From: Paenibacillus ihbetae
Lineage (GTDB): Bacteria > Bacillota > Bacilli > Paenibacillales > Paenibacillaceae
Direction of reading: 5' to 3'
DNA: 64,000 nt
Assembly (NCBI RefSeq): GCF_002741055.1
Contig: NZ_CP016809.1
Span: forward strand, 3,202,501-3,266,500
Positions within the stretch are counted from its first letter, which is position 1; every line of letters begins with the position of its first letter. The position numbers and the translations under genes were made by a program. Positions 1-64,000 of this stretch are shown here, piece after piece. A model generated the notes under the pieces. The model saw only the letters and a program-made list of their open reading frames with translations. It was not told the origin of the DNA and ran no database searches.

Positions 1-804
<804 letters not shown>

Positions 805-920
805 GATCATCCTTTCGGATGATTGATTGAAAGAGCGATTAAGCTCATTTAGAAAAACTGACGAGAATTTGTTCAATTCTCTATTGTAACTCCCCGCCGA
901 AGCGGTTCGTTTTACTCACT

Positions 921-944
921 CGTTGTTCAGTTTTCAAAGATCAA
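921..944 (-). promoter_or_regulatory. rRNA leader boxA-like antitermination element
   Basis: On the minus strand this reads TTGATCTTTGAAAACTGAAC, which closely matches the boxA-type sequence conserved in Bacillus rRNA leaders and spacers (TCTTTGAAAACT core). It lies between the rrn promoters and the 16S 5' end, where NusB/S10-dependent antitermination signals act. The role is inferred from position and similarity. Confidence 0.7.
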
Positions 945-988
945 CCTTTTCGTTACCGGCGAATCTCGTTCGCATCAGCAACTCTTAT

Positions 989-1017
989 AATATATCATGT
1001 TTTCGAAGAGTTAGCAA
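989..1017 (-). promoter_or_regulatory. rrn promoter P2
   Basis: Minus-strand -35 TTGCTA (1012-1017), 17-nt spacer, -10 TATATT (989-994). An A/T-rich tract (1019-1040) just upstream could act as an UP element. It is the promoter nearer to the 16S gene, about 185 nt from its 5' end. Confidence 0.7.
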
Positions 1018-1085
1018 GCTTTTTTTTAAAAAACTTTTTTATCGAAAAGCCGTGATATATATCCGCTTCAAAAGCGGCAAGGAAT

Positions 1086-1115
1086 AATATATCACAGCTT
1101 TTATGATTAGGTCAA
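1086..1115 (-). promoter_or_regulatory. rrn promoter P1
   Basis: Minus-strand -35 TTGACC (1110-1115), 18-nt spacer, -10 TATATT (1086-1091), about 100 bp upstream of P2. Tandem promoters are usual for Bacillus rRNA operons. It begins only 10 bp beyond the stop codon of the HD-GYP gene, and no clear intrinsic terminator separates the two. Confidence 0.6.
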
Positions 1116-1125
1116 CCATTATTAC

Positions 1126-2238
1126 CTAGGAAATAACTTCCTCAATATAGATCTGCCTTTGCTGCATTAAATTCATGATGCTGCCTTCCACGGATACCAT
1201 TGGCCTGGTTGGATGCTGACTATCGGTAAATACGATTTCGCCCGTGCTTCCATTACTTAACTTGACTTTCGTTCCTGAATGTAAAGCCGTCACTTTACGA
1301 ATAAAGGTCTGAACGATCTTCGGATCAAGCTTGCCGAACGCCTCCAGCTGAATTTGTTCCAGCACCAAGTAAGGAGATTGCGCACTCCGATAAAACTTAT
1401 CCAATGTCATCGCATGGAAGATATCCGTAACCGCCACAATCTTGGCGTAGATATGGATTTTGCTCCCCTCCAGACGCAGGGGATAGCCGGACCCGTCCAC
1501 TTTTTCATGATGCTGCAGTGCTGCAAGGCGAACCCCTTCGTTGACTGCGGCAACATTCTTAAGGATTTGATAACCGTAAGTGGTATGGCGTCGTACTTCC
1601 TCGTTCTCCTCATCGGTTAACTTGGACGGCTTATTTAATATGATAGGATCGATCTTGGCGTTTCCGATGTCATGGAGCAGACCCGCAAAGGCCACCTGCA
1701 TCCAGTCTTTCTGCGGAAGATCGAGCCACCGCGCCAGCTTATAGGAAGAAAGAGCACATAACACCGCGCTGTGATACCGGTAATCATGGCGATTCGTCAT
1801 TCTCGGAATAAACTTAAGGATCTGGTAATCCTTATGGTGCTTAAGCAAGTTCTCCATCTGACTCCGGATTTCGTAGATTCGGATCTCGCCGGTAATCGCT
1901 GACTGATAACAGCTTTTGACCAGAGACAGCGTTCTGTCATACTCTTCATGCAACGGAAGGTTTTTGCGACTTGGTACATCATCGCCCTCGCTCCCTTGCG
2001 GGCTTTCCGCAAAAATCAGCGAGGGCTTCTGCCCTGCAGATTTCACCGTTGGAATTCGCGTGCTCTCTCCCTCGACGGACTCAACATCAACCTGCTCGAC
2101 CATAAATGCTTTCAGCACTTCCAGATCGCGAGGAAGCAGTACCTTCCCCTTATGAAGTAAAAGGCCCCCAAGAGGCGTATGCACATCCTTAGCCAGCTTT
2201 ACGCCGGCCACCACTTCGTTCACGGCTTTGATCGTCAT
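1126..2238 (-). CDS. HD-GYP domain phosphodiesterase-like protein
   Basis: Predicted cyclic-di-GMP phosphodiesterase or related signalling hydrolase of the HD-GYP family. The protein is 370 aa from the preferred start. It has a poorly conserved N-terminal third, then an HD domain with LLHDIGNAKIDP (metal-binding H/D at about 189-190), HHEKVDGSGYP (HHE about 243-245, GYP about 251-253) and a C-terminal tail. The start at 2238 is chosen because GGAGAGG lies 6 nt upstream; an ATG at 2253 would put that Shine-Dalgarno sequence inside the gene. It sits between gyrA and the rRNA operon and has its own promoter. The HD-GYP signature is intact apart from N-A in place of the usual K-I after HDIG. The substrate is inferred from the family. 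Confidence 0.9.
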   Translation of the reverse strand: MTIKAVNEVVAGVKLAKDVHTPLGGLLLHKGKVLLPRDLEVLKAFMVEQVDVESVEGESTRIPTVKSAGQKPSLIFAESPQGSEGDDVPSRKNLPLHEEYDRTLSLVKSCYQSAITGEIRIYEIRSQMENLLKHHKDYQILKFIPRMTNRHDYRYHSAVLCALSSYKLARWLDLPQKDWMQVAFAGLLHDIGNAKIDPIILNKPSKLTDEENEEVRRHTTYGYQILKNVAAVNEGVRLAALQHHEKVDGSGYPLRLEGSKIHIYAKIVAVTDIFHAMTLDKFYRSAQSPYLVLEQIQLEAFGKLDPKIVQTFIRKVTALHSGTKVKLSNGSTGEIVFTDSQHPTRPMVSVEGSIMNLMQQRQIYIEEVIS

Positions 2239-2303
2239 GATCAACCTCTCCATCTATTCCACTGCGCTCCTGGCAGCGAAGCTTCACCTTTATATTATAC
2301 ATT

Positions 2304-2333
2304 ATTATAGTTCGACTTACTCAGGCTGTACAA
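2304..2333 (-). promoter_or_regulatory. Promoter of the HD-GYP gene
   Basis: Minus-strand TTGTAC (2328-2333), 18-nt spacer and a perfect TATAAT (2304-2309), about 65 nt upstream of the start codon and just downstream of the gyrA terminator. This implies independent sigma-A transcription. Confidence 0.6.
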
Positions 2334-2367
2334 TACTGACTTCCTTATTTTGTAATCTGGATCACTG

Positions 2368-2406
2368 AAAAAAAAGAGCATGGATGCTTCATCTGCATCC
2401 ACGCTC
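2368..2406 (-). terminator. Intrinsic terminator of gyrA
   Basis: On the minus strand an inverted repeat, GAGCGTGGATGC / GCATCCATGCTC with a short loop, is followed by eight T. It starts 10 bp after the gyrA stop codon. Confidence 0.92.
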
Positions 2407-2415
2407 TCCATTGCT

Positions 2416-4911
2416 TTATTCTTCGCTTGGTTCAGAAGATTCCATGCCTTCTTCGAATTCGCCCTCTTCACCATCGTTCTCCGGTTCATCACTCTTGTCT
2501 GCACGGCATACCGTACCGACAGAATCATCCTCGCGGATGTTAATGAGCTTCACGCCCTGCGCATAGCGGCCCATCGTCGAGATGCCCTCCATGCTTGTGC
2601 GGATCAGGGTTCCGCTGGCCGTAATGATCATGAGATCCTCTTCCGATTTCACGACCTTCAACGCAACAACCGGTCCGTTCTTCTCGGTGATATTGATCGT
2701 CTTGATCCCTTTACCGCCACGTGTCTGAACACGATAATCGCCGGCCGGCGTCCGTTTGCCGTATCCTCGGGTCGTTACGATCAGAATATCAAGCTCCGGA
2801 TCCACAACGTCCATGCCGATGACTTCGTCACCCTCATCGAGCGTTATGCCCTTAACCCCGGTTGCGCTTCTTCCCATTGAACGCACATCGCTCTCCTCGA
2901 ATCGGATAGACATGCCCTGTGCCGTTCCCATAATGATCTCTTGCTGACCGTCTGTCAGCTTCACGTCGATCAGGGAGTCGTCTTCGCGCAGGTTAACCGC
3001 GATCAGGCCGCCCTTGCGGATATTGACATAGTCCTCGAGCGGTGTCTTCTTCACAACCCCATGGCGGGTTGCAAAGAACAGGAACTTATCGGTATCGAAG
3101 CTCTCGACCGGGATAACCGCATTGACGGTTTCGCCTTGCTCGATCTGAATCAGATTGATGATCGGCGTTCCGCGGGCGGTACGGCTAAGCTCCGGTATTT
3201 CGTATGCTTTGAGACGGTAAGCCTTCCCTTTGTCCGTAAAGAACATCAGATAGTGGTGCGAATTGGTTACGAAGAGGTGCTCCACAAAGTCCTCGCTCTT
3301 CGTCTCCATCCCCACGACGCCGCGTCCGCCCCGCTTCTGGCTGCGGTACGTATTGGCAGGCAAACGCTTGATGTAACCGGTGTGGGTAATGGTGATGACC
3401 ACTTCCTCACGTGGAATGAGATCCTCGTCCAGGATGCTGTCTTCACCTACCGTAATTTCGGTACGGCGTTCATCTGCGAAGCGCTCCTTGATATCCTGAA
3501 GCTCATCATTGATGATCTGCAGCACAAGATGTTCGTTCGCCAAAATCTCGCGCAGCTCGGCGATCCGGGCCAGCAGCTCTTGGTACTCGTTCTCGATCTT
3601 CTCGCGTTCGAGTCCTGTCAGGCGCTGCAGACGCATATCGAGGATCGCCTGAGCCTGCTCCTGGCTAAGCCCGAAGCGCTCCATTAACCCTTCGCGCGCG
3701 GCCTCGGTTGTCTGGGAGGCGCGGATCAGCGCGATAACCTCATCCAGATGATCCAGCGCAATCCGCAAGCCCTCCAAAATGTGGGCACGCGCTTCGGCCT
3801 TCTTCAGCTCGAACTCGGTACGACGGCGAATTACCGTTACCTGATGCTCCAGGTAATAGTGCAGCACGTCACGCAGATTCAATATTTTCGGCTCATTGTT
3901 GACGATCGCCAGCATGTTGATGCCGAAATTGGACTGCATAGCCGTGTGCTTATACAGATTATTCAAGACGACGTTCGGGTTAACGTCACGGCGCAGCTCG
4001 ATCACGATCCGCATACCGTTACGGTCCGACTCATCGCGGAGATCCGTAATCCCGTCAATTCGCTTATCGCGGACAAGCTCGGCAATCTTCTCCACGAGAC
4101 GCGCTTTGTTCACTTGATACGGAATCTCGTGGACGACAATGCGCGCCTTGTTATTGTTTTCCTCAATCGTCGCTTTCGCGCGCATCGTCACCGAGCCGCG
4201 TCCCGTACGATATGCCTGGCGGATCCCCTCGCGTCCCAAAATATAGCCCGCTGTCGGGAAGTCCGGTCCCTGGATATATTCCATCAGCTCCATTGGGGTG
4301 ATGTCGGGATTCCGAATCATCGCCTGTACGCCATCGATGACTTCGCCAAGATTATGAGGCGGTATATTCGTCGCCATGCCGACCGCAATCCCCGATACCC
4401 CGTTTACGAGAAGGTTCGGATATCGTGCCGGCAGAACGACCGGCTCCTGCTCCTCACCATCGTAGTTGGGTGCAAAGTCAATCGTCTCTTTATTAATATC
4501 ACGCAGCATTTCCATGGCAATCTTGGATAAACGGGCTTCCGTATACCGCATTGCCGCTGCCATATCTCCGTCAATGGAACCGAAGTTACCATGCCCGTCA
4601 ACGAGCATGTATCGCATGGAGAAGTCCTGCGCCATCCGGACCATGGATTCATACACTGCCGAATCACCATGCGGATGGTACTTACCGATAACCTCGCCAA
4701 CGATCCTTGCCGATTTCTTGTACGGTTTGTCCGGGGCCATGCCGAGCTCCGACATCGCATATAGTATGCGACGGTGAACCGGCTTCATTCCGTCCCGCAC
4801 ATCTGGCAAGGCCCGGCTGACAATGATGCTCATCGCGTAATCCATAAAGGATTCGCGCATCTCGGTACCAATGTCCCGATCTTTGATTTGGGAGAAATTT
4901 TCTTCCGCCAT
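2416..4911 (-). CDS. gyrA: DNA gyrase subunit A
   Basis: The A subunit of gyrase performs DNA breakage and rejoining for negative supercoiling. The protein is 831 aa, a usual length. The catalytic tyrosine is Tyr123 in AAAMRYTE. The quinolone-resistance region reads [10 protein letters not shown] with Ser84 and Glu88, the residues typical of a drug-sensitive enzyme. The GyrA box QKRGGRG marks the start of the C-terminal beta-pinwheel, and the protein ends in an acidic tail rich in Glu. The start at 4911 has AAGGAGG 6 nt upstream. It lies in the leading-strand block with gyrB but is separated from it by an opposed YheC/D-like gene, whereas gyrB and gyrA are adjacent in B. subtilis. Confidence 0.98.
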
Positions 4912-5381
4912 GCTGGACCTCCTTCATTTTCTATCAACCATGCCTTGCTCTATGTGAAAAAAGCAGAATAATGATCAGGAAGCTATAAATGCACCAACCT
5001 TTATTATATTACTTTCACAAACCACGCACAATTAAACACGGGATAGAAAGCGTGAAAGTATGTTTTTTGCCCGGAAACCGTGACATACGCCCTGTCCTCC
5101 GTGCCGCTTTTCACATACAATGCATTGAAAAAGATTTCGCATCGATCACATCTTTATATTATACCACTGTTTGTCATACTTGTCCTATGTTTTCCCGTTT
5201 GGCAGCTTCACGTGCCGGATGTAACCGCCCGGCGCTTCGATCGATCATGGATAGCGTTCGACCTTCCCCTAAACGGGGGATGGCTTAGGCAGACTATAGG
5301 CGTATCCCCGCGTTCGTGCTTTTTTTCGTGACAGGTACATCTGTTCTTCACTCAAAAAACGGCCGGAAAGGATGAAGTTGG
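4912..5381. other. Divergent intergenic region gyrA / YheC-D gene
   Basis: About 470 bp between two divergent genes, so both promoters should lie here. A/T-rich stretches occur around 4995-5020 and 5150-5165. I could not assign convincing -35/-10 pairs, and I see no coding sequence, DnaA boxes or riboswitch. Confidence 0.5.
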
Positions 5382-6185
5382 TTGGCTATACAACGCGTTG
5401 CAAGCAAATGGGCGAAAACAAAAATTCTGTTGAAAAATAAAGGTCTTGCCTCCTACATTCCCGCAACCCGCCAGTATTCGCTCGAAGCGCTGGAAGAGAT
5501 GCTGGATAACCACAAGCTGGTTTATATTAAGCCGGATCGGGGGACATACGGCAACGGCGTCATGTGCGTAGAGCAAATCGAATCCCAGAATACGGAGGAA
5601 TCGGCCGCCTCCAAGACCTACAAGCTCCGATATGAGCAAAAGACCGAGACGTTCGAATCGCTGGAGAGTCTTCACAAAACGCTGAATTCACTGTTCCAAG
5701 GCAAGGAATACTTGATTCAGCAGGGCATTCATCTGCTCCGGTACCAGGGCCGTCCCTTTGACCTGCGCGTCCTTACGCAGAAAAGCCCTTCAGGCCTGTG
5801 GGTAAGCACCGGCATCATCGGGCGGGTCGCCGCCAAGAACAAAATCATTACGAATCATCACAGCGGCGGCACCGCTTTGCATTACAAGCCGCTTATGCTT
5901 GAGCATATGACGGCTGAGGAGGCGGAGAATATCCGCCGGGAGCTGCATGTGCTCGGGGTGAATGTTGCCGGCCAATTGCAGAAATCCTACCCGAATCTGA
6001 AGGAAATCGGGCTTGATATCGCTATTGACGGCCGCTGGAACATCTGGATTTTGGAGGTCAACACGAGGCCGGCGCTTTTTCCGTTTAAGAAGTTCTTCAA
6101 GGATCCAAGCATATATAACAAGGTCAAGAAGTACGCCAGCGCTTACGGACGAAATTTGTCCGGCAGTAAAAAGAAAGCCCGCTAA
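5382..6185 (+). CDS. YheC/YheD-family ATP-grasp protein
   Basis: A 267-aa protein resembling the ATP-grasp domain of the Bacillus YheC/YheD endospore-coat-associated family. Visible ATP-grasp elements are VYIKPDRGTYGNGV near the N-terminus (nucleotide-binding lysine and glycine-rich turn), YLIQQGI, PFDLRVLTQK in the middle, and GLDIAIDGRWNIWILEVNTRP near the C-terminus (metal-binding Glu and Asn). It starts with TTG at 5382, with GGAAAGGA about 10 nt upstream; the nearby ATG at 5372 is out of frame. It is transcribed against the gyrA/gyrB block and toward the origin. The family suggests ligase chemistry linked to spore coat, but the substrate is unknown. Confidence 0.85.
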   Translation: MAIQRVASKWAKTKILLKNKGLASYIPATRQYSLEALEEMLDNHKLVYIKPDRGTYGNGVMCVEQIESQNTEESAASKTYKLRYEQKTETFESLESLHKTLNSLFQGKEYLIQQGIHLLRYQGRPFDLRVLTQKSPSGLWVSTGIIGRVAAKNKIITNHHSGGTALHYKPLMLEHMTAEEAENIRRELHVLGVNVAGQLQKSYPNLKEIGLDIAIDGRWNIWILEVNTRPALFPFKKFFKDPSIYNKVKKYASAYGRNLSGSKKKAR

Positions 6186-6447
6186 CCTGGCCACCCCCGG
6201 TGGACGTCCGGCATCTCTGCCATTCCTTGGTTCAGAGGCCCTTCAAATGTGCCCGTCCGACGAATTCACATCTCCTGCGAAGCCCCGCTGAATACCTGTG
6301 TCAGCCCCCGCTGAACACCTGACCGCACTGCCCCCCCCTAAATGCTCGGGCCATGACCTCCATCCTGCCGGATGGCTCATTGCCTTCGCAGACCTCGGCC
6401 TTCGAGCTGGTAGCAGCCTTCGAGTCGACCCGGCAGCCCGCTCGCAG
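6186..6447. other. Non-coding gap between the YheC/D gene and gyrB
   Basis: Convergent 3' ends meet here. The stretch is G/C-rich, with a near-duplicate short motif (CCCGCTGAATACCTG about 6284, CCCGCTGAACACCTG about 6306) and a C-run near 6335. No gene is seen, and no clear T-rich terminator for the plus-strand gene. Confidence 0.4.
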
Positions 6448-6492
6448 CAAAAAGGAGCATCCGCAGGTCCAATGACCTGCCCGGATGCTCCC
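6448..6492 (-). terminator. Intrinsic terminator of gyrB
   Basis: On the minus strand GGAGCATCCG pairs with CGGATGCTCC around an inner CAGGTC/GACCTG stem, followed by TTTTT. It begins 18 bp after the gyrB stop codon. Confidence 0.9.
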
Positions 6493-6510
6493 TGGGGCTA
6501 TTGCTCTATG

Positions 6511-8699
<2,189 letters not shown>

Positions 8700-8711
8700 T
8701 GGAATCACTCC

Positions 8712-9824
8712 TTAAGAGCCCACCTGTCCATCATGGACGTGAAAAATGCTGGCACCCTTCAATTTGTCGGTGTTCAATGTCTCGATGCCCGTCGCCGTGA
8801 TGAATGTCTGCACTTTGCTCTGGAATGTCTCTATCAGTTGTGTCTGCCGGTATGGATCGAGTTCGGAAAGCACATCATCCAGAAGCAATACCGGATATTC
8901 ACCGATTTCTTCCTGAATCAGCTCGATTTCGGCCAGCTTCAAAGAGAGCGCCGTCGTTCGCTGCTGACCTTGGGATCCGTACGTTTGGACTTCCTTGCCG
9001 TTAATATAAAAAGCCAGATCATCTCGATGAGGACCTGCCAATGTCATACCACGCCTTATTTCTTGCTCTTTCATTTGTGATAATTTTATCATAAAACGCT
9101 CAAATAAGACAGCTTCATCTTCTTCCTCCGCGTCAGCAAAGGACGGAACATAGTGCAGGGACAGCTCTTCCAGGCCGTTGGTGATGCCCTGATGAATGCC
9201 CTCCGCCCACTTTTGAAGCTTTTTTATAAATTGTTTCCTCTTCTTGACGATTTTAACACCATGTTCTGCCAACTGGCTGTTCCAAATGTCCAGCATCGCC
9301 TGCTGGGACGCTTCCTTCCCCCAGAGCTGCTTGAGCAGATTGTTCCGCTGCACGAGCACCTTCTGGTACTGCTGCAGATGGTAGAGATAGCTCGGCGCGA
9401 CCTGTCCGATTTCCATGTCAAGAAACCGGCGGCGAACCCCCGGCGTGCCTTTGACGATTTCCAAATCCTCGGGTGCGAACATGACCACATTCAGGGAGCC
9501 GATAAAATCGCTCAGCTTCCGCTGCTCCAATCCGTTGACCTTCGCCTTCTTCCCCTGCTGGGACAAGCTCAGCTCAAGCTTCAGCATCCCGTACTTCTTC
9601 TCAACCTCGGCTGCAATATGCGCGCTCGGCTGCTCGAAGGCGATCAGCTCCCGATCCTTGGAGGTGCGGTGGCTCTTCGTCAAAGCAAGGACGAAGAGCG
9701 CCTCCATCAAGTTGGTCTTCCCCTGGGCGTTGCGCCCGATAATCAGATTGACATCACCGAACGCGCTCAGCTGAAGCTGCTCATAGTTCCGGTAATGCTG
9801 AAGACTGATATTGTTAACAAACAA
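8712..9824 (-). CDS. recF: DNA replication/repair protein RecF
   Basis: An SMC-like ATPase that loads RecA onto gapped DNA with RecO and RecR. From the preferred start it is 370 aa, the normal length. It has Walker A GRNAQGKTN near residue 30, the signature segment GSQGQQRTTALSLKLAE and Walker B VLLLDDVLSELD. The start is placed at TTG 9824 because GGGAGAGG lies 6 nt upstream and the protein then begins like B. subtilis RecF (hydrophobic residue, then YRNYEQ). An in-frame ATG at 9845 lies upstream of that Shine-Dalgarno sequence. It follows yaaA by about 50 bp in the origin operon. Confidence 0.96.
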   Translation of the reverse strand: MFVNNISLQHYRNYEQLQLSAFGDVNLIIGRNAQGKTNLMEALFVLALTKSHRTSKDRELIAFEQPSAHIAAEVEKKYGMLKLELSLSQQGKKAKVNGLEQRKLSDFIGSLNVVMFAPEDLEIVKGTPGVRRRFLDMEIGQVAPSYLYHLQQYQKVLVQRNNLLKQLWGKEASQQAMLDIWNSQLAEHGVKIVKKRKQFIKKLQKWAEGIHQGITNGLEELSLHYVPSFADAEEEDEAVLFERFMIKLSQMKEQEIRRGMTLAGPHRDDLAFYINGKEVQTYGSQGQQRTTALSLKLAEIELIQEEIGEYPVLLLDDVLSELDPYRQTQLIETFQSKVQTFITATGIETLNTDKLKGASIFHVHDGQVGS

Positions 9825-9873
9825 GTTGATCCTCTCCCTCGTCATCCGCGCCTAGCGCCTAACGGGAGGCTGT

Positions 9874-10089
9874 CTATTGCGCCGCCACCTGAAAGGTTCC
9901 GCAGTCCTCCACCTTGACGATGTCGCCGGGAACCAGCTTGCGTCCGCGCCGCTCTTCCTTCTCATCGTTGACCAGCACGGCACCCTCCGCCAGCAGCGCC
10001 TTCGCCATGCCGCCTGTGGATACGCAATCCGCCAGCTTCAGAAATTGGTCCAGCTTAATATATTCGCTGTGGATAAAGATTTGCTTCAT
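9874..10089 (-). CDS. yaaA: S4-domain RNA-binding protein YaaA
   Basis: A protein of 71 aa consisting of an S4-like fold: IKLDQFLKLADCVSTGG, the AEGAVLVND turn, then RRGRKLVPGDIV. It is the conserved small gene between dnaN and recF in Bacillales. The family binds structured RNA; a role linked to ribosome assembly is likely but not proven. The start ATG at 10089 has GGAAAGGA upstream. Confidence 0.93.
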   Translation of the reverse strand: MKQIFIHSEYIKLDQFLKLADCVSTGGMAKALLAEGAVLVNDEKEERRGRKLVPGDIVKVEDCGTFQVAAQ

Positions 10090-10187
10090 TTGCCTGTCCT
10101 TTCCCCCTTATCAACATGGGGATAACTTTAGTTGCGGGTTCAAAAAGCCGGATTCGTGATCGAAAGACGACTTTTGATCGACCTCTA

Positions 10188-11330
10188 TTAGTTGGCCGTA
10201 CGGTACGGCAGAATAATATACTGACTCTTGCTGTCATCCAGCGGCTTCAGGATGATCGGGCTCATGACGCCCATAAAAGCGATCATCAGCTGCTCGCTCT
10301 CGACAACCTTCAGCACGTCCAGCATGTATTTCGAGTTGAAGGAGATGCGCAGCGGGTCCCCCTTGAATTCAATCAGATCCAATTCCTCACGCACTTTACC
10401 GAGCTCCGACGAACTCGAGGAGATTTCAATGCCCCCGTTCTCCATCGTTTGCAGCAGCACGATATTCGTTTTTTCCTCTCTCGACAGCAGGTACGCACGG
10501 TCGATCGACTCGCTTAATTTTTTTGTGTCCAAAACCAGTTCTGTTTTATGCGTCGTCGGAATAATTCTAGAAGTATCGGGATAAATGCCGTCTAATATAC
10601 GCGAATAGAACAGCACACGGTCAATTTTAAATAATACCTGATTATCGGCCACAACGATATCGACCAGCGTATTTTGGTCCGGAATGATCTTGCTCAGCTC
10701 ATTCAGGGTTTTGCCGGCAATGACGACGTTGTTGAACGAAATGTCTTCGACGCCTTCGATATTTGCGGACCGAGTTGCCAGACGGTGACGGTCGGTAGCG
10801 GTAAATTTCAGCTCATTGTTGTTCAGGCTCCAGAGGACCCCTGTCAGAATCGGCGTCGTCTCATGCGTCGATATGGAGAATACCGTCTGCTTGATCATGT
10901 TTTTCAACAGATCTCCCGGCAGCGAGATCGTCTGACTGCCTTCGATGTTCGGCAATACCGGGAATTCATCCGGATCAAGGCCGACCATTTGGATTTCGGT
11001 TGCGCCTGCGGAAATAAAAGTCTGGAACTGGTCTTTAACCTCCATATGGATTTCCTGGGAAGGCAGCTTCTTGATGATTTCAACGAAAAATTTGGCCGGA
11101 AGGACGACACTACCTGGTCTTTCAACCTGTACAATCGTGTGCTTTTCATCTTCCGAAGGAATAAACGATTGGATGGAAATATCCGTATCGCTGGCTGTCA
11201 GCGTCACGCCGGAATAAGTGACATCAAGTTTAATGCCGCTCAAGATCGGAATGGTGGTCCGGCTGGAAATCGCTTTGGACACGTGTTGGATGGATTCGTT
11301 CAATACATTTTTCAATATGCTGATTTTCAT
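10188..11330 (-). CDS. dnaN: DNA polymerase III sliding clamp (beta subunit)
   Basis: The ring-shaped processivity clamp of the replisome, 380 aa from the preferred start. The N-terminus MKISILKNVLNESIQHVSKA and the C-terminus ending ILPYRTAN are typical of Firmicute DnaN, with IPILSGIKL in domain 1 and THETTPILTGVLW opening domain 2. The ATG at 11330 is chosen because AAGGAG is 8 nt upstream; the GTG at 11339 overlaps that Shine-Dalgarno sequence. The dnaA-dnaN gap carries the origin unwinding region. Confidence 0.97.
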   Translation of the reverse strand: MKISILKNVLNESIQHVSKAISSRTTIPILSGIKLDVTYSGVTLTASDTDISIQSFIPSEDEKHTIVQVERPGSVVLPAKFFVEIIKKLPSQEIHMEVKDQFQTFISAGATEIQMVGLDPDEFPVLPNIEGSQTISLPGDLLKNMIKQTVFSISTHETTPILTGVLWSLNNNELKFTATDRHRLATRSANIEGVEDISFNNVVIAGKTLNELSKIIPDQNTLVDIVVADNQVLFKIDRVLFYSRILDGIYPDTSRIIPTTHKTELVLDTKKLSESIDRAYLLSREEKTNIVLLQTMENGGIEISSSSSELGKVREELDLIEFKGDPLRISFNSKYMLDVLKVVESEQLMIAFMGVMSPIILKPLDDSKSQYIILPYRTAN

Positions 11331-11400
11331 CAATTTCACTCCTTGCGGAAAAATGAGAGGGGTATTGTTTCATTCGGCGGGAAGCCGATGATTCCCCTCT

Positions 11401-11520
11401 TTATGGATAATTATTTTATTAATTATTTATAGTACAAGTAGTAGGCGCACTGAATATGTGGATAAGCCCGTGAAAAGGCATAAAATTAAGCCTATCCACA
11501 TGTGTATAGATTGTGCATAG
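11401..11520 (-). promoter_or_regulatory. oriC unwinding region: DnaA boxes, DnaA-trios and AT-rich DUE
   Basis: Read on the minus strand (dnaA toward dnaN), a perfect DnaA box TTATCCACA (11457-11465) is followed by a short G/C-rich spacer. Then comes the trinucleotide series CTACTACTTGTACTA (11430-11444), then an almost pure A/T tract (11401-11430). This is the order known for the B. subtilis basal unwinding system. Further near-boxes are CTATCCACA (11492-11500, plus) and TGTGCATAG (about 11512-11520). The assignment is by pattern. Confidence 0.82.
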
Positions 11521-11533
11521 GCTTTGAACTTGT

Positions 11534-12880
11534 TCAGGTTGGATTTTTGATTTTCTCCGTAATATTGTTAACCACTTTGAAGAGCTCCTGGTCGGTCTTC
11601 AGCGATTGGGTGATCTTCTCATGCGCATGAATAACGGTGGTATGATCGCGTCCTCCGAAAGCTTCACCGATCTTAGGAAGCGAATAATCGGTCAATTCAC
11701 GGGACAAATACATGGCGATCTGCCGTGGAAATGCGACGGCTTTGGTCCGTTTGCGGGCTTTGAAGTCCTCCAGCCGGAGATTGTAGTACTCGCCCACCTT
11801 CTGCTGAATATCCTGGATCGTAATCATTCTCGGCCGGCTCGACGGAATGATATCCTTCAGCGCTTCGGCTGCAAGATGCGTGGTCACATCCTGGTTCGTC
11901 AGAGAGGAATAGGCAACAACACGGATAAGGGCGCCTTCAAGCTCCCGGATGTTGGTATCGATCTGGTTGGCGATATACATCATCGCTTCGTTCGGAATGT
12001 CCAAATTCTCGGCCTTCGCCTTCTTGCGCAAGATCGCGATCCGCGTCTCAAGGTCCGGCGGCTGAATATCGGTGATCAGTCCCCATTCGAACCGTGAACG
12101 GAGCCTTTCCTCCAGTGTCGGAATTTCCTTGGGCGGACGGTCACTTGAAATGATGATTTGCTTCCGTTCCTCATGCAGTGCGTTGAACGTATGGAAAAAT
12201 TCCTCCTGCGTCGATTCCTTTCCGGCCAAAAACTGAATATCGTCAATGAGCAGAATATCGACGTTGCGGTACTTGTTGCGGAAGCTTTCGGCGCGGTTGT
12301 CACGGATGGAGTTGATAAACTCGTTGGTGAACTTCTCTGAGGAAATGTACACGACCTTGCTGCTCGGATTATGCTCCAAAATATAATGGCCGATGGCGTG
12401 CATCAAGTGTGTCTTGCCAAGTCCTACCCCTCCATAGAGGAACAACGGGTTGTACGCTTTGGCCGGCGCTTCGGCGACGGCGAGCGAGGCGGCATGCGCA
12501 AACCGGTTGCCCGAGCCGATGACGAACGTGTCAAAGGTGTATTTCGGGTTCAGCATATGGGACTGAATTTCGTCTCCGCTAACCTCGAGCGGGGGGGACG
12601 GCTGCTGAGGTGCCGGCTCCTGCGACTTTGCCTCTTCAATCACAAACCTCACATCGACCTGCTTGCCGATCACCTCATAGACCGTTGAGCTTACCAGCTT
12701 CGTATATCGGCTCTCCAGCCATTCCACGGCAAACGTTGTCGGCGCGGAAATGACGACGGAGTGATCGTTAATGGTCAATGCCTTGGTCGCTTTAAACCAA
12801 GTGTCAAAGCTCGGTTTGCTGAGCTTGGTCTGTATAATCGATAATATTTCCTGCCATAATTCGGAAGTATGGCTTTCCAA
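11534..12880 (-). CDS. dnaA: Chromosomal replication initiator protein DnaA
   Basis: The AAA+ initiator that binds DnaA boxes and opens oriC. The protein is 448 aa from the preferred start. Domain I begins [11 protein letters not shown]; domain III has Walker [11 protein letters not shown] and Walker [11 protein letters not shown]; domain IV carries the signature [19 protein letters not shown] at 12880 is chosen because AAAGGAG lies 8 nt upstream, and the protein then starts at the point homologous to other Bacillales DnaA proteins. The in-frame ATG at 12922 would add an unconserved 14-residue extension. DnaA boxes flank the gene on both sides, allowing autoregulation. Confidence 0.97.
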
Positions 12881-12931
12881 AACTGTCACTCCTTTAAATC
12901 TTCCAAATGTGGCTAGAGCCATGAGTAGAAA

Positions 12932-13384
12932 TGTCGAACCAAAATGAACGATGTCAAATTATCCCCAAAGCTAAACCCCTGTGGAAACAAAAAAATATGG
13001 ATAAATTGAAATTGTTCACAACTTTATCCACAGCCTGTTGATAATATAATGTGTTCATTCACATATTCACATCCAAAAGTAATATCATCATAGCAAAAGA
13101 AGGCCTTATTTTCAATGTATGTCGCTAATTTATCCACAAATTCAATACGTTGTGCATAAATCTTATTCACACCACTAGATATTGTTTATAAATTGTTCAG
13201 CTTTCGACATCATTAGCCTTCTTGCGGAAAAAATTATGCACAGGTTGTCCAAATCCCAAACAATTTTTGCTTCCATCTCCATCTGTTCATAACTTCTGGT
13301 TGAATGTTCTAGCGGCTTTTATAATCAACCAAAGGTAAAAATGGCTGTGGATATCCCTCACATGCACGTGCGTGGCATGTCGAA
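12932..13384. promoter_or_regulatory. Three Spo0A-type boxes at oriC
   Basis: The 7-mer TGTCGAA, the core of the Spo0A 0A-box, occurs at 12932-12938 (+), 13203-13209 (-) and 13378-13384 (+). A relaxed copy, TGTCAAA, is at 12952-12958. They bracket the DnaA boxes. In B. subtilis Spo0A binds oriC and restrains initiation at sporulation onset. A similar role here is inferred from motif and position only. Confidence 0.5.
12959..13242. promoter_or_regulatory. oriC DnaA-box cluster upstream of dnaA
   Basis: Matches to TTATNCACA lie at 13024-13032 (+), 13130-13138 (+), 13151-13159 (-), 13163-13171 (+) and 13234-13242 (+). One-mismatch boxes lie at 12959-12967 (+), 12996-13004 (-), 13012-13020 (+) and 13036-13044 (-). 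This density in 280 bp beside dnaA marks the upstream half of a bipartite origin, as in B. subtilis. The dnaA promoter should be within or next to it. Confidence 0.9.
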
Positions 13385-13481
13385 TGGGGGATTTTTTGCC
13401 TGTTCAGAGGCGCCAGAGGGCCCCGCAATCTGAGGTCATTCATCGACGTACTATAAGGAAACTTCGAACGGAGGAAACGGG

Positions 13482-14213
13482 ATGGGGGAAACGCAGCCAA
13501 GGATTCGGTGGAGAAGATGGTTGGGGGTAGCCTTGGTGGTCTTGATTATGGCTGTGGTCGCAGGCTGGGCGCAAAGCTATTATTCGAAGAAGTTTTTTTA
13601 TCTGGACGACGCCAAATATTTCAAGTATGAGGATTCGGGCAGCGGTACGATCGAATATCGTGCAGCATTTGGACGCGGAAACCCGGTTGTTGTTCATGCA
13701 AGAGCCTTAGAACGGGTGATTGAGACAGGGGGAGAAAGCTACCTGGTCCGTGGAACTGAAGGACTGGAGGGGGAATGGGAGCCGTATGCGGTCGTTTATC
13801 CGGCTGGCACCGAATATCGGGTGGAGCCGTTTGGCCAAGACGGATTCCAGGTGTTTGATCAGGCTGGAGAGTGGGTGCTTCCCCCGGCAGTCATGCATGT
13901 TGGGTTGGGAAAGAAAATAAGGGATCCGGATAGCCTGCGTTATTTTCCAGCGGACATTGCCGCTGCATCGGACGAAGCGTTCCATCAGCCTAACGGCGGC
14001 GTAGGGTTCTTCCTTTTGGCCGTCGCATTGTTTATATTCAACTGGTGCGGCTTTCGCTATGAAGCTTTTCAGCGCTTCTTGTTTCATATCTCTCCTTCCA
14101 ATCTGATGGTGAGTGACCCGGAGCCGAGCGATTTTTATTTCTTTATGTGCAAGGTCGGCGGTGTTCTCGGGATGGTAGTTTCGCTGGGAATATTTTTTGC
14201 TCACGCGCTGTAA
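13482..14213 (+). CDS. Hypothetical membrane protein
   Basis: A 243-aa protein I cannot assign with confidence. A basic N-terminus (RIRWRRW) precedes a membrane segment at about 14-32. An extracytoplasmic domain of about 140 aa follows, with a low-cysteine, beta-rich look. Two C-terminal membrane segments lie at about 178-196 and 221-240, separated by a loop with PSNLMVSDPEPSDFYFFM. The last segment, with the EPSD motif before it, faintly recalls small DUF6199-type membrane domains. The start ATG at 13482 has CGGAGGAAA upstream. It lies immediately right of oriC, oriented away from it, and is followed by the convergent gluconate operon. Confidence 0.8.
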   Translation: MGETQPRIRWRRWLGVALVVLIMAVVAGWAQSYYSKKFFYLDDAKYFKYEDSGSGTIEYRAAFGRGNPVVVHARALERVIETGGESYLVRGTEGLEGEWEPYAVVYPAGTEYRVEPFGQDGFQVFDQAGEWVLPPAVMHVGLGKKIRDPDSLRYFPADIAAASDEAFHQPNGGVGFFLLAVALFIFNWCGFRYEAFQRFLFHISPSNLMVSDPEPSDFYFFMCKVGGVLGMVVSLGIFFAHAL

Positions 14214-14378
14214 TAGTAGAGTTGAGGGGGAGGCTTACGCCGTTTTCTTTGTTAAAAAAACATTAGGTCCGCTTGATTCGAGATTGTTGGCGATTCGCCC
14301 CAGGCTCTTAATCCGCCCTCGGTGATTGCATGATCACCCAGATTGTTGGTGCGCCGGGGAGCATTCATCCTGCATCAC

Positions 14379-14427
14379 AAAAAAAGCCTGTCTTTGCGAG
14401 GATGCTCCTCCGCTTAAAGACAGGCTT
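14379..14427 (-). terminator. Intrinsic terminator of the gluconate operon
   Basis: On the minus strand AAGCCTGTCTTT pairs with AAAGACAGGCTT across a 19-nt loop and runs into a T tract. It lies about 25 bp after the gntK stop codon. Confidence 0.88.
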
Positions 14428-14452
14428 CATTATTTTAAAGGCTAAGTCATGA

Positions 14453-16000
14453 TTATTTCTGCTCAAATCTGCGCTGGAACTCCGATATGGCTTCATAGTC
14501 TTCCTCCAGCTTGCGCGAGATCCGGATATAGATCGGAAGGAGCGCTTTATACACATCGGCGTTCTCCTTCACCGGCTGATGCTCGTGCGTGCCGCCGACC
14601 ATCGTTGAGACGATATCGAGCGACTCCGCTCTTCCCGTGGCATACAATCCCAGCACGACGGCGCCGAGACAGGAGCTCTCGTAGCTCTCCGGCACGATTA
14701 CCTGCTGGTCGAAGATGTCGGCCATCATCTGGCGCCAGATCGGGGAGCGGGCAAACCCGCCGGTGGCGTGAATCTTCGCCGGATGGCCCATTTGCTCCTC
14801 CATGGCGAGCAGAACGGTATACATATTGAAAATAACGCCTTCCAGCACGGAGCGGATCATATGCTCCTTCTGATGGTTCAGCGTAAGGCCAAAGAACGAC
14901 CCGCGCGCGTTCGGATCCCACAGCGGGGCGCGTTCTCCCGTCAAATACGGATGGAACAGAAGGCCGTTCGAGCCCGGAGGAATGCGGTCTGCAATTTTGG
15001 TCAGCACATCGTATGGATTGATTCCGAGACGCTTGGCCGTTTCTATCTCCGATGCCGCGAATTCGTCCCGTACCCAGCGGAAAATCATGCCGCCGTTATT
15101 GACGGCGCCGCCGATGACCCAGTGCTTCTCGGTCAGGGCATAGCAGAAGATCCGTCCTTTCGGATCGGTCATCGGCCGGTCCACGACCGTTCGGATGGCG
15201 CCGCTCGTTCCGATGGTCGCCGCGACGACGCCCGGCTGAATCGCATTGACGCCAAGGTTGGACAGAACGCCGTCCGCGGCTCCAAGCACGAACGGTGTGG
15301 AAGGAAGGAGACCCATACGAACAGCGTATTCTTCCTTCAGGCCTGTCATGATATGTGTAGTAGGCACGAGTGTGGACAATTGATCCTCGGTAATGCCGGC
15401 CAGCTTCAGTGCTTCCTGGTCCCAAGCGAGGGCTTCCAGATTCATCATGCCGGTACTGGAGGCGATGGAATGGTCCACTACATACTTGCCGAACAGCTTA
15501 TAGTATACATATTCCTTAATCGAAATGAATTTGGCGGTTTGATTGAACACGGACGGCTCATCATGCCGGAGCCACATCAGCTTCGTTATCGGTGACATCG
15601 GATGAATCGGCGTGCCGGTTCTCAAATACAGCTCCATGCCGCCAAGCTCCTTCTTGAGCTTCGCGGACCAGGCTGCGCTCCGGTTGTCCGCCCATGTAAT
15701 GCAGCGGGTTAACGGGATTCCGTCCTTATTAACGGCAATAACGCTGTGCATAGCAGCACTGAAGGACACGAACAATACCTGCTTCGGAGAAATTCCGGTA
15801 TCAGCCATGACGCCTTGGACCGAGGAGAGCACCGTCTCAAAAATCTGTTCCGGATCCTGCTCGGCCGTCGAAGGCGTAGGGGTGTGAAGGGGATATTCAC
15901 CGCCAGCTTTGGCAACGACCTCTCCGTTCTCCTTAAACAGCACCGCTTTGGTGCTTGTCGTTCCGATATCAACACCGATCATGTAGTTCTGTGTACTCAA
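14453..16000 (-). CDS. gntK: Gluconokinase (FGGY carbohydrate kinase family)
   Basis: Phosphorylates D-gluconate to 6-phosphogluconate. The protein is 515 aa, usual for FGGY-type gluconokinase. The N-terminal phosphate-binding motif is IGVDIGTTSTKAVLF, and the second half has GAADGVLSNLG, ATIGTSGAIRT and the FGGY signature region HATGGFARSPIWRQMMADIF. It starts with TTG at 16000, with AAGAAGG 8 nt upstream; the ATG nearby is out of frame. It is the last gene of gnd-gntR-gntP-gntK and would act directly on gluconate imported by GntP. Confidence 0.93.
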   Translation of the reverse strand: MSTQNYMIGVDIGTTSTKAVLFKENGEVVAKAGGEYPLHTPTPSTAEQDPEQIFETVLSSVQGVMADTGISPKQVLFVSFSAAMHSVIAVNKDGIPLTRCITWADNRSAAWSAKLKKELGGMELYLRTGTPIHPMSPITKLMWLRHDEPSVFNQTAKFISIKEYVYYKLFGKYVVDHSIASSTGMMNLEALAWDQEALKLAGITEDQLSTLVPTTHIMTGLKEEYAVRMGLLPSTPFVLGAADGVLSNLGVNAIQPGVVAATIGTSGAIRTVVDRPMTDPKGRIFCYALTEKHWVIGGAVNNGGMIFRWVRDEFAASEIETAKRLGINPYDVLTKIADRIPPGSNGLLFHPYLTGERAPLWDPNARGSFFGLTLNHQKEHMIRSVLEGVIFNMYTVLLAMEEQMGHPAKIHATGGFARSPIWRQMMADIFDQQVIVPESYESSCLGAVVLGLYATGRAESLDIVSTMVGGTHEHQPVKENADVYKALLPIYIRISRKLEEDYEAISEFQRRFEQK

Positions 16001-16091
16001 GAGACATACCTTCTTTCTATTTGAGGTCCCCGAGTGAAGCCTTGCGTTGATGCGCTTATCTCCACCGGGGACCTCATGAGCTTATGTTCAA

Positions 16092-17453
16092 TTATACAAT
16101 TAGATTCAGGACGAGAGCCAATACGAGACCGGTTACAGAGAGAATCGTCTCCAGCACGGTCCAGGTCTTCAGCGTCTGGGCTACGGTCATATTGAAGAAT
16201 TCCTTAACCATCCAGAATCCAGCGTCATTAACATGGGACAAGACGATGGATCCGGCGCCGGTAGCAAGGACGACAAGCGCGACATTGGCGTCCGGCGTCA
16301 TGGCGAGCACGGGGGCAACGATGCCGGCAGCCGTTGTCATGGCTACGGTGGCCGAGCCGGTTGCCACCCGGATCAGGGCTGCAACCAGCCACGCGAACAA
16401 GATGATATTGATGTTGGCGCCGGTGGCAATCTCGGCAATCGCATTGCCGACGCCGCTGTTAATCAGCACCTGCTTGAAGGCGCCGCCTGCACCGATAATC
16501 AGAATGATGGAGGCAATCGGTGCAAGACATTCGCTTGTGAACTTCGACAGCTCATGCTTGTTGAAGCCGCGTGCAAAACCGAGCGAGAAGAACGAGAACA
16601 CCGCCGCAATCAGGAGGGCTATGACTTCGTGTCCCACGAATTTGCAGATGACAGATATGGCGCTCGTGTTGTTAGGATCGATGATCTCAGCAGCAGAGCC
16701 GATCAGCATCAGAATGACGGGAAGCAAAATAGTGAAGATCGTGATGCCGAAGCCGGGAAGACCGCGGTCCGCTTTGCTCGAGAACTGCTCGGCCAGCTCC
16801 TCAGGCGGCTCGGTTGTGATCCGCTTGCCGATATATTTGCCGAATACGGGGCCTGCAAGGATGGCCGCAGGAATGCCGATGACAAACGAGTACAGAATGG
16901 TAATGCCCAGGTCCGCACCATATGCATCGATCGCAATCATCGGAGCGGGATGGGGCGGAACCAGACCGTGAACCGTGGATAAGCCGGCCAGAATCGGAAT
17001 ACCGATCTGCAGGAGCGACAATTTCGTTTTACGGGCTACGGTAAAGACGATCGGAATCAGCAAAATAACGCCGACCTCAAAAAATACAGGAATACCGACA
17101 ATAAAGCCGACAATCATCATGGCCCAGTGTACCCGCTTCTCCCCGAAGCGATTGACCAGCGTCGTTGCGATTTGCTCGGCGCCTCCGGACTCGGCCATCA
17201 TTTTCCCAAGCATGGTGCCAAGGGCGATAACGATGGCTATCGTACCGAGCGTTCCGCCGAGACCGCCGGTTATGGATGTGATCACGTCCATCGGCTGCAT
17301 GCCGGTCAACAGTCCCAGCAGCAGCGCCGCGATCAGTAGTGTAACGAAGGGATTCCACTTATATTTGGATATCAGCACGATCAGAAAAACGATCGTCAGC
17401 AAGGTCCAGAACATTAATGTAGCGTTATGGCTGAGACCAAAAAGTGTGTTCAT
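16092..17453 (-). CDS. gntP: Gluconate:H+ symporter, GntP family permease
   Basis: An integral membrane transporter of 453 aa with many hydrophobic helices, the usual GntP length. Recognisable family stretches are NATLMFWTLLTIVFLIVLI at the N-terminus, LGTMLGKMMAESGGAEQIA, VGIPVFFEVGVILLIPI and VPPHPAPMIAIDAYGADLG. It ends in a hydrophobic helix. The start ATG at 17453 has AGGAGGAA upstream. It is between gntR and gntK, and a GntR-type operator lies about 100 bp upstream. Confidence 0.94.
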   Translation of the reverse strand: MNTLFGLSHNATLMFWTLLTIVFLIVLISKYKWNPFVTLLIAALLLGLLTGMQPMDVITSITGGLGGTLGTIAIVIALGTMLGKMMAESGGAEQIATTLVNRFGEKRVHWAMMIVGFIVGIPVFFEVGVILLIPIVFTVARKTKLSLLQIGIPILAGLSTVHGLVPPHPAPMIAIDAYGADLGITILYSFVIGIPAAILAGPVFGKYIGKRITTEPPEELAEQFSSKADRGLPGFGITIFTILLPVILMLIGSAAEIIDPNNTSAISVICKFVGHEVIALLIAAVFSFFSLGFARGFNKHELSKFTSECLAPIASIILIIGAGGAFKQVLINSGVGNAIAEIATGANINIILFAWLVAALIRVATGSATVAMTTAAGIVAPVLAMTPDANVALVVLATGAGSIVLSHVNDAGFWMVKEFFNMTVAQTLKTWTVLETILSVTGLVLALVLNLIV

Positions 17454-17555
17454 AGCTGTGCTTCCTCCTATAGATTACCCATTATGTCCGGGTGATTATT
17501 GGTAAACTGAGCGGTTTTCTGCGGTAGTATACCCAAAACAGAATGAATTTCTATT

Positions 17556-17575
17556 GTATACTTGTCGACAACTTA
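17556..17575 (-). promoter_or_regulatory. Predicted GntR operator upstream of gntP
   Basis: The plus strand reads GTATACTTGTCGACAACTTA, identical in 18 of 20 positions to the site upstream of gnd; the two differences are the central CG versus AT. Both resemble the known B. subtilis gnt operator, built on ATACTTGTATAC. The position suggests that gntPK has its own GntR-controlled promoter inside the operon. Confidence 0.75.
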
Positions 17576-17619
17576 GAGCGTGCAATAGGAAACGGAGGAA
17601 GGGAGGATCTAATGATACG

Positions 17620-18297
17620 TTAATCCTCCGGAAAACTCAGATGCAGCGTTTGGCGGGAATCATCGAAGTATTGCTGAACCGCCGTTTGAATCCGGTCCGG
17701 ATCCAAGGATTCCATCTCTTGAATAAGCCGGATATGCTTGTCCGTTACGTATCGGAGCTTGGAGGCACCTCCGCTGAACACCTGCCGTGTCGTGATCAGC
17801 ATGACCGTCATCACAATCGGCCGGATGCTCCTCCACAAATGCAGAATCCGTTTATGATTCGCCTCGGTAATGATGCGTTCGTGGAAAGTCAGATCCTGAT
17901 AGGAATACTCGATCGGATCCCTATGCTTGGCCGCAAGCTCCATCCGGTCGACAATTTGCCGAAGCTGGCGGATCAATTCCGGCTGCTGCCTTGCAAAAAC
18001 CTCGCCTTGCACGAAGCTTTCAATCAGAAACCGCACATCGTACAGCTCTTCGACGTCCTTAAGGGATAAGCCCATGACGACTGCCCCCATGCGCTCCAAT
18101 TGGATCAAGCCCTCGCTGGACAGCGTTTTCATCGCTTCGCGAACAGGGGATCGGCTGGTGCCGAACTCGCCTGCGATCCGGTTCTCCGAAATGACTTCCC
18201 CGCGTTTGATCGTGCCGCTAATGATCTGCAGCCTTAACTCGCTCGCAATGGCCTCGCCAAGCGAAGCTCCCTGCAGCCAGGCCGATGGGTATTTCAT
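17620..18297 (-). CDS. gntR: GntR-family transcriptional regulator (FadR/FCD type), probable gluconate repressor
   Basis: A 225-aa regulator. The N-terminal winged helix-turn-helix has IISGTIKRGEVISENRIAGE and SRSPVREAMKTLSSEGLIQ, and the C-terminal all-helical FCD domain has VRFLIESFVQGEVF and HERIITEANHKRIL (likely metal/ligand-binding residues). ATG 18297 is preferred, with GGAG 9 nt upstream; TTG 18312 overlaps the Shine-Dalgarno region. Placement between gnd and gntP, with operators ahead of both, makes it the likely gluconate-responsive repressor of this operon. Confidence 0.9.
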   Translation of the reverse strand: MKYPSAWLQGASLGEAIASELRLQIISGTIKRGEVISENRIAGEFGTSRSPVREAMKTLSSEGLIQLERMGAVVMGLSLKDVEELYDVRFLIESFVQGEVFARQQPELIRQLRQIVDRMELAAKHRDPIEYSYQDLTFHERIITEANHKRILHLWRSIRPIVMTVMLITTRQVFSGGASKLRYVTDKHIRLIQEMESLDPDRIQTAVQQYFDDSRQTLHLSFPED

Positions 18298-18450
18298 AGA
18301 CTGATTCTCCAATCCGGGTAACTAGTAATCATCCTCTTTCGTGGTAATCATACCACAGGAAAAGTTCCGGATTCCATTCATGATGCCGTTTTTCCCCGGA
18401 TGTGCTCCAGGCTATGAAGCCGCTTGCTAAAACGCGGATGGAGAAGCGGA

Positions 18451-19350
18451 TTATTCCGACTTCTCGACCGCATGGCCGCCGAATTCATTGCGAAGCGCTG
18501 CCACGACTTTTCCATGAAACGTATCTTGATCCAGCGAGCGGTAGCGCATAAACAGGGAGAGAGCGATAACCGGTGCGCTTGCCTGAACTTCCAGCGCTGT
18601 TTCGACGGTCCATTTGCCTTCGCCGGAGGAATGCATGACACCTTTGATGCCTTCCAGCTTCGGATCTTTGGAGAAGGCGTTCTGCGTGAGCTCCATAAGC
18701 CAGCTGCGGATGACGGAACCGTTCGACCATACCCGGGCAACGTCCTCGTAATTGTAGTCAAAGGCACTCTTTTCCAGCACTTCAAAGCCTTCGGCAATGG
18801 ACTGCATCATCCCGTATTCGATCCCGTTATGGACCATCTTGAGGAAATGTCCGCTGCCGCTTTCGCCGGCGTATAGATAGCCGTTCTCGACAGCCATGTC
18901 CTTGAACAAGGGTTCGATGCGGCTGAATACCTCGCGGTTGCCGCCGATCATAAAGCAGCCTCCGTTATGGGCACCTTCCATGCCGCCTGACGTGCCGGCA
19001 TCGAAATAATAAATTCCTTGCTCCGACAAACGGGTTGCCCGGGCAATGGAATCCTTATAGTGAGAGTTGCCGCCGTCAATCAGAATATCGCCCTGCGCAA
19101 GAAGAGGGGATAGCGAATCAATGACCGAATCCACAATCTTACCGGCAGGAACCATCATCCATATGATACGGGGCGAATCCAGCTTCGCCACCAGTTCTTC
19201 AGTCGAGGCAGCGCCTTCAGCTCCATAACCGGCAGCCTTGCTCACCAGATCGGCATTCAAATCGTATGCGACAACCTCATGCTGATGATGAATCAGGTTC
19301 TGGACCAGATTGAGACCCATTTTCCCAAGGCCGATCATGCCTATTTTCAT
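18451..19350 (-). CDS. gnd: 6-phosphogluconate dehydrogenase, decarboxylating (short NAD-type)
   Basis: Oxidatively decarboxylates 6-phosphogluconate to ribulose 5-phosphate. At 299 aa it belongs to the short subfamily often called NAD-dependent (YqeC/GndA type), not the roughly 470-aa NADP enzyme. It has the Rossmann start MKIGMIGLGKMGLNLVQNL, substrate-binding DAGTSGGMEGAHNGGCFMIG and HFLKMVHNGIEYGMMQ with the catalytic Lys. It is the first gene of the operon and is preceded by a GntR-type operator. Together with gntK it takes gluconate into the pentose phosphate pathway. Confidence 0.93.
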   Translation of the reverse strand: MKIGMIGLGKMGLNLVQNLIHHQHEVVAYDLNADLVSKAAGYGAEGAASTEELVAKLDSPRIIWMMVPAGKIVDSVIDSLSPLLAQGDILIDGGNSHYKDSIARATRLSEQGIYYFDAGTSGGMEGAHNGGCFMIGGNREVFSRIEPLFKDMAVENGYLYAGESGSGHFLKMVHNGIEYGMMQSIAEGFEVLEKSAFDYNYEDVARVWSNGSVIRSWLMELTQNAFSKDPKLEGIKGVMHSSGEGKWTVETALEVQASAPVIALSLFMRYRSLDQDTFHGKVVAALRNEFGGHAVEKSE

Positions 19351-19375
19351 AATATGATGCAGCTCCTTCTTAGGT

Positions 19376-19395
19376 GTATACTTGTATACAACTTA
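19376..19395 (-). promoter_or_regulatory. Predicted GntR operator upstream of gnd
   Basis: The plus strand reads GTATACTTGTATACAACTTA with a TTGTATACAA palindromic core, about 25 bp ahead of the gnd start. It is nearly identical to the site at 17556-17575 and similar to the B. subtilis gnt operator. Confidence 0.78.
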
Positions 19396-19506
19396 AATTC
19401 AATTATTTATACTACTCCTTTATGGCGCCGGTGTAAACCGGCGAGGCGTCGCCCGATCGAGGGCCGAAAAACGCCAATCGATCTATTCACAGACGGTTTC
19501 AATAGG

Positions 19507-19558
19507 TTATCCCCATGTGGATAAATCAAAACTAGCAATAAACGCTACATGTGGAAAA
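19507..19558. promoter_or_regulatory. DnaA boxes upstream of rpmH
   Basis: A perfect box TTATCCACA lies on the minus strand (19516-19524), directly abutting an inverted one-mismatch box TTATCCCCA (19507-19515). A second one-mismatch box is TGTGGAAAA (19550-19558). In B. subtilis the rpmH-dnaA spacer carries the upstream part of oriC. Here this group is about 6 kb away from the main cluster because the gnt operon lies between. Confidence 0.65.
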
Positions 19559-19588
19559 CTTAAGCTTCCTAAAAAGGCAAAGTTTGAT

Positions 19589-19617
19589 TTGACTTTTGGG
19601 CCTGATCGTGATTAAAT
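19589..19617 (+). promoter_or_regulatory. Candidate rpmH promoter
   Basis: TTGACT (19589-19594), 17-nt spacer, TTAAAT (19612-19617). The -35 is strong and the -10 only moderate. The leader to rpmH would be about 170 nt. The rest of the 440-bp gap between gnd and rpmH holds the GntR operator and DnaA boxes listed separately. Confidence 0.4.
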
Positions 19618-19792
19618 GTAAAAAGGCATTTTCTGTGAAGATAAAGGACATCACCCGCATGTACTGCGGTCTGTTATCAAGAGATGCGTCGATGGACGAC
19701 GACTTGGCGGTCTGTCTTCCGTGAAAGTGCGTCGATAGACGTTTATTCTTAGAATACGTACGAGAGATTCCTGTAAGGGGGTGCATTAGATC

Positions 19793-19927
19793 ATGAGACC
19801 AACTTTCAAACCGAATGTGAGCAAGCGCAAGAAGGTGCACGGCTTCCGCAAGAGAATGAGCACGAAGAACGGACGCAAAGTATTGGCTAGCCGCCGTCAA
19901 AAAGGAAGAAAAGTACTTAGCGCTTAA
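19793..19927 (+). CDS. rpmH: 50S ribosomal protein L34
   Basis: A 44-aa, strongly basic protein: [18 protein letters not shown] at the start and [18 protein letters not shown] at the end, fully typical of L34. It is the first gene of the rightward leading-strand block (rpmH-rnpA-yidC-jag). A GGGGG-rich Shine-Dalgarno sequence lies about 10 nt upstream. Confidence 0.97.
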
Positions 19928-19937
19928 TACTGTGCCG

Positions 19938-19962
19938 AAGACCACCGAGGTGGTCTTTTTTT
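19938..19962 (+). terminator. Intrinsic terminator after rpmH
   Basis: AAGACCACC-GA-GGTGGTCTT followed by a T tract, 11 bp after the stop codon. It probably attenuates rather than fully isolates rpmH from rnpA. Confidence 0.88.
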
Positions 19963-20164
19963 CGTAATATCTCCTGTTTGATGAAGGGTGGGGCAAATGC
20001 CGACCTGTATTAGATCACTTAGGAGGCCCTTCGTGTACGTGATGTTGTTTGCGTTTACCGTTGTACCGGCATGACTATACTATATATATAGGAAGCGATG
20101 CCCGGAGGCGGAGAATGTCGTTTAATGGAATTGATTATCGGTCAGGCAGGGAGAGACTTGTGTT

Positions 20165-20515
20165 GTGCATAAAAAACTTCGTTTACGGAACCGCGCGGAC
20201 TTCAGCCGGGTATATCGACACGGAAAGTCCTTTGCCAATCATCAATTTGTCTTGTATTGGTCGCGTAAAAAAGAGGTAGAGCAGTTTCGCGTCGGCGTAT
20301 CGTGCAGCAAGAAGATCGGAAATGCCGTCGTACGCAACCGGATGAGACGAGTGGTAAAGGAGATTGTCCGGCACCATCAGCATGAGATCGTGGAGCATAT
20401 CGACTTGATCTTCATTGTCCGAAAGGGAGCGCTGAGCAAGTCGTACCAGGAGCTTGAAAAAAGCGTGCTGCATGTTCTGCGGAAATCCTCGCTTTTGAAA
20501 CCGAAAAAGGGCTGA
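20165..20515 (+). CDS. rnpA: Ribonuclease P protein component
   Basis: The 116-aa basic cofactor of RNase P, which trims tRNA 5' leaders. It has the family motif KIGNAVVRNRMRRVVKEI, preceded by FRVGVSCSKK. It starts with GTG at 20165 (MHKKLRLRN), the usual N-terminus of the family. It follows rpmH and precedes yidC, the conserved order. Confidence 0.96.
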   Translation: MHKKLRLRNRADFSRVYRHGKSFANHQFVLYWSRKKEVEQFRVGVSCSKKIGNAVVRNRMRRVVKEIVRHHQHEIVEHIDLIFIVRKGALSKSYQELEKSVLHVLRKSSLLKPKKG

Positions 20516-20592
20516 ACGCTTGTGTTTATTTGTCCATATAAATATGTTATGATTTACCGTGGAATGGCAATGGCGAAGAGAGGGGTTTTGAA

Positions 20593-21471
20593 GTGTCGTT
20601 CATGAAGACAAGACGAGGAAAATGGTTCCTCCTCGCCGCTGTAATACTAGCAGTGGCGGTTATATCAGGCTGTGCGCCTGGAGCTGACCAAACGCGTTCC
20701 ATCGAAGACTTGAAGAATGGCGGCTTTTGGCAGAGCAACGTTGTTTACTACTTTACCTTGGCACTTGATACGTTTGCTACATGGTTTAACGGTGAATACG
20801 GATTATCTGTCCTTGTAATGGTGCTTATCGTCCGTACATTGATCCTGCCGCTGACCTTGAAGCAGGTCAGAAGCTCGAAGGCCATGCAGGCAATCCAGCC
20901 TGAGGTTCAGAAGATCCGTGAGAAATATAAAGATAATCCTGAGAAAATGCAGATGGAAACGATGAAGCTTTTCCAGGAGAATAAGGTCAATCCGATGGCG
21001 GGCTGCTTGCCGCTGCTCGTTCAAATGCCGATTTTTATCGCACTCTATCATTCGATCTACTATAATGGACTTCTTCGTGAGCATGAGTTCTTGTGGATGC
21101 AGCTCGGCGAGCCGGACAAGCTGTTCATCCTGCCGGTATTGGCGGCAGCCACGACGTATCTGCAAACGAAGATGATGATGAAGATGAACCCGTCTCCACA
21201 GATGGGGATGATGCAGTTTATGCTGTTCGTGTATCCGATTTTGATCTTTGTCATGTCCTTTCAGTTTCCTGCTGCGCTTCCGCTGTACTGGTTCTACAGC
21301 AACCTTTACACTATCGTGCAGAACTACTTCTTGTACCGCAACAATGACAAGGCAGCTGTAACGGCAAGCGTTGCCAGCGCGACCCAAGGTCAGAAGAGCA
21401 ACAAATCCGGGAACAAGAGCGGTCATAAAGGCGGGAAAAAGGGTTCGAAAGGAGCCAAAAAGTCGAGATGA
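20593..21471 (+). CDS. yidC: Membrane protein insertase YidC (SpoIIIJ-type lipoprotein)
   Basis: Inserts membrane proteins with or without SecYEG. The protein is 292 aa. An N-terminal lipoprotein signal has lipobox ISGC (mature Cys near residue 27), and five membrane segments follow. The conserved region has LKQVRSSKAMQAIQPEVQKI, with the hydrophilic-groove Arg, and ends with a long Lys/Gly/Ser-rich basic tail that can contact ribosomes. The start is GTG 20593 with AGAGAGGGG upstream; an in-frame ATG at 20602 is possible. It overlaps jag by 4 bp. Confidence 0.96.
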   Translation: MSFMKTRRGKWFLLAAVILAVAVISGCAPGADQTRSIEDLKNGGFWQSNVVYYFTLALDTFATWFNGEYGLSVLVMVLIVRTLILPLTLKQVRSSKAMQAIQPEVQKIREKYKDNPEKMQMETMKLFQENKVNPMAGCLPLLVQMPIFIALYHSIYYNGLLREHEFLWMQLGEPDKLFILPVLAAATTYLQTKMMMKMNPSPQMGMMQFMLFVYPILIFVMSFQFPAALPLYWFYSNLYTIVQNYFLYRNNDKAAVTASVASATQGQKSNKSGNKSGHKGGKKGSKGAKKSR

Positions 21472-22253
21472 GTAAAATCGTCGCAACAGGAAAAACCATT
21501 GAAGAAGCTGTCGCACAAGGGCTGGCCCGCTTGGGTGTAAGTCAGGATCGTGTATCGGTTCAAATATTGAGTCAGCCATCAAGAGGATTCCTGGGCCTGT
21601 TCGGGGCCAAGGAAGCGAAAGTCGAACTAACGCTCCTGCCTGAACGCGCCGGCGGCGAATCACACCATCCGATGACTCCTTCGTCCCAGCAGCAGTCGGC
21701 ACCTGCCGCAGAAGTGAAGGTATCCCAAGCCTCGAGCGCACCGGCACCATCCGCCGTGGCAACGATGGAAGAGAGCCGCACGGAAGCCGCTGAGGCGAAG
21801 AAGGACCCTTATGAGGAAGCCATCAGCTTCCTTCGTGAGACGGGACAGGCCATGGGGCTGGATATCTCGGTCGAGCAGGAAAAGGGGAAAGATTACACGA
21901 CGCTTCATATTTCGGGCGCGGGCCTCGGGCTGATGATCGGCCGCAGAGGCCAGACGCTGGACGCCCTTCAGTATCTGGCGAACATCGTGGCGAATCGGTA
22001 TTCGGACAGTTACCTTCGCATCGTGCTGGATGCGGAGAACTTCAGGGAACGCCGCAAGAAGACGCTGGAGGATCTGGCTGACCGGCTTGCCGGACGGGTC
22101 CTGAAGAGCCGCAAGGAGATTGTGCTGGAGCCGATGCCGGCCGCAGAGCGGAAGGTCATCCACGCCAGACTGCAATCCCACGGAGGCGTGAAGACGTACA
22201 GCAAAGGCGAAGAGCCGAATCGCAGAGTGGTCATCACGCCGAAATCGTCGTAA
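21468..22253 (+). CDS. jag: RNA-binding protein Jag/KhpB (EloR)
   Basis: A 261-aa protein. The N-terminal Jag-N domain has KTIEEAVAQGLARLGV and SRGFLGLFGAKEAKVEL. A low-complexity linker rich in Ala, Ser and Glu (about 65-110) is followed by a KH domain with GLMIGRRGQTLDALQYLANI and a C-terminal R3H domain with AERKVIHARLQSH and NRRVVITPK. In other Firmicutes it works with KhpA and affects cell elongation. It is translationally coupled to yidC (ATGA overlap). Confidence 0.95.
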   Translation: MSKIVATGKTIEEAVAQGLARLGVSQDRVSVQILSQPSRGFLGLFGAKEAKVELTLLPERAGGESHHPMTPSSQQQSAPAAEVKVSQASSAPAPSAVATMEESRTEAAEAKKDPYEEAISFLRETGQAMGLDISVEQEKGKDYTTLHISGAGLGLMIGRRGQTLDALQYLANIVANRYSDSYLRIVLDAENFRERRKKTLEDLADRLAGRVLKSRKEIVLEPMPAAERKVIHARLQSHGGVKTYSKGEEPNRRVVITPKSS

Positions 22254-22280
22254 GCCTTAATCAGAAGAGTATATGTTGAT

Positions 22281-22321
22281 CAATGACTCCTTAAGCTTGT
22301 AAAAGGGAGTCATTGTTTTTT
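22281..22321 (+). terminator. Intrinsic terminator after jag
   Basis: CAATGACTCC pairs with GGGAGTCATTG and is followed by TTTTTT, 27 bp after the jag stop codon. Confidence 0.88.
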
Positions 22322-22489
22322 ACCAAGATACAGTTTTGGGTGCATCCAACGGGCGATTCGTCCGAGCAACAGCATGGTGCAGCCGCTATACGTCCGAAGA
22401 GGGCGTTATCTAAGAGGAGATACAGCGAGTTGCAGAATGCATAGGGTATGAATCTGCATCCGTTCTAAATAGAAAGAGGTGAATACAGC

Positions 22490-23866
22490 ATGTATAGCGA
22501 TACCATTGCAGCCATTTCTACGGCCGTCGGAGAAGGCGGGATCGGGATTATTCGCGTCAGCGGACCGGACGCCGTGACGGAAGTGGAGCGTATATTTAAA
22601 AGTAAACGTAAACTGAGCCAGGTGGAATCCCATACGGTTCACTACGGCCATATTGTAGATCCGCAGACCGGCGAGAATCTCGAAGAGGTGCTTGTTACGG
22701 TCATGCGGGCACCCCGGTCGTTCACGACCGAGGATGTGGTTGAGATCAGCGCCCATGGCGGAGTCATTTCGGTCAAGCGGGTGATGGATCTGCTGCTGCA
22801 GCTGAACATCCGTCTCGCCGAGCCGGGGGAATTTACGAAGCGTGCCTTCCTGAATGGCCGTATCGATTTGTCCCAGGCTGAGGCGGTCATTGACCTGATC
22901 CGTTCGAAATCGGATCGTGCTTTCTCGGTGGCGTTAAAGCAGGTGGAGGGGACCTTGTCCCGGAAAATCAAGGAGCTTCGTCATACGCTGGTGGAAACCC
23001 TGGCCCACATCGAGGTGAACATCGATTATCCCGAGCATGACGTGGAATCTTTGACGGCAGAGTTCATTAAAGAGAAGAGCAGTCAGGTGATGGGCGAGAT
23101 CGACAAGCTGCTGAAGACGGCCCAGGAAGGGAAAATTTTGCGCGAAGGCATCACGACTGCGATCGTCGGGCGCCCGAACGTAGGGAAATCCTCGCTGCTC
23201 AATACGCTGGCGCAAGACAATAAGGCGATCGTGACGGATATTCCGGGCACGACGCGCGACGTGATCGAGGAATATGTGACAATCAATAATATTCCGCTGA
23301 AGCTGCTGGATACGGCCGGAATCCGCGAAACGATGGACGTGGTCGAGCAGATCGGCGTCGAGCGTTCCCGGCATGCGGTGAACGAGGCCGATTTGATTTT
23401 GCTCGTACTGAATGCCAGCGAGCCGCTGCATCAGGATGAACTGGAATTGATGGAACAAATACGCGGTAGACAATGTATCGTCATTATGAATAAAATGGAC
23501 TTACCGTCTCAGCTCGATAAGGATGTGCTGAACCGGTATGTTCCGGATGAATTGATCGTTCCGATGTCCGTGAAAGCACAGGAGGGCATCGATCGGCTGG
23601 AAGAGGCCATCTCGAATTTGTTCTTCAGCGGCCGAATCGAAGGCGGGGATCTGACGTATGTCAGCAATGTGCGGCATATTGCCCTGTTGAAAAAAGCGAA
23701 GCAGTCGCTTCAGGATGCTTATGAAGCGGCCGATCAGCTCATTCCGATCGATATGATCCAGATCGATGTGCGGCTCGCCTGGGAGCAGCTTGGCGAAATC
23801 CTGGGCGAAGCCGTTGGCGATTCGCTGATTGACCAGATTTTCTCGCAGTTCTGTCTGGGCAAGTAA
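22490..23866 (+). CDS. mnmE: tRNA modification GTPase MnmE
   Basis: With MnmG it installs the carboxymethylaminomethyl group at C5 of wobble uridine 34. The protein is 458 aa. The N-terminal tetrahydrofolate-binding domain begins [19 protein letters not shown]. The inserted G domain has G1 GRPNVGKSS (227-235), DIPGTTRDV and NKMD, and the C-terminal CxGK motif is CLGK at the extreme end. The start ATG is preceded by AAAGAGGTGAA. It is adjacent to mnmG. Confidence 0.97.
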
Positions 23867-24095
23867 TCGCTGGAGGATGATTTGTTGAAATGGAAGCAAA
23901 ATGCGGAGCCGGAGGTTGTAGGTGATTTGGGTGACCGGATAGGCTTCCGAAATTCTTGGTCTCCATTACCATCGTTTTTCTTCTATAATTAAGCGATAAG
24001 CTGCAGGTTGTAGTTTTTTAGAAGTTCTAAGCTGCCCCACAGACTTGGTGGAGGCTTTAATATATGAAAACAATATTCGAATAGGAGGGTTAGCC

Positions 24096-25982
24096 ATGAG
24101 TTTTATGGGAGGCACGTATGACGTTATTGTCGTCGGTGCAGGACACGCCGGCTGTGAAGCGGCGCTTGCGTCTGCCCGAATGGGTGTCGAAACGTTGATG
24201 ATCACTATCAACCTGGATATGGTAGCTTTTATGCCCTGCAACCCGTCGATTGGCGGTCCGGCCAAAGGACATGTCGTTCGCGAGATTGACGCGCTTGGCG
24301 GGGAAATGGGACGCAATATTGACAAAACCTTTATTCAAATGCGGATGCTGAATACAGGAAAAGGACCGGCGGTGCATGCATTGCGTGCGCAAGCCGATAA
24401 ATTCTCCTATCAGCACACGATGAAAGAAACGCTCGAGAAGGAAGAGAAGCTCACGCTTCGCCAAGGCATGGTTGACCGCCTCATCGTTGAAGACGGCGTC
24501 TGCGTCGGCGTTGTGACACAAACCGGTACGGAATACCGCGCCAAAGCGGTCGTCGTGACGACAGGCACGTACCTGCGCGGCAAAGTGATTATGGGTGAGC
24601 TAACGTACGAGAGCGGCCCGAATAATCAACAGCCATCGGTGAAGCTGGCGGAGAACCTTCGCGAGCTCGGCTTCGACCTCGTCCGCTTTAAGACCGGAAC
24701 TCCTCCGCGGGTTCACAAGGACACGATTGATTTTTCCAAAACGGAAATTCAACCGGGCGATGAAAATCCTAAGTTTTTCTCGTACGAAACGAAATCGTCG
24801 GATAACGAGCAGCTTCCATGCTGGCTGACGTACACGTCGGTGGATACGCACCAAATTATTAATGATAATCTGCACCGTGCTCCGATGTATTCGGGTCTCA
24901 TCGAAGGCACCGGACCACGCTACTGCCCTTCGATTGAGGATAAAGTCGTCCGTTTTGCCGACAAGTCGAAGCATCAGATTTTCCTGGAGCCTGAAGGTAA
25001 AAACACGAAGGAATACTATGTGCAAGGGCTGTCCACCAGCATGCCGGAAGATGTACAGCTGGCCATGCTCCGTTCCATTCCAGGGATGGAGAAAGTGGAA
25101 TTGATGCGCAATGGTTATGCTATTGAGTATGACGCGATCGTTCCGACGCAGCTGTGGCCAACGCTGGAGACGAAGAAGCTTCCGGGGCTGTTTACGGCTG
25201 GTCAAATTAACGGAACATCCGGCTACGAAGAGGCGGCAGGGCAAGGGATTATGGCCGGCATCAACGCCGCCCGCAAAGTCCAAGGAAAAGAACCGGTCAT
25301 TCTGGACCGTTCGCAAGGCTACATCGGCGTAATGATCGATGATTTGGTGACGAAGGGAACCAATGAGCCTTATCGCTTGCTGACTTCCCGTGCGGAATAC
25401 CGTTTGCTGCTTCGTCATGACAATGCGGATCTGCGCTTGACCGAAATCGGTCATGAAATCGGCCTGATCTCGGAAGAGCGGTATGCGAATTTCCTGCGCA
25501 AAAAAGAACTGGTCGAGCAGGAAATCGAGCGGCTCCGTCAAGCAAAGGTGAAGCCGGTTGAGGTAAACTCGATGCTGGAAGCAGCCGGATCGGCTCCTAT
25601 CCAGGACGGAAGCAATCTGCTCACCATCCTCCGCCGTCCGGAAGTGACGTTCGCGATGATCGAGTCGATTTCACCGTCTCCTTTTGAACTGGATGAGGAA
25701 ATGAAGGAGCAGGTTGAAATTCAAGTCAAATATGCCGGTTATATCGAGAAGCAGCTGGGTCATGTGGAGCGCCTGCAGAAGATGGAGAAGAAACGGATTC
25801 CGGAAGACATCGTCTACGATGATATTCACGGCTTGGCAATCGAAGCTCGTCAGAAGCTGAACAAAATCCGTCCGATCTCCATCGGGCAAGCATCCCGAAT
25901 CAGTGGCGTAACACCGGCGGATATTTCGATACTGCTTGTGTATCTTGAGCATTATAACCGGGTAACCGCAGCGAAAGGATAA
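24096..25982 (+). CDS. mnmG: tRNA uridine-5-carboxymethylaminomethyl modification enzyme MnmG
   Basis: The FAD-dependent partner of MnmE, 628 aa. The dinucleotide-binding motif is [17 protein letters not shown]; GlyGly-rich family signatures include [17 protein letters not shown] and [20 protein letters not shown]. The start ATG 24096 has AGGAGGG upstream; a longer frame to 24045 would enclose that site and add an unconserved extension. It is followed 3 bp later by rsmG. Confidence 0.97.
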
Positions 25983-25985
25983 GGT

Positions 25986-26705
25986 ATGGACGATATCCAG
26001 AAGTCATTTGTTGAACGGCTGCAGCAGCAAGGGATCGCGATAGACGATCGGCAGCTTCATCAATTTGAGCAATATTATGAGCTGCTTGTCGAATGGAACG
26101 AGAAGATGAACCTGACCGGCATCACACAGCGTGATCAAGTTTATACGAAGCATTTTTACGACTCGCTTACGCTTGCGTTCTACGTAAAAATGCCCGACAT
26201 CGGAAATATGGCCGATATCGGGTCCGGCGCAGGCTTCCCGGGGATTCCACTCAAAATCGCGTTCCCGCATATGAAGCTGACCATCGTAGATTCGCTGAAT
26301 AAGCGCATCACCTTTTTGAAGCACGTGGTAGAGACTTTGGGCTTGGAGCAGGTTGAACTGATTCACGGCCGGGCGGAAGAGGTGGCCCGCAAGCAGGGAT
26401 ACCGGGACGGATTCGACCTGGTTACTGCCAGAGCGGTAGCCCGAATGGCGGTGCTGAATGAATTTTGCCTTCCGTTTACGAAGGTGGGAGGGAGTTTCGC
26501 GGCAATGAAAGGCAGCGATCCTTCAGAGGAGGTCAAGGAGGCAGCTCGCAGCCTGAAAGAGCTAAGAGGCTCCCTGGACCAGATCTACTCATTCTCGCTT
26601 CCGATTGAGGAATCGGAACGCCACATCGTCATTATCGACAAGAAGGGTGCTACCCCGGCCAAATACCCGCGGAAAGCGGGGACGGCGGCCAAATCTCCGC
26701 TCTAA
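25986..26705 (+). CDS. rsmG: 16S rRNA (guanine-N7) methyltransferase RsmG
   Basis: An SAM-dependent enzyme that methylates G527 (E. coli numbering) of 16S rRNA; loss confers low-level streptomycin resistance. The protein is 239 aa. It has the N-terminal WNEKMNLTGI motif, SAM-binding DIGSGAGFPGIPLKIAFP, DLVTARAVARM and a Lys/Ala-rich C-terminus. The start ATG lies 3 bp after mnmG. Confidence 0.97.
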   Translation: MDDIQKSFVERLQQQGIAIDDRQLHQFEQYYELLVEWNEKMNLTGITQRDQVYTKHFYDSLTLAFYVKMPDIGNMADIGSGAGFPGIPLKIAFPHMKLTIVDSLNKRITFLKHVVETLGLEQVELIHGRAEEVARKQGYRDGFDLVTARAVARMAVLNEFCLPFTKVGGSFAAMKGSDPSEEVKEAARSLKELRGSLDQIYSFSLPIEESERHIVIIDKKGATPAKYPRKAGTAAKSPL

Positions 26706-26863
26706 GAGTTCTTGCTGCATGCTGGGCATGCGCAAAGCGATGATAGAGGTGCTTTGCTTATTGGATTTGATGGTTGGTCAAGTTGCTGAGGCACAGTTAC
26801 AGTATTGATTAGGGTAAAAATTGCAGCATCGATCAGACAGCATCCGTGAAAGTAATTGTAAAG

Positions 26864-26896
26864 AAGAAGGACCCAAGCCGGGTCCTTCTTTTTTTT
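26864..26896 (+). terminator. Intrinsic terminator downstream of rsmG
   Basis: AAGAAGGACCC pairs with GGGTCCTTCTT across a 5-nt loop and is followed by a run of T. It is about 160 bp after the rsmG stop codon and should end the mnmE-mnmG-rsmG transcript. Confidence 0.88.
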
Positions 26897-27180
26897 GTGC
26901 CATGGTATGATGTAGAACAATATCAAGGATTCAGGATGTGTTGTTTGACGTCTTATAACCAAGGATATTGCCACATACCAACCAAAGTCGTTAATTATAT
27001 ATACCGATTTCACACAACATAATTTACATCCCTTATTTCACACACCATCTACTCAGCTGATCTGTGAGATCAGCTATTGCAAGTGATCAGTTGCTTGTTT
27101 AGCTGCAAGATCAATTATAAGAACAGCTATAAAATCATTAAATAGTCCGTTACAGATCAGTTTGGTCAGGGATCCATCAT

Positions 27181-27385
27181 CCATGGAACAACGGGTTATT
27201 CTAACGTGCCTGAGAGGTTCCGACTAACGGTCCAAGACAATCGCCGGTTGAACCGGTCGGAACGGATAATACGATGTAATGCGATATTTGCTGGACCAAG
27301 AGCTCGAGATGCTGGTCAAGTAAAACGCTATACGGGTAACATGCTGACCAAGAAACTTGCGGACTTCAACACGTTATAAGGAAAT
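27181..27385 (-). pseudogene. Remnant of yyaC (5' part)
   Basis: About 100 bp (27183-27285) align to the intact yyaC (33851-33955 on the same strand) with runs such as ATGGAACAACGGG, GAGAGGTTCCGACTAA and CCGGTTGAAC, separated by scattered substitutions and an extra C (AACCGG versus AACGG) that breaks the frame. Similarity fades but can be traced toward 27385, the N-terminal end of the gene. The C-terminal part of yyaC is absent. It reads as a decayed second copy. Confidence 0.75.
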
Positions 27386-27492
27386 CTCTCATGTTTTTTA
27401 TGTGGATATCGTAGGTTCGCATGCGCTAGCAGCTCTCCAGGGCCTTATGCTTCTTTATGCTGCTTTGATCCATCAGTTGGCAGAAGTTATTT

Positions 27493-27514
27493 AAATGTTT
27501 CACGTGAAACATTT
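27493..27514. promoter_or_regulatory. parS centromere site (intergenic)
   Basis: The 16-bp core TGTTTCACGTGAAACA (27496-27511) is a perfect palindrome, and symmetry extends three more bases on each side. It matches the Bacillus parS consensus TGTTNCACGTGAAACA. ParB would nucleate here; it is 1 kb upstream of noc and about 14 kb from oriC. Confidence 0.93.
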
Positions 27515-28521
27515 GATAGGGAAGGAGTAGGGTCGATCATGAACCAAATGATGTGACTAACATGGGTTAGGGAGTATGAAGTATGAAGTGCGAAGTAATG
27601 TAAGAGAAGTATGAAGTATAAAATTTGAAGCCTGATAGCATGTTGCTTTACCAAAGCAAATACCTATTCGCATGCGTGATGGCTGACGCCCATTTCCAGC
27701 CTTAAATGGTATGGCGGGCATTACGCAGTCGACATGGAACATTTTTTGGAAAATCCATGTAGAGGAACGATACTTCTATTAATGAAGGAATTCACAAAAA
27801 CTATGAATCTACCTTACCAATCATTTAGAATAAAAACCGACTATGCCTTTATTCAAAATAGGGAGGTATGAGTATTATTGTTTTGTGAGATTTCACATAA
27901 AAGAATGCCAATCAAAACGAGAAATGCAGGAAAAAAGGTGATTTTGGAGAATAGAGTTATAGAACAAAAAGTGGTAGAATAGAATCGTAGCATGATCCAA
28001 GCAGACGGGCTGACTTAGCCCGTTCTTTGATGGGCTGAGCGAAAGGTTCGACTTAAGGTGATTCGCCCATCCCTGCTACGTGCAGACGAACACTACCACA
28101 CAGCGGCGGGGGAAACGGCTGTTGAGATAACGACGACTATTTTTGAAAGCAGTCTGTTCATTGGGGTTTGCTGCACGGGTAGAGTATAGATCTATTCTTG
28201 CTAGATATTCAATTGCAAATGACATCATGATATTACCTTCTATTGAATCTATCAAGAATCAGCCGTGTCAGGCTGCGGCTTTACAGAGAAGTGCGCTCGG
28301 CTAAGAGAATGGCGTTGGTTCTCAATTTGCATGAAGTATGTTTTTGCAGGGAAATGCCTGGCTCTATCACTACATAAAAGGCTTCCACATATAGGGAATA
28401 TGGGTTGCCAAGGCTAGCAGTGTAAACTGCAGGGCGGTAGTTTGCCTGCCGGTATTTGCCGGCTCTGATGATTGTCGGGGGCTCATCCATGCTATCATGA
28501 AATTAGGTGGTAATATACGGA

Positions 28522-29340
28522 ATGAAAGAACAATTTTCGAAGTTGTTTGGCTTGGCGGCAGAGCGTAACCAAGGGGATGAAGTGAAGCAAATCCCGGTAA
28601 ACGAGGTTGTCAGCAGCCCATACCAGCCGCGGACGATTTTTGATGATGAGAAGATTGATGAGTTGCTCCAGACCATTAAGACCCATGGAGTTATTCAACC
28701 GATCGTTGTCCGGGTCCGTAACGGCGTGTATGAAATCATTGCCGGGGAACGCCGCTGGCGTGCGGTTAAGAAGCTGGGTCTGGATACGATTCCGGCTATT
28801 GTTCGGGAGTTCAACGATTCTCAGGCGGCATCGATTGCCCTGATTGAGAATCTACAGCGTGAGGGGCTTACTTCAATTGAAGAAGCCGTGGCTTACCAGA
28901 AACTGATCGACCTTCATCAATTAACTCAGGAAAGCCTGGCGCAGCGACTTGGCAAGAGCCAGTCTACAATTGCTAACAAAATCCGTTTGCTGCAGCTGCC
29001 GGAACCGGTCAAAGCAGCATTGATGGAGCGTAAAGTTACGGAGCGCCATGCGCGTGCGCTGCTTTCTTTGGACAATGAAGAGACTCAGCTGAAGGTGCTG
29101 GATGAGATCATCACCAAGGAACTGAATGTAAAACAAACGGAAGCGCGTATTGCCTTCTATAAAGAAGTAACAACGATGAAGAAGGCCAAACGGATCTCTT
29201 ATAGCAAGGACGTCCGTCTAGCACTGAATACGATCCGTCAGTCGATCGATATGGTTTCAGGCTCAGGCATGGCTATCAAGACAACAGAGAACGACCATGA
29301 AGATCATTATGAAATCGTGATCAAAATACCTAAACGTTAA
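28522..29340 (+). CDS. noc: Nucleoid occlusion protein Noc
   Basis: A ParB-family DNA-binding CTPase that blocks division over the nucleoid. The protein is 272 aa from ATG 28522, starting MKEQFSKLFGLA, which matches the membrane-targeting amphipathic N-terminus of Noc. It has the CTP-binding segment IIAGERRWRAVKKL, NLQREGLTSIEEAVAYQ and the HTH QESLAQRLGKSQSTIANKIRL. A GTG at 28507 is in frame but overlaps the Shine-Dalgarno AGGTGG. I saw no Noc-binding site (ATTTCCCGGGAAAT-like) in the window. Confidence 0.94.
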   Translation: MKEQFSKLFGLAAERNQGDEVKQIPVNEVVSSPYQPRTIFDDEKIDELLQTIKTHGVIQPIVVRVRNGVYEIIAGERRWRAVKKLGLDTIPAIVREFNDSQAASIALIENLQREGLTSIEEAVAYQKLIDLHQLTQESLAQRLGKSQSTIANKIRLLQLPEPVKAALMERKVTERHARALLSLDNEETQLKVLDEIITKELNVKQTEARIAFYKEVTTMKKAKRISYSKDVRLALNTIRQSIDMVSGSGMAIKTTENDHEDHYEIVIKIPKR

Positions 29341-29348
29341 TCGGGTGT

Positions 29349-29376
29349 AAAGGCGGTATGCATCGTGCCGCTTTTT
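29349..29376 (+). terminator. Probable terminator after noc
   Basis: A 7-bp stem AAGGCGG / CCGCTTT with one G-T pair is followed by T residues, 9 bp after the stop codon. The rest of the 490-bp noc-parA gap (to 29826) shows no gene. Confidence 0.6.
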
Positions 29377-29826
29377 CTATTGAGCATAAATGGGGCATTT
29401 GAATCCAAGGCTTGTTACTCTCTCTATTCATTGACTTCCGTGTACATGAATAGGGGCTTTCCAGGGTCATTTCAGCCTGGGTTAGTAGAAAAATAACCCT
29501 CTATGCTTTGTCAAAGTCCTTATCCGATCGTATGAAATTATGCGAAAATCGGCTCGGTGTTATTTTCAATAAAGATATGGCGACAATAAACTTCCTTCCG
29601 ATTCAGGAGGTTTACGCCACGATCAAACGTTTTACATCTACGGCCAGAAGCAGGACTTCGGTAAAAGGTGAAGCTTGTATATCTGAAGTGAATTTTTCTA
29701 TCGTTGAATGACCCGGATCTGCACTTATTGATTTGGGGCTGTTCACAAGATCTATATCCGGCTCTCGGGCTGTGTATCATCTATTGCGACTACTTAGAAG
29801 AGTCTTCCTACATTGAGGTGAAATGA

Positions 29827-30588
29827 GTGTCTAAAATCATTGCCATAGCAAATCAAAAGGGCGGTGTCGGCAAAACGACGACATCCGTCAATCTGGGAGC
29901 TGGATTGGCTACGCTAGGCAAACGGGTGCTTTTGGTGGATATAGACCCCCAGGGCAACACGACAAGCGGGGTTGGTATTAATAAAGCCGATGTTGCAAAT
30001 TGCATTTATGATATTATCATCAATGAAGTACACCCGAAGGACGCTATATGTGGGACGAACGTAGAGGGGCTCGACATCATACCGGCAACCATTCAATTGG
30101 CTGGCGCGGAGATTGAGTTGGTTCCCACGATCTCCCGTGAAGTGCGTCTCAAGAAATCGCTGCAGCTGATCAAACCCCAATACGATTATATTCTCATTGA
30201 TTGTCCGCCATCGCTCGGTATTTTGACGATTAATTCATTGACGGCAGCCGATTCGGTCATTATTCCGATTCAGTGTGAGTATTACGCGTTGGAGGGGTTA
30301 AGCCAGCTGCTAAATACGGTTCGTCTCGTTCAGAAGCATTTGAATACATCGCTGAAGATCGAGGGTGTGCTGTTGACGATGCTGGATGCCCGGACTAATC
30401 TCGGCATTCAGGTCATTGAAGAAGTGAAGAAGTATTTTCAGGAGAAAGTGTACAGTACGATTATTCCAAGGAATGTTCGTTTGAGTGAAGCGCCATCCCA
30501 TGGACAATCGATCATGACCTATGATCCTCGTTCAAAGGGAGCGGAAGTATACTTGGAGCTGGCAAAGGAAGTGATCTCGTATGAGTAA
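29827..30588 (+). CDS. parA: Chromosome partitioning ATPase ParA (Soj)
   Basis: A Walker-type ATPase acting with ParB in origin segregation and in DnaA control. The protein is 253 aa, with the deviant Walker A KGGVGKTTTSVNLG near the N-terminus, DIDPQGNTTSGVG, Walker B YDYILIDCPPSLG and a C-terminal DPRSKGAEVYLELAKE. It starts with GTG 29827, with GAGGTGA about 6 nt upstream. It overlaps parB by 8 bp. Confidence 0.97.
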   Translation: MSKIIAIANQKGGVGKTTTSVNLGAGLATLGKRVLLVDIDPQGNTTSGVGINKADVANCIYDIIINEVHPKDAICGTNVEGLDIIPATIQLAGAEIELVPTISREVRLKKSLQLIKPQYDYILIDCPPSLGILTINSLTAADSVIIPIQCEYYALEGLSQLLNTVRLVQKHLNTSLKIEGVLLTMLDARTNLGIQVIEEVKKYFQEKVYSTIIPRNVRLSEAPSHGQSIMTYDPRSKGAEVYLELAKEVISYE

Positions 30589-31420
30589 ACGTTTAGGAAA
30601 AGGGCTGGATGCGCTTATTCCTTCTTTGTCTATTCATGAGGATGACAAGGTTGTGGAAATTCCGCTGACTCAGTTGCGAGCGAATCCGTACCAGCCGCGC
30701 AAGACGTTCAACGATGAAGCAATTCAGGAATTGGCAGAGTCTATCCGGCAGCATGGCGTCATTCAGCCAATTATTGTACGCAGTGTTTTAAAGGGATACG
30801 AAATCATTGCCGGGGAGCGTCGGTTCCGGGCATCTCAATATTGCGGCAAAGCGACCATTCCTGCCGTAGTCCGTTCATTCAGCGATCAGCAGGTAATGGA
30901 GATTGCGCTGATCGAGAACCTGCAGCGGGAGAATCTGAATGCGATGGAGATCGCAGTGGCTTATCAAGGGTTGATGGAACAATTTTTCTTAACACAAGAG
31001 GAGCTGTCGCTAAAGGTCGGAAAATCCCGGTCGCATATCGCAAACTTCCTTCGGCTGCTGTCCCTTCCTGAAGAAGTGAAGGAAAATGTTTCACGTGGAA
31101 CATTGTCTATGGGACATGCAAGAGCAATCGTCGGAATTAAAGATCCTGTGCTCGTGAAGCAGCTGGCTAAGCAATGCGTGGAACAGGAGTGGAGTGTCCG
31201 CGAATTGGAAGAAGCGGTTAAAAATCTGGATCGCAAACCGGCTGACAAGAGCAAGGTTAAAACGAAGAAGAAGGATCCGTATATCGACCACCTTGAAGAA
31301 AGCCTGAGGGAACGATTCAAGACAACGGTGAAGATCAAGCATAACAAAGATAAAGGAAAAATCGAACTGAATTATTACAGTAAACAGGACTTGGAACGCT
31401 TGCTGGAGATGCTTCAATAA
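30581..31420 (+). CDS. parB: Chromosome partitioning protein ParB (Spo0J)
   Basis: A CTP-dependent DNA clamp that binds parS, spreads and recruits SMC. The protein is 279 aa. The N-terminus MSKRLGKGLDALIPSL carries the ParA-stimulating basic residues. The CTP-binding box is IIAGERRFRASQ, followed by ENLQRENLNAMEIAVAYQ and the HTH EELSLKVGKSRSHIANFLRL. A C-terminal Lys-rich segment precedes the dimerisation domain. A parS lies within the coding sequence, as in B. subtilis spo0J. Confidence 0.97.
   Translation: MSKRLGKGLDALIPSLSIHEDDKVVEIPLTQLRANPYQPRKTFNDEAIQELAESIRQHGVIQPIIVRSVLKGYEIIAGERRFRASQYCGKATIPAVVRSFSDQQVMEIALIENLQRENLNAMEIAVAYQGLMEQFFLTQEELSLKVGKSRSHIANFLRLLSLPEEVKENVSRGTLSMGHARAIVGIKDPVLVKQLAKQCVEQEWSVRELEEAVKNLDRKPADKSKVKTKKKDPYIDHLEESLRERFKTTVKIKHNKDKGKIELNYYSKQDLERLLEMLQ
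31087..31102. promoter_or_regulatory. parS site inside parB
   Basis: TGTTTCACGTGGAACA, one symmetric mismatch from the perfect palindrome and identical in sense to the parS inside B. subtilis spo0J. It encodes NVSRGT in the parB frame. Confidence 0.95.
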
Positions 31421-31817
31421 TCCCGGCAATAGTTATCAAAAATGCAAATCATTCAGGTTCTGGATCCTGTATAATAGGTGAGCACCCGTAAGATCGAATG
31501 AGGACATGCAACAAAGTCGTTGTGTTGCCATGCCAAAACCAAAGACATGTCGATGTTCCCGGAGCGGGAATTAGATATGTCTTTGTTTAACCCTATTAGA
31601 AAGAATACGATGATATGAATAGGTGATCTAAGGTCAAAGAAAAGACAACTATTCGTCGTGGGAAGCAAAAGTTTTTTTATGTAACTTTGAACTTGAAAAT
31701 TCTTTCGATTTTGAGCGTTAACAAGTTTTATGGGTGAAGTTAATGGAAATGTGTTTTGGGTGAAGGGAAGACAGGTTTCAAAGAAACGTATCTTCGGATT
31801 GAGAAGGAGCGGCAAAC
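31421..31817. other. Intergenic region parB / desulfurase-like gene
   Basis: 400 bp. It holds the parB terminator at 31541-31588. The remainder is A/T-rich leader without a recognised gene, riboswitch or clear promoter. Confidence 0.45.
31541..31588 (+). terminator. Terminator-like hairpin downstream of parB
   Basis: An outer stem AAAGACAT/ATGTCTTT encloses a perfect inner stem TTCCCG/CGGGAA and is followed by GTTTAA. The T tract is short, so efficiency is uncertain. Confidence 0.65.
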
Positions 31818-32966
31818 GTGGACTCAATCGTTTATCTGGATCATGCAGCAACATCATGGCCGAAACCTCCAGAAGTGCTGGAAGCGATGAGAGTGTCGAT
31901 GGAAGAGGCGGCGGCCAATCCGGGACGCGGGAGTCATGCCATGGCTGTGAAGGCTTCCCGTGTTCTATACGGGACGAGAAAGGCGCTGGCAGCTTTGTTC
32001 GGGGTTAGAAATCCTAATGATATCGTGCTCACATCCAATACGACAGAGGCACTGAATTTAGCGATTAAAGGATACTTGCGGGAGGGAGATCACGTAATTG
32101 CAACGATGGTCGAACACAATTCCGTCCGTCGCCCGCTGGAGTATTTAAAGCGGACCCGGGGAGTGCAGGTAGACTACGTGGCGGTTAATGGAGAGGGAGA
32201 GTTAAGGCTGCAGGAGGTTGAGGCGGCTTTTCGCTCGAATACGAAGCTTGTCGTATGCAGCCATAGCTCGAATCTGCTTGGCTCTATTATTCCATTGGAA
32301 GAGCTGGGGGCGCTTGTGAAAAAGAGAGGCGCTGTCCTTCTCGTAGATGCAGCCCAAAGTGCAGGGGTGCTGGATATCCAAGTAGAGGATATGAAAATCG
32401 GAATGCTAGCTTTTCCAGGGCATAAGGGGCTGCTGGGTCCGCAGGGGACAGGTGGGCTGTATATTTCGCCTGATATTGATCTGGAGCCGCTTTTGCATGG
32501 AGGGACAGGCAGTCAGTCGGAGGCGCTGGAGCAGCCGACGGTTCGTCCGGATCGGTACGAAGCGGGAACTCCGAATACCGTCGGATTCGCAGGCCTTCAG
32601 GCTGGAGTTCGTAAAGTGCTGGAGTGGACGCCAAGGCAGATATACCGGCATGAATGGGAGCTAACGCAGATGTTGATGGAGGGGCTGCTTACGCTGCCGT
32701 CGATTCGGATACTCGGACCGGAGCAGGGGAAGGCGCGTACAGGCATCGTAGCATTCGTATCGGATACATACAGCGCTTCGGAATTAGCGTTTCGTTTGGA
32801 TCGGGAATATGGGATAGCTGTTCGTTCCGGTTACCATTGCACGCCGCTTGCGCATATGGCGGCTGGTACTGATCGGATGGGTGCAGTTAGGGCGAGTGTC
32901 GGTATATCGACACGTCCGGAGGAAATAAGCCTTATGCTTCAGGCTATGGCAGAAATTCATGGCTGA
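31818..32966 (+). CDS. Cysteine desulfurase-like class V aminotransferase
   Basis: A 382-aa PLP enzyme of the NifS/SufS superfamily. LDHAATSWPKPPEV is at the N-terminus, with SNTTEALN, the cofactor region VDAAQSAGVL, PLP-lysine Lys203 in FPGHKGLLGPQGTGG and the persulfide cysteine Cys341 in RSGYHCTPLAH. It would release sulfur from cysteine for cofactor or tRNA thiolation. It starts with GTG 31818 after GAGAAGGAG. It lacks the SufU/IscU or ThiI partner that often neighbours dedicated desulfurases, so the sulfur acceptor is unknown. The DUF3343 gene 1.4 kb downstream belongs to a family suggested to carry Se or S, a possible link. Confidence 0.88.
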   Translation: MDSIVYLDHAATSWPKPPEVLEAMRVSMEEAAANPGRGSHAMAVKASRVLYGTRKALAALFGVRNPNDIVLTSNTTEALNLAIKGYLREGDHVIATMVEHNSVRRPLEYLKRTRGVQVDYVAVNGEGELRLQEVEAAFRSNTKLVVCSHSSNLLGSIIPLEELGALVKKRGAVLLVDAAQSAGVLDIQVEDMKIGMLAFPGHKGLLGPQGTGGLYISPDIDLEPLLHGGTGSQSEALEQPTVRPDRYEAGTPNTVGFAGLQAGVRKVLEWTPRQIYRHEWELTQMLMEGLLTLPSIRILGPEQGKARTGIVAFVSDTYSASELAFRLDREYGIAVRSGYHCTPLAHMAAGTDRMGAVRASVGISTRPEEISLMLQAMAEIHG

Positions 32967-33004
32967 GTATAGAGATCAAGATGGAGAAGAGGAAGGAAGA
33001 AAGC

Positions 33005-33505
33005 ATGACTGAATTAAATGAATTGATCATGGAACAGCTGCATTGGTTTGTCGTCGTAATGATCATGATCATCTTGATCTTATGGATTACGGTCATCGTT
33101 CAAGGAGCAAAGCTGCGGGGGATGCGTCGCCGCTATGATGCAATGATGGCAGGAAGCGGAGTCGAGGATCTGGAGAGCTTACTGGTTCAATTAAAGGTAC
33201 AAATCGATGAAATTGAAGAGGGTCAAGCCGATCATCAAAAAATGCTGGATTCGATTAACCGGAAGCTGAAAGGAATGAAATCACGGGTTGGCATTGTTCG
33301 TTATAATGCATATGGAGAACGCGGGAACGAAATGAGCTTCTCCCTGGCTATCGTTAGCGATCAAGAGGAAGGGATTGTTCTGACCGGTCTTCATAACCGG
33401 GAGAGCTCCTATGTGTATGCCAAGCCGCTCAAAGACGGACAATCCAAATATCCATTGTCTCCGGAGGAGAAAGAGGCCCTTACTCTTGCGCTGCAAGAAG
33501 GGTAG
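33005..33505 (+). CDS. DUF4446 family membrane-anchored protein
   Basis: A 166-aa protein. One N-terminal membrane helix (about residues 14-33) is followed by a basic segment (KLRGMRRRYD), a coiled-coil-like stretch (LESLLVQLKVQIDEIEEGQ) and a small C-terminal domain with VRYNAYGERGNEMSFSLAIV and ENRESSYVYAKP-like sequence. The function is unknown. The family regularly sits near parB in Firmicutes. ATG 33005 is chosen because GGAAGGAAGA precedes it; 32981 is an in-frame alternative. Its 3' end overlaps yyaC, on the other strand, by 26 bp. Confidence 0.85.
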   Translation: MTELNELIMEQLHWFVVVMIMIILILWITVIVQGAKLRGMRRRYDAMMAGSGVEDLESLLVQLKVQIDEIEEGQADHQKMLDSINRKLKGMKSRVGIVRYNAYGERGNEMSFSLAIVSDQEEGIVLTGLHNRESSYVYAKPLKDGQSKYPLSPEEKEALTLALQEG

Positions 33506-34085
33506 AACGATGCCATTCCTTGATCCCGGCAAATAGACAGGTTGCAATGATATCGGACAGCCGCATGACTAAGCTTAATCGCGTGTTCTGCAATACGAAA
33601 TACTCCATAAAGCCGCCGACATTGACGATGCCAGTTACATGGATATCGCCAACCGGCGGCAATTCTTTATGCACGCCGGCACCAGGTTTGAGCGGTCCAT
33701 CGGACACCTGGATTGATCCGACACTTGAGGATTGGCCAAGGCATGCATCGATGCCGATAACAAAGGGATTGTCGAATTTTTCATAGATCGCCGTCAATGT
33801 GTCCTTCAAATTCATAGCGTGGACAGGCTCGTCCAATGTACCGTATAAATGGAACAACGGGCTGTTATAACGTGCCAGAGAGGTTCCGACTAAAGGTCCA
33901 AGGCAGTCCCCGGTTGAACGGTCGGTGCCAATACAAACGATGACAAGCGGCCTTTGCTGGACGCGTGCATCGGATAGATGGAAGAGTAAACGATGGATGA
34001 TGGCAGAGTGAATATCAGGATCGGTATGAGATATTTTCAAACTCGGAGTATCAGAACGAGACGTTATTTTAGATAGCCTGTTCAT
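33480..34085 (-). CDS. yyaC: Spore protease YyaC
   Basis: A 201-aa protein of the YyaC/GPR-like peptidase family. Motifs are VIVCIGTDRSTGDCLGPLVG, GTLDEPVHAMN, IGIDACLG and GVHKELPPVGDIHVTG. In B. subtilis it is a forespore gene beside spo0J. Here it runs against replication and convergent to the DUF4446 gene. A decayed partial copy lies at 27181-27385. I could not find a clear sigma-F/G promoter in the 330 bp upstream. Confidence 0.92.
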   Translation of the reverse strand: MNRLSKITSRSDTPSLKISHTDPDIHSAIIHRLLFHLSDARVQQRPLVIVCIGTDRSTGDCLGPLVGTSLARYNSPLFHLYGTLDEPVHAMNLKDTLTAIYEKFDNPFVIGIDACLGQSSSVGSIQVSDGPLKPGAGVHKELPPVGDIHVTGIVNVGGFMEYFVLQNTRLSLVMRLSDIIATCLFAGIKEWHRSTLLAAQE

Positions 34086-34419
34086 AGAATCTTCCTTTCG
34101 TCTGCATTTGGTAGTATCAGTATATGGATGAAAGACTGTTTTTATACTTTGCGATATCAGGAAATGTTAAGATGTGGTCTTTCCATAATCCCAAATACAC
34201 AGCTAGACGAGTAGAGGCTCGGCCGGAAATGCTCGATGGTTGGTCCGGATGATGAGGGTTAATGCCGTATATAAATCTCTTAGATTATGGCAATACCATA
34301 ATAGAAGGAAGAGGCTTACATAGTAGAGAAGGAAGGGATGAATTCAGCGGGTAGATAAGTGGGTGGCAAGGATTGCTGGTAGAACAGAAGCCAAGAAAGA
34401 TGGAGGGAGGGTTGGAGAC
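34086..34419. other. Divergent intergenic region yyaC / DUF3343
   Basis: 330 bp containing the promoters of both genes. A short perfect hairpin TTATGGCAATACCATAA lies at about 34286-34302. No coding sequence or confident promoter was recognised. Confidence 0.4.
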
Positions 34420-34674
34420 GTGGGGGATGCCATGCTGATTGCTTTTGATTCCACCCAGCAGGCGCTGCGAGCTGAAATGCTGCTGGAGTATGCGGATATC
34501 GAAATTGATTTGTTTCCGACTCCGAAGGAAATTACCGCAGGTTGCGCATTGTCGATTCAATTTCCGCCTGATGCGTTAAATGAGGTTCAAGATATCATTA
34601 GGCAGGAGCAAGTGGAGATCAGAGGAATATTTGCTCTCAATGACAACCAGATTTATGTGAACATCGAAGATTAG
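34420..34674 (+). CDS. DUF3343 family protein (putative Se/S carrier-like)
   Basis: A small protein of 84 aa with MLIAFDSTQQALRAEMLL at the start and LFPTPKEITAGCALSIQF in the middle. The single conserved Cys after TAG is the reason the family is described as Se/S-carrier-like. The start GTG 34420 has GGAGGGAGGG exactly 8 nt upstream; a GTG at 34363 and an ATG at 34432 are alternatives. It is 15 bp upstream of the MscS-family gene. Confidence 0.8.
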   Translation: MGDAMLIAFDSTQQALRAEMLLEYADIEIDLFPTPKEITAGCALSIQFPPDALNEVQDIIRQEQVEIRGIFALNDNQIYVNIED

Positions 34675-34689
34675 GGAGGACAATTACGA

Positions 34690-35589
34690 ATGAGGGCAAT
34701 GGGCTATTTGACAGAGAATTCGGGTGATCCAGAAAATATTGAGCAAATGGGACAGGAGGCATTGCAGTTGAAGGATCAGATATTAGCGTGGTTAACGGAT
34801 GAAGCGATGTGGATGCACATTCTTTCCTCCGCCATTCGGGTCATCATTATCTTCATCTTAACCCGGATCGTGATTCGCATTGTTTATAAGATGATCGACC
34901 GGTTTCTGCTCAGACAGGAAAAAAGCCGGATTCAAGTCAATGCAAGACGGTTTGTAACGGTAGGGGAGCTGCTGAAAAATGTAACCTCATTTGTATGTAA
35001 CTTTGTCATGATCCTGATTATTCTGGCGGAGTTCCAGTTCAAGCTTGGTCCGCTATTGGCCGGTGCCGGTGTGTTGGGCCTAGCAATCGGTTTCGGTGCC
35101 CAAAGCTTGGTGAAGGATGTTATTACCGGCTTCTTCATTATTTTCGAGGATCAGTTTGCCGTAGGGGATGTCATTAAGAGCGGAGAATACCGGGGGACGG
35201 TAGAGGTTATTGGATTGCGCACGACACGCGTAAGAGGCTTCAACGGGGAAATCTATATAATTCCCAACGGATTAATCACGAGCGTTACGAACTTTTCCCT
35301 CTCCAATTCCCTTGCCGTGGTTGATCTGCCGGTCAAGAACGAACAGCAGCTTCAAGACACGATCGCGCTCATTCAGGCTGCGCTCGGCAATATTATGGAC
35401 CGGTGTCCGGAAGTCAAGGGTACGCCGGATGTATTGGGTATCCAGTCACTGAGCACCTCCGAGTATGTTGTGCGCATTGCGGCCGAGTGTAATCCGAATG
35501 CTAGAGAAACCGTCGAGCGGCGGATTTTAACCGATATTAAGCAAGCCATTGAAGCGAGGGATAAAGGACAGGAACGGGCCCAGGCTTGA
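34690..35589 (+). CDS. MscS-family small-conductance mechanosensitive channel
   Basis: A 299-aa membrane channel. Hydrophobic helices lie at about 42-62 and 94-113. The pore helix is GPLLAGAGVLGLAIGFGAQS, followed by LVKDVITGFFIIFEDQFAVGD and the beta domain with IIPNGLITSVTNFS, all hallmarks of MscS (YkuT/YnaI-like). It would release osmolytes on hypo-osmotic shock. GGGAGGA precedes the ATG. It is likely co-transcribed with the DUF3343 and DUF951 genes. Confidence 0.94.
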   Translation: MRAMGYLTENSGDPENIEQMGQEALQLKDQILAWLTDEAMWMHILSSAIRVIIIFILTRIVIRIVYKMIDRFLLRQEKSRIQVNARRFVTVGELLKNVTSFVCNFVMILIILAEFQFKLGPLLAGAGVLGLAIGFGAQSLVKDVITGFFIIFEDQFAVGDVIKSGEYRGTVEVIGLRTTRVRGFNGEIYIIPNGLITSVTNFSLSNSLAVVDLPVKNEQQLQDTIALIQAALGNIMDRCPEVKGTPDVLGIQSLSTSEYVVRIAAECNPNARETVERRILTDIKQAIEARDKGQERAQA

Positions 35590-35653
35590 TCATGTCGGCA
35601 TCCGATGATATATAATAGATAAAATGTGATTGATTACGGAGGAGCGGTAGCTA

Positions 35654-35872
35654 ATGGAGCGTAAGGTATTTCAACTAGGGGATATCGTACAGATGAAGAA
35701 GCCGCATCCTTGCGGGAATAATGAGATGGAAATTATCCGCATGGGGATGGATATCCGGATCAAGTGTACGAAGTGCCAGCATAGTGTGCTGATACCGAGA
35801 GCCAAATTCGAGAAAAATATGAAGAAGGTGCTGCGGTCAGCTCAGGAGCAGGAAGGGGCAGGGGAGGCGTAG
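35654..35872 (+). CDS. DUF951 family protein (YyzM-like)
   Basis: A 72-aa protein with FQLGDIVQMKKPHPCGNNE, IIRMGMDIRIKCTKCQHSVLI and a basic tail. One Cys in HPCG and two in CTKC suggest a small metal-binding or nucleic-acid-binding fold. The family is widespread next to parB/ychF in Firmicutes; its function is unknown. A GGAGG-type Shine-Dalgarno sequence precedes the ATG. Confidence 0.9.
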   Translation: MERKVFQLGDIVQMKKPHPCGNNEMEIIRMGMDIRIKCTKCQHSVLIPRAKFEKNMKKVLRSAQEQEGAGEA

Positions 35873-35988
35873 TCATGCCGCGCCTTCAGCCTCTTTTGGT
35901 TAAATGGGGTCACCGGATGATATTTCAGGATTGAATAGGAACAGGTATTGACCAAGCTTTATTTTCATGTTATAATCAATTCTGCTGT

Positions 35989-36079
35989 GGAAAGGTACCC
36001 AAGAGGCCCAAGGGGGCTGACTCGAAATCAGCTAGGCGTCGCAAGGCGTGCGTGGGTTCGAATCCCACCCTTTCCGCCA
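35989..36079 (+). tRNA. tRNA-Ser (anticodon CGA)
   Basis: A 91-nt class II tRNA. The acceptor GGAAAGG pairs with CCTTTCC. The anticodon arm is GCTGA-CTCGAAA-TCAGC, giving CGA (reads UCG). It has a long variable arm, T-arm GTGGGTTCGAATCCCAC and an encoded CCA end. It stands alone, with a terminator about 85 bp downstream. Confidence 0.97.
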
Positions 36080-36164
36080 CCAACTATATTCAAGCTCCGC
36101 TGTTATGAATATAGGGGAATATGTGGTACATAAGGCAGGCGATCTAACAATCGCCGCATAACAG

Positions 36165-36217
36165 AACACCCTCGCCATGAATCGGGATTGTCTCCTGATC
36201 ATGACGAGGGTGTTTTT
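36165..36217 (+). terminator. Intrinsic terminator after tRNA-Ser
   Basis: GAACACCCTCG and ATGA pair with TCATGACGAGGGTGTT across a loop, followed by TTTTTT. Confidence 0.88.
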
Positions 36218-36815
36218 TGATATCAAGCAGGCAATTGCGTTTCCTGTATCTGGCCAATGTGCAGCCCTTAGAGTAGTTGAAATCCGAACAAAAAGCTCCA
36301 AATCCACTCCCGAGGTGGCCTCCATTCTGATTGAGAACTCAGGATTCAGAGATCCTCGCTTAATACCTGGGTGAATAAGACGAGAAGGTCAAATGTCTGC
36401 TTTCAAGGTAGGCGGTATAAAACTCCAATATAAAAGAAGGACCCATACGGGTCCTTCCTTCTGGGTAGGCGGTGCTTGTGATTTTGGAATCCTCGTCTCA
36501 TCAACACATGCTGCAAAACCATTGACAACAGCTAAAGCTTGTCCATCAGGTCAAGCCAGTTCGCTTATGTCCTCCGCTTGCAATACGTGTGAATATCAGA
36601 AACCTCTCTGCGTCGTTCAGCTGCAACGTCCAACGGAACCACACCTCTCTCATGCACCACCTGATGATAATATGTGCAGGAAGTTGAATTCCTATACAAA
36701 AATCCGGGAGTGGGAAAATATACCGGATACCAAATCGATTAACAACATTTTGGCGGCGTGCAATGCAATTGGCTGTTGAACTAAGCTGCTGCACCATAAT
36801 TTCGCGAACAAAGCA
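36218..36815. other. Gene-free stretch between tRNA-Ser and the yjzC-like gene
   Basis: About 600 bp. A perfect hairpin GAAGGACCC-ATAC-GGGTCCTTC (36436-36457) shares its arms with the terminator at 26864-26896 but has no T run. An open frame of 128 codons (36393-36779) has no family resemblance and lacks a Shine-Dalgarno sequence. In B. subtilis ychF lies upstream of rpsF; it is absent here. Confidence 0.45.
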
Positions 36816-36855
36816 CTAAAATGCCCGCAAACGGAGGAATAAACCGCATGCGGGC
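36816..36855 (-). terminator. Terminator-like hairpin after the yjzC-like gene
   Basis: On the minus strand GCCCGCATGCGG and CCGTTTGCGGGC pair, followed by ATTTTA. The T tract is weak. Confidence 0.6.
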
Positions 36856-36872
36856 CTTGGGTAGGGTGGTGA

Positions 36873-37067
36873 TTACTTAGGTTGAACCCGGCGCTTATTC
36901 AGCCATACCCGGTCATCATTTTGCGTCTCCGGGAATGTGTCGCCTTTCTCCATTTTGATCTGACGCGGATTCTCGATCCCCATTATGTGGTCTCTTACAC
37001 CGACTTCCATATAGATCCCGTTGTTCGGAGCTTTATCTCCACCGCGGAATTCAGTCTGTTCTCCCAT
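36873..37067 (-). CDS. YjzC-like small protein
   Basis: A 64-aa protein starting MGEQTEFRGGDKAPNNGIYM, with later KMEKGDTFPETQNDDRVWLN. The pattern FRxGxKAPNNGxYxExG ... GDxFPETxxxxRxW matches the B. subtilis YjzC family, whose function is unknown. GGGAGGG lies 8 nt before ATG 37067; an ATG at 37070 is adjacent. It runs against replication, opposed to the rpsF operon. A hairpin follows it. Confidence 0.82.
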   Translation of the reverse strand: MGEQTEFRGGDKAPNNGIYMEVGVRDHIMGIENPRQIKMEKGDTFPETQNDDRVWLNKRRVQPK

Positions 37068-37248
37068 CATGGAACCCTCCCTTAACGTATTGGATGGACT
37101 GCATTTGTTAGCATGTGCCGGAAGGCCGAAATGCATGGCAGGTAAAGTGAGAAAGGGACGGAAAAATAGGGGAAATGCCTCACGGACATCGACAAGAGTG
37201 CAGTCTCGATAAGGGACCCGAAAAGGGAATCGGCAAGGGAAAAGAAAC

Positions 37249-37277
37249 TTGCATCCGATCATCCGTTCTGGTATAGT
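37249..37277 (+). promoter_or_regulatory. Promoter of rpsF-ssb-rpsR
   Basis: TTGCAT (37249-37254), 17-nt spacer, TATAGT (37272-37277). The 70-nt leader contains a perfect GCGAG/CTCGC hairpin (37286-37300) and GGGGGCCGAAGTCC near the start codon. It could hold the S6:S18 autoregulatory RNA known in many bacteria; I cannot confirm the fold. Confidence 0.65.
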
Positions 37278-37353
37278 ATTATGGTGCGAGTTAGGCTCGC
37301 TCCTTGCTCTCAACTTAGATTGGGGGCCGAAGTCCATAAGGAGGTGGAAACAT

Positions 37354-37638
37354 ATGCGCAAATATGAAGTGATGTACATTATTCGTCCTGACATTGAACA
37401 AGAAGCTGTTCAAGCTGCAGTCGAAAAATTCCAAGGCATCATCTCCAACGGCGGAGAAATTACGAAGCACGAAGTAATGGGTAAGCGCCGCCTTGCGTAT
37501 GAGATCAAGAAATTCCGTGATGGCGTCTACGTTCTGGTTAACTTCAACGCAACACCAGATGTTGTAGCAGAACTTGAGCGTCTCATGAAGATTTCTGACG
37601 AAGTAATTCGTTATCTCATCACGAACGACGTTGCTTAA
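37354..37638 (+). CDS. rpsF: 30S ribosomal protein S6
   Basis: A 94-aa protein starting [20 protein letters not shown], with [20 protein letters not shown], the typical S6 fold. The start ATG 37354 has AAGGAGGTGG upstream. It partners S18, encoded two genes downstream, on the 30S platform. Confidence 0.97.
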
Positions 37639-37685
37639 TACGCGAAGTCTTTGTAATTGATTTCGTTCTAAAGGAGGGGATTGGA

Positions 37686-38162
37686 TTGTTGAACCGTGTC
37701 ATTTTGATTGGCCGACTGACTCGGGACCCGGAGCTTAGATATACGCCTTCAGGAGTCGCTGTCACACAATTTACACTTGCTGTAGATCGTCCGTTTACCG
37801 GACAAGGCGGGGAGCGCGAGGCGGATTTCATTCCGGTCGTAACCTGGAGACAGCTCGCGGAGACTTGTGCCAACTATCTGCGTAAAGGCCGGTTGACGGC
37901 TGTAGAAGGGCGCATTCAAGTGCGGAATTACGAGAATAACGAAGGTAAGCGTGTATACGTCACCGAAGTCATTGCCGATAATGTTCGTTTCTTGGAGTCA
38001 AACCGTGAAGGCGGAGGCGGCGGAAACCGTGAGGAGTCATCGTTCGGCGGCGGAAGCGGCGGCGGAAACCGCGGGGGCAACAACTTCTCGCGCAACAATC
38101 AGGATCCTTTTTCCGATGAAGGAAAACCGATCGATATTTCGGATGATGATTTGCCATTTTAA
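37686..38162 (+). CDS. ssb: Single-stranded DNA-binding protein
   Basis: A 158-aa protein. The N-terminal OB fold begins [21 protein letters not shown] Gly/Asn/Arg-rich flexible linker (about 110-140) is followed by the acidic partner-binding tip DDDLPF at the extreme C-terminus. It starts with TTG 37686 after AAGGAGGGG. It lies in the conserved rpsF-ssb-rpsR operon. Confidence 0.97.
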
Positions 38163-38183
38163 TACGGAAAGGACTGACAACGC

Positions 38184-38456
38184 ATGGCTTTTAAACAAAG
38201 AGAAGGCGGAGACAACGACAAAAGACCGGCACGCCGCGGCGGCCGCAACAAGCGTCGTAAAGTATGTTTCTTCACTGTGAACAAGATCACTCACATTGAT
38301 TATAAAGATACCGATCTGCTCAAGAAATTCATCAGCGAGCGTGGAAAAATTCTGCCTCGTCGTGTAACAGGTACCAGCGCGAAGTATCAGCGTGCTCTGA
38401 CGATTGCGATCAAACGCTCCCGTCAAATCGCATTGCTTCCATACACGACCGAGTAA
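38184..38456 (+). CDS. rpsR: 30S ribosomal protein S18
   Basis: A 90-aa basic protein. [20 protein letters not shown] and [20 protein letters not shown] are diagnostic of S18. The conserved zinc-ligand cysteines of some S18 proteins are reduced to one here (VCFF). It follows ssb by 21 bp. Confidence 0.97.
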
Positions 38457-38466
38457 TTCGGTTACA

Positions 38467-38504
38467 GAAGCGGTTCAGCCTTTATAGGCTGGGCCGCTTT
38501 TTTG
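38467..38504 (+). terminator. Intrinsic terminator of rpsF-ssb-rpsR
   Basis: AAGCGG...CAGCCT pairs with AGGCTG..CCGCTT and is followed by TTTTT, 11 bp after rpsR. Confidence 0.9.
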
Positions 38505-39478
38505 TTTCGGCTTCCCATCAAAATGAGCGCTTGTCTCCAAGCCTCCGGATAAGGCACGTGGGACGTTGGAATGTTAAGATGGTTAGATGTTGAAATGAGT
38601 TCCTTGTTCTCGAGAATCAGCTGAAGCGCGAACGAACCGAGCATTGAGGAGAAGCACCGTTGGAAGGAGTAGTAACCGTAATCGGCGCTTGTAATATTTG
38701 TATTTTTATTTGCATTTGTATCCCTTCTCAATATTGCGTTTCTGCTAAACTCCGGTGGATGAATCCAGAGATGTTGTTGACTACTATTGGTCTTGAACAT
38801 GATCCAATTCGAATAAGAAGCCGTGGTCGACATCTTTTTCGGTATATTTGGCATGCTCGTGAAAAACTTTTTTCTGCATTAGGATTCCATTACAGCGCTC
38901 ATGTCTTTTTAGAGTAACCTTGTCTTCTCAGAGAAGACAAAATTTTAATGAGTATGGTAGTGTAACGCGAGTCTATACTAAAGCTTTCCAGTTTTAAAGT
39001 CATAAATAATGTCTACCATTAAAGGACATTGTCTATTGAGAGAAATACAGCTTTCCAATAAGTTGGTCTAGTATGTCAGCTGTTTAGGAGGAAGCTGCAG
39101 ATGTCGTTGTGTTATTTTAAAAAATTTTCTTCTATTATATATGTGTTAATTTAGAACTTATAAAATTAAGCTGATTGTTTACAGACATACCTTAATAAGA
39201 GAACCGTTTCTCGTAGGTACAAGTTACGCAGACCAGCATAGGCAGTTCTAGAAATTAAGGTGTCTATTGTGAGTATACATAAAAAATCCCCTTGGTTATG
39301 CTTCTAATCGAAAGAAAGTGAAATGAGAATCTCTATAGAACTTACATATAGCGGCTTAAAATTCCCTGTCCACTCCTAGGATACAATCGTACATCACGTG
39401 GAAGAAACGAAGGAATCGTCGAATGATGCATACTTAGCCTCATTTATCCAGATGATAAAGGGAAAAGGAGGTATGACT
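38505..39478. other. A/T-rich intergenic region, rpsR to yedK-like gene
   Basis: Nearly 1 kb of markedly A/T-rich sequence compared with its surroundings. I see no protein family, RNA gene or clear promoter. A 15-codon frame at 39102-39149 has a good Shine-Dalgarno sequence (TAGGAGG) but no other support. The base composition suggests acquired or decayed DNA. Confidence 0.45.
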
Positions 39479-40153
39479 ATGTGCCGACGGTATTCCATTT
39501 CCGCCAGCCTTGATGAAGTGAACGGCTATTTCGGAATCAGCCGCGTGATGTATTATTATAAGAGCCGCTACAATATCAGCCCAACCCAATCCGTACCTGT
39601 AGTTGTCCAGGAGGGGGGCGAACGGGTGCTTGACGAATATCGTTGGGGATTGGTCCCTTACTGGGGAAAGGATGCGGTGAATGCGGATTTGATTACAGTG
39701 GATCAGAATCCTACTTACCGTAGAGCCATTGATACACGGCGTTGTGTCATTCCTTGCAATGGCTTGTATTACTGGAGAACTGTAGGCAAGCGGAGCTATG
39801 CGGTTAGAACCGTGGTCGGGAACAACGAGATTTTTGGGATGGCCGGATTGTATGAAACATGGCGGGATGCCAGAGGTGTCGAAATGAGAACCTGCACGGT
39901 ACTTATGACAGAGGCCAACGAGGCAATCCGGGAGTTTGATACGCGTATGCCGGCATTGTTGTCTGAAGAGAGCATGGAGAAGTGGCTGGATCCAGAGGTA
40001 AAAGGAGTGCATGCACTGCAGCCATTGCTTGGTACATACCGGGGTTCAATGAGGATATATCCGGTCACGCCACTGATCGCCGATGATTCCCATGATCACC
40101 AGCAGTGTATCGAGGAGATGGATCTGAAGCGGGCATGGGTAAAGAGCATTTAG
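39479..40153 (+). CDS. Divergent SOS-response-associated (YedK/HMCES-like) protein
   Basis: A 224-aa protein of the SRAP family, whose members form thiazolidine crosslinks to abasic sites in single-stranded DNA through Cys2. Cys2 (MCRRYS) and the Asn of the NAR motif (Asn68, here NAD) are kept, with RWGLVPYWGKD and RRCVIPCNGLYYW following. However, the Glu of GFYEW is Tyr98, and the His of the IHDRMP motif is Asp154 (FDTRMP). Start ATG 39479 is supported by AGGAGG 7 nt upstream and by Cys2. An altered or lost lyase/autoproteolysis activity is inferred. No LexA box was seen upstream. Confidence 0.85.
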   Translation: MCRRYSISASLDEVNGYFGISRVMYYYKSRYNISPTQSVPVVVQEGGERVLDEYRWGLVPYWGKDAVNADLITVDQNPTYRRAIDTRRCVIPCNGLYYWRTVGKRSYAVRTVVGNNEIFGMAGLYETWRDARGVEMRTCTVLMTEANEAIREFDTRMPALLSEESMEKWLDPEVKGVHALQPLLGTYRGSMRIYPVTPLIADDSHDHQQCIEEMDLKRAWVKSI

Positions 40154-40209
40154 TTCGTAAGTATGAAGTGTTTAATGTGCATGATAAGTCGTAATGAGCT
40201 GAGCTATCC

Positions 40210-40244
40210 GAACAATCCGGGAACCGATTCCGGGTTGTTTTTTT
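40210..40244 (+). terminator. Intrinsic terminator after the yedK-like gene
   Basis: GAACAATCCGG pairs with CCGGGTTGTT and is followed by a T tract, about 60 bp after the stop codon. Confidence 0.82.
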
Positions 40245-40638
40245 GTTTTAAGCTTGAGCGATGGCGGGACGATTTCGGTCGGACTATGGTCCTTCCTCGT
40301 TTGCTTTGTGGAGAACAATATTTAACATCGAAAATAGGTCCAGCTATATTATTGCTGCATTATGCATTTCTGATGAAATGTTTCCTGACTTATTTTTGAC
40401 AGGATAGAGGGGGATATTTGAATTATAGGCTTCAGCTTAAACGATGCCATACTCTCGTGTAAGGTAAGTTAACGTGATTATCATATACATAAGCGTCTCA
40501 TTATCTATAAAATGTAAAATGAACTTGAAATTTCATACATTTTCAGTAAACGAAAAGTAAAGTAAGCGATTAAAAGTATTTATTAACCCCGAAAATGACG
40601 TTAAAAACATGTTTTTTGAGAAATTTGAAAAAAAGTAA

Positions 40639-40667
40639 TTGACGTTACCTAATTTTACACGTATCAT
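40639..40667 (+). promoter_or_regulatory. Promoter of the opp operon
   Basis: TTGACG (40639-40644), 17-nt spacer, TATCAT (40662-40667), giving a leader of about 200 nt. The 720-bp gap upstream of oppA is otherwise A/T-rich without a gene. Confidence 0.6.
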
Positions 40668-40871
40668 AACATTAATTTTATAGGCAAGAAGATATTGCTA
40701 GAGACTTTGGCACTAATTGACCATTGGTATATTTTCTGTAAATCTTTCAGCGGATTTCACATCATGCTTTGACACCTACGAGTCCGATCCGAGGCCGAAA
40801 TTATTTAAGGATGATTTCAATATTCGTCCTGATAATTTATAGCATCATTATATTTTAAGAGGAGGATTAGC

Positions 40872-42638
40872 ATGAAGAAGAGAATGTCGTTACTGCTTGC
40901 CATCATGCTCATGGCCATTTTGGTTCTTGCAGCGTGCGGCGGCGGTCAGACAGCAGAACAACCAAACCAAGGGGACACGCAAACTGAGCAGACTCCACCT
41001 GCTGAAGGCGAAGGCAAAGAAACAGAACCGCCAGCTGAAGGACAGGACGAGAGCCAAGGTTATTTCGAGGCCGAGGATCCTTCCCTCAATCCGGCAGCAG
41101 CGTTAGCTCGTAAAGACACGCTGATTGTTGGTATGACAGCTCCAAAAGGCGTATTCAACCCATTCTACGCTCAAACTGCATATGACATGTATGTGGTTGA
41201 CACATTGTTTGACGCATGGGTAGTCGTTCAAGGCGACGGAACATATACGAACCGTCTGGCTGAGAGCATTGACGTATCCGAAGATAAACTGACGTACACC
41301 TTCAAGCTGAAGCAAGGCGTAACTTATTCCGACGGAACGCCGGTTACTGTTAAAGACTATGCTTTCGCTCTGAAAGTACTGCATGACGCGAGCTATGACG
41401 GCCAATCCGATATTCTGCAAGCTAAAATCGTAGGCGGTCAAGAGTACCACGACGGCAAGGCTTCCGAAATTTCCGGCGTGAAGATCATTGACGACCACAC
41501 GATCGAAGTTAAAGTTTCCGAAGCAAACGCAATGACGAAAGACAGACTCGCTACCGTTTATTTCGCACCAGAAGCTTATTACGGCAAAGATTACAAGCAA
41601 GGCGATCTGGGATACATGGCTGACCTGCATGACAAACCGATCGGCAGCGGCCAGTACATCCTGAAAGAATTCAAGCCTGGTCAAGAAGTAGTTATGGAAG
41701 CAAACCCTAACTATCACCTGGGCGCACCAAAAATCAAAAACCTGATCTATAAGACAACAACCGAGGAAACCCGTTTGGCAATGTTCCAATCCGGTGAAAT
41801 CGATATGGATATGGTTACCGTTAACGAAGATAACGTAGAGGAATTGAAAGGAATGGGCTTCCTGGATCTCAACATTTTCCCGACCAACGGTTATGGATAT
41901 GTTGCCATGAACCATAAAGATCCGAAGTTCCAAGACGTTAAAGTTCGTCAAGCTCTGCTGTACGGTTTGAACCGTGCGGAAGTCGTAGAGATCATCTATG
42001 GTGAATATGCAAACGTACTGAACGTACCACAATCCAGCGTTTCTTGGGCATATACGGATGAAGGCATCGAGCCTTATGAGTTCGATCCAGAGAAAGCGAA
42101 GCAGCTTCTTGACGAAGCAGGCTGGGTTCCTGGTGCAGACGGCATCCGTGAGAAAGACGGCAAGAAATTCGAGATCAACTTCTCGGCAACCTCGGATAAC
42201 CCGGTTATCGACGCACTCATTCCTATAATGACGAAGAACTATCAAGATCTCGGCATTAAGCTGGTTGCTGATACTCTGGATTTCAATGCCATTATGGATA
42301 AGAAGGACAGAGGCGACTTCGAAATGTTCTTCGCGGCATGGGGATTGACTCCGGATCCGGATACCAATGTTTACATGACAGACGGACAACAAAACGACAT
42401 CGGATACTCGAATCCTGAATACGACGCAGCGATGAAGGAAGGTTTGAACGCGTTCGATCTGGCAGAGCGTAAAGCAGCGTATGCGAAGGCATACCAAATC
42501 CTGAACAAAGACGTTCCGGATCTTCTGATCTACCAAAGACGTGACGCTTGGGCGATCAACAGCCGTGTAAACGGTATGGATATTACCCCTTACAAAGACT
42601 TCACTCATGATCTGTACAAAGCGGAGATTGAACAATAA
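40872..42638 (+). CDS. oppA: Oligopeptide ABC transporter substrate-binding lipoprotein
   Basis: A 588-aa extracellular solute-binding protein (family 5, OppA/DppA-like). The lipoprotein signal ends in lipobox LAAC (Cys about 22), followed by a Gly/Gln/Glu/Pro-rich linker to about residue 75. The binding fold has YTFKLKQGVTYSDGTPVTVK, QYILKEFKPGQEV, KVRQALLYGLNRAEVVE and FEMFFAAWGLTPDPD. It captures peptides outside the membrane for the OppBCDF permease encoded downstream. A strong GAGGAGG Shine-Dalgarno sequence precedes it. The exact ligand cannot be read from sequence. Confidence 0.95.
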   Translation: MKKRMSLLLAIMLMAILVLAACGGGQTAEQPNQGDTQTEQTPPAEGEGKETEPPAEGQDESQGYFEAEDPSLNPAAALARKDTLIVGMTAPKGVFNPFYAQTAYDMYVVDTLFDAWVVVQGDGTYTNRLAESIDVSEDKLTYTFKLKQGVTYSDGTPVTVKDYAFALKVLHDASYDGQSDILQAKIVGGQEYHDGKASEISGVKIIDDHTIEVKVSEANAMTKDRLATVYFAPEAYYGKDYKQGDLGYMADLHDKPIGSGQYILKEFKPGQEVVMEANPNYHLGAPKIKNLIYKTTTEETRLAMFQSGEIDMDMVTVNEDNVEELKGMGFLDLNIFPTNGYGYVAMNHKDPKFQDVKVRQALLYGLNRAEVVEIIYGEYANVLNVPQSSVSWAYTDEGIEPYEFDPEKAKQLLDEAGWVPGADGIREKDGKKFEINFSATSDNPVIDALIPIMTKNYQDLGIKLVADTLDFNAIMDKKDRGDFEMFFAAWGLTPDPDTNVYMTDGQQNDIGYSNPEYDAAMKEGLNAFDLAERKAAYAKAYQILNKDVPDLLIYQRRDAWAINSRVNGMDITPYKDFTHDLYKAEIEQ

Positions 42639-42704
42639 CAGCAGGAAACATATGCTCAGCTCGCAAGAGCTGGGCATATCCACTTATAAGCCGGGAGGAA
42701 TATT

Positions 42705-43667
42705 ATGAAGCAGTACATTATCCGGAGGCTGCTGCAGATCATTCCGACGTTGATCGGGATCTCGATTATCATATTTGCAATATCAGCGATGGTGCCAGGT
42801 GATTACATCACCGCAGTCAACAACCCGACGATGTCTGCTGAGAAAGCAGCACAGCTTCGGGAAATTTACGGTTTGGATAAAAATCCGGTGGAGCGTTACT
42901 TCACCTGGGCTGGTAATATGTTAAAGGGCAATCTCGGAGATTCCCTTGTGCACAAGAAGCCTGTCACGACAGTGATGGGGAATTATGTATGGAATTCATT
43001 TTTTGTTGCGGTATTTTCATTGATTTTCAGCTGGATCATCGCCATATTTGCGGGCGTATTCTCGGCTAAATTTCAATATTCCTTATTCGATAAGATTGTA
43101 ACCTTGTTTATTTTCTTATGTATGTCGTTGCCGTCCTTCTTTATCGGACTTCTCCTCATCAAGTTTTTAGCGCTCGATCTGGGATTGTTCCCGGTGGGAG
43201 GCATGACGACGTCCGGCTTGAATGGCAGCACTTGGGACCAATTGGTTGATATCGCCTGGCATATGTTCCTGCCGGTACTGGTACTGACCATGCTGAGTAC
43301 AGGAAGCCTGACGCGTTATTTCCGTACCAGCATGCTGGAGGTTATCCGTCAGGATTATATACGTACCGCTCGCGCCAAAGGGCTCAAAGAGCGTACGGTA
43401 ATATTCAAGCACGCGCTGCGTAATGCGCTGCTTCCAGCAATTACATTGATGGGCTTCGAATTGCCGGCATTGTTCGGCGGGGCAATAATTCTGGAGAAAA
43501 TTTTCATATGGCCTGGGGTTGGTCAGGTGTACTATGAATCGATCAACATGCGGGATTATCCGTTCATGCTCGGTTTCACCGTGTTTATCTCCGTATTGAC
43601 ATTGATCGGCAATCTGCTGTCTGATGTCCTGTACGGCGCAGCTGACCCAAGAATTCGCTTAAAGTAG
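42705..43667 (+). CDS. oppB: Oligopeptide ABC transporter permease OppB
   Basis: A 320-aa inner-membrane subunit. It starts MKQYIIRRLLQIIPTLIGIS, typical of OppB/DppB, with six membrane segments and the EAA-loop region VIRQDYIRTARAKGLKERTV that contacts the ATPases. GGGAGGAA precedes the ATG, 66 bp after oppA. It pairs with OppC. Confidence 0.95.
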   Translation: MKQYIIRRLLQIIPTLIGISIIIFAISAMVPGDYITAVNNPTMSAEKAAQLREIYGLDKNPVERYFTWAGNMLKGNLGDSLVHKKPVTTVMGNYVWNSFFVAVFSLIFSWIIAIFAGVFSAKFQYSLFDKIVTLFIFLCMSLPSFFIGLLLIKFLALDLGLFPVGGMTTSGLNGSTWDQLVDIAWHMFLPVLVLTMLSTGSLTRYFRTSMLEVIRQDYIRTARAKGLKERTVIFKHALRNALLPAITLMGFELPALFGGAIILEKIFIWPGVGQVYYESINMRDYPFMLGFTVFISVLTLIGNLLSDVLYGAADPRIRLK

Positions 43668-43679
43668 GAGGAGATTCAT

Positions 43680-44603
43680 TTGGCCGCAGAGACTGCACCA
43701 TTACAAACGAATGTATCAGCTCCGAAACGACAGCCGGATTCCCCGTGGAGAATGGCCATTCGCCGCTTTACCAGAAACCGCCTTGCTGTCATCGGGCTTG
43801 TCATAATAGTCTTTATGTTTTTGCTATGTTTTATCGGACCGCTGTTTTCACCGTATGCCGTACTTGATACCAATGTTGCAGACAAGAACCTGCCCCCAAG
43901 CTCTAAATACTGGCTGGGAACAGACAAGCTGGGGCGCGATGTGTTATTGCGTGTGATGCTGGCAGGCCGAATTTCCTTAACGGTTGGTCTAGTTGCAACC
44001 GGGATCTCCGTTATTATTGGGGCAACGCTCGGGGCATTGGCCGGATTTTACCGCAGATGGGTCGATACCCTCATCATGCGGATCGCGGATATTTTCATGG
44101 CCTTGCCGACACTGCCGATCCTGATTATCATGGGTGCGGTATTGTCGGATCTTAAGGTAGAACCGAGTGAACGTATCTATTTCTTGATGCTTATTATCGG
44201 TATTTTGGGATGGAGCGGTATCTCACGTCTCGTACGTGGGCAAATATTGACGCTCCGTGAACAGGAATTTATGCAGGCGACCGAGGCTCTCGGGCTGAAG
44301 GACCGCCGTAAAATTTTCCGCCACCTCCTGCCGAATACAATTCCGATTGTCATTGTATCGGCTACGCTGGGTGTAGCGGGAGCGATTATTGCCGAGTCTT
44401 CACTAAGCTTCTTGGGGGTCGGGGTCGTTCCTCCGACGCCATCGTGGGGGAATATGATCACCGCCGCCAATAACATGATCGAATTCCGTAAGCGGCCATG
44501 GACCTGGATTCCGCCAGGCGCATGTATTCTGATCACGGTTGTAGCGATTAACCTGATCGGTGATGGACTTCGCGACGCCCTTGACCCGAAAATGAAGAAG
44601 TAG
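43680..44603 (+). CDS. oppC: Oligopeptide ABC transporter permease OppC
   Basis: A 307-aa second permease. An N-terminal cytoplasmic extension is followed by WRMAIRRFTRNRLAVIGL, LGTDKLGRDVLLRVMLAGR and the EAA loop EQEFMQATEALGLKDRRKIF, all OppC hallmarks. It starts with TTG 43680 after GGAGGAG, 12 bp behind oppB. Confidence 0.95.
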   Translation: MAAETAPLQTNVSAPKRQPDSPWRMAIRRFTRNRLAVIGLVIIVFMFLLCFIGPLFSPYAVLDTNVADKNLPPSSKYWLGTDKLGRDVLLRVMLAGRISLTVGLVATGISVIIGATLGALAGFYRRWVDTLIMRIADIFMALPTLPILIIMGAVLSDLKVEPSERIYFLMLIIGILGWSGISRLVRGQILTLREQEFMQATEALGLKDRRKIFRHLLPNTIPIVIVSATLGVAGAIIAESSLSFLGVGVVPPTPSWGNMITAANNMIEFRKRPWTWIPPGACILITVVAINLIGDGLRDALDPKMKK

Positions 44604-44614
44604 GAGATGCGAAT

Positions 44615-45589
44615 ATGGCAAAAGAATTAGTAGAATTCCGCAATTTAAAAACGCATTTTCAAACCTCCGCAGGTACCGTGAAAGCCGTCGACGATGTCAG
44701 CTTCAAAATCCGGGAAGGCGAGACCCTGTGCGTCGTCGGCGAGTCGGGCTGCGGCAAGAGCGTGACGGCAATGTCACTGATGCGTTTGATCGATGTTCCC
44801 CCTGTTGGCGGGGAGATTTTATATGAAGGCAAAGACCTGCTCAAGATGAGCAAACGGGAAATGAGTCTGATCCGCGGTAATGATATCGCAATGATCTTTC
44901 AGGAGCCAATGACTTCCTTGAACCCGGTACTGACGATTGGCGAGCAGATTGTTGAGCCGATTTTGCTTCATCAGCTTGTGGACCGTAAAGAAGCGAAGAA
45001 GCGTGCGATCGACCTGATCAACCTGGTCGGCATTCCGCGTGCAGAGAAAATCTTTGAGTCTTATCCGCATGAGCTTAGCGGCGGCATGCGTCAGCGGATT
45101 ATGATCGCGATTGCGCTGAGCTGTAATCCGAAGCTGCTCATCGCAGACGAGCCAACGACGGCGCTCGATGTGACGATTCAAGCCCAGATTCTGGACTTGA
45201 TGCGTGACATTAAGGATAAATTCAAGACGTCCATCATGCTTATCACGCATGATCTCGGCGTTGTAGCCGAAATGGCCGACTATGTCGTTGTTATGTATGC
45301 CGGCAAAGTGATTGAAGAGGCTCCGGTTATCGAGCTCTTCAAGCAGCCGAAGCATCCGTACACGAAGGGTCTGCTGAAGGCGAAGCCGGTCATCAATCAG
45401 ACCCAGGAGCGTCTCTATTCGATTCCGGGTCAAGTACCGAACCCGGTCGATCTTGGCGATAACTGCCATTTCCATGATCGCTGCGAATTCTGCATGCAGA
45501 TCTGCAAAGAGAAACAGCCTCCGCTCGGTACCGATCCGAACGGCCATAAGGTCGCTTGTTGGTTGTATGAAGAGGAGGGGAAAGAATAA
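44615..45589 (+). CDS. oppD: Oligopeptide ABC transporter ATPase OppD
   Basis: A 324-aa ATPase with Walker [11 protein letters not shown], signature [12 protein letters not shown] and Walker B LLIADEPT. The C-terminal oligopeptide-transporter extension has a Cys-rich segment ([14 protein letters not shown]), often seen as an Fe-S-like site in this family. Its stop overlaps the oppF start by one base (TAATG). Confidence 0.96.
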
Positions 45590-46554
45590 TGAGTCAGGCA
45601 CTACTTGAAGTTGATAACCTAAAAAAATACTTTCCCATTACCGGCGGCATACTCCAGCGCCGAATCGGCGATGTTAGGGCCGTCGACGGCGTCAGCTTCA
45701 CCATTAATAAGGGTGAATCGTTCGGACTCGTAGGCGAGTCCGGCTGCGGCAAGAGCACGATCGGACGTACGATTCTCCGCTTGCTCGATAAGACGGACGG
45801 CAAAGTGCTGTTCAACGGTGAGGACATCCATGCCTTGTCCAAGGAAAAGATGCGCGCGATGCGGCCGAAGATGCAGATCGTATTCCAGGATCCGTTCAGC
45901 TCGCTGAACCCGAGAATCAAGGTAGGGGAAGCCATCGGCGAAGCGCTCATCGACCATGGTCTTGTAAACCGCAGACAGCTCAAGGATAAGGTTGTTGAGA
46001 CCCTGGAAATATGCGGGCTTGCCGCGTATCACTATGAGCGTTATCCGCATGAATTCTCCGGTGGACAACGGCAGCGGATCGGGATTGCCCGTGCGCTCAT
46101 TCTGAATCCGGACTTTATTGTTGCAGACGAGCCGGTATCCGCGTTGGATGTGTCCATCCAGGCGCAGATTATTAACCTGCTCAGCGACTTGCAGCGCGAA
46201 AAGCAGCTCACGTATCTGTTCATTTCCCATGATCTTAGCGTTGTCGAGCATTTGTGCAACCGGATCGGGGTTATGTATCTCGGATCGATGGTGGAGATGG
46301 CCAGCAAGGAAGAGCTGTTCCGCAACCCGCTGCACCCTTACACGAAGGCGCTGCTCTCCGCCGTTCCGATTCCGGATCCGACGCTGAAGCGTGAACGCAT
46401 CGTGCTGACGGGTGACATTCCGAGCCCGGCAAATCCGCCGTCAGGCTGCAAATTCCACACCCGCTGTCCGCTTGCTTCCGATCTGTGCAAGCAGCAGGTG
46501 CCGGAATACCGTAATGTCGGCAATGATCACTATGTGGCTTGCCATTACGCTTAA
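45589..46554 (+). CDS. oppF: Oligopeptide ABC transporter ATPase OppF
   Basis: The second ATPase, 321 aa, with Walker [10 protein letters not shown], signature [15 protein letters not shown] and Walker [13 protein letters not shown]. The C-terminal Cys-rich part is [24 protein letters not shown] precedes the overlapping ATG. It completes the A-B-C-D-F operon and is followed by a terminator. Confidence 0.96.
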
Positions 46555-46996
46555 GGTGCAAACGAAAATCGGTTTAACAGGTTCTCATTATATAAGACTT
46601 GCGCTTTAACCCGATTCTGACAAAATCCTCTTGTTTTATTACAGTATCAGAATCCAAAAAGGACTTCTTCAGTCTTAAGACTGACTAGAAGTCCTTTTTT
46701 AGTAGGATCCATGCATACAACTACTATTTTAGTTGCCCTCCGTTATATGCTGACTGCAAGGTAAATGTTCCATGCTGCTATAAAAAACCAAGGTCATATT
46801 TGCTAGGATACGCTTCCTAGATTAAGAACTTTGAGCCGAGTTAGGGAGAATTGGGAGAGGGTTAGAAGAATAGAGACTAGGATAGAGAGAATTACGGCAA
46901 GTTCAAGAAATATACATAATTTCCCTCAATTTTTTTTGAAAAAAACGCAGACCAAAACACCGTTTGAACCGTCTATTATTATGGAGGGCGAAATCG
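46555..46996. other. Intergenic region oppF / DD-carboxypeptidase
   Basis: 440 bp containing the opp terminator and a purine-rich tract (46835-46900, repeated GAGA/GGGAGA motifs). No gene or confident promoter was recognised. Confidence 0.4.
46656..46701 (+). terminator. Intrinsic terminator of the opp operon
   Basis: AAAAAGGACTTCT and AGAAGTCCTTTTTT enclose an inner TCAGTC/GACTGA stem. This near-perfect 46-bp hairpin with T run could work in both directions. Confidence 0.92.
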
Positions 46997-47983
46997 ATGA
47001 ATAAACGGTGGCTTTGGATCGGATTGATGGTGCTGATCATTGTGCCCCTTGTGGCCGTATTTATATTAAATATAGAACGGATAGCGTTTAAACCGAGAGT
47101 AGACGCAAGAGCGGTCGTCTTGATGGACATCACGACAGGCCATATTTTGCTGAGCAAAAACGGGGATGTGCCGCTGCCCCCTGCAAGCATGTCCAAGCTG
47201 ATGACCGAGCTGGTCATTCTGGATGAAATCAAATCCGGTAGGAGAGCGTGGGACGATGAAGTCGTAATCAGCGACAACGCGGGCAAGGTCGGAGGAATCA
47301 GTATCGATTTGAAGCCGGGGGAGACCCTGGCGTTGCGTGAGCTCTTTCAGAGTATGGCCGTGTATTCCGCTGATGACGCGGCTGTGGCGCTTGCGGAGCA
47401 TGTGGCCGGTTCGGAGAAGGCCTTCGTTGAGCGCATGAATAGCAAGGCGAGAGAGATCGGATTATCAAATGAAACGAGATTTACCAATGCTTCCGGTGCG
47501 GAGCTCTCCCAGTCCGTATCACCGGAGGACGAAACCGTGATGACCGCCGTCGACACCGCGAAGCTTGCAGCCCATCTGATCAAGCATCATCCGGACATTT
47601 TGACCACCTCAAGCAAGGCGCAGATGAAGCTCAGTGGGCGAGGGTTATATTTAAGCAATACGAACTGGATGCTGCCGTCGATCGGGGGGCCCTACTCGTA
47701 CGAGGGAACCGACGGGCTAAAGGCCGGATATACGCCTAAGGCGGGCTATTGCTTCACCGGAACGGCCGAGAAGCAGGGCAGCCGGCTTATTGCAGTCGTC
47801 ATGGGAACTGAATCGAAGGAAGCCCGGTTCGAGGTGACGCGCAAGCTGTTTGACTATGGATTCAAAAAAACATTAACATGGAAAGAGCGGCTGGATGATT
47901 GGTTTCTCAATGCGGGAATGACGGCTGCTCTTTTGTATAAACCGGGTGATCCTATGGATTCACATCAATTGGCAAGTTTGTAA
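46997..47983 (+). CDS. D-alanyl-D-alanine carboxypeptidase family protein (S11), altered motifs
   Basis: A 328-aa penicillin-binding-type protein. One N-terminal membrane helix (about 5-24) is followed by the catalytic SxxK motif Ser64-Met-Ser-Lys67 in PPASMSKLMT. The second motif, normally SxN, reads Ser124-Ala-Asp126 (YSADDAA), and KTG reads Lys242-Ala-Gly244 (DGLKAGYTP). The family trims the terminal D-Ala of peptidoglycan stem peptides. With two of three motifs changed, activity may be altered. ATG 46997 is chosen for GGAGGG upstream. It is followed by an LCP gene, a cell-wall context. Confidence 0.88.
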   Translation: MNKRWLWIGLMVLIIVPLVAVFILNIERIAFKPRVDARAVVLMDITTGHILLSKNGDVPLPPASMSKLMTELVILDEIKSGRRAWDDEVVISDNAGKVGGISIDLKPGETLALRELFQSMAVYSADDAAVALAEHVAGSEKAFVERMNSKAREIGLSNETRFTNASGAELSQSVSPEDETVMTAVDTAKLAAHLIKHHPDILTTSSKAQMKLSGRGLYLSNTNWMLPSIGGPYSYEGTDGLKAGYTPKAGYCFTGTAEKQGSRLIAVVMGTESKEARFEVTRKLFDYGFKKTLTWKERLDDWFLNAGMTAALLYKPGDPMDSHQLASL

Positions 47984-48199
47984 ATGTGAGTGGGAGGGTT
48001 CACATCCGACAGGGATGTGGTTTACAATAGATGGTGTGCCGAATCTGAATACGCATGGTTGATGCCGTGCGTCATCGGGATGCAATCCCGTTTAAATAAG
48101 GAAGGGAGGGTGAGCCTAGCTGCTTTGGGAGCATACTGCCCCTGATTGGAACTGACTCATTCATCAATTTATTTTATAATAAAGAAGGAATCTAATCTC

Positions 48200-49186
48200 A
48201 TGAAGAGGAAATCAATATATATCACACTGGCAGTTCTCATCCTCCTCGGATCGTCAGCCTACTTATTCCGTACCCAGCTTATCGTAGCTGCTTTCGATCT
48301 GTTTATGGCGAAGGACGTTGAGGACTCGCTGCAAAAGTCATATAAGCCGCTGCAAGGCGACAAGAAGCCGGAGCCTGTCGTGCTCCAAAGCAAGCCTTTC
48401 TCGGTCATGCTGCTGGGCAGTGACCAGCGGGAGGACGAACCCGCACGTTCGGACACGATGATCTATGCCGTAGTCCGTCCGAAGGAATCCAAGGTACTGC
48501 TTGTATCGATTCCGCGGGATACCTATGTCGATATTATCGGCAAGGGCAAGAAAGATAAGATCACCCATGCTTTTGCATTCGGCGGCCATCAGATGGCCAA
48601 AGATACGATGGAGGCATTCCTTGATGAAGATATCGACTATTATGCGTCGATTAACTTTCAAGGGTTGAAGGATGTCGTAGACGCCATGGGCGGTGTGGAG
48701 CTGCCGATCGGCAAGGATATCGTCAATAAGGGCAAAGACCACGAGAAGTTTACGGTCAAGGCGAACAAGCCGATTTACAGCGGGGAGGAAGCGCTGAACT
48801 ACGTCCGTTACCGGGAGGACAGCGACTTCAACCGGGCTAAACGCCAGCAGGTATTTCTGGATATGGCCGCCAAGCGGCTGAAGCAGCCCGATCAGATCGG
48901 CAAGGTGCCCGAACTGATCGCGATCATGGGCGACAACTTCCAGACGGATATGCAGCCCAAGTTCATTATTGATTTGGCGAAGCAAATGCTGACCGGGCCT
49001 AAAGTCGACATGACCAGCTTTACGATCATGGGAGAAGGCATGCGAATTGGAGGGGTCTACTACAACGATCCCGACATGGAGGATGTTCAAGAAGCTAGAG
49101 ACATGATTGACAACTGGATGAACCCGGATACTCCATCCGACCAGCTGCTGAAGCCGAAGGATGCTGAGAAGCAAAAACTACAGTAA
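48200..49186 (+). CDS. LCP (LytR-CpsA-Psr) family glycopolymer ligase
   Basis: A 328-aa protein anchored by an N-terminal helix (about 5-22). The LCP domain has VMLLGSDQREDEPARSDTM with the conserved Asp and Arg, LLVSIPRDTYVDI, ITHAFAFGG and NYVRYREDSDFNRAKRQQ with the phosphate-binding Arg residues. LCP enzymes attach teichoic acids or other polymers to peptidoglycan outside the membrane. ATG 48200 is chosen with GAAGGAA upstream. The paralogue (TagT/U/V-like) cannot be told apart here. Confidence 0.93.
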   Translation: MKRKSIYITLAVLILLGSSAYLFRTQLIVAAFDLFMAKDVEDSLQKSYKPLQGDKKPEPVVLQSKPFSVMLLGSDQREDEPARSDTMIYAVVRPKESKVLLVSIPRDTYVDIIGKGKKDKITHAFAFGGHQMAKDTMEAFLDEDIDYYASINFQGLKDVVDAMGGVELPIGKDIVNKGKDHEKFTVKANKPIYSGEEALNYVRYREDSDFNRAKRQQVFLDMAAKRLKQPDQIGKVPELIAIMGDNFQTDMQPKFIIDLAKQMLTGPKVDMTSFTIMGEGMRIGGVYYNDPDMEDVQEARDMIDNWMNPDTPSDQLLKPKDAEKQKLQ

Positions 49187-49237
49187 CCCATACACCGGCA
49201 TTGTCCGGATTTGTTCCTAACATGCGTTTCTCACCAT

Positions 49238-49273
49238 AATCAGCAGTCCGGATCGTCTGGCTGCTGATTTTGT
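49238..49273 (+). terminator. Intrinsic terminator after the LCP gene
   Basis: AATCAGCAG pairs with CTGCTGATT over an imperfect inner stem, followed by TTTGT. Confidence 0.7.
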
Positions 49274-49429
49274 GTCCTGATGCTTATGAATCGGGACACG
49301 GGTGGGCTGCGTATGTATGATAGTGGATAGGAGAAAGGAGTAACCTGCTTGTCCAGCCAGCATTGGCAAGGTTACTTAGATGGCCTTAATTCTGAGGGAT
49401 TGGAAAGGTCATAAGGAGGATAAGGCATT

Positions 49430-49873
49430 ATGAATATCGCGTTTTTTCTTTTACCGAAACAGGAAGTGGTCTGCCTCACCCTGGATTCCACGCTAAGGCA
49501 GACGCTGGAGCGTATGGAATACCACCGTTATACGGCGGTACCGGTGCTGGATAAGAACGGCCAGTACGCAGGCACGGTGACGGAAGGCGATCTGCTCTGG
49601 CACATGAAGAATTCCGATGGCAAAATCACATTTGAGAACGCTTCAAAATTTCTGCTGAAGGACGTACCGTTCCGAATGGACATTAAGCCGGTATCCATCG
49701 ATGCCAGAATGGAGGACTTGATCAATTTGGCGAAGGTACAGAACTTTGTACCGGTAGTGGATGATATGAACCGGTTCATCGGAATCGTGCGCAGGAGCCT
49801 TATTATCGAATACTGTGAGCGGTTTGTTTCAAAGGAGACATTGGAGCCCCGAAAGGCTCAAACCTCGATATAA
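49430..49873 (+). CDS. CBS-domain protein
   Basis: A 147-aa protein made of two CBS motifs. The first has TLRQTLERMEYHRYTAVPVL and YAGTVTEGDLLW; the second has MEDLINLAKVQNFVPVVDD and FIGIVRRSLIIEY. Such stand-alone pairs usually sense adenine nucleotides and are related to B. subtilis YkuL/DarB-type proteins. DarB binds c-di-AMP, which would fit gdpP 1.5 kb downstream, but that link is inferred. AAGGAGGA precedes the ATG. Confidence 0.88.
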   Translation: MNIAFFLLPKQEVVCLTLDSTLRQTLERMEYHRYTAVPVLDKNGQYAGTVTEGDLLWHMKNSDGKITFENASKFLLKDVPFRMDIKPVSIDARMEDLINLAKVQNFVPVVDDMNRFIGIVRRSLIIEYCERFVSKETLEPRKAQTSI

Positions 49874-49888
49874 TTTAGGAAAAGTGGC

Positions 49889-49934
49889 AGGGCGTGTAAC
49901 CGCGGTGAGTACGTAGGTATCACGCCCTATTTTT
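49889..49934 (+). terminator. Intrinsic terminator after the CBS gene
   Basis: AGGGCGTG pairs with CACGCCCT across a 24-nt loop, followed by ATTTTTC. Confidence 0.78.
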
Positions 49935-50095
49935 CATACGCGGGAATATTAGAGGGATAATTGGAGACACAGAGAAGGGAGCGCATGACAGGCAGCTGCC
50001 GCAACCTTGACAGGCCAAGGCCCGGGGGACTTTATGTGGGTGAATTTTATTTATGCTATAATGGAGAATAAAGCTGTTTTCGGGGAGAGATGGAT

Positions 50096-50407
50096 ATGCC
50101 AAATATGCCAAAGGACTTGGATGTAGCTAAACGCGCCAAAGTGATTGAATGGCTGAAAACCGAAGTCATTGACAATGTATCTCGGTTATTCAAAGCCCTG
50201 TGGGAAGGCAGCACAACGAAAGTTGGAGACAGTTTGGTAAGCCTGATGATGAGCTCTTACATATTAGGCCGAAGGCTGGGCATGACCTATCGTGATTTGG
50301 ACGATCTCCTGCTTGAGAAATTGAGGAAGCACAAGCAGGAAGGACATCAGCTTGAGGATTGGTACCAGGATATATCCGCACTCGAAGAACATTTGCGTAA
50401 GAGGTGA
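50096..50407 (+). CDS. MazG-like family protein
   Basis: A 103-aa all-helical protein with VIEWLKTEVIDNVSRLFKAL, LMMSSYILGRRLGMTYRDLD and HQLEDWYQDISALEEHL. It resembles the MazG-like nucleotide-pyrophosphatase fold, but the full EExxE...D metal-binding set is not obvious, so activity is uncertain. ATG 50096 is preferred over 50090 because GGGGAG lies 8 nt upstream. It ends 5 bp before the DUF2232 gene and leads the DUF2232-gdpP-rplI-dnaB series. Confidence 0.85.
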   Translation: MPNMPKDLDVAKRAKVIEWLKTEVIDNVSRLFKALWEGSTTKVGDSLVSLMMSSYILGRRLGMTYRDLDDLLLEKLRKHKQEGHQLEDWYQDISALEEHLRKR

Positions 50408-50412
50408 ACATA

Positions 50413-51330
50413 TTGAAATTACGCTGGACAACAGCGGCCTGGAGCATCATTTATTTGCTTCTGCTGCTCTCTCTGCAAACCCCCTTTTCCATTGTGACGG
50501 CATTCCTTCTGGTTCTGCCGGTTGCGATCCTGTTTACGGCATTAAATACACAATCGTTTATTCTTCATATTGCGCCTGTATGGTTGATCGCGCTGCTGAT
50601 TCATCCGATTTTTCTCCTGTTCGCGGTTTACTTTGCGATTCCGGGGGTTGTAATGGGATATCTATACCGGAAAAGAAAGGCTGCCATGCAAGTATTAAAA
50701 TTCGGCGTGGCCACGATGCTGGTGGAATTGCTGCTGCTGCTTATGATCAGCACGGCCTTCTTCCAGATGGACCTGTCGGCGTATGTGGATGAAATCGTGA
50801 AGATGACAACGGCCCCACTGACCGAGATAGGGGTTGAAGGCAATTTTGGCGGACAACTCGTCGGACCGGAAATCGACACGCAGCTGATCAAGGACAGAAC
50901 CCTGCAGCTTGTACCGTTCGCCATGATCATCAGCTCGTTCCTGATGACGGTGATCACGCACTCGCTGGCTCGTCCGACGCTGAACAGCATGGGACTGTCC
51001 GTGCCGAAATTGAAGCCTGCCCGAGAGTGGATGCTGCCGCGTTCGCTAATTTGGTACTATCTGATCATTTTCTTTATCAATATCGCAACGGTGAACTCGG
51101 ATAATGCGTTCATGAAGACGATCGTGGCGAATGCAACGCCGCTGCTGCAAATATGCTTTATGATTCAGGCGCTGGGCTTCTTCTACTATCTGGCCCACAT
51201 CCGGAAATGGCATCCGATTCTTCCGCTGCTGACGGCCATTCCGATCGTGCTGTTCCCGCCGGCGATCATCATCGGCATTCTGGATTTGGCGTTTCCGCTT
51301 CGTCAAGCGTTTAGTAAAAACAAAAGATAG
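50413..51330 (+). CDS. DUF2232 (YybS-like) membrane protein
   Basis: A 305-aa integral membrane protein with about seven hydrophobic segments, starting LKLRWTTAAWSIIYLLLLLS and ending with a basic tail (RQAFSKNKR). It resembles B. subtilis YybS, encoded just upstream of gdpP, and members of the S-component-like fold; the substrate is unknown. TTG 50413 is chosen because GAGG lies 8 nt upstream; GTG 50404 overlaps it. It is followed 11 bp later by gdpP. Confidence 0.9.
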   Translation: MKLRWTTAAWSIIYLLLLLSLQTPFSIVTAFLLVLPVAILFTALNTQSFILHIAPVWLIALLIHPIFLLFAVYFAIPGVVMGYLYRKRKAAMQVLKFGVATMLVELLLLLMISTAFFQMDLSAYVDEIVKMTTAPLTEIGVEGNFGGQLVGPEIDTQLIKDRTLQLVPFAMIISSFLMTVITHSLARPTLNSMGLSVPKLKPAREWMLPRSLIWYYLIIFFINIATVNSDNAFMKTIVANATPLLQICFMIQALGFFYYLAHIRKWHPILPLLTAIPIVLFPPAIIIGILDLAFPLRQAFSKNKR

Positions 51331-51341
51331 GGTGATGAGTC

Positions 51342-53342
51342 ATGCCTAAATTTCTGCAGAAACGCTGGCACGGCTATCACACCGTCTGGGCGTTTGCGCT
51401 GGTGCTTCTGCTTGTCATATTCCTGTCGTTCTACAACACGATTCTGGGCCTGGTCGGGCTGCTGCTGGCTGTGATCGGCGGGTACGCAATGCTGAAGGCG
51501 GAGATGAAATTCCGGCGGGAACTGGTCGAGTATATCGGCGATCTGTCGTTTCGCATTCGGCGCGTGGAGGGAGAGGCCGTCAGCGTATTGCCGTTCGGAA
51601 TCGTATTGTACAGCGAGGACAAGACGGTGGAGTGGCATAATCAATTCGTTGTGAATATGTTTCCTCACCAGACGCTGGTCGGCGTATCCTTGGAGGAGCT
51701 GTTTCCTCAGCTGGTGAAGGCGATTAGGGAGACGCGGGAGAAGAAGGATGGCAAGGAGACCCAGTCTAAGGAAATTCGGCTGGAAATATCACATGAGGAC
51801 AAGTTTTATGGGGCGACCGTCATTCCTGAAGAACGGCTGATCTATCTTGATGAGATTACCGAGCTGGTCGTACTGCGCCAGCGGTATGAGGATGAACGTC
51901 TGGCGCTCGGCATCATTATGATGGACAACATCGACGAGGCGTCCCAGGGCATGGATGACCAGCAGCGGACGGCACTCATCGCGAAGGTGACCAGCGAAAT
52001 TACGGACTGGGCCCGGGAGTTTAATGTCTACCTGCGGCGGCTGTCATCGGATCGTTATTTGATGATGCTGAATCACCGGTCGCTGGATCTCTTGGAAAAC
52101 AGCCGGTTCGTCATCCTCGATGAAGTGCGGGAGATGACCGCTGATTTGAAGGTGCCGCTTACGCTCAGCATCGGTCTTGCTTTCGGCTCTGATGACATTA
52201 CCGAGCTCGGCCAGCTGGCCCAGTCCAGCCTGGATATGGCCCTAGGAAGGGGCGGCGATCAGGCAGCGGTGAAAGCAGGGCAGCGCCTATCCTTCTATGG
52301 CGGCAAATCCAATGCCGTGGAGAAGCGGACACGGGTCCGCGCTCGCGTCATTTCCCATGCGCTGCGCGATCTGATGCAGGAGAGCGACCGCGTTATCGTG
52401 ATGGGGCACAAGCTGCCCGATATGGACGTGATCGGGGCATCGGTCGGTATTCTGAAAGCCGCTCAGCTGTATAAAGTGGATGCGTATATTGTCCTCGAGG
52501 GGCTCAACCCGTCGATTGAGCGGATTATGGCTGAGGTTCGCAAGGATGAAGCCTTGATCAGCCGCTTCATATCGACGGAGCACGCGATGCAGATGATGAC
52601 CGAGCATACCCTGCTCGTTGTCGTGGACACGCACAAGGCGTCCATGACGATGGAGCCGCGGCTCGTGCAGCGGGCTAGCCGGGTGGTCGTGATGGATCAC
52701 CATCGCCGCGGCGAGGAATTTATCAACGATGCGGTGCTGATCTATCTGGAGCCGTACGCATCCTCCACCTGTGAGCTCGTGACCGAGGTGCTGCAGTACA
52801 TTCACGACCGGGTATCGCTTACCCCTGTGGAGGCAACGGCCCTGTTAGCGGGCATAACGGTCGATACGAAGCATTTCGCGCTTCATACCGGGTCCAGAAC
52901 GTTTGAGGCAGCAGGCTTCCTGCGGCGGCATGGCGCGGATACGATGCTCATCCAACGGCTGCTGAAGGAAGATCTGACAGAATTTATCGCTAAGGCAGAA
53001 GTCGTAAAACATGCTAGAATGGTATATGATCACATCGCCATTGCGGTGGCGGAGAGCGGGGAGCCGATGCCGCAAATGCTGATCGCGCAGGTTGCCGATA
53101 TGCTGCTGAACATGAACGATGTGCAAGCATCGTTTGTTATCAGCGAACGCACAGACGGCAAGATTGGCATCAGTGCCCGTTCGATGGGCAAGATGAATGT
53201 TCAGATGATTATGGAACGTCTCGGGGGAGGCGGACACTTAACCAACGCCGCCGTACAGCTGGACTCGACGCTGGAAGAAGCCGAAGAGCAGCTGCTGGAA
53301 GTGTTGGCGGACATTGAAGCGAAAGAGGGGTTATTCGAATGA
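51342..53342 (+). CDS. gdpP: Cyclic-di-AMP phosphodiesterase GdpP
   Basis: Degrades c-di-AMP to pApA, setting osmotic and cell-wall stress tolerance. The protein is 666 aa. Two N-terminal membrane helices (about 15-50) are followed by a PAS-like domain and a degenerate GGDEF domain (SSDRY where GGDEF should be, so not a cyclase). The DHH domain has [16 protein letters not shown] and [13 protein letters not shown], and the DHHA1 domain has [11 protein letters not shown]. The metal-binding Asp and His residues are all present. It overlaps rplI by 4 bp. Confidence 0.97.
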
Positions 53343-53782
53343 AAGTGATTTTTATAAAGGATATGAAGGGCCAAGGCAAGAAAGGCGAAGTGAAGGAAGT
53401 ATCGGAAGGCTATGCAACAAACTTCTTGTTCCCGCGCGGGGTTGCGCGTCCGGCAACGGAGGGCAACATGAAGACGCTGGAGCAGCAGCAGGCATCCGAG
53501 CAGAAGCGCAAGGCTCAAGAGAAGGAAGAGGCTCAAGCGCTTGGCAAGAAGCTGGAGGAAATGACGGTTGTCCTGAAAGCGAAGGCCGGCGAAGGCGGCC
53601 GTCTCTTCGGCGCGATTACGAGCAAGCAAATTGCCGAAGCGCTCGCAGGACAGAAAATTAAGATCGACAAGCGCAAAATCGAGCTGGGCGAACCGATTCG
53701 AACTCTGGGCGTAACACAGGTACCGGTGAAGCTGCACCCTGATGTGAAGGTAACGCTTAAGGTTCAAATTACGGAGGAATAA
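53339..53782 (+). CDS. rplI: 50S ribosomal protein L9
   Basis: A 147-aa protein. The N-terminal domain [20 protein letters not shown] has the L9 pattern, [15 protein letters not shown] follows, and a long central helix rich in Glu/Lys leads to the C-terminal domain [13 protein letters not shown]. The start overlaps the gdpP stop (ATGA), so the two are translationally coupled. Confidence 0.97.
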
Positions 53783-53783
53783 C

Positions 53784-55148
53784 ATGGGAGGAGAACTCTA
53801 TTTCGATCGGGTCCCCCCGCAGAACCTCGAAGCCGAACAGGCGGTGCTGGGGGCCATTCTGCTGCAGAGCGAAGCGCTGATTACGGCGATGGAGCGGGTG
53901 CAGACCGAGGACTTCTACGACAAAACGCACCAGATGATCTACGAAGTGATGGTGCAGCTCGGAGAAGAGAATCAGCCGATCGATCTGGTGACCCTCACCT
54001 CCCGTCTTCAGGATAAAGGACAGCTTGAGGAAATCGGCGGCGTCAGCTATTTGGCCAAGCTGGCGCATGCGGTTCCGACGGCGGCGAACGTGGACTATTA
54101 CGCGCAGATCATCGAAGAGAAATCGATGCTCCGGCGGCTGATCCGAACAGCGACGCAGATCGTGAGCGAAGGCTATACCGGCGGCGAAGACGTGGCCGGC
54201 ATGCTGAGCGAGGCGGAGCGCCGCATTCTCGAAATTTCCAACCGGCGCACGGGCAGCGGATTCATAGCGATCCGGGATGTGCTGATGGAAGTGTTCGAGA
54301 AGGTGGAGGTTCTGCATCAGAACCGGGGCAGCACGACGGGAATTCCGTCCGGCTTCGTGGATCTCGATAAAATGACGAGCGGCTTCCAGCGCAGTGACCT
54401 CATTATCGTAGCGGCACGTCCATCCGTAGGTAAAACGGCGTTCGCCCTGAATATCGCGCAGAATGTTGCGATTCGGGCGAAGGAGACGGTTGCGATCTTC
54501 AGTCTGGAGATGTCCGCGCCGCAGCTGGTTCAGCGTATGATCTGCGCCGAGGCTAACCTCGACGCAGGCGTCATGCGGACCGGTGATTTTAAAGGCGATG
54601 AGGACTGGTCCAAGCTAACGATGGGGATCGCCGCATTGTCGGAAGCGGAAATTTATATTGATGATACGCCTGGAGTGACGGTTGCCGATATCCGGGCGAA
54701 GTGCCGGCGTCTGAAGAAAGAGAAGGGGCTCGGGATGATTCTGATTGACTACCTGCAGCTCATTCACGGGCGCGGCAAGCCGGGCGAGAACCGGCAGCAG
54801 GAGGTATCCGAAATTTCCCGTACGCTCAAGCAGATTGCGCGGGAGCTGGAAGTGCCGGTAATCGCGTTGTCCCAGCTGAGCCGGGGCGTCGAGCAGCGTC
54901 AGGACAAGCGTCCGATGATGAGTGACCTTCGGGAATCCGGTTCGATCGAGCAGGATGCCGATATCGTCGCGTTCTTATACCGGGATGATTATTACAATCA
55001 GGAGACGGAGAAGAAGAACATCATCGAGATCATTATTGCCAAGCAGCGTAACGGTCCGGTCGGTACCGTCGAGCTGGTGTTCTTGAAGAACTTCAACAAA
55101 TTCGTCAATTACGAGCGTACGCATGCGGATGCATTTGCCGCAGGATAG
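53784..55148 (+). CDS. dnaB: Replicative DNA helicase DnaB (DnaC in B. subtilis)
   Basis: The hexameric 5'-3' helicase of the fork, 454 aa. The N-terminal domain begins RVPPQNLEAEQAVLGAILLQ. The RecA-like motor has Walker A ARPSVGKTAFALNIAQN, EMSAPQLVQRM, Walker B MILIDYLQLIHG and SDLRESGSIEQDADIV. The start ATG lies 1 bp after rplI with GGAGGAA upstream. It is followed by a hairpin that is both terminator and predicted PurR operator. Confidence 0.97.
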   Translation: MGGELYFDRVPPQNLEAEQAVLGAILLQSEALITAMERVQTEDFYDKTHQMIYEVMVQLGEENQPIDLVTLTSRLQDKGQLEEIGGVSYLAKLAHAVPTAANVDYYAQIIEEKSMLRRLIRTATQIVSEGYTGGEDVAGMLSEAERRILEISNRRTGSGFIAIRDVLMEVFEKVEVLHQNRGSTTGIPSGFVDLDKMTSGFQRSDLIIVAARPSVGKTAFALNIAQNVAIRAKETVAIFSLEMSAPQLVQRMICAEANLDAGVMRTGDFKGDEDWSKLTMGIAALSEAEIYIDDTPGVTVADIRAKCRRLKKEKGLGMILIDYLQLIHGRGKPGENRQQEVSEISRTLKQIARELEVPVIALSQLSRGVEQRQDKRPMMSDLRESGSIEQDADIVAFLYRDDYYNQETEKKNIIEIIIAKQRNGPVGTVELVFLKNFNKFVNYERTHADAFAAG

Positions 55149-55194
55149 CCATTTATATACGAAATATCCGGATATCATCCGCAGTTCTCGTCCT

Positions 55195-55238
55195 AATTCC
55201 GAACAATCGTACTGCATCATGTACGATTGTTCGTTTTT
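55195..55238 (+). promoter_or_regulatory. Predicted PurR operator (paired PurBoxes) of purA, also a terminator-like hairpin of dnaB
   Basis: PurBox 1 AATTCCGAACAAT (55195-55207) fits AWWWCCGAACWWT exactly. PurBox 2 is inverted (55226-55238, AAAAACGAACAAT on the minus strand) with one mismatch, and 18 bp lies between. The same bases form the perfect hairpin GAACAATCGTAC/GTACGATTGTTC followed by TTTTTT, so the RNA form should terminate dnaB transcripts. Confidence 0.8.
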
Positions 55239-55241
55239 TAT

Positions 55242-55270
55242 TTGACTTTAAAAATAAGGACTGTTACACT
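55242..55270 (+). promoter_or_regulatory. purA promoter
   Basis: TTGACT (55242-55247), 17-nt spacer, TACACT (55265-55270), directly downstream of the PurBoxes and about 110 bp before the purA start codon. Confidence 0.75.
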
Positions 55271-55361
55271 GGTATTGCTGCCTTTTGTGCAGTGGAGAAT
55301 ATGTAATATGCTTCAGACGATGTATTTCATAAAGGGTTTGACGAAATAATAAGGGTGCTAA

Positions 55362-56669
<1,308 letters not shown>

Positions 56670-56730
56670 TCCTGCAAAGCTTGAAATTTTAGAAGCAAAG
56701 AGACGGGAATGTCATCGGATAGATATCGAT

Positions 56731-56767
56731 AAGCCTGCCCAGGGTGAGAACCTGGCAGGCTTTTTTT
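56731..56767 (+). terminator. Intrinsic terminator of purA
   Basis: AAGCCTGCC and CAGG pair with CCTGGCAGGCTT and run into seven T, 62 bp after the stop codon. Confidence 0.93.
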
Positions 56768-56869
56768 ATATGTATAGCCATGAGGTAGAAGTATAAGATT
56801 ATGCCCCTCCGTACGAGGAAATTATCCCTCGACCGGAAAGATTTCAACCCTATAATGGAGTTAGAAATA

Positions 56870-57067
56870 AAGAATGACGCTGGGTTTGGAATTGGGGCTA
56901 AGACAGCGAACAGCACGGCAGGATAGCCAGGATTATAGAGGGGAAGAAGCCATACGCTTCTTAACAAGGGTTACGGCCTTATGGGAGAGCCGGGAGTCCG
57001 ATTCCCGGCAGCATAAAGACCGGAATTATCCGAAAAAGCATTACATGCGGATGATTCCGGTCTTTTA
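56870..57067. other. Structured intergenic segment between purA and the glycosyltransferase
   Basis: Three consecutive hairpins: GAAGAAGC/GCTTCTT (56941-56961), GCCGGGA/TCCCGGC (about 56989-57009) and a long one, AAAGACCGGAAT-ATCCG / CGGAT-ATTCCGGTCTTTT (57014-57067). The last ends in T residues on the plus strand and could terminate a short RNA from the left or the glycosyltransferase gene from the right. No coding sequence is supported. Confidence 0.45.
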
Positions 57068-57161
57068 ACGTGCATGGTACCCTTTGCAACCGCAATGGCT
57101 GAATCCCTTCCAGCGTGTATAGATCTCATAGACTACGTAGAATCCCGACGCTTACCGAACC

Positions 57162-59105
57162 TTAATGCGGAATGCTGCCTGAAACCAACAGATTGTAGAG
57201 TGCCTGATACCGATTAAGGAACGCATCGCGTCCGTAATAGGTTTCTATTTTCGAACGGGCTGCAGCACTCATTCGCTCTTTCCATTCAGGATGGTCCAGG
57301 AGGTACATAAGCTGCTGCGCATAATCCAGCTCCTCTGCTTCAGAACGCCCGATGAGAATGCCGTCATGGTGCTGGTGAATCAAGTCCATCCATCCACGGA
57401 CAGCGAATGCAATGACCGGTACCCCGGCTGCCATCGCCTCCAAGCCGCTAATCGGAAGTCCTTCGCTTGGTGAGGTGGACGCCATCACATCCGTAAATTT
57501 CAGAATCTGATGCACGTCGCCGCGCGCACCAAGGACGATGATTTTGGACGACAGCGGTCCGATGGCCTCAATGACCTGCTGCTTCAACGGGCCTTCCCCA
57601 ACGATAAGAAACCGGTACCGATCCGCGGAATCGGAAGCAATCATTTGTTTGGCGATGGAAATGAATTTTAACGGGTCCTTGTCGGTATTCAGTCTGGCGA
57701 TGTAGGAGATGACCTTTTTATCCAGCGGGATGTTAAAGCCTTGTTTGAGGATGGCATATTCCTCGGCAGTACCCGGACGATATAAATTCGTATCGATCCC
57801 ATTTGGCAAAAGGCAGATTTTATCGGGATTGATATGGAACAGGTTCGTCAAGGTGTCCTTCATCGACTGTCTGCATACATTATAGCAGTCAATCCAGGGG
57901 TCGAATTGAACGGAATGTCTTACATGGTCCCATGGCAATTCAGGAACATAGGCGTGCAGCAGGGCAATGGTTTTGAGATGTGGAAACCTCGCTTTCAAGC
58001 CAGGCAGTATATTGTAGCCGACTTCGCTGTTATTGTTATGGAGAATCTGGATGCCTCTGGTTTCGATCAGGTAATGAATGATGGCTTCCATTTGCTCCGG
58101 CAGCTCGCAAATCGAAGGGAGAAGAAAGATTTCATCGGTACATTGGTCATATCTCTGGTAAAGCGGACTTTCCTCCCGAATGGTCGTGACCAGTGTTATA
58201 TGGTACTGATCTCTAGGCAGGGCCTCCAACAGATCCAGGAAGAAGGTCTCCGCCCCGCCGATAATGAGCCATGGCATGATGATCATAATTTTGATTTTGT
58301 TGTCAGCCGGTTTTGTCACCATATAGTTTTCTGACTGTATGTTCCAGTTTGACGATATCGCAGACGATTGCCTCATGCTGTACTCCAGCTGTCCGGCATC
58401 GAGCATGCTGTAGGCCCGGTGGTGCCTTCTCCGAAGATGTTCGCGAAGCTCCTTCTGGCGGGCAAGCTGTCTGACGGACTCGGTTTCACCATGTCTGCGG
58501 TAGAAGAACAGCAATTCAGGAATACAGAATCCTCCCCAACCGAGACTGGTCAGCTGGATCCAGAAGTCCCAATCCTCGTAGCCTATGCCTTGCTCGTCAA
58601 ATCCCCCCGATCCCTCCCAGGCGGCGCGCCGAAACATTGAATTCCCGACCACGATATTATTTCTAAGCAGCTCGGCCAAGGAGAAGGGGGGGAGGATCCA
58701 AGTCCAATTCTCTTGATCAAATGCCTGAAGATAACAAGTAACGAAACCGACATGGGGGCGGGTGTCCAGAACAAGCGCCCCCTTCTCCAGCAGCGTATGG
58801 TGGATCCGGTCATCCGCATCAAGGCGAAAAATATACTTTCCTCTGGCCTCCTGTATGCCCCGGTTTAACGCCGCAGGGATTCCTTTGTTCTCTTGTCGAA
58901 TGACTTTTGTCTTCGGCTTCTTCATGGTTCGGAACAGCTCTACGGTAAAGGGGTCATCGGAACCGTCATCGACAACAATAATCTCGATATTTTGAATCGT
59001 GGAGGCGAGGCATGAGTCAATCGCTTCCTCGAGATAAACTCCATAGTTATAACATGCAATCACCACCGATACCAGCGGCTCGCTCTCTTGAGAATGTATA
59101 AACAT
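57162..59105 (-). CDS. Two-domain glycosyltransferase (GT2 + GT4 fusion)
   Basis: A 647-aa cytoplasmic protein. The N-terminal GT-A domain (about 1-240) begins PLVSVVIACYNYGVYLEEAI, with IVVDDGSDD, the metal-binding FRLDADDRIH and GYEDWDFWIQL. The C-terminal GT-B domain (about 275-640) has MPWLIIGGAETFFLDLLEAL, LLPNGIDTNLYRPG, ISYIARLNTDKDP and the donor-binding SPSEGLPISGLEAMAAGVPV. One polypeptide could add two sugars in sequence to a cell-surface glycan. It is a lone gene on the lagging strand with no glycan cluster around it; the products are unknown. ATG 59105 has AGGAGG about 14 nt upstream, rather far, so the start is less certain. Confidence 0.9.
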   Translation of the reverse strand: MFIHSQESEPLVSVVIACYNYGVYLEEAIDSCLASTIQNIEIIVVDDGSDDPFTVELFRTMKKPKTKVIRQENKGIPAALNRGIQEARGKYIFRLDADDRIHHTLLEKGALVLDTRPHVGFVTCYLQAFDQENWTWILPPFSLAELLRNNIVVGNSMFRRAAWEGSGGFDEQGIGYEDWDFWIQLTSLGWGGFCIPELLFFYRRHGETESVRQLARQKELREHLRRRHHRAYSMLDAGQLEYSMRQSSAISSNWNIQSENYMVTKPADNKIKIMIIMPWLIIGGAETFFLDLLEALPRDQYHITLVTTIREESPLYQRYDQCTDEIFLLPSICELPEQMEAIIHYLIETRGIQILHNNNSEVGYNILPGLKARFPHLKTIALLHAYVPELPWDHVRHSVQFDPWIDCYNVCRQSMKDTLTNLFHINPDKICLLPNGIDTNLYRPGTAEEYAILKQGFNIPLDKKVISYIARLNTDKDPLKFISIAKQMIASDSADRYRFLIVGEGPLKQQVIEAIGPLSSKIIVLGARGDVHQILKFTDVMASTSPSEGLPISGLEAMAAGVPVIAFAVRGWMDLIHQHHDGILIGRSEAEELDYAQQLMYLLDHPEWKERMSAAARSKIETYYGRDAFLNRYQALYNLLVSGSIPH

Positions 59106-59428
59106 TGCGCCTTAATGTGCCTCCTCTCACTTAAAGATCGACCATGTGATCAATCATTCCTGCTTTCCGGCAAACGGAGCATCGTCTCGCTCTAGCATCT
59201 CCTGCAACTAGTACTTTATCGTATGCAGGTTCGGCATAGGGGGCATAGGTGATCATATCCGCGTGGCGTAATTATGCGAATGCACGGGGTGTAAATCCAT
59301 ACCCTATAGCAAATTTCAATAGAAAATATGAAAGCTTGGAGGTTGAAGGGGACGATAAGCGTCAATACTGGAAAAAGAAGGCAGGCATTATCACACCGTT
59401 ATATGGCATGCGGAAGGAGGAGAGGCGG
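59106..59428. other. Divergent intergenic region, glycosyltransferase / unknown acidic protein gene
   Basis: 320 bp with the promoters of two divergent genes. No clear -35/-10 pair, operator or RNA element was recognised. Confidence 0.4.
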
Positions 59429-60127
59429 ATGAATCTGATGAAATGGCTGCTGAAGGTCAGTCTGACGGCGATCCTAGTCAGCACGTTGACGATCGTGACC
59501 ACGGGAGTCGTTGTGAACGCCTATATTCAGTCGATCCTGTCCAGCCTTAATATCCAGCTTGAGGCGCAGCCTCTTGGAGTCGGGGGCATCATGAAGTCGA
59601 TGCTTGGCTTTGGCGCGGGTACCGATGCCGGAACAGGCACGACGTCCGGCACTTCGGAGACCGTGAATGTGAAGGATGACAATCAAACTTCACCTGACTC
59701 CGTACACAGGGATGACAAGGAGCCCGCTGTGGATGGGACAGCACCGGACACCAACGGGTCGCAGGAAGCTGAAGAAACGGATGCGGGCGCGGGGGAAACG
59801 GAAGGGACGTCTCCCGGGCAGGAGGCTCCGGACGGCTCGCTGCCGGTCATGGGCAGCTCGGCGACCCATTCGGAAGAGGCGCCGGAGGACGAGATTGTCA
59901 TGACTCCAGGCGATATTGTAGACCGCAAGGGCAGTTTGCCGCTGGAGGACAAGGAGGAAATCTTTACATTGCTGATGAGCAAGCTTCCTCAATCGGAAAT
60001 GCAGAAAATCTCGGAAGCCATGGAGGATGGCTTGACGGAGGCCGAACTCACGGAGATCGAGGAAGGCATCACCCAATACTTGAGTGAAGCTGAGTATGAC
60101 AAGCTGATCTCGCTGCTCCAGGAATAA
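59429..60127 (+). CDS. Unknown membrane-anchored acidic protein
   Basis: A 232-aa protein I do not recognise. One N-terminal membrane helix (about 8-30, LTAILVSTLTIVTTGVVVNA) is followed by a low-complexity extracytoplasmic stretch rich in Gly, Thr, Asp, Glu and Pro (about 55-150). A conserved-looking helical C-terminal domain (about 160-232) has LPLEDKEEIFTLLMSKLPQS and YLSEAEYDKLISLLQE. ATG 59429 has GGAAGGAGG 8 nt upstream. It precedes the M23 peptidase gene, separated by a terminator. The layout (anchor, flexible linker, small helical domain) suggests a surface or spore-associated adaptor; this is only a guess. Confidence 0.8.
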   Translation: MNLMKWLLKVSLTAILVSTLTIVTTGVVVNAYIQSILSSLNIQLEAQPLGVGGIMKSMLGFGAGTDAGTGTTSGTSETVNVKDDNQTSPDSVHRDDKEPAVDGTAPDTNGSQEAEETDAGAGETEGTSPGQEAPDGSLPVMGSSATHSEEAPEDEIVMTPGDIVDRKGSLPLEDKEEIFTLLMSKLPQSEMQKISEAMEDGLTEAELTEIEEGITQYLSEAEYDKLISLLQE

Positions 60128-60206
60128 GGGCAGGGCCTGGATCAGGATGCGCCCCGTCACGATTTTGTCACAAATTGCAAGCCGCATAATAATGGAAGAT
60201 GTGTGA

Positions 60207-60232
60207 AAACCCGCATGTGGTGCGGGTTTTTT
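60207..60232 (+). terminator. Intrinsic terminator before the M23 peptidase gene
   Basis: AAACCCGCA pairs with TGCGGGTTT and is followed by TTT, 80 bp after the preceding gene. A nearly palindromic A/T-rich sequence, AAAAGGT...ACCTTTT (60291-60316), lies farther on and may be part of the next promoter. Confidence 0.88.
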
Positions 60233-60405
60233 GCTGTTTTGGCAAACTTGAAATGAACTTAAGGGCTATGTTAAAGTAAACAAAGACCAAAAAAGGTTAA
60301 AATTTTGATACCTTTTGACAGGTGATGACATTTTCCAAACGAGCAGTCAACATGTTCAGATGATATGCAGGGATTACATATGAACAAGGCTAGAAGGAGA
60401 GGGAC

Positions 60406-61974
60406 ATGAAGGGTTTCAAGGGGATACGGTGGATCGAAGGTTTGCTTCGTAGACAGCAAGCGGATCGCTCCGCCCTACACAACAATTCAACAGACGAGTC
60501 CGAGCTGCCTTCTCATCCGGAATCTACTGGACGGGCCATTCCGCGCAAGTGGATTTGGATATCGGCAGGGGCTCTACTCCTAGCAGGATCGATATATACC
60601 GGCGGTAAGGCTTATGTGAACGCCAATACCATTCCGTTCTATCATGTATATGTAAACGGGCAGGCGATCGGCGCGATAGCCGATGACGCTGAGCTGGATC
60701 AGCTGTTCGAAGAGAAGCGGCAGGAATATCAGGAGAAATATCCGGATGTGCTTATGGTTTTGCATACCGATGGGATTACAACGAAAGCAGACCGCTCCTT
60801 CAAGCCGGACATTAACAGCGAGGAAACGCTGAACAAGCTGGACGGCATGCTGAAGGCATATGCTCGAGGCGTCGAGCTGAAGGTGGACGGCAAGACCGTT
60901 GCAATCGTTAAGGACCAGGAGACCGCAAGGGCTGCGATTGAGGCTGCCAAGCTGAAATTTACGCCGGACGCGGATGCGGGGAAAACCCAGACGCAGCAGG
61001 TTGCTTTTAAGAAGGTCTCTGCTCAAGCCTCTGCCAAGAATAAGGAAGGCGCCGAGCTGGAGTCCGTCCAGATCAAGGAAGAGATTACGGTAGCCGGTAC
61101 GAAAGCCGATCCGAACAAGGTCCTGGATGTGGAGGACGCCGTGAAGGTGCTGACCGGGACGAAGGACAAGCCGGTGACCTACACGGTGAAAGAGGGGGAT
61201 ACGATCACCTCGATCGCCAAGCAGTTCGGGATGAAATCATCGGAGGTTATGGCCTTGAATCCGGGGCTCGAGGAGAAATACATGCAGATCGGATCCGAGC
61301 TTCAGCTTACCCAGCCGGAAGCGCCGCTCACGGTGCGGACGGTCGAGACGGTTACCGAGAAGCAGCCGAGCAAGCCGGAGACGATCGTTCGCAAGAGCGA
61401 CCAGCTTCCTCTCGGGAAGCGTAAGGTTGTCCGCCCTGGACGAGACGGCGTCAAAACCGTGAGTTACGTGGTAACGAAGGAGAACGGCAGAGTCGTCTCC
61501 AAGCAGTGGACCGGCCAAGAGGTGGTTCAGGAGGCGCTGCCGGAGGTTGTTTATAAAGGCACGAAGGTGGAACGCAAGGTCGCACCGAAGGTTAGCAAAA
61601 AAACATCGAGCAGCAAGCAGTTCGCCTGGCCGGTGAGTGGAGCGCGCATCACGAGCTCCTTCGGACATCGCTGGGGACGGAGCCATGAGGGCATCGACGT
61701 CGTTGGCGGCAGCACCATTATGGCTGCGGCTTCCGGACGGGTGGTCTTCTCCGGCCAGCAGAGCGGGTACGGCAATGTGGTCATCGTGGATCACGGTAAC
61801 GGGTACCGCACCTTATACGGCCATATGAGCCGGATCTCCGTCAGCAACGGCCAGTCCGTCAGCCAAGGTCAGAAGCTTGGCGTGATGGGCAACACCGGCC
61901 GTTCGACCGGCACCCATCTCCATTTTGAAATTCAAAAAAATGGAGTTGCCCAAAACCCGATGAAATATTTATAG
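60406..61974 (+). CDS. M23 family metallopeptidase with LysM and G5 domains
   Basis: A 522-aa cell-wall hydrolase-like protein. A cytoplasmic N-terminus of about 48 aa precedes a membrane helix (49-66) and an alpha/beta region to about 245. A LysM domain (258-302, YTVKEGDTITSIAKQF) is followed by a G5-like domain (about 308-386) and an M23 endopeptidase domain (about 424-518). Zinc ligands are His427 and Asp431 (SHEGID) and His506 (HLHFE). The LysM binds glycan strands while M23 would cut peptide crosslinks. It lies just upstream of walRK, the master regulator of wall hydrolases, an apt neighbourhood. It ends with NPMKYL. Confidence 0.94.
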   Translation: MKGFKGIRWIEGLLRRQQADRSALHNNSTDESELPSHPESTGRAIPRKWIWISAGALLLAGSIYTGGKAYVNANTIPFYHVYVNGQAIGAIADDAELDQLFEEKRQEYQEKYPDVLMVLHTDGITTKADRSFKPDINSEETLNKLDGMLKAYARGVELKVDGKTVAIVKDQETARAAIEAAKLKFTPDADAGKTQTQQVAFKKVSAQASAKNKEGAELESVQIKEEITVAGTKADPNKVLDVEDAVKVLTGTKDKPVTYTVKEGDTITSIAKQFGMKSSEVMALNPGLEEKYMQIGSELQLTQPEAPLTVRTVETVTEKQPSKPETIVRKSDQLPLGKRKVVRPGRDGVKTVSYVVTKENGRVVSKQWTGQEVVQEALPEVVYKGTKVERKVAPKVSKKTSSSKQFAWPVSGARITSSFGHRWGRSHEGIDVVGGSTIMAAASGRVVFSGQQSGYGNVVIVDHGNGYRTLYGHMSRISVSNGQSVSQGQKLGVMGNTGRSTGTHLHFEIQKNGVAQNPMKYL

Positions 61975-62041
61975 ATCTGTGTTATACTATCGTTACTAGT
62001 GACGACATAAGCCATTATTGGTTTTATATATCATAATGATG

Positions 62042-62078
62042 AAGATGGCCGCTCCTTTACGGGGGCGGCCATTTTCTT
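62042..62078 (+). terminator. Intrinsic terminator of the M23 gene
   Basis: AAGATGGCCGC pairs with GCGGCCATTTT around a CTCC..GGGG stem, followed by CTTCG. The T tract is short but the stem is strong. Confidence 0.8.
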
Positions 62079-62094
62079 CGTTTGCATCTGCTTG

Positions 62095-62870
62095 GATGGG
62101 ATTTGGGGATGTCATTGGCAGAACGGGAAATATCTTTTCAGCCGCTGTTGTCCGCCCTTTGTCTTGACTGGAATTTGGACTAAGGGGACAAAGGGCTCCC
62201 AAAGGCGGCCTCCAAGATATTTTCCCTTATCTGCAAAGTCCATCCCCATTTCCGTGGAAGCAGATGCTGCCGAAGAAGGGGCCGCTCCCCGTGAATCGGA
62301 GCGGGCCGTGGAGGCGGGGATGTGGGTGGCAGAGCGGGAAATGTCTTTCCAGCCGCTGTTGGGCATGGGGGGTCCTTCTCCATCGCTGTTGAATTCGGAA
62401 AAATTGGAACTAATCATCCCTGATGAAATTTTCCGAATTCAAAGGCGAGCGCTCCGCTTTCCGAATGCCACCCCAAGCTGCGTGAAGGGTTCCCATCTGC
62501 AAAGTCCATCCCCATTTCCGTGGAAGCAGATGCTGCCGAAGAAGGGGCCGCTCCCCGTGAATCGGAGCGGGCCGTGGAGGCGGGGGATGTGGGTGGCAGA
62601 GCGGGAAATGTCTTTCCAGCCGCTGTTGGGCATGGGGTGTCCTTCTCCATCGCTGTTGAATTCGGAAAAATTGGAACTAATCATCCCTGATGAGATTTTC
62701 CGAATTCAAAGGCGAGCGCTCCGCTTTCCGAATGCCCCCCAAGCTACGTATGAAGGGTTTCCCTTATCTGCAAAGTCCATCCCCATTTCCGTGGAAGCAG
62801 ATGCTGCCGAAGAAGGGGCCGCTCCCCGTGAATCGGAGCGGGCCGTGGAGGCGGGGGATGTGGGTGACGA
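62095..62870. repeat. Tandem array of about 270-bp structured repeats (one degenerate, two full, one partial copy)
   Basis: Copies begin (at CTGCAAAGTCCATCCCC) at 62231, 62497 and 62768; the third stops near 62866. A degenerate half-copy precedes them (62113-62230). Each full unit contains GCAG/CTGC, GGCCGCTCC/GGAGCGGGCC, GGAAA/TTTCC and CAGC/GCTG hairpins, then a long inverted repeat (TTGAATTCGGAAAA / TTTTCCGAATTCAA). Spacings of 266 and 271 bp and a one-base indel in a G-run destroy any shared frame, so the array is not protein-coding although an open frame crosses it. Confidence 0.92.
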
Positions 62871-63007
62871 AGTGAGAAGCTGGAGCAACGGAGTGAGTGC
62901 TGCGTGCTTGGGGCGTCCATTCCCCCGCGGAATGGGTGTGTCCAGGCGGCAGGTGTGTTAAAATGAAAAGAAGACCGTTCAAGTGAAGGTATGAGGTGAA
63001 CAGGAAG

Positions 63008-63739
63008 ATGCAGGGAACTATTCTGGTGGTGGATGACGAACAGCCCATCGCCGATATTTTGAAGTTTAACCTGGAAAAAGAGGGCTATGAGGTCATCTGC
63101 GCCTTTGACGGCATCAGTGCGGTCGACATCGCGCTGACTCGGCGCCCGGATCTAATGCTGCTTGATCTGATGCTCCCCGGTAAAGATGGGATGGACGTAT
63201 GCCGCGAGGTGCGTGCCGCCAACCTGCAGATCCCGATCATCATGCTGACGGCTAAGGACGGAGAGATCGACAAGGTGCTCGGGCTTGAACTCGGGGCGGA
63301 CGACTACGTGACGAAGCCGTTCAGCACAAGAGAACTGCTGGCCCGGGTGAAGGCGCAGATGCGCCGGCAGCAAAAGCCTGACAACACGGCGGATCAAACG
63401 GGCAGTACCGGTGCGGGCGGACAAGGCCTGCGGTTGTTCGATCTGTTTATCGATACGGATATGTATATGGTATACAAGGGCGGCGAGGCCCTTGATCTGA
63501 CGCACCGGGAGTATGAGCTGGTGTATTATTTGGCGCGCAATGCCGGCAAAGTGATGACCCGTGAGCACTTGCTGCAAGCGGTATGGGGCTTTGAGTACTT
63601 CGGGGATGTCCGCACGGTGGATGTGACCATTCGCCGATTGCGGGAGAAGATTGAAGAGAATCCGAGCAAGCCGGAGTATATTTTGACCCGGCGCGGTCTC
63701 GGCTACCTGATGCGAAGCCCTAAAAACGGAGGCCTCTAA
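63008..63739 (+). CDS. walR: Essential response regulator WalR (YycF)
   Basis: An OmpR-type regulator of cell-wall metabolism genes. The protein is 243 aa from ATG 63008. The receiver domain has [10 protein letters not shown], phosphoacceptor Asp53 in [11 protein letters not shown] and the TKPFS lysine. The winged-helix output domain has [19 protein letters not shown] and [19 protein letters not shown], and it ends [11 protein letters not shown], typical of WalR. GAGGTGA lies 7 nt before the ATG; a GTG at 62996 is an alternative. Its stop overlaps the walK start by one base. Confidence 0.95.
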
Positions 63740-64000
63740 TGAAGTGGCTCTCCTTCTTCCGCACGATTCAGGCGAAGGTCATCATCATCTATGTGCTGCT
63801 CATTCTGATCGCGATGCAGCTGATCGGGGTGTATTTCGTCAGTGCGATGAAGACGTCCCTGACCAGCAACTTTACGAAGGATTTGCAGGAGCGTGCGGAG
63901 CTGATGTCGGTGCTGGCTGCCAAAACCCTTGGCGGCGAGAACGAATCGGAGGAGGATCCGGTGGAAAGCCTGCGCGTCATGGTGAACAATCTGTTCAATG
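63739..64000 (+). CDS. walK: Sensor histidine kinase WalK (YycG), 5' part
   Basis: The first 87 codons of the WalR partner, cut by the window edge. It starts [20 protein letters not shown], with a membrane helix at about 13-34 (VIIIYVLLILIAMQLIGVYF), and the extracytoplasmic segment has begun (KTSLTSNFTKDLQER). The ATG lies in TAATG with the walR stop, giving tight coupling. Confidence 0.93.
   Translation, partial: MKWLSFFRTIQAKVIIIYVLLILIAMQLIGVYFVSAMKTSLTSNFTKDLQERAELMSVLAAKTLGGENESEEDPVESLRVMVNNLFN

Follow-up and report, generated by a model that had tools for sequence, protein, structure and literature searches.

A palindromic, MITE-like intergenic element family of the Paenibacillus family with a predicted branched fold

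The findings presented here suggest that a repeat array of Paenibacillus ihbetae belongs to an intergenic, palindromic, MITE-like family of about 200 bp in the Paenibacillus family. Probably, the element spreads non-autonomously and one of its strands is predicted to fold into a conserved branched hairpin. It measures about 200 bases, lies between genes and is present in about 60 copies in the P. ihbetae genome (G000). It is abundant in Paenibacillus-family genomes and unlisted, and no description of it was found in the open-access journal literature searched.

Organization of the repeat array

The window is the whole stretch of DNA analysed, 64,000 nucleotides long (G000:C1:3202501-3266500), from a genome of 6.59 Mb in a single contig. 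The array occupies the spacer between an M23/G5/LysM peptidase gene (60406-61974) and a response regulator gene (62996-63739, domains Response_reg and Trans_reg_C) named walR in the first-pass annotation. This spacer holds three element copies and one truncated further repeat, and its direct repeats are 113-158 nt long and 266-271 apart. The features, in window positions, are the following:

62047..62070, plus strand: terminator stem of the M23 gene, a perfect stem (sequence and fold)
62084..62267, minus strand: copy 1, a complete element whose terminal arms GCATCTGCTT / AAGCAGATGC close an end-to-end hairpin (fold and model match)
62143..62207, minus strand: core of copy 1, CGCTGTT (62143) and AAAGGCG (62201) flanking the stem GCCCTTTGTC/GACAAAGGGC (core pattern, sequence)
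62272..62311, plus strand: degenerate terminator copy closing repeat unit 1 (sequence, fold)
62316..62513, minus strand: copy 2, a chimera of type-1 arms, a lone left box (62354) and the inner hairpin of a second element (model match)
62384..62447, minus strand: core of copy 2, boxes at 62384 and 62441, stem TTGAATTCGGAAAA/TTTTCCGAATTCAA (core pattern, sequence)
62538..62577, plus strand: degenerate terminator copy of repeat unit 2 (sequence, fold)
62583..62784, minus strand: copy 3, a tandem duplicate of copy 2, 98% over 158 nt (model match)
62651..62714, minus strand: core of copy 3 (core pattern, sequence)
62766..62878, no strand assigned: truncated last repeat unit with an outer arm, a terminator copy (62809-62848) and the beginning of another unit (96% to the reference repeat copy)

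All the motifs quoted in the first-pass annotation were present where it had placed them, with the inverted repeat TTGAATTCGGAAAA/TTTTCCGAATTCAA in two units and a different one, GCCCTTTGTC/GACAAAGGGC, in the first. Both kinds of hairpin are entered from CGCTGTT and exit into AAAGGCG, and their loops have AATTTGGACTAA or AATTGGAACTAA in common. The roles given to the units, on the other hand, had to be reversed. The supposed degenerate half-unit is actually the complete copy, in which the arm GCATCTGCTT starts at 62084 and the closing arm AAGCAGATGC reaches 62267. It folds end to end with -87.6 kcal/mol (62084-62269; z -8.4 as RNA and -8.1 as DNA). The units that had been taken as full are chimeras, each with a solitary left box CGCTGTT (at 62354 and 62621) and, after it, a complete second core whose stem is different; copy 2, taken whole, did not fold significantly better than its shuffles (z -1.5, 16 out of 200 equally good). 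A covariance model derived from 49 copies of named species, independent of the P. ihbetae genome, from which no sequence was fetched, matched the three window copies on the minus strand far beyond chance, with 44.8 bits (copy 1, 62106-62241, E 2.9e-11), 60.5 bits (copy 2, 62345-62491, E 5.8e-16) and 57.5 bits (copy 3, 62612-62753, E 4.5e-15).

Degenerate copies of the M23 terminator stem occur at about 62272, 62538 and 62809, one per repeat unit, and that stem is their likely source. In our reading, terminator and element were duplicated together in tandem, and the inner hairpin was swapped before or after this event. A 289-aa open frame (62092-62961) spans the whole array without a stop, with successive repeats in different frames, and neither this frame nor a 101-aa frame of the array had a Pfam match. 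A protein repeat was thus rejected on account of the frame shifts and the lack of Pfam matches, in agreement with the first reading of the array. At the other end of the window, a 16S rRNA gene on the minus strand is cut by the window start (1-803).

Abundance and host range

Blastn searches revealed similar arrays elsewhere in the P. ihbetae genome, all with CGCTGTT, a variable stem-loop and AAAGGCG in common. The core pattern matched this genome 45 times, against 7 for the reversed pattern; four of the 45 matches (2841867, 2965568, 3695634 and 5485743) had no inner stem and were judged by eye to be chance. Using the covariance model, at least 73 places were found at E 0.001 or better and at least 59 at E 2.9e-9 or better among the 150 scored out of 1775 candidates, a few of these matches being opposite-strand echoes. 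The core was present in all 37 genomes of the genus (P. ihbetae included) and in 6 out of 23 other genomes of the order, two of these six (G042 and G054) having a single match each; in G021, three out of four core matches showed no stem by eye. The strict core pattern was found in 21 out of 22 genomes of the family and in none of 228 others of the class. Among the matches listed, the named hosts were mostly Paenibacillus, and also Saccharibacillus and Fontibacillus.

As for MITEs, the elements are short, non-coding, repeated and dispersed, 158 out of 162 having no overlap with a script-called gene. No Rfam family reached its gathering score at the element in the window or at seven other loci, where only weak matches appeared (E values reaching 10 in the window and 5 at the loci), and a known RNA family was rejected on this basis. 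The downstream genes had no common function: 40 proteins out of 47 collected carried 70 Pfam families with at most two members each. The idea of a regulon or a riboswitch-like cis-regulatory leader was rejected, since no more than 2 of the 40 neighbours shared a Pfam family. The first-pass annotation had also considered a conserved position relative to genes, and no fixed position beside genes of one function was found. We did observe that the 5′ side of the strand bearing the plus boxes was the one nearer to a gene boundary in 106 out of 141 elements (loci L121-L279), whatever the gene direction, which may mean that insertion is biased or that part of the element is missing. Three loci had additional features. 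The four tandem element copies at L060:1687-2771 weakly matched ctRNA_pGA1, a plasmid antisense RNA family (25-29 bits, below the gathering score of 45), a c-di-GMP-I riboswitch (L033:2069-2163, 77.7 bits) lay about 500 bases from an element of the same genome, and 12-nt tandem repeats (CGGAACTACCCA) adjoined a four-unit element array (L019:2987-3154).

Covariation of the predicted fold

The elements share a two-box core, CNCTGTT...AAAGGNG, whose N bases pair and change together on both sides. The inner and outer stems change sequence yet stay paired, and a small hairpin adjoins the core. Alignment A2 contained 49 rows (94 out of 127 elements passed and 49 of the first 60 were used, four loci with extra hairpins and near-duplicates being dropped). 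RNAalifold predicted 31 pairs on it, 23 of them with two-sided changes, and once the small hairpin was added (32 pairs as given) 89.5% of the cells were paired, counts that lean to the alignment's own consensus and come from related rows that are not independent. Two-sided changes amounted to 298, compared to 85.7 in the shuffles, none of 500 having as many, and to 49-135 when one side was slid. Less striking was the count of pairs that showed a two-sided change at all (25), which 5 out of 500 shuffles reached, and one proposed pair (columns 53 and 127) failed in 41 out of 49 rows. The flanking stems displayed up to all four Watson-Crick types, and the first pair of the small hairpin was G-C in 41 rows, A-U in 7 and G-U in 1. 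Covariation was therefore above the column-shuffled control, as expected of a structured RNA, and the box pair itself covaried too.

The boxes look invariant in alignments A1 and A2 because most copies had been collected by exact boxes. In the P. ihbetae genome, 41 out of 59 strong model matches carry both exact boxes. Among the other 18, four carry CTC/GAG (L377, L379, L381 and L385) and four CCC/GGG (L378, L382, L383 and L387) instead of CGC/GCG, a two-sided change that defines two subfamilies missed by the exact-box pattern; a ninth variant, L386, is likely of the CTC/GAG kind. Since the box pair changed on both sides in eight copies, the boxes themselves pair, and the mismatched bases beside the changed pair (TG or TC vs AG) remain unpaired in these copies.

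The best reading of these alignments is that the predicted branched fold is under selection. The first-pass annotation had suggested selection on a folded RNA or cruciform from stems that differ and still pair. This is supported by the related copies, which covary; in the window itself, the inner hairpin appears to have been swapped wholesale rather than changed base by base. A search of this and related genomes and a comparison of two-sided changes with shuffles yielded dozens of copies and a covarying fold, rather than the missing covariation and neutral decay that the first-pass annotation had named as refuting it.

Identity of the folded strand

To judge from base composition at the pairs and from computed folding, the reverse (R) strand is likely the folded one, opposite to the strand that the first-pass annotation had described. 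On the R strand, the inner stem showed 30 G.U vs 7 A.C and 32 G.A vs 2 U.C, and the outer stem 34 G.U vs 19 A.C (p 0.05, weak) and 21 G.A vs 15 U.C. Pair by pair, G.U led in 12 and A.C in 4, with 7 ties. It is this excess of G.U over A.C and of G.A over U.C that points to the R strand. An earlier count on 126 cores (positions 1-13) agreed (88 vs 22), 2 weakly paired cores out of 128 having been dropped and plus-strand G.T exceeding A.C at the poorly paired positions 14-16. The R strand also folded better in 35 out of 49 cases with RNA parameters and in 43 out of 49 with DNA parameters.

Relative to its surroundings, the R strand has the direction of both flanking genes in 84 cases vs 22, while in the window the likely folded strand is antisense to both neighbour genes. 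It agreed with the replication fork in 35 out of 42 cases in G013 and in 22 out of 41 units in P. ihbetae (origin assumed near walR), fork and gene direction being inseparable in these strand-bias data; disagreement with the fork had been the criterion for choosing 20 further loci.

Changes at orthologous sites and nested modules

We found 38 element pairs, in 12 groups, with both flanks homologous. One pair had identical cores. Among the pair changes of the other 37, 86 were two-sided and compensated, 17 one-sided and tolerated, and 15 broken; a single exchanged site contributed 40 of the 86, and the element pairs of one group are not independent. At the exchanged site, whose flanks are 91.5-94% identical, G080 and G082 have one element and G006 has another, different between the tips. 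The more distant G083 and G062 carry the G006 type, therefore the exchange likely took place in the line of G080 and G082. A copy of this site's inner stem was present elsewhere in G082 and G006, with different flanks. At the other orthologous sites, the stems change inside otherwise conserved elements. The M23-walR site was compared in 11 relatives: two had exact core units, one had a type-1-like copy and eight had none. That elements are kept at orthologous sites while their changes are compensated is equally compatible with a host function and with a parasite.

The longer copies of G013 carried hairpins of 41-44 nt at fixed points, one of them inside AAAG|GCGA, another within the small hairpin and a third within the outer arm. 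At one orthologous site, the AAAG|GCGA insert was present in G082 and absent from G006 and G001. The hairpin module was seen 28 times, a script placing 25 of them beside a core and inspection by eye the remaining three; these loci had been chosen for bearing elements or ends, and confinement of the module to elements does not follow.

Element ends and dispersal

Terminal inverted repeats CTATATAAnnTGAAC were conserved in part of the copies. Across 42 copies of G013, conservation drops sharply outside the element, and the end sequence TATATAAGTTGAAC occurs 85 times in that genome. At least 15 other G013 copies matched one 2.3-kb locus over the element alone, with 86-95% identity (15 of 175 candidates scored). 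When stretches were picked by their paired ends and not by the core, 13 out of 14 held the core by model, and the fourteenth was a 102-bp deletion. In other species, at a fixed distance, both ends matched at 11 or more of 15 positions in 23 out of 243 elements, compared to none in far flanks and none on the wrong strand, shared terminal inverted repeats being a character of MITEs; these 23 include the G013 loci L300 and L313, and the stricter count without G013 is 21 of about 240. Most copies, including those of the window, have no recognisable ends. The flanking bases mostly give C|TATATAAG...CTTATATA|G, which would agree with TA inside the ends. None of the sites compared was a clean empty one with a duplicated target, the element-less ones (8 out of 11 relatives at M23-walR, and G011 elsewhere) being too diverged to read. 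Together, the conserved ends, the 15 dispersed copies and the different elements at one orthologous site indicate that copies move or are overwritten. The defined ends and the dispersal of related copies support the mobile palindromic element listed among the initial suggestions. L281 and L285 of G013 have identical 12-base flanks on each side, so that the segment copied there was longer than the element.

No transposase with the element's ends was found, either through the exact end sequence in G013 or at four DDE_3 transposase loci of G013 and G002, which had been returned as candidates for an IS630-type partner. A wide pair of ends in G013 that resembled an IS encloses an ordinary oxidoreductase-like gene. 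A REP/RAYT system was rejected because the Y1_Tnp search gave no matches in the copy-rich genomes G000, G017, G019 and G025; Y1 transposases were present in 27 out of 60 genomes searched.

Proposed mechanism and alternative explanations

In the mechanism that we propose, the element ends would be recognised by a transposase supplied in trans, and the fold, as RNA or single-stranded DNA, would be needed by the element or the host, so that copies with broken stems would be lost. In the window, replication slippage at a hairpin may have duplicated the element together with its neighbouring terminator, and exchange with another copy may have replaced the inner hairpin, leaving a different stem with preserved pairing. 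Copies would thus be duplicated, exchanged and decorated with extra hairpin modules while the branched fold stays under selection. It is likely that the stems remain paired because the predicted fold is important for a small DNA parasite, itself predicted to spread by means of a borrowed enzyme. A more specific version, which we consider rather unlikely, is that the element is recognised by shape, with an enzyme reading the two-box core only in a folded single strand such as the lagging-strand template. If so, arms and stems would be free to change or be swapped wholesale, one element could replace another at a given site, nested hairpin modules could be taken up at the core, and an attC-like logic would operate in a gene-less palindrome.

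The parasite is not the only reading of a conserved fold. The R strand could be transcribed with operons elsewhere and then folded, cut or bound as a structured RNA with a host function, mobility being only how the copies arose; a similar RNA role has been proposed for ERIC, BOX and Correia elements. We regard this as possible, though doubtful. The orientation of the folded strand with both flanking genes (84 vs 22), its G.U excess and the elements kept at orthologous sites with compensated changes are what such an RNA would show, but in the window that strand is antisense to both genes, the downstream genes have no common function and no Rfam family was matched. The loops of the small hairpin are also GNA or GNNA, with a pyrimidine as third base in 14 out of 18 four-base loops. 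The usual RNA tetraloop is GNRA, to which these loops do not conform, while d(GNA) and d(GNNA) loops are stable.

The perfection of the stems could also stem from mutation instead of selection, if template switching rewrote one arm of a quasi-palindrome from the other. This is a serious rival for how the stems stay perfect, as the process is reported (PMC8794818) to create and mend hairpins and multi-base changes are common in the elements, yet as a full account we find it improbable. In the eight P. ihbetae copies with a two-sided box change, the adjoining mismatches (CTGTT or CTCTT vs AAAGG) were left unmended, a test that copies collected by exact boxes could not provide. Arm correction alone should not produce G.U above A.C and G.A above U.C on one strand either. 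Neutral decay of one duplicated spacer, finally, would agree with an array that is a local tandem duplication with terminator copies, but it is refuted already by the dozens of unlinked copies and the family-wide covarying fold, and we give it almost no credence.

With the mobile, folding element as the preferred reading, a strong covariation signal lies on what appears to be mobile DNA. The family thereby lends itself naturally to testing if hairpins are kept paired by selection or by template switching, and if a mobiliser acts on folded single strands. Many copies are flanked by genes that run in the same direction and, should they be transcribed, could influence mRNA stability in a large group of soil and industrial bacteria.

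Comparison with known systems

Integron attC sites have conserved boxes around a stem of variable sequence and fold in a strand-specific manner. The element resembles them in its conserved boxes flanking a variable stem and in its apparently strand-specific fold. Its boxes, as we take it, do not fit the attC R boxes, and the window units are separated not by cassette genes but by terminator copies, with two frames that had no Pfam match.

REP/REPIN sequences with RAYT are likewise hairpins dispersed between genes, and TIRYT transposases are flanked by families of terminal inverted repeats, as described in parts of PMC3733652. In contrast, the ends of the present element are CTATATAAG and not GTAG, and no Y1 transposase was found in its own genome or in several copy-rich relatives.

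The nearest known kinds are BOX, RUP, ERIC, Correia and CIR, as far as the relevant sections of PMC3049150, PMC2229807 and PMC10969869 describe them. The pneumococcal BOX, RUP and SPRITE are short intergenic repeats with predicted stem-loop transcripts and, inside BOX, modular units, and the terminal inverted repeats of BOX and RUP have been proposed to be recognised by a transposase in trans (sections of PMC3049150). The likeness extends to short intergenic repeats, stem-loops, modules and terminal repeats; sequence and host differ, the modules here occupy set positions in a conserved core, and no partner transposase was found for this family. ERIC/IRU, Correia/NEMIS and CIR are repeats of about 100-200 bp whose transcripts form long stem-loops; according to portions of PMC2229807, ERIC and Correia have terminal inverted repeats and TA at their ends, and CIR is listed without terminal repeats and with a phylogenetically conserved RNA fold. 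Unlike these, the Paenibacillus-family element was confined, in the genomes sampled, to the order that includes Paenibacillus, and its arms and stems are exchanged or rewritten around a constant two-box core.
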